In this document: positions 1-12,499 of the stretch, in pieces
Layout: every line of letters begins with the position of its first letter
Position numbering within the stretch: the first letter of the stretch is position 1
Assembly (NCBI GenBank): GCA_029288115.1
Contig: JARFPV010000655.1
Coordinates: 1-12,499 of the forward strand
Length of the DNA stretch: 12,499 nucleotides
Direction: 5' to 3'
Source of the DNA: Akkermansiaceae bacterium
GTDB lineage: Bacteria > Verrucomicrobiota > Verrucomicrobiia > Verrucomicrobiales > Akkermansiaceae
The notes under the pieces: model-generated
Databases searched by the model: none
What the model saw: only the letters and a program-made list of their open reading frames with translations
Told to the model about the DNA's origin: nothing
Made by a program: the position numbers and the translations under genes

Positions 1-111
1 ATGGGCTATAAGAAAACCAGTCACCGCTGGCTCACCGCATGGGACATCCCCAAGGCTGCCGCGAAGCCCCAGCCGAAAAAAGAACCCGACGCCCTGCCCG
101 ACGCCGCATGA
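1..111 (+). CDS. C-terminal tail of an unidentified protein (partial)
   Basis: Frame 1 is open from the first base and ends at TGA 109-111, giving 36 residues that end in a Lys/Pro/Ala-rich tail (AAAKPQPKKEPDALPDAA). An ATG lies at base 1, but because the window starts there it may simply be an internal methionine. An intrinsic terminator 30 bases downstream supports this being the real end of a transcribed gene. A charged, low-complexity Pro/Lys tail is common at protein C-termini. I recognise no domain and assign no function. Confidence 0.5.
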   Translation: MGYKKTSHRWLTAWDIPKAAAKPQPKKEPDALPDAA

Positions 112-140
112 CCTAAGCCACAACACGATTGATGAATGAA

Positions 141-171
141 CCACCCGCGCCAACCAACCGGGTGGTTTTTT
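141..171 (+). terminator. Intrinsic (Rho-independent) terminator
   Basis: CCACCCG (141-147) pairs perfectly with CGGGTGG (159-165) across an 11-base loop, and six T residues follow at once (166-171). It ends the transcript of the gene whose tail lies at 1-111. It also argues against a start at TTG 129 or ATG 132 for the amylase, because the hairpin would then sit inside the coding sequence. Confidence 0.85.
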
Positions 172-209
172 GTGTAACGTCCTGCTCCTCCGTCATGTAT
201 GCCTCTGTA

Positions 210-2156
210 ATGAGATGTTTGATTCTATGCCTCAGCGGATTCCTCATGAGCCTGTTTTCAGGAGCCGCAGAGGAAAAGCGCACCTGGCAGGACGAGGTGA
301 TTTACTTCATGCTGACGGATCGGTTTTTCGACGGTGATCCGACGAATAACTCACCCAAGGGTGCCGCGGCAAATCTGCACGACCCCAAGCAAAACGACAT
401 CGATAGCTATCACGGTGGTGACTTCCGTGGTATCGAGATCGCGCTGGAGCATCATTATTTTAACAACCTCGGCATTACTGCCATTTGGATCACCCCTCCT
501 GTCCGCAATGTCTGGAATACCTCTTATGACATGAACGACAAGGGCAAGACAGGTTACCATGGATACTGGACACAGGATTTTATGGACATCGATCCGCACC
601 TTACCTCCGCAACCAAAATGGACGGCACCCCCTACCCCGAAGGACGCGACGGCCGTATGGCGCACTATCGCGACCTCATCAATCTCGCCCACCGCAAGGG
701 AATCCGAATCATCCAGGACATCGTCTGCAACCACACGGGCCCGGTTTTTTATTACGACACTAACGGCAACGGAAAGTTTGACCGCTTCGGAAAAAACGAG
801 TGGATCACTCCCTACAAACGCGACGGGTTCCACTCTAACACAAAGTGGGCAAAACTCCCGGAGTGGAATATCGACCGGACCCAGCCTGCGGGGCCTGTTA
901 CCGTATTCGGCAAGACCATCCCGTTGACCGGCATACTAGGCCGCATGGAGACTTACGGCCGTAAAGGTTTTAACGGCGACAGCCTCGGCAAGAGAGACGG
1001 CGAGGAAGTGATGTGCGATTTTTTTAGCCTGCGCGACATATGGACCGATCCGTCAGCAAAGCACTACGATGAACTGGTCGATGAGTTTGTCCGTATCTTT
1101 GCATTCTACATCGAGGAAATTGGCGTTGACGGGTTACGCATCGATACCATCAAACACGTCCACCATCAGTTCTGGGCTGACTTCACGTCGCGGCTTCGAA
1201 AAAAAATCGGCCACCGGGCAAAGGATGTGATCCTATTTGGAGAAGCCTACGACGGTGCACCTGAAGTGCTAGGAAAATACACCTACAGCACGAACAGCAA
1301 TGACGTCTCGATTGGTGGCATGCTGAATTTTCAGATGTGCTGGGCCATGCGCAACTACCTGCGACACGGCGGCAAGAACTTCGGCCACGCCAACGGCATT
1401 GAGCGCGCGATGAGTGACCTGCACGGTGGACCAAGGAATGGCACGCGCCCCTACTACAATGCACAACCTGGACCCGATGGACTCAACGCTCGCCAGAAAT
1501 CGATCACTTTCATTGAGAATCACGACGGCATCAACCGATTCCGGGTGGACAACATCACCTCACGCCGCAACACGCTTGCCAATGCCATGGTGCTCACCCT
1601 GGAGGGAATCCCTTGCCTCTACTACGGCACGGAAAATGGCCTGCACGACACCCGGGGAAAGATTGGACCAGACACAGAAACCGGACGACTAACCTTCATC
1701 CGCACCAACAAAGGCGAACAGGTCAAACGAATCCAGACGTCAGATGCCTTTCGAGCCACCCGCGCATTGATTCAGGCCCGCAAGCATCTACCCGCCCTTC
1801 GCCGCGGCCGCACCGCCCCACTCTGGCTGGATAGCCGGAAGTCCAAACACGACGACGGCACATTTCTCTATGCTCGCTATATTCCCGGCAATCCGGAAGA
1901 CACGGTATTAGTCGGTTTTAACCTGAGCCAGAACGACAGCACCCTCAGCCCGGCATTGATTTCTTCCCAGCAGCACCCCCTTGTTCCCGAAGGCACCGTC
2001 TTCGAGCGTATTCCCCTCGCAGGCATCGATGCGCCGGGCACACCACCCGAATTTGCCACAGTAGCCGCCAACGAACGCATCAACCTGCCACTGAAATCCG
2101 ATGGCGTATCCATATGGCGCGTAAAAAAACAAACCAAACAGTCGCAAGGGAAATGA
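210..2156 (+). CDS. Secreted GH13 alpha-amylase family protein
   Basis: A 648-residue glycoside hydrolase of family GH13, expected to cleave alpha-1,4-glucan links in starch- or glycogen-like polymers outside the cytoplasm. The N-terminus reads as a signal peptide (MRCLILCLSGFLMSLFSGAA) followed by EEKRTW. All four GH13 regions are visible: DIVCNH from residue 170; GVDGLRID with the nucleophile Asp312 (305-312); the acid/base Glu345 in LFGEAYD; and FIENHD ending at Asp439. The early segment with DRFFDGDP is typical of extracellular amylase and cyclodextrinase-like enzymes. The C-terminal ~120 residues look like the usual beta-sandwich domain. I chose ATG 210 because it opens directly into the signal peptide; the frame extends back to TTG 129, but that region holds the upstream terminator. 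No clear Shine-Dalgarno is seen. Exact specificity (alpha-amylase, neopullulanase or other) cannot be told from motifs. Confidence 0.92.
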   Translation: MRCLILCLSGFLMSLFSGAAEEKRTWQDEVIYFMLTDRFFDGDPTNNSPKGAAANLHDPKQNDIDSYHGGDFRGIEIALEHHYFNNLGITAIWITPPVRNVWNTSYDMNDKGKTGYHGYWTQDFMDIDPHLTSATKMDGTPYPEGRDGRMAHYRDLINLAHRKGIRIIQDIVCNHTGPVFYYDTNGNGKFDRFGKNEWITPYKRDGFHSNTKWAKLPEWNIDRTQPAGPVTVFGKTIPLTGILGRMETYGRKGFNGDSLGKRDGEEVMCDFFSLRDIWTDPSAKHYDELVDEFVRIFAFYIEEIGVDGLRIDTIKHVHHQFWADFTSRLRKKIGHRAKDVILFGEAYDGAPEVLGKYTYSTNSNDVSIGGMLNFQMCWAMRNYLRHGGKNFGHANGIERAMSDLHGGPRNGTRPYYNAQPGPDGLNARQKSITFIENHDGINRFRVDNITSRRNTLANAMVLTLEGIPCLYYGTENGLHDTRGKIGPDTETGRLTFIRTNKGEQVKRIQTSDAFRATRALIQARKHLPALRRGRTAPLWLDSRKSKHDDGTFLYARYIPGNPEDTVLVGFNLSQNDSTLSPALISSQQHPLVPEGTVFERIPLAGIDAPGTPPEFATVAANERINLPLKSDGVSIWRVKKQTKQSQGK

Positions 2157-2178
2157 TTTTTATAAGCTGAATTCCTAT

Positions 2179-2207
2179 TTGCTTCCCATCCGAATCAATC
2201 TTAACCT
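2179..2207 (+). promoter_or_regulatory. Weak candidate promoter for the prepilin-selenoprotein pair
   Basis: TTGCTT (2179-2184) and TAACCT (2202-2207) are separated by 17 bases and end 24 bases before the ATG at 2232. The -35 match is fair and the -10 match is poor. No terminator is visible after the amylase, so read-through from it is an alternative. Confidence 0.25.
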
Positions 2208-2231
2208 TAAGTTAGTCTCCACTCCCCGGCC

Positions 2232-2906
2232 ATGCTCCATCCAAATCATCTCCGCACTCAAAATAGCCGTTCAGGATTTACCCTGGTGGAACTCCTTGTC
2301 GTCATCGCCATCATTGCCGTGCTGGCGGCACTCACGTTCTCCGTCGTCAAACGCGCACTCCTCAAGGGAAAACAAGCGACATGCGTGAACCTGATGCGCA
2401 ACGTCGAGATCGGTATGGAAGCGTATTTCATGGAGCAAAACCGCCCACCGCTGCCACCACACAAGGATGATTATGACTCTATCCTGGGCGACCCCGGCGG
2501 ATTATATTCTACCGCGCCTCTCATTTCTGTACTCCTCGGCGACGACGACCTTACATGGGAGGAAAACACCGGGGACACCTTTGATATGAGCAAACTCAAT
2601 CCAAAACGGATTCAGTACCTTGAGCTCACCCTAGCAAGTCCGGGCGAAGCTGGATTGAGAAACGATGGTAGGCTCTATGATGCGTGGGATCGCGAGATGA
2701 TGATCGCCATCAATTCACGTCTTCAGTATAACGAATTCAGCAACGGCTTCCGGGACGAAAGACTGCACACATGGGGCCTCGCCGAATGGGCCGAGATCAA
2801 ACCAGGCACTCAGAATTACGTCATGTGGTCCTATGGCGCCGATGGCGTCAAAGGTAAAGGTAGCGATCACAGGTTCGCTGGATCCGATGACGTTAAATCA
2901 TTCTAG
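2232..2906 (+). CDS. Prepilin-type (type II secretion / type IV pilin-like) protein
   Basis: A 224-residue protein with a class III prepilin leader: 15 residues ending in Gly, then FTLVE with Glu20 at the +5 position, then a hydrophobic helix (LLVVIAIIAVLAALTFSVV). A prepilin peptidase would cut after Gly15 and N-methylate Phe16, and the helix would anchor it in the inner membrane or a pseudopilus. The later region has AWDREMMIAI and a terminal GADGVKGKGSDHRF-type stretch, resembling the calcium-binding end of GspG-like major pseudopilins. No gsp/pil machinery lies nearby, and many Verrucomicrobiota carry scattered single genes of this class. It ends three bases before the selenoprotein start, so the two are almost certainly co-transcribed. 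The precise role (structural pseudopilin or surface-exposed orphan) is unknown. Confidence 0.85.
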   Translation: MLHPNHLRTQNSRSGFTLVELLVVIAIIAVLAALTFSVVKRALLKGKQATCVNLMRNVEIGMEAYFMEQNRPPLPPHKDDYDSILGDPGGLYSTAPLISVLLGDDDLTWEENTGDTFDMSKLNPKRIQYLELTLASPGEAGLRNDGRLYDAWDREMMIAINSRLQYNEFSNGFRDERLHTWGLAEWAEIKPGTQNYVMWSYGADGVKGKGSDHRFAGSDDVKSF

Positions 2907-2909
2907 AAA

Positions 2910-4082
2910 ATGAAATACCTCTTCATCCTCACCTTGCTTACCTCAGTTCTGCACGCGCAGTGGTCAGATGCTCAGAAACAACTCATCTCAACGATCAAGC
3001 CGACCGAGAGTGAGACAGGCTGGATGCGCATCAACTGGCGCACGAATTTATGGCAGGCACGCATGGAAGCTGCCAAGTCCAACAAGCCGATCTACCTCTG
3101 GGAAATGGACGGCCATCCGCTCGGCTGCACCTGAAACAACGGCGTGACCGACAGGTTGTTGGTCTTTTCAAATGCCGAGGTGCAGAAGCTGCTCAAGGAA
3201 AAATTCATTCCGGTAGCATGCAACGATTGGTACCAGCGCCGCCGAAAAGACGCCGAGGGTGAGTTCTTCCGCTCTGTCGCCAACCAGGGACCACGCAAAG
3301 GTAAGGGTGGCTCAACAAGACAAGGGCACTACGTGCTCAGCGCCGGAGGAACATTGCTGGGATTCAACAACAATCGTGGCCCTGAACGTCGGCTGCAAAT
3401 GATGCGCTCAGCATTGGAAAAATGGAACCGCCTGCCTGCCACCGACAAGCAAGCCAAGGTGCCTGCGCACGGCAAATTGGATGCCAAATACCACCGTGCA
3501 CTACCCGAGGGAGCAGCGGTCATCAAGTCCTTCACACGTGCACTCAACAAGCGCGGCAACCATTTCACTCACCTCACAGGAGAGATTCCGGGTAAGCTGG
3601 CAGCCGTCGATCACCTCTGGATCAAGCCGGAGGAACTGGCACAGATCTCTCAGCTATTCCACTCCGGAAGTGGTGCCCTACCCGTCCCATTGGCGCACCG
3701 TATCGCCCGCTATCACCTCATGGACAGCACCCGTGGCGAGCCACCATTCTGGAAAAAAGAGGAAATCAAAGACCTCTCCATCAGCATGGTCAAAAATGGT
3801 AAACTGACAGGTAAGTTTTCAATGGCGACCGACGACGGCAAGCGTGGCTACTCAGGCACACTCACTGGTCAGTTAACCTTCGGAAAAGACGCCCAACTCA
3901 TCGACTTCGAACTACTCGCCACGGGCAATCATTGGGGCGAAGGCCGATACACGCGCGGTGCCCGCCCCGGCAAGACCCCCCTCGCGATCTATTTCAAGCA
4001 TGTCGCCCGGCCCAAGGCAGCCGATCTCATACCACCCCAAGGAATTCACTGGGAAAGAGGATACTGGCAGGCAGAAAGGTAG
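2910..4082 (+). CDS. Predicted selenoprotein: exported thioredoxin-like protein with in-frame TGA (Sec75)
   Basis: Read as one gene, this is 390 residues with TGA codon 75 (3132-3134) decoded as selenocysteine. Residues 1-16 form a signal peptide (MKYLFILTLLTSVLHA), so the protein is probably periplasmic. Residues 59-75 (KPIYLWEMDGHPLGCT then Sec) place Cys73-Thr-Sec75 after a predicted beta strand, where thioredoxin-fold proteins carry their redox motif. The text then continues as NNGVTDRLLVFSNAEVQKLL and KFIPVACN, again thioredoxin-like. A second domain (about 280-385) contains GKFSMATDDGKRGYSG and a repeated beta-rich pattern that I do not recognise. The frame is identical on both sides of the TGA, no other stop occurs for 312 codons, and no credible start follows (first option GTG 3144). 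A SECIS-like hairpin follows the TGA. The stop TAG (4080-4082) lies inside a repeat. The alternative is a nonsense-mutated pseudogene. The redox role is inferred. Confidence 0.8.
3146..3164 (+). promoter_or_regulatory. Candidate bacterial SECIS element
   Basis: GACCGAC (3146-3152) pairs with GTTGGTC (3158-3164) over 7 bp, including one central G-U pair, and closes a five-base loop AGGTT (3153-3157). Eighteen bases separate the TGA from the loop. This fits the known bacterial design, in which SelB binds a short stem-loop just downstream of UGA with a GU-containing loop. The E. coli fdhF element has loop AGGUCU after about 17 bases. The hairpin lies within codons, as bacterial SECIS elements do. 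Confidence 0.72.
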
Positions 4083-4106
4083 GGATGCCTCGCCGAGGCG
4101 TCCGCC
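4078..4106 (+). repeat. REP-like hairpin repeat, copy A
   Basis: GGTAGGG, then GGATGCCTC (4083-4091) pairing with GAGGCGTCC (4095-4103, one T-G pair) over a GCC loop, then CCGCC. It sits between convergent genes, and its TAG is the stop codon of the selenoprotein gene. Without a T-run it is not a classical terminator but could insulate or stabilise the converging transcripts. Confidence 0.75.
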
Positions 4107-4115
4107 AATCAGGCC

Positions 4116-5030
4116 TTACGGCACCTGCGTTTCTTTCATCGCAGCTTTAAGGATCGGCTCTGGTGACGATCCATCATCCGGCAGCAATCGGTGACGCATG
4201 ACATGCGGAAACACAGCCTGCACATGATCGGGATGCACTGCCTCCTGCCCGTCCAGAAATGCTGCCGCCTGTGCCGCACGCATCAGCGCGAGTGAGGCAC
4301 GCACCGAAATCGTATGACTCCCACCGGCCGCACGGCGCACTGTTTCGCACAGGCTGATGAGGTAATGGTTCAGGTTACTGGAAATCGGCAGCTTGGCCGC
4401 ACGTTGCTGCAGCTCCATTATCTCCTGGGTATCTAACAATGGATCGCGTGACGTGCCATTGATCTCACCCGCAGCGTGTGCGTCGAGAATCGATTGCTGG
4501 GTCTCCGCATCGGGCAGAGACATCGGGATGGACAGGAGAAATCGGTCGAGCTGTGGCTCGGGCAACGGAAATGTTCCCGTGGACGAGGTAATATTCTGCG
4601 TCGCCACCACGAGGAACGGCTTTTCAAGTTCATGGGTTGAGCCATCGATCGTGACTTGCCCTTCATTCATCGATTCCAACAAAGCGGACTGCACGCGGGG
4701 CGATGTCCGGTTGATTTCATCCGCAAGTAACAAGTTGGCAAACACCGGGCCTCGCACAAATTCAAACTCCCCGTTGTGTTGTTTATAGAGATGGTATCCC
4801 AAAATATCCGAGGGCAACAAATCGGGGGTAAACTGAATGCGTTTGAACGTGCCACCGATACCATTGGCGAGCGTTTGGGCCAGTGATGTTTTACCCACAC
4901 CCGGTGCACCTTCAATCAGGGCATGCCCTCGTGCGAGCAAGGCAGTGAGTAACAAGTCGCTCGCTTGCTCAGATCCGAGCACGGCGGATGAAAGTCGTTC
5001 CTTGAGTTGATGGAGCTGGTCAATCGGCAT
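4116..5030 (-). CDS. MoxR-family AAA+ ATPase
   Basis: A 304-residue MoxR-type AAA+ ATPase, a chaperone-like class that usually remodels or activates partner proteins. From Met1 at 5030: Walker A GAPGVGKTS at 41-49; Walker B LLLADE at 100-105 followed by INRTSPRVQSALLESMNEG, a MoxR signature; sensor 1 VVATQN at 141-146; PEPQLDRF with candidate arginine finger Arg163; and a C-terminal lid with SVRASLALMRAAQA. I prefer ATG 5030, since the family normally starts close to this point and GAGAG lies just upstream. A GTG start at 5075 would add 15 residues. It follows the repeat protein on the same strand and is probably its operon partner. The usual neighbours (DUF58, VWA-domain or transglutaminase genes) are absent downstream, where a convergent gene intervenes. 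Its client is unknown. Confidence 0.9.
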   Translation of the reverse strand: MPIDQLHQLKERLSSAVLGSEQASDLLLTALLARGHALIEGAPGVGKTSLAQTLANGIGGTFKRIQFTPDLLPSDILGYHLYKQHNGEFEFVRGPVFANLLLADEINRTSPRVQSALLESMNEGQVTIDGSTHELEKPFLVVATQNITSSTGTFPLPEPQLDRFLLSIPMSLPDAETQQSILDAHAAGEINGTSRDPLLDTQEIMELQQRAAKLPISSNLNHYLISLCETVRRAAGGSHTISVRASLALMRAAQAAAFLDGQEAVHPDHVQAVFPHVMRHRLLPDDGSSPEPILKAAMKETQVP

Positions 5031-5088
5031 AAATCTCTCAACGATTCTCGCAGGAAATTCGTTAGGCGCAATCACAGACTGACCGAGA

Positions 5089-6288
5089 TCACCTCCGCTT
5101 GTGAGATGAGTTGATCCGCTTTTGCAGCTCGGGTGTTAGATTACTATTCGCAAGCCACCGGGTTGCGGCCTCACGGTCACGCTGCAGGTAAATGCGCCCG
5201 TATCGCACCAATGACTCGTCTCTAGACTTCGGATTGCTGATGGTATTCGCCAGATTGATCGCCGCAATCGGATCCCGGTAAACAACGCGCCCTGAGTAAC
5301 CTCTGACCGCTGAGTCTCGCATCGGTGAATCTGCCATCTGGTTGATTCGGCTCGCGGCGGCCTCGGAGTCACGATTGGCCCAGCTTGAAAACACGGCACT
5401 CATTCCCTTGGTTTGCCCCTGACTCTCGGGCAAGGAAGTCAGCCAAGCAACCGCCTTCGCGGGATCCTCTACGGCAAAGTCACGAGCCACCCTACTCACC
5501 GCGGTATCTCTCAATTTCCCCTCAGGCAGATTCTCTGACCACCTCGCAGCATCCGAGGCACTCCCAGCACGCAGCAGAGACGCAGCCACAAGGTTGATCA
5601 TTTTATCGGCGTCCTCGTCGCCATTCGCAGAACGATTGAACACAAATTCTGTAGCCAGCATGGGGTCATTGTTAGATAGACCATACACCACCCCCCATTT
5701 GAGGTCATTGCGTTTTCTGCTCTCATCAGATTGGCTCTGATACCAAGCCAAGGCAGCACGTGGATCCGCACCAGCCCAGCCACCGAGACACGCTGCCATG
5801 TCCAGTTTTTTGCTATCCTTTCCAAACATCACCGCCTCTTCTCCTGCAAGCCCGCCCCAGGCGTAATGAAACTCCCTCCACTCGCTCGAGTTCGATGACA
5901 TGTGGGTGATCTGCTCACGCATCAGCATCGCATTCTCTGCCGTCAGGCCCTCAAGTAATTTTGAAAATGCAATACGTCTCTCGATCGGATCATTGCTTGT
6001 CTGGATCAGACGCCCCAGAGACTTGATTCCATTTTCGGTCAGATTGACTTTTCCCGAGTTTCTGGAAGCGGTATCGCTGGCAAACCGGTTGCTGCGTGTC
6101 GCAGAACGAACATTCCTGGCGCCGGAAGATGCATTCGCCTGGGACCGCTCCGAGTAGCGACCGCCCGGCCTGTCCCCCGCTTCCGAAGAATCAGGCGACG
6201 GTTCCGCTGAAAATTTCTTTGAACCAACAACAAAGGCTATTACCGCAATGATTGCCCACGTCGAATGAATGATGAGTGAAGTTTTCAT
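5089..6288 (-). CDS. Membrane-anchored helical-repeat protein of unknown function
   Basis: A 399-residue protein that I cannot name. An N-terminal hydrophobic segment (about residues 6-22, IIHSTWAIIAVIAFVVG) acts as signal anchor or uncleaved signal. A Ser/Arg/Gly-rich, probably disordered linker follows (about 25-80). Residues ~170-395 form degenerate helical repeats of about 30-40 residues built on DPRAALAWY, DAARWSENLPEGKLRDTAV, DPAKAVAWLTSLPESQG, DSEAAASRINQM and DREAATRWL, suggesting a TPR/HEAT-like solenoid for protein contacts in the periplasm. Similar solenoids are, from memory, abundant in Verrucomicrobiota. ATG 6288 is chosen because GGGGATT precedes it at suitable spacing and it opens into MKTSL; in-frame starts at 6300 and 6318 exist. 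It lies upstream of the MoxR gene on the same strand, so it may be the client or adaptor of that ATPase (inference only). Confidence 0.75.
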   Translation of the reverse strand: MKTSLIIHSTWAIIAVIAFVVGSKKFSAEPSPDSSEAGDRPGGRYSERSQANASSGARNVRSATRSNRFASDTASRNSGKVNLTENGIKSLGRLIQTSNDPIERRIAFSKLLEGLTAENAMLMREQITHMSSNSSEWREFHYAWGGLAGEEAVMFGKDSKKLDMAACLGGWAGADPRAALAWYQSQSDESRKRNDLKWGVVYGLSNNDPMLATEFVFNRSANGDEDADKMINLVAASLLRAGSASDAARWSENLPEGKLRDTAVSRVARDFAVEDPAKAVAWLTSLPESQGQTKGMSAVFSSWANRDSEAAASRINQMADSPMRDSAVRGYSGRVVYRDPIAAINLANTISNPKSRDESLVRYGRIYLQRDREAATRWLANSNLTPELQKRINSSHKRR

Positions 6289-6359
6289 ACTAATCCCCAT
6301 GGATACGTGCAACCACAAGCGTTTCTTGCCGAATCGCTACCTAACTACCGTAAAACACT

Positions 6360-6380
6360 GGTGCAATGAGTCGATGCACC
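6360..6380. promoter_or_regulatory. Inverted repeat in the divergent intergenic region
   Basis: GGTGCA (6360-6365) and TGCACC (6375-6380) form a perfect 6-bp inverted repeat with a 9-base spacer. The left arm overlaps TTGCAC on the - strand, a plausible -35 for the leftward gene, though no convincing -10 follows. It could be an operator or a small hairpin in the leader. Confidence 0.3.
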
Positions 6381-6439
6381 CTCAATGCGGACTGGATAGA
6401 GCCGTATGACACATGGTTCATTTTTTTTTGAACTAACCT

Positions 6440-6468
6440 TTGCCTTACTGCTTCATTTTTGCTATTAT
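6440..6468 (+). promoter_or_regulatory. Sigma70-like promoter for the glmM cluster
   Basis: TTGCCT (6440-6445), exactly 17 bases, then TATTAT (6463-6468), leaving a leader of roughly 20 bases before ATG 6494. A run of nine T residues (6421-6429) lies upstream and could work as an UP-like AT-rich element. This is the best-looking promoter in the window. Confidence 0.6.
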
Positions 6469-6493
6469 GAAGGCTCATTTGCTTTTTTAACCC

Positions 6494-7840
6494 ATGAATC
6501 AGCCATTATTTGGAACCGACGGCATCCGTGGCGTTGCCAACGAATTTCCCATCACACCCGAAGTCGCCCTGCGCATCGGCCGTGCCGTCGCGCGCGTCCT
6601 CCAGTCCGACGGTCATCGGCGCCACAAGGTCGTGATTGGCAAGGACACCCGCCTCTCGGGTTACATGCTGGAAACCGCGATCACCAGCGGACTGGTGTCC
6701 GAGGGTTCACGTGTGCTGCTCACCGGTCCTGCGCCGACGCCTGCAGTCGCCCACCTCACCCGCTCGATGAACTGTGACGCCGGCATCATGCTCACAGCGT
6801 CGCACAACCCTTATCAGGATAACGGCATCAAGATTTTTGGTCGTGATGGTTTCAAGCTCAGTGATGAGTTGGAAAATGAAATTGAGAACATGATCCACGC
6901 CGATGAGCTCCCTCAGCCGGAAGGAGACCTGGGCAAGGCGATCCGCATCGACGACGCCATGGGGCGCTACATTGAGTTTACTAAAAATGCCGTGGGTGCC
7001 GGCTCTTTGAGAGGACTAAAGGTGGTGGTCGATTGCGCCAATGGTGCTGGCTATCACGTGGGCCCACTGATCTTTGAGGAACTGGGTGCCGAGGTGATCA
7101 AGATGTCCACCCACCCCGACGGGCGCAATATCAACGAGGGCTGTGGTGCCCTGCACCCTGAAAATGCCGCCGCCAAGGTCAAGGAAACCGGAGCCGATGT
7201 CGGTATTTGTTTTGATGGCGATGCCGACCGCGTTATCTTCTGCGATGAAAACGGACAGGTCATTGAAGGCGATCGCGTGCTCTGCCTGTGCGCCAAAGCA
7301 CTGAAGGAAAAAGGAATGCTCAAAGGCGACACCTTGGTTGCCACCGTGATGAGCAACCTCGGTATGCGCGATGCCTTGGAAGCCGATGGCATTGCTCTGG
7401 AAACCACTGACGTAGGTGACCGGGCGGTGCTCGAGCGCATGCGTGAGAAAGGATTCAATCTCGGTGGTGAAAACTCAGGCCACATCATCTACTCGGACTA
7501 CGCAACGACCGGCGATGGCATCATGAGCGCGCTGATGGTGCTTTCAATGATGCGGGAAAAACAGACCACGCTGTCGCAGCTCGCTGATTGCATGGTGTCC
7601 TACCCTCAGGTTCTGTTAGGACTGAATGTTTCCGAGAAACCACCGATCGAGACCATCCCGGAGATTCACGCGGCGATCCAGGCAGCCGAACAAGCATTCG
7701 CCGATAAAGGCCGCGTGTTTGTGCGCTACTCAGGCACCGAACGAAAAATCCGTGTGCTCACAGAGTGCGCGGACGCTGAGCTTGCTCAATCGCAGGCCGA
7801 TGCCGTTGCCGACGCGATCAAACAAACCATCGGCGTCTAA
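6494..7840 (+). CDS. glmM: Phosphoglucosamine mutase GlmM
   Basis: A 448-residue enzyme that interconverts glucosamine-6-phosphate and glucosamine-1-phosphate in the cytoplasm, on the route to UDP-GlcNAc for peptidoglycan and lipopolysaccharide. The N-terminus FGTDGIRGVAN is diagnostic. The phosphoserine loop TASHNP places the catalytic serine at residue 103. The metal-binding loop DGDADR spans 241-246. GGENSGHII forms the sugar-binding loop, and RYSGTE at 411-416 is the C-terminal phosphate-binding loop. Length and spacing match bacterial GlmM, and the FGTDGIRG start and residue spacing favour GlmM over phosphomannomutase ManB/AlgC. It is the first gene of a three-gene + strand cluster, with a good promoter just upstream, followed by a GlmU-C-terminal-like gene and glmS. 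Confidence 0.96.
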   Translation: MNQPLFGTDGIRGVANEFPITPEVALRIGRAVARVLQSDGHRRHKVVIGKDTRLSGYMLETAITSGLVSEGSRVLLTGPAPTPAVAHLTRSMNCDAGIMLTASHNPYQDNGIKIFGRDGFKLSDELENEIENMIHADELPQPEGDLGKAIRIDDAMGRYIEFTKNAVGAGSLRGLKVVVDCANGAGYHVGPLIFEELGAEVIKMSTHPDGRNINEGCGALHPENAAAKVKETGADVGICFDGDADRVIFCDENGQVIEGDRVLCLCAKALKEKGMLKGDTLVATVMSNLGMRDALEADGIALETTDVGDRAVLERMREKGFNLGGENSGHIIYSDYATTGDGIMSALMVLSMMREKQTTLSQLADCMVSYPQVLLGLNVSEKPPIETIPEIHAAIQAAEQAFADKGRVFVRYSGTERKIRVLTECADAELAQSQADAVADAIKQTIGV

Positions 7841-7844
7841 ACGT

Positions 7845-7873
7845 GGCGGCGACCTCCGGTCGCCAAGCCCTAC
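7845..7873. repeat. REP-like hairpin repeat, copy D (variant)
   Basis: GGCGACC (7848-7854) pairs perfectly with GGTCGCC (7858-7864) over a TCC loop, preceded by GGC and followed by AAGCCCTAC. In reverse orientation this keeps the family's flanks (GTAGGGC ahead, CGCC behind) but with a different loop, so it is a divergent member. It lies between the glmM stop and the next start, and might modulate mRNA stability inside the operon. Confidence 0.5.
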
Positions 7874-7887
7874 AACCCTCTACACCA

Positions 7888-8757
7888 ATGCCCCTAAAAT
7901 TCCACCCACCAGTCGAACCCGAATTCTGGCCACTGCTTCAGGACTCCCCCATCGGCAGCCAGCTAATCGCGGGCAGGACATTGTTAGATTTTCAGCAGCA
8001 ATATGCCAACGGTGTGGAAAATGCCCATCAGCTTGAAAACGCCTGGATCACAGGTGAAGACTGGCAGCTGCTGACCAATGCCACCGCACCGACTGCTCTC
8101 AAAACTAACTCCGGCACGGTTCTCGCATGGACCGGGGATCAAGACCCTGCCAACTGCAGCGATGAGGTCACCGCATCCGATGCTTCTTTTCTCATCCGCT
8201 ACGCATGGGATTTCATCCAGATCAATGAAGACATCGTCGCCGCCCTCACGGACCCCGACCACCAGGGCGAGGTCAGCCCGGCTGCGCACATCGATGGCGT
8301 TGTGCACGTCGGTGAAGGCTCAAGAATCCTCCCCGGCGTGGTCATCGAAGGTAACATCGTCATCGGAAAAAACTGCAAGGTCGGCCCGAACTGCTACCTC
8401 CGTGGCTCCACCACCATCGGCGACGACTGCCACATCGGCCAAGCCGTCGAAATCAAAAACTCAATCGTCGGACACGGTTCATCGGTCGGTCACCTTTCCT
8501 ACGTCGGCGACTCCGTCATCGGCGACAAGGTCAACTTTGGCGCCGGCACCATCACTTCCAACTTGCGTCACGACGGCTCAAACCACCGCAGTCTGGTCAG
8601 GGACAGCCTGATCGATACCGGACGCCGCAAATTTGGCGCCATCGTCGGCAACGGCAGCCACACCGGCATCCTCACCGCGATCTACCCCGGCCGCAAACTC
8701 GGCCCCAACTCCACCACCCGCCCAAACGACACCGTCGAACGCGACATCGTGGAGTAA
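7888..8757 (+). CDS. Left-handed beta-helix acetyltransferase, GlmU C-terminal-like
   Basis: A 289-residue protein. From about residue 130 it shows hexapeptide repeats of a left-handed beta-helix (VHVGEGSRILPGVVI, IVIGKNCKVGPNCYL, TTIGDDCHIG), then EIKNSIVGHGSSVGHLSYVGD. This aligns with the GlmU acetyltransferase domain, in which His of the GHLSY-like motif is catalytic; here it is His202. The later RRKFGAIVGNGSHTGI region resembles archaeal sugar-phosphate acetyl/nucleotidyltransferases of the ST0452 type. The likely reaction is acetyl-CoA plus GlcN-1-P to GlcNAc-1-P. The N-terminal ~110 residues lack the GlmU pyrophosphorylase signature, but include an RYAWDFIQIN segment like the linker found before such helices. 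Its place between glmM and glmS strongly supports the assignment. ATG 7888 is preferred over GTG 7843, which would include the hairpin repeat in the protein. Confidence 0.82.
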   Translation: MPLKFHPPVEPEFWPLLQDSPIGSQLIAGRTLLDFQQQYANGVENAHQLENAWITGEDWQLLTNATAPTALKTNSGTVLAWTGDQDPANCSDEVTASDASFLIRYAWDFIQINEDIVAALTDPDHQGEVSPAAHIDGVVHVGEGSRILPGVVIEGNIVIGKNCKVGPNCYLRGSTTIGDDCHIGQAVEIKNSIVGHGSSVGHLSYVGDSVIGDKVNFGAGTITSNLRHDGSNHRSLVRDSLIDTGRRKFGAIVGNGSHTGILTAIYPGRKLGPNSTTRPNDTVERDIVE

Positions 8758-8765
8758 AATTCACC

Positions 8766-8786
8766 ACTCAAAACTCAACACTCAAC
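8766..8786. repeat. Short 7-bp tandem repeat ahead of glmS
   Basis: Three consecutive units ACTCAAA, ACTCAAC, ACTCAAC occupy most of the 36-base gap before glmS. No Shine-Dalgarno is evident in the gap. Possibly slippage-derived filler; no function is visible. Confidence 0.55.
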
Positions 8787-8793
8787 ATTTATT

Positions 8794-10629
8794 ATGTGCG
8801 GAATTGTAGGATACACAGGAAAACGCTCGGCAATGCCGGTGCTCATCAGCGGACTCAAGAAGCTCGAATACCGCGGATATGACTCCGCAGGCATGGCCCT
8901 TTCTGGCGGCGATGGAATCGTTGTTAGAAAACAAAGCGGTAAGGTCGCCGGTCTCGCTGATCTCGTTGAGGAGGAGAAAAAGGCTCTTGGCGCTGCCCAT
9001 AGCGGCATTGCACACACCCGCTGGGCGACCCACGGGCCACCAACCACGCTCAATGCACACCCGCACGAGGGCAATGAGGGCCGCGTCGTTCTCGTTCACA
9101 ACGGCATCATTGAAAACCACAACGCCCTGCGTGACCGATTCAAGGCCGACGGCCATGTTTTTAAATCAGAGACCGATTCCGAGGTGCTTGCCCACCTCGT
9201 GGAATCTCATTACGATGGAGATTTGTTAGAAGCAGTGAAAAAATCCCTGCACGAAGTCGATGGCACGTACGGCATCACCTGCATGTGCAAGGACGAACCC
9301 GGCGTGCTTGTTGTTGCGCGCAGCGGTTCACCCATCGTCATCGGCCTGGGTGAGGACGAGACGATCGTTGCGTCGGATGCCTCTGCCGTGATCACCTACA
9401 CACGCCAAGCGATCTACCTCGACGATGGCGACATCGCACGCATTGAGGGCAGCAAGGTGGATATCCAGAGCCTGCATTCAGGATCCGTGACCCGCGCCAC
9501 CTCGGAGATCGATTGGTCACCGGACGCCGCGGAGAAAGGTGGCTACGAGCACTACATGCTCAAGGAGGTCTTCGAACAGCCGGAGGCAATCCGCAACACC
9601 ATCCGCGGTCGTATCGATCTGAACCGAGGCACCGCCATCCTGTCTGGTCTTAACCTGACACCACGAGAACTTGTCGACATCCAACGCCTCCTCATCGTTG
9701 GCTGCGGCACCTCAATGAATGCCGGACTCATCGGCGAGTATGCGGTGGAGGATTTTGCCGGACTACCCGCGGAGGTTGAGCAGGCCGCCGAGTTCCGCTA
9801 TCGTAACCCGATCGTTGGCAGCCGCGATATGGTGCTCGCCATTTCCCAATCGGGAGAAACCGCCGACACCCTCGCCGCTGTGCGTGAAGCCGTCGATAAG
9901 GGGTCACTGGTCGCAGCGCTGGTCAACGTGGTCGGCTCCACCATCGCCCGCGAGACCGGGCGCGGCATCTATCTGCATGCCGGACCGGAGATCAGCGTGG
10001 CATCCACCAAGGCATTCACCAGCCAGGTGTCTGTGCTGCTCATGATTGCTCTCAAGCTCGCACGCGCCAACCGCCTGTCACGCGAGGACGGCATCCAGAT
10101 CGCCACCGAAATCGAACGACTCCCGGAACTCGTAGAAGCGGTTCTGGAAACCAACGACCAGATTGCCGAAGTTGCCGCGCATTACGCCGACTACGACAAC
10201 GCGTTTTACATTGGCAGGGGTTTCATGTTCCCGGTCGCGCTCGAGGGTGCGTTGAAACTCAAAGAAATTTCCTACATCCACGCAGAAGGATACCACTCCG
10301 CCGAGCTCAAGCACGGCCCGATCGCACTGCTCGATGAAAAAATGCCCGTCATCGCACTTCTCAACCAAGGCCCCGGACAGGACAAGTCACTGAGCAACGT
10401 CGCCGAGTGCAAGGCACGTAATGCACCGGTGTTAGGCGTCATCACCGAAGGCGACGATGAAGCACGCAAGACTTGCGATCACGTCATCGAAATCCCTGCC
10501 TGCCCACAATTCACCTCCGTGGTCCCAGCCGCCGTCGCCCTGCAGCTGTTCTCCTACCACGTCGCCAGAATCCGTGGCTGCGCCATCGACCAGCCCCGCA
10601 ACCTGGCAAAGAGCGTCACGGTGGAATAA
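8794..10629 (+). CDS. glmS: Glutamine-fructose-6-phosphate aminotransferase GlmS
   Basis: A 611-residue enzyme making glucosamine-6-phosphate from fructose-6-phosphate and glutamine, the entry step to amino sugars. It begins MCGIVGYTG, with Cys2 becoming the N-terminal nucleophile of the glutaminase domain after Met removal. EYRGYDSAG and HTRWATHG complete that domain (to about residue 240). Two SIS isomerase domains follow: GCGTS at 303-307 and SQSGET at 351-356 in the first, then SAELKHGPIALL and the C-terminal DQPRNLAKSVTVE, whose Lys606 matches the fructose-binding lysine. Length matches the family closely. The cluster glmM - acetyltransferase - glmS groups successive steps in one transcription unit. 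The 36-base upstream gap is far too short for a glmS ribozyme. Confidence 0.97.
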   Translation: MCGIVGYTGKRSAMPVLISGLKKLEYRGYDSAGMALSGGDGIVVRKQSGKVAGLADLVEEEKKALGAAHSGIAHTRWATHGPPTTLNAHPHEGNEGRVVLVHNGIIENHNALRDRFKADGHVFKSETDSEVLAHLVESHYDGDLLEAVKKSLHEVDGTYGITCMCKDEPGVLVVARSGSPIVIGLGEDETIVASDASAVITYTRQAIYLDDGDIARIEGSKVDIQSLHSGSVTRATSEIDWSPDAAEKGGYEHYMLKEVFEQPEAIRNTIRGRIDLNRGTAILSGLNLTPRELVDIQRLLIVGCGTSMNAGLIGEYAVEDFAGLPAEVEQAAEFRYRNPIVGSRDMVLAISQSGETADTLAAVREAVDKGSLVAALVNVVGSTIARETGRGIYLHAGPEISVASTKAFTSQVSVLLMIALKLARANRLSREDGIQIATEIERLPELVEAVLETNDQIAEVAAHYADYDNAFYIGRGFMFPVALEGALKLKEISYIHAEGYHSAELKHGPIALLDEKMPVIALLNQGPGQDKSLSNVAECKARNAPVLGVITEGDDEARKTCDHVIEIPACPQFTSVVPAAVALQLFSYHVARIRGCAIDQPRNLAKSVTVE

Positions 10630-10661
10630 GGAGGGTGGACACTCTTGTCCTCCTCATCTTC

Positions 10662-10727
10662 GGTAGGCTCGTCTCGCCGAGACGACCGTTCTAACAATGG
10701 CGGTCACCTCGGCGAGGTGACCCTACC
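10662..10727. repeat. Inverted pair of REP-like hairpins (copies B1 and B2)
   Basis: B1 on the + strand: GGTAGG, TCGTCTC (10669-10675), GCC, GAGACGA (10679-10685), CCG. B2 is reversed: GGCGGTCACCTC (10699-10710), GGC, GAGGTGACC (10714-10722), CCTACC. The spacer TTCTAACAAT separates them. The two together resemble a BIME-like unit between the convergent glmS and nuclease genes. The distal CCCTA of B2 supplies the TAG stop of the nuclease gene on the - strand. Confidence 0.8.
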
Positions 10728-11662
10728 CTTCCGGAAAAATCAGGAACGGCTTGAGCTTCTCCAGCGTTTTTTTCCCGATGCCGGACACCTCAAGCAGATC
10801 CTCCGGTTTGCGGTACGGTCTTTTGCCGATGATTGCATTCGCGGTTGCCTCCCCCACACCAGGCAACTGCATCAGCTGATTACGTGAGGCTTTGTTGATG
10901 TGGATTTTCCCGATGGGTTGCTGTTGCTTGTTGTTCCCGATCGCCAACTCAATTTCCCGCTCTTCCTTGCGCTGCGCCTGCCGCTCCTCGGGAAGTTTTT
11001 CCCAGTCGGTCCGACTCCACACCCCGAGCCCTTTTTTTGCAGCCTGCAGTTCAAGGTCAGCCAGCTGCGCTCGGTAATCATCGCGGTGCCGTCTATCCGG
11101 TGTCTCACGGTAAACCCCATACGCGCGGGCAAGACCTCGACTCACCAGCACCGACGCCAGGTCCTCACCATCCGCCGCCTGCACAAAGGCATAATACCGC
11201 TTAAAATCAGGATGCCCCCGCGCATCGGCAAAGGCAGTATAAACGGTGAATGGCTGAGCTAGGATTTTACAGGTTTCCTCCGTCGCTCTGACACCATACT
11301 CCATCGCCAGTTTGATCGACCCCTGAGCGCCTCCCCCCCACCTCGGTTATCCCGAAATACCGCCGCTGCGCCCGTAACCGACGCCCATCCGTCTCGTCAT
11401 GAATCTTCGACTCCATACAATCCGCACCGTAGAGACGCACCGTGATCTCCCGCGCCTTGTGCCCCGGGCCATCCTTGTCAGCCGGCTTCGCCGGAATCTG
11501 GATTCGAAAACTATCCCCGTCCGCCCAATCCGTCGGGATCAGGGTGCAGTTTTCGATTTTTTTCAAATCAGCCGCCTGCGACACACATGCCACAAACACC
11601 GAAACCATCGCCACACACAAACGAAAGGTCGTTGTCAAACTTCCCAACGTCATTTTGCTCAT
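10723..11662 (-). pseudogene. Secreted SNase-fold nuclease with C-terminal helix-hairpin-helix domain, frameshifted
   Basis: Two overlapping - strand frames (11662 to 11267, and 11304 to 10723 plus upstream codons) are pieces of one gene. Removing one G from the G7 run at 11333-11339 (- strand) joins them into 312 residues: EVGG, then GAQGSIKLAMEYG. Residues 1-30 are a signal peptide ending VSQA. The staphylococcal-nuclease pattern is present: DGD (48-50), Arg76 in VRLYG, Asp81 and Glu84 in DCMES, and after the joint an Arg (about 155) in HPDFKRYYAF, then LVSRGLARAYG. A charged linker leads to a ComEA-like helix-hairpin-helix domain (about 252-309: INKASRNQLMQLPGVGEATA, EVSGIGKKTLEKLKPFL). 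Expected role: secreted or periplasmic Ca-dependent DNA/RNA degradation, perhaps with DNA binding through the HhH domain. As written it is split between catalytic residues, so it is inactive unless the extra G is a sequencing error or frameshifting occurs. Start ATG 11662 (or 11653). Confidence 0.8.
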
Positions 11663-11714
11663 GGACCAATTACTAACCCGCGCCACGCCGACTTGCAAGG
11701 GCTGGGGTCAGGGG
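11606..11714. repeat. Long direct repeat, copy 1
   Basis: These 109 bases recur at 12391-12499 in the same orientation with a single difference (T at 11650, C at 12435). This copy covers the upstream region and the first 19 codons of the nuclease gene, up to Met19 of its signal peptide. Homology stops sharply on the left at 11606; on the right it reaches at least the window edge. Confidence 0.95.
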
Positions 11715-11724
11715 TCAGGGGTCA
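11704..11724. repeat. Tandem GGGGTCA x3
   Basis: Three perfect 7-bp units GGGGTCA in a row, followed by GGAATTCC. The second copy of the long repeat ends at the window edge inside the same array, so its copy number there is unknown. Confidence 0.8.
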
Positions 11725-11732
11725 GGAATTCC

Positions 11733-11760
11733 GGTAGGGCGGGTTTCGCCGAAACCGCCG
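11733..11760 (+). repeat. REP-like hairpin repeat, copy C
   Basis: GGTAGGGCG, then GGTTTC (11742-11747) pairing with GAAACC (11751-11756) over a GCC loop, with GGC/GCC continuing the stem past one unpaired G. It lies between the toxin gene and the GGGGTCA array, next to the long direct repeat. Confidence 0.7.
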
Positions 11761-11846
11761 CTTGATTCACACTACCCATGCCCTCCATTGTTGGTAATCC
11801 CCCTTCGCAGATGCTCTAGTTACCTTCTCATCTACTCTTGTCGGGC

Positions 11847-12140
11847 TTATTTTCGCCGCATACCAAACGATGATTTTCTCCGATGGTGTCTAACAACCAT
11901 GACTCGAACAATACCCACATGCTCTTCGAAGATGATGTGAAAAGGGAACTTCTTGAGGTTGCGTCGTCTGATCTTGGGGAAGCATTGATCGGGGTGTTGT
12001 CCAGGATACCTACGTATCTTTTCGAGGGCAGACTCCAGATCAAGCCAAAATCGCTCATGCACCTTCTCCGAGATCTCGGCATGGCTTCGCGCAATCTCCC
12101 GTACATCCTTAACAGCCAGTCGGTGGTAAATCAGCTCCAT
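11847..12140 (-). CDS. ParE/RelE-superfamily toxin of a toxin-antitoxin pair
   Basis: A 97-residue basic protein with the pattern of the ParE/RelE (plasmid-stabilisation) fold: AVKDVREIARSHAEISEKV helix, then RFWLDLESALEKIRRYPGQH, a strand region RRRNLKKFPFHIIFEEHVG, and a terminal strand VRVMVVRHHRRKS. ParE-type members act on gyrase and RelE-type on ribosome-bound mRNA; the sequence does not decide which. The start ATG (12138-12140) follows directly on the antitoxin stop (12141-12143), so translation is probably coupled. The long open + strand frame over this region is its shadow. The module sits between two long direct repeats, suggesting recent acquisition. No Shine-Dalgarno is obvious beyond what coupling provides. 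Confidence 0.87.
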   Translation of the reverse strand: MELIYHRLAVKDVREIARSHAEISEKVHERFWLDLESALEKIRRYPGQHPDQCFPKIRRRNLKKFPFHIIFEEHVGIVRVMVVRHHRRKSSFGMRRK

Positions 12141-12350
12141 CTAAGCCCTCCCACATGCCTTCAAGAACTCATCGTGAGTCAGCCCCTTCTCCTCTCCCGA
12201 GTCAAACTCGGCGGCTCTGCGCAATACCTCTTCATCCTCAACCCAATAATGAACCTCATCCAAACCTTCCAAGATAAAGGCGGCTATTTTCGCCCGATCT
12301 TTGGATGGAAGGCATGCCACGGCATCCTGAATTTCAGAGACTTTTGTCAT
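12141..12350 (-). CDS. Antitoxin, addiction-module component family
   Basis: A 69-residue acidic protein: a helical N-terminus (EIQDAVACLPSKDRAKIAAF), then ILEGLDE, and a C-terminal half with VEDEEVLRRAAEFDSGEEKG. This layout (LPxxDRAxxAxxxLEGLD, then a W/E/RR pattern and a G-E-G turn) matches the addiction-module component family often called Unstab_antitox (PF09720 / TIGR02574), which accompanies ParE/RelE-type toxins. It would bind and neutralise the toxin encoded immediately downstream. Unlike many antitoxins it has no evident separate DNA-binding domain. A perfect palindrome lies 26 bases upstream of its start and could be the autoregulatory operator. The leader of a truncated gene copy overlaps its first codons in another frame. 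Confidence 0.85.
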   Translation of the reverse strand: MTKVSEIQDAVACLPSKDRAKIAAFILEGLDEVHYWVEDEEVLRRAAEFDSGEEKGLTHDEFLKACGRA

Positions 12351-12447
12351 GCCATACGAATACCATACAATGCTTATATTGCAATATTTTCATCGCCACA
12401 CACAAACGAAAGGTCGTTGTCAAACTTCCCAACGCCATTTTGCTCAT
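12334..12447 (-). pseudogene. Truncated duplicate of the nuclease gene's signal-peptide start
   Basis: In the second long-repeat copy the - strand reads MSKMALGSLTTTFRLCVAM (one change, Thr to Ala, from the intact gene), then leaves homology at 12391 and runs into unrelated sequence upstream of and into the antitoxin, stopping at TGA 12334-12336 after 37 codons. It is the 5' end of a nuclease gene copy without the rest. If its promoter was copied too, it may drive the toxin-antitoxin pair. Confidence 0.6.
12376..12387. promoter_or_regulatory. Perfect 12-bp palindrome upstream of the toxin-antitoxin operon
   Basis: ATATTGCAATAT is fully self-complementary and lies 26-37 bases ahead of the antitoxin ATG. 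On the - strand it contains TTGCAA, a possible -35. Nearby CCATAC occurs twice (12352-12357 and 12363-12368). These are typical features of an autoregulated toxin-antitoxin promoter; the function is inferred. Confidence 0.45.
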
Positions 12448-12499
12448 GGACCAATTACTAACCCGCGCCACGCCGACTTGCAAGGGCTGGGGTCAGGGG
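12391..12499. repeat. Long direct repeat, copy 2
   Basis: The same 109 bases as 11606-11714 with one substitution. It extends to the last base of the window, so the true right end is not visible. The two copies are 785 bases apart, with the toxin-antitoxin operon and a REP-like hairpin between them. Confidence 0.95.

Follow-up and report, generated by a model that had tools for sequence, protein, structure and literature searches.

A TGA-interrupted frame of an Akkermansiaceae bacterium probably encodes an exported thioredoxin-fold selenoprotein of a new family

In a stretch of 12,499 nucleotides from an Akkermansiaceae bacterium, hereafter the window, a reading frame on the forward strand (2910-4082) is interrupted by a TGA at codon 75, which raises the question of whether this codon is a true stop, an error or a codon read as an amino acid. 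The original prediction took it for selenocysteine (Sec) in a new exported protein of the thioredoxin type. From the analysis described here, we assign a probability of about 0.88 to the reading that the gene encodes an exported selenoprotein, in which Sec75 would be inserted by SelB and would pair with Cys73 in a redox role in the envelope, the C-terminal domain serving for a substrate or partner.

When the frame was checked, it was found to consist of 390 codons followed by a TAG stop, starting with the ATG at 2910 and broken only by the TGA of codon 75 (3132-3134), exactly as claimed, the next in-frame stop being the TAG at 4080-4082 (codon 391). The 315 codons that stay open after the TGA have a chance probability of around 4e-6 at the GC content of the window. 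The length of 312 codons given in the original prediction counts from a GTG at 3144, so the claim of a long open frame stands with a corrected figure. Two of nine other frames checked in the window end in TGA, at 2154-2156, already pointed out as a normal stop, and in a minus-strand frame at 5089-6318; thus, TGA is not globally reassigned.

Across 386 genomes of the order (Verrucomicrobiales), a search with the read-through protein produced 119 matches, spread over 76 positive genomes. An in-frame TGA was present within 108 of the 110 matches that cross the site, defined as those covering residues 72-78 and with paralogs counted, and was absent from two; this figure includes stops anywhere inside the match. 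Among the loci retrieved for inspection, the TGA occupied the aligned position. Thirty loci of subfamily A align on both flanks of the TGA with 36-71% identity to the window protein, and a distant relative (L066) carries Cys at the site, so that homologs with either TGA or Cys there, as the prediction had envisaged, do occur.

A search of 5.8 billion proteins returned 774 relatives of the read-through protein. Each of the best 120 of these covers 80% of the query at most, 108 of them being 300-340 aa long (308-316 aa for the 20 best of the 120), and 92 start four codons downstream of the TGA. This position corresponds to the GTG at 3144-3146, 12 bases past the first base of the TGA, which gene callers take as the start of a truncated protein of 312 aa. 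A homolog from Oceaniferula spumae (P0012) is 314 aa long and likewise starts directly downstream of the site. When residues 18-130 were used as the query, 34 database proteins matched, none crossing the TGA and none covering more than 46% of the stretch, a result that speaks for close relatives only, as this search needs shared 5-residue words. Of 32 relatives, 23 have GTG at the codon aligned with 3144 and the remaining nine have another valine codon (GTC, GTT or GTA), and no Shine-Dalgarno-like sequence was seen by eye before the GTG of the window. The prediction that a standard annotation would split or drop the gene was accurate, the database relatives being cut off at the Sec codon; the accompanying claim that no believable restart follows the TGA is to be corrected in that gene callers do restart at the GTG, a start codon that relatives do not consistently keep. 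Judging from these sequences, the same gene, shortened by standard annotation, is present in dozens of relatives.

With respect to the machinery required for Sec, the genome that holds the window carries selA (475.8 bits), selB (318 bits) and selD (367.1 bits), each above its cut-off. Its selD (L015, on contig G000:C489) has an in-frame TGA within SLASCAGUASK, a UxxK site, and UxxK is the SelD motif listed in Table 1 of PMC13188914; this selD looks like a selenoprotein gene itself. No tRNA-Sec was detected in the assembly, which is 81% complete and divided into 710 contigs: the matches of the tRNA-Sec model in it are Gln, Leu and Gly tRNAs according to ARAGORN, the tRNA-Sec gene of G362, used as a query, returned only short matches with E above 1, and ARAGORN found no tRNA within the 12,499-nt window. 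A tRNA-Sec with anticodon UCA was detected by ARAGORN and Rfam in G362 and G331, two genomes of the same genus that hold the nearest relatives of the gene. Thus, the expectation of Sec machinery was borne out in the same genome for the three protein genes and in the nearest relatives for the tRNA.

Co-occurrence with selA was assayed in the same 386 genomes. A selA gene was detected in 74 of the 76 family-positive genomes compared to 47 of the 310 family-negative ones, with a Fisher p of 4.5e-44 that cannot be taken at face value because the genomes share ancestry; when only selA matches above the cut-off were counted, the figures were 70 of 76 and 46 of 310, respectively. The two family-positive genomes without selA are incomplete (83% for G005 and 72% for G381), and both have tRNA-Sec model matches above the cut-off. 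This model exceeded its cut-off in 181 of the 386 genomes, many of the matches being 82-86 bases long and taken for Leu tRNAs, and for this reason the tRNA-Sec count was left out of the co-occurrence.

Downstream of the UGA, a bacterial SECIS-type hairpin is predicted at 3146-3164, with a stem formed by 3146-3153 and 3157-3164 and the loop GGU at 3154-3156. It has 8 bp, a 3-nt loop, a spacing of 19 nt from the UGA and an energy of -9.0 kcal/mol. These values agree with the bSECIS model as given in PMC13188914 (loop of 3-9 nt, stem of 4-16 bp, G in the first two loop positions, spacing of 16-37 nt and energy of -7.5 or lower), whereas many relatives fit its geometry yet miss its energy limit. 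Of 2162 control sites within the same genes, 2.5% reach the energy of the window hairpin, and the fold of the 45-nt segment is modestly unusual (z -2.07), with 7 of 200 shuffles as good.

The covariation of the stem was analysed in 33 subfamily A sequences, which are related, so that the shuffle figures here, like the binomial and Fisher figures elsewhere, overstate independence. The covarying core pairs are 3148-3152 with 3158-3162. Standard pairs occupy 99.4% of the stem cells compared to 88.7% in shuffles, cells changed on both sides number 16 vs. 4.6, and the covariation score is 0.459 vs. 0.242 (a score of 0.459 not being reached in any of 500 shuffles), slid controls giving no more than 0.083. 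Two of the five measures do not exceed the shuffles, these being pairs changed on both sides (2 vs. 1.9) and further pair types (8 vs. 6.8, with 75 of 500 as high). RNAalifold independently recovers the same stem, and all 37 aligned sequences, from several subfamilies, have G in the column of the loop nucleotide G3154. Codon choice within the hairpin is nearly fixed: Arg+7 is encoded by AGG in 26 of 32 cases compared to 92 of 935 elsewhere, and Leu+8 by TTG in 26 of 26 compared to 212 of 1114 elsewhere, with binomial p values of around 3e-21 and 2e-19, respectively, that are inflated by relatedness.

Beyond these sequences the hairpin is less uniform. In the L063-L067 and L064-L072 subfamilies the best hairpin sits further downstream, and most of the distant paralogs have weak ones. 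When 47 distinct sites were ranked against the controls, 14 were within the lowest 5%, 24 within the lowest 10% and 23 outside the latter; L075 has no hairpin under the rule, and L036 has none at the expected place.

The above results allow the other explanations of the TGA to be weighed. If it were a true stop between two separate genes, the 312-aa protein would be made from GTG 3144, as automatic annotation has it and as the start of 92 of the 120 listed relatives at this codon, 12 bases after the first base of the TGA, would suggest. However, this start is replaced by GTC, GTT or GTA in 9 of 32 relatives, the alignment of the 30 subfamily A loci extends over both flanks of the TGA, the structural model described below places the thioredoxin strand upstream and the helix downstream of it, and the truncated product would have neither the signal peptide nor the initial portion of the fold, so that two genes are very unlikely. 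A pseudogene or a sequencing error would be in keeping with such a fragmented and incomplete assembly, but the TGA recurs in 108 of the 110 site-crossing matches from many separate genomes, with the frame conserved on both sides, and its probability is practically negligible. Under any code in which TGA stands for a residue the frame would be open, so the codon could in principle be read as another amino acid, through reassignment or read-through; against this, two other frames of the window end in TGA, codon 75 matches the position of a catalytic Cys, and selA co-occurrence, the SECIS-type hairpin and the TGA at the SelD active site all argue for Sec, making this alternative extremely improbable. 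The reading of the UGA as Sec is thus preferred, on its conservation, the co-occurrence with selA and the database matches that stop at it. At the level of sequence the conserved UGA, the SECIS-type hairpin and the Sec machinery are all apparent, and both points on which the original prediction could have failed, machinery in the genome and homologs aligned across the TGA with Cys or Sec at the site, came out in its favour.

The structure of the read-through protein was modelled with AlphaFold (pLDDT 92.7 and pTM 0.90, with lower pLDDT at residues 1-20). In the model, a strand formed by residues 61-66 and a helix formed by residues 76-84 flank the site, Sec75 lying directly ahead of the helix, in agreement with the earlier placement of the TGA after a beta strand, where a redox residue is expected. 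The N-terminal domain (about residues 20-176; 2967-3437) matches solved thioredoxin-like structures among the structural neighbours of the model. Thus, model and neighbours support the predicted thioredoxin fold, with Sec at the start of the catalytic helix. The nearest of these structures, AGR3, AGR2, ERp19/ERp18, DsbH and DsbD gamma (3ph9, 9i3f, 1sen, 2ju5 and 2fwe), match the N-terminal domain only, and none of them is known to be a selenoprotein. The roles of AGR2, AGR3, ERp18, DsbH and DsbD gamma are varied. The C-terminal beta-rich domain (residues 195-390; 3492-4079) contains conserved HWGEG and GARPG motifs, and no convincing known fold was found for it.

The N-terminus looks, when read by eye, like the signal peptide that had been predicted, probably comprising residues 1-16 (2910-2957) with cleavage after LHA, within the segment of lower pLDDT; the protein is probably exported on this basis. 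Two residues before Sec lies Cys73 (3126-3128), its proposed redox partner. All 36 subfamily A proteins have a cysteine at this position, and in three of them it is the sole cysteine. The active site reads GCTU-NNG, with Gly at the second Cys position of CxxC, so the window protein does not fit a CxxC or UxxC oxidoreductase motif (site CTUNNG). In distant stop-free relatives, the first Cys of a WCxxC motif falls in the Sec column.

From these features we infer the following mechanism. SelB and Sec-tRNA would read the UGA as Sec75, and the signal peptide would export the protein. Sec75 would occupy the place of the nucleophilic Cys of the thioredoxin CxxC and form a selenenylsulfide with Cys73 as a CxU redox pair, in such a way that the protein may serve in the envelope either as a thiol-disulfide oxidoreductase or by reducing peroxide or another substrate, with the C-terminal domain bringing the substrate or partner.

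Sec75 might instead act without disulfide exchange with Cys73, in a peroxidase or in the binding of a metal or metalloid, with another partner or with none. The loss of the second Cys of CxxC (UNNG) and the varied roles of the nearest folds would agree with this, as would the variation of the cysteine near Sec among subfamilies; one protein, L067, has no Cys before Sec, which lends this alternative more weight. Nevertheless, Cys73 is present in all 36 subfamily A proteins, and both the fold and the position of Sec are those of thioredoxin oxidoreductases. A selenoprotein of this other chemistry is considered unlikely, at a level that still deserves serious attention, and the Cys73-Sec75 pair is retained as the preferred arrangement.

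The relation to known families was then considered. Pfam gave no match to the window read-through protein up to an E of 1, and nothing in NCBIfam exceeded its cut-off, the match to NF041382/NF041383 having 12.6 bits vs. 350 (E 0.062). No entry identifiable with this protein appears in Table 1 of PMC13188914 (2026), which lists 119 families, and among the titles and abstracts returned by searches of the open-access literature none reports the family, although supplementary lists could hold one. Given the lack of matches above cut-off and of catalogue or literature reports, it is rated as a new selenoprotein family, its chemistry being assigned by inference.

Several known systems resemble it in part. 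The VPGUxxT family (NF041382, NF041383) is also a thioredoxin-like selenoprotein, and its profile weakly matches residues 6-102; however, its site is VPGU, in contrast to GCTU-NNG, and the score is far below the 350-bit cut-off. Sub-threshold Pfam matches to Thioredoxin_7 and Thioredox_DsbH (DUF255; PF13899 and PF03190) were given by paralogs, whereas the window protein has Sec-NNG in place of CxxC and a Cys two residues before Sec; the gathering cut-off of these families was not reached by the window protein, which had no match, or by the paralogs, whose matches fell below it. Eukaryotic SELENOF (Sep15) is described as having a thioredoxin-like domain with an atypical CxU pair, located in the ER (PMC6266307); it resembles the window protein in the CxU layout only and has an additional cysteine-rich domain. 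The thioredoxin-like selenoprotein Sec.1 of Brachyspira (PF13192) is listed with a CxU motif in Table 1 of PMC13188914 and is described as a small protein whose thioredoxin domain is preceded by a short extension that holds Sec (PMC5330540); thus, it shares CxU and a thioredoxin domain with the window protein but differs in the placement of Sec and in Pfam family.

Two paralogs were detected in the genome of the window, L063 (G000:C214, TGA at 801-803, motif PCGETU-NNGV) and L064 (G000:C349, TGA at 1307-1309, motif RANCU-QNGV); a further weak match to the thioredoxin-domain profile, with one TGA and E 4e-4, lies at a contig edge (G000:C214:6-143, minus strand). The motifs of other subfamilies are DKRCU and LGRCU. 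Across 14 aligned representatives, which were chosen for holding TGA, the Sec column does not vary. Cys is found at -1 in 8 of 8 QNG and DKRCU proteins, and in the GETU proteins of subfamily B (L067, L063, L075 and L076, all with TGA) at -4 in three of four and at +25 in four of four. As the GETU proteins share the Cys at +25 and L067 lacks any before Sec, a partner at -2 is not general. To judge from these alignments, related subfamilies of the order keep Sec and not always the same partner cysteine.

When a profile of the domain (E 1e-6) was used in 49 hand-chosen genomes, 38 with selA (most already family-positive) and 11 without, it matched 28 of the former and none of the latter, and 47 of its 51 matches hold TGA. 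The four stop-free matches are a fragment of G331 that starts after the site and three from a single genus (G239, G250 and G223): the Sec position is taken by Cys in L066 (G239), L065 (G250) shows no clear alignment there, and the third is a distant relative at G223:C2:149601-149858. Up to four TGA-bearing copies per genome (G130 and G290) were detected in this set. Across 387 genomes of the phylum, those of the listed matches that lay outside the order proved weak, and none held TGA; a degenerate DNA pattern searched in viral contigs gave nothing. A weak thioredoxin-like match with one TGA was observed at G091:C21:42339-42551, near selA (C21:40942-42222).

We tentatively suggest, at somewhat under even odds, that the Verrucomicrobiales possess a so far unrecognised superfamily of exported selenoproteins with a thioredoxin fold, in which Sec would have replaced the catalytic thiol while the nearby cysteine shifted (-2, -1, -4 or +25), forming a selenium-based redox system of the envelope with a SELENOF-like layout, perhaps for the folding or repair of secreted proteins. 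For its part, the family adds selenoproteins of several subfamilies to a widespread and little-studied bacterial group and suggests selenium chemistry in their envelope; being nearly always in the Sec form, seldom in a Cys form, and variable in the position of the nearby cysteine, it provides a test case for why proteins keep Sec.

The gene neighbourhood was compared between the window and 16 related loci, using the 25 largest gene clusters. The gene immediately upstream (2232-2906, forward strand), outside the present finding, has its end 3 bp ahead of the selenoprotein gene and is absent from these 25 clusters; its pseudopilin-like product carries an N-terminal methylation motif. A gene for an ABC-type ATPase (Pfam ABC_tran and related) on the opposite strand was detected in 11 of the 17 loci and not in the window; in L053 (5554-7539) and L055 (5222-7207) it lies downstream of the selenoprotein gene, on the minus strand. 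Most other shared neighbours fall in the same loci as this ATPase, which is taken for kinship and not for function. Rfam gave three matches on the window (E up to 5), all below the gathering score and looking like chance. Elsewhere in the window, the minus-strand frame at 5089-6318 encodes 409 aa without a Pfam match, and a ParE-like toxin domain is found at 11847-12140, also on the minus strand, with 25.8 bits against a cut-off of 23.
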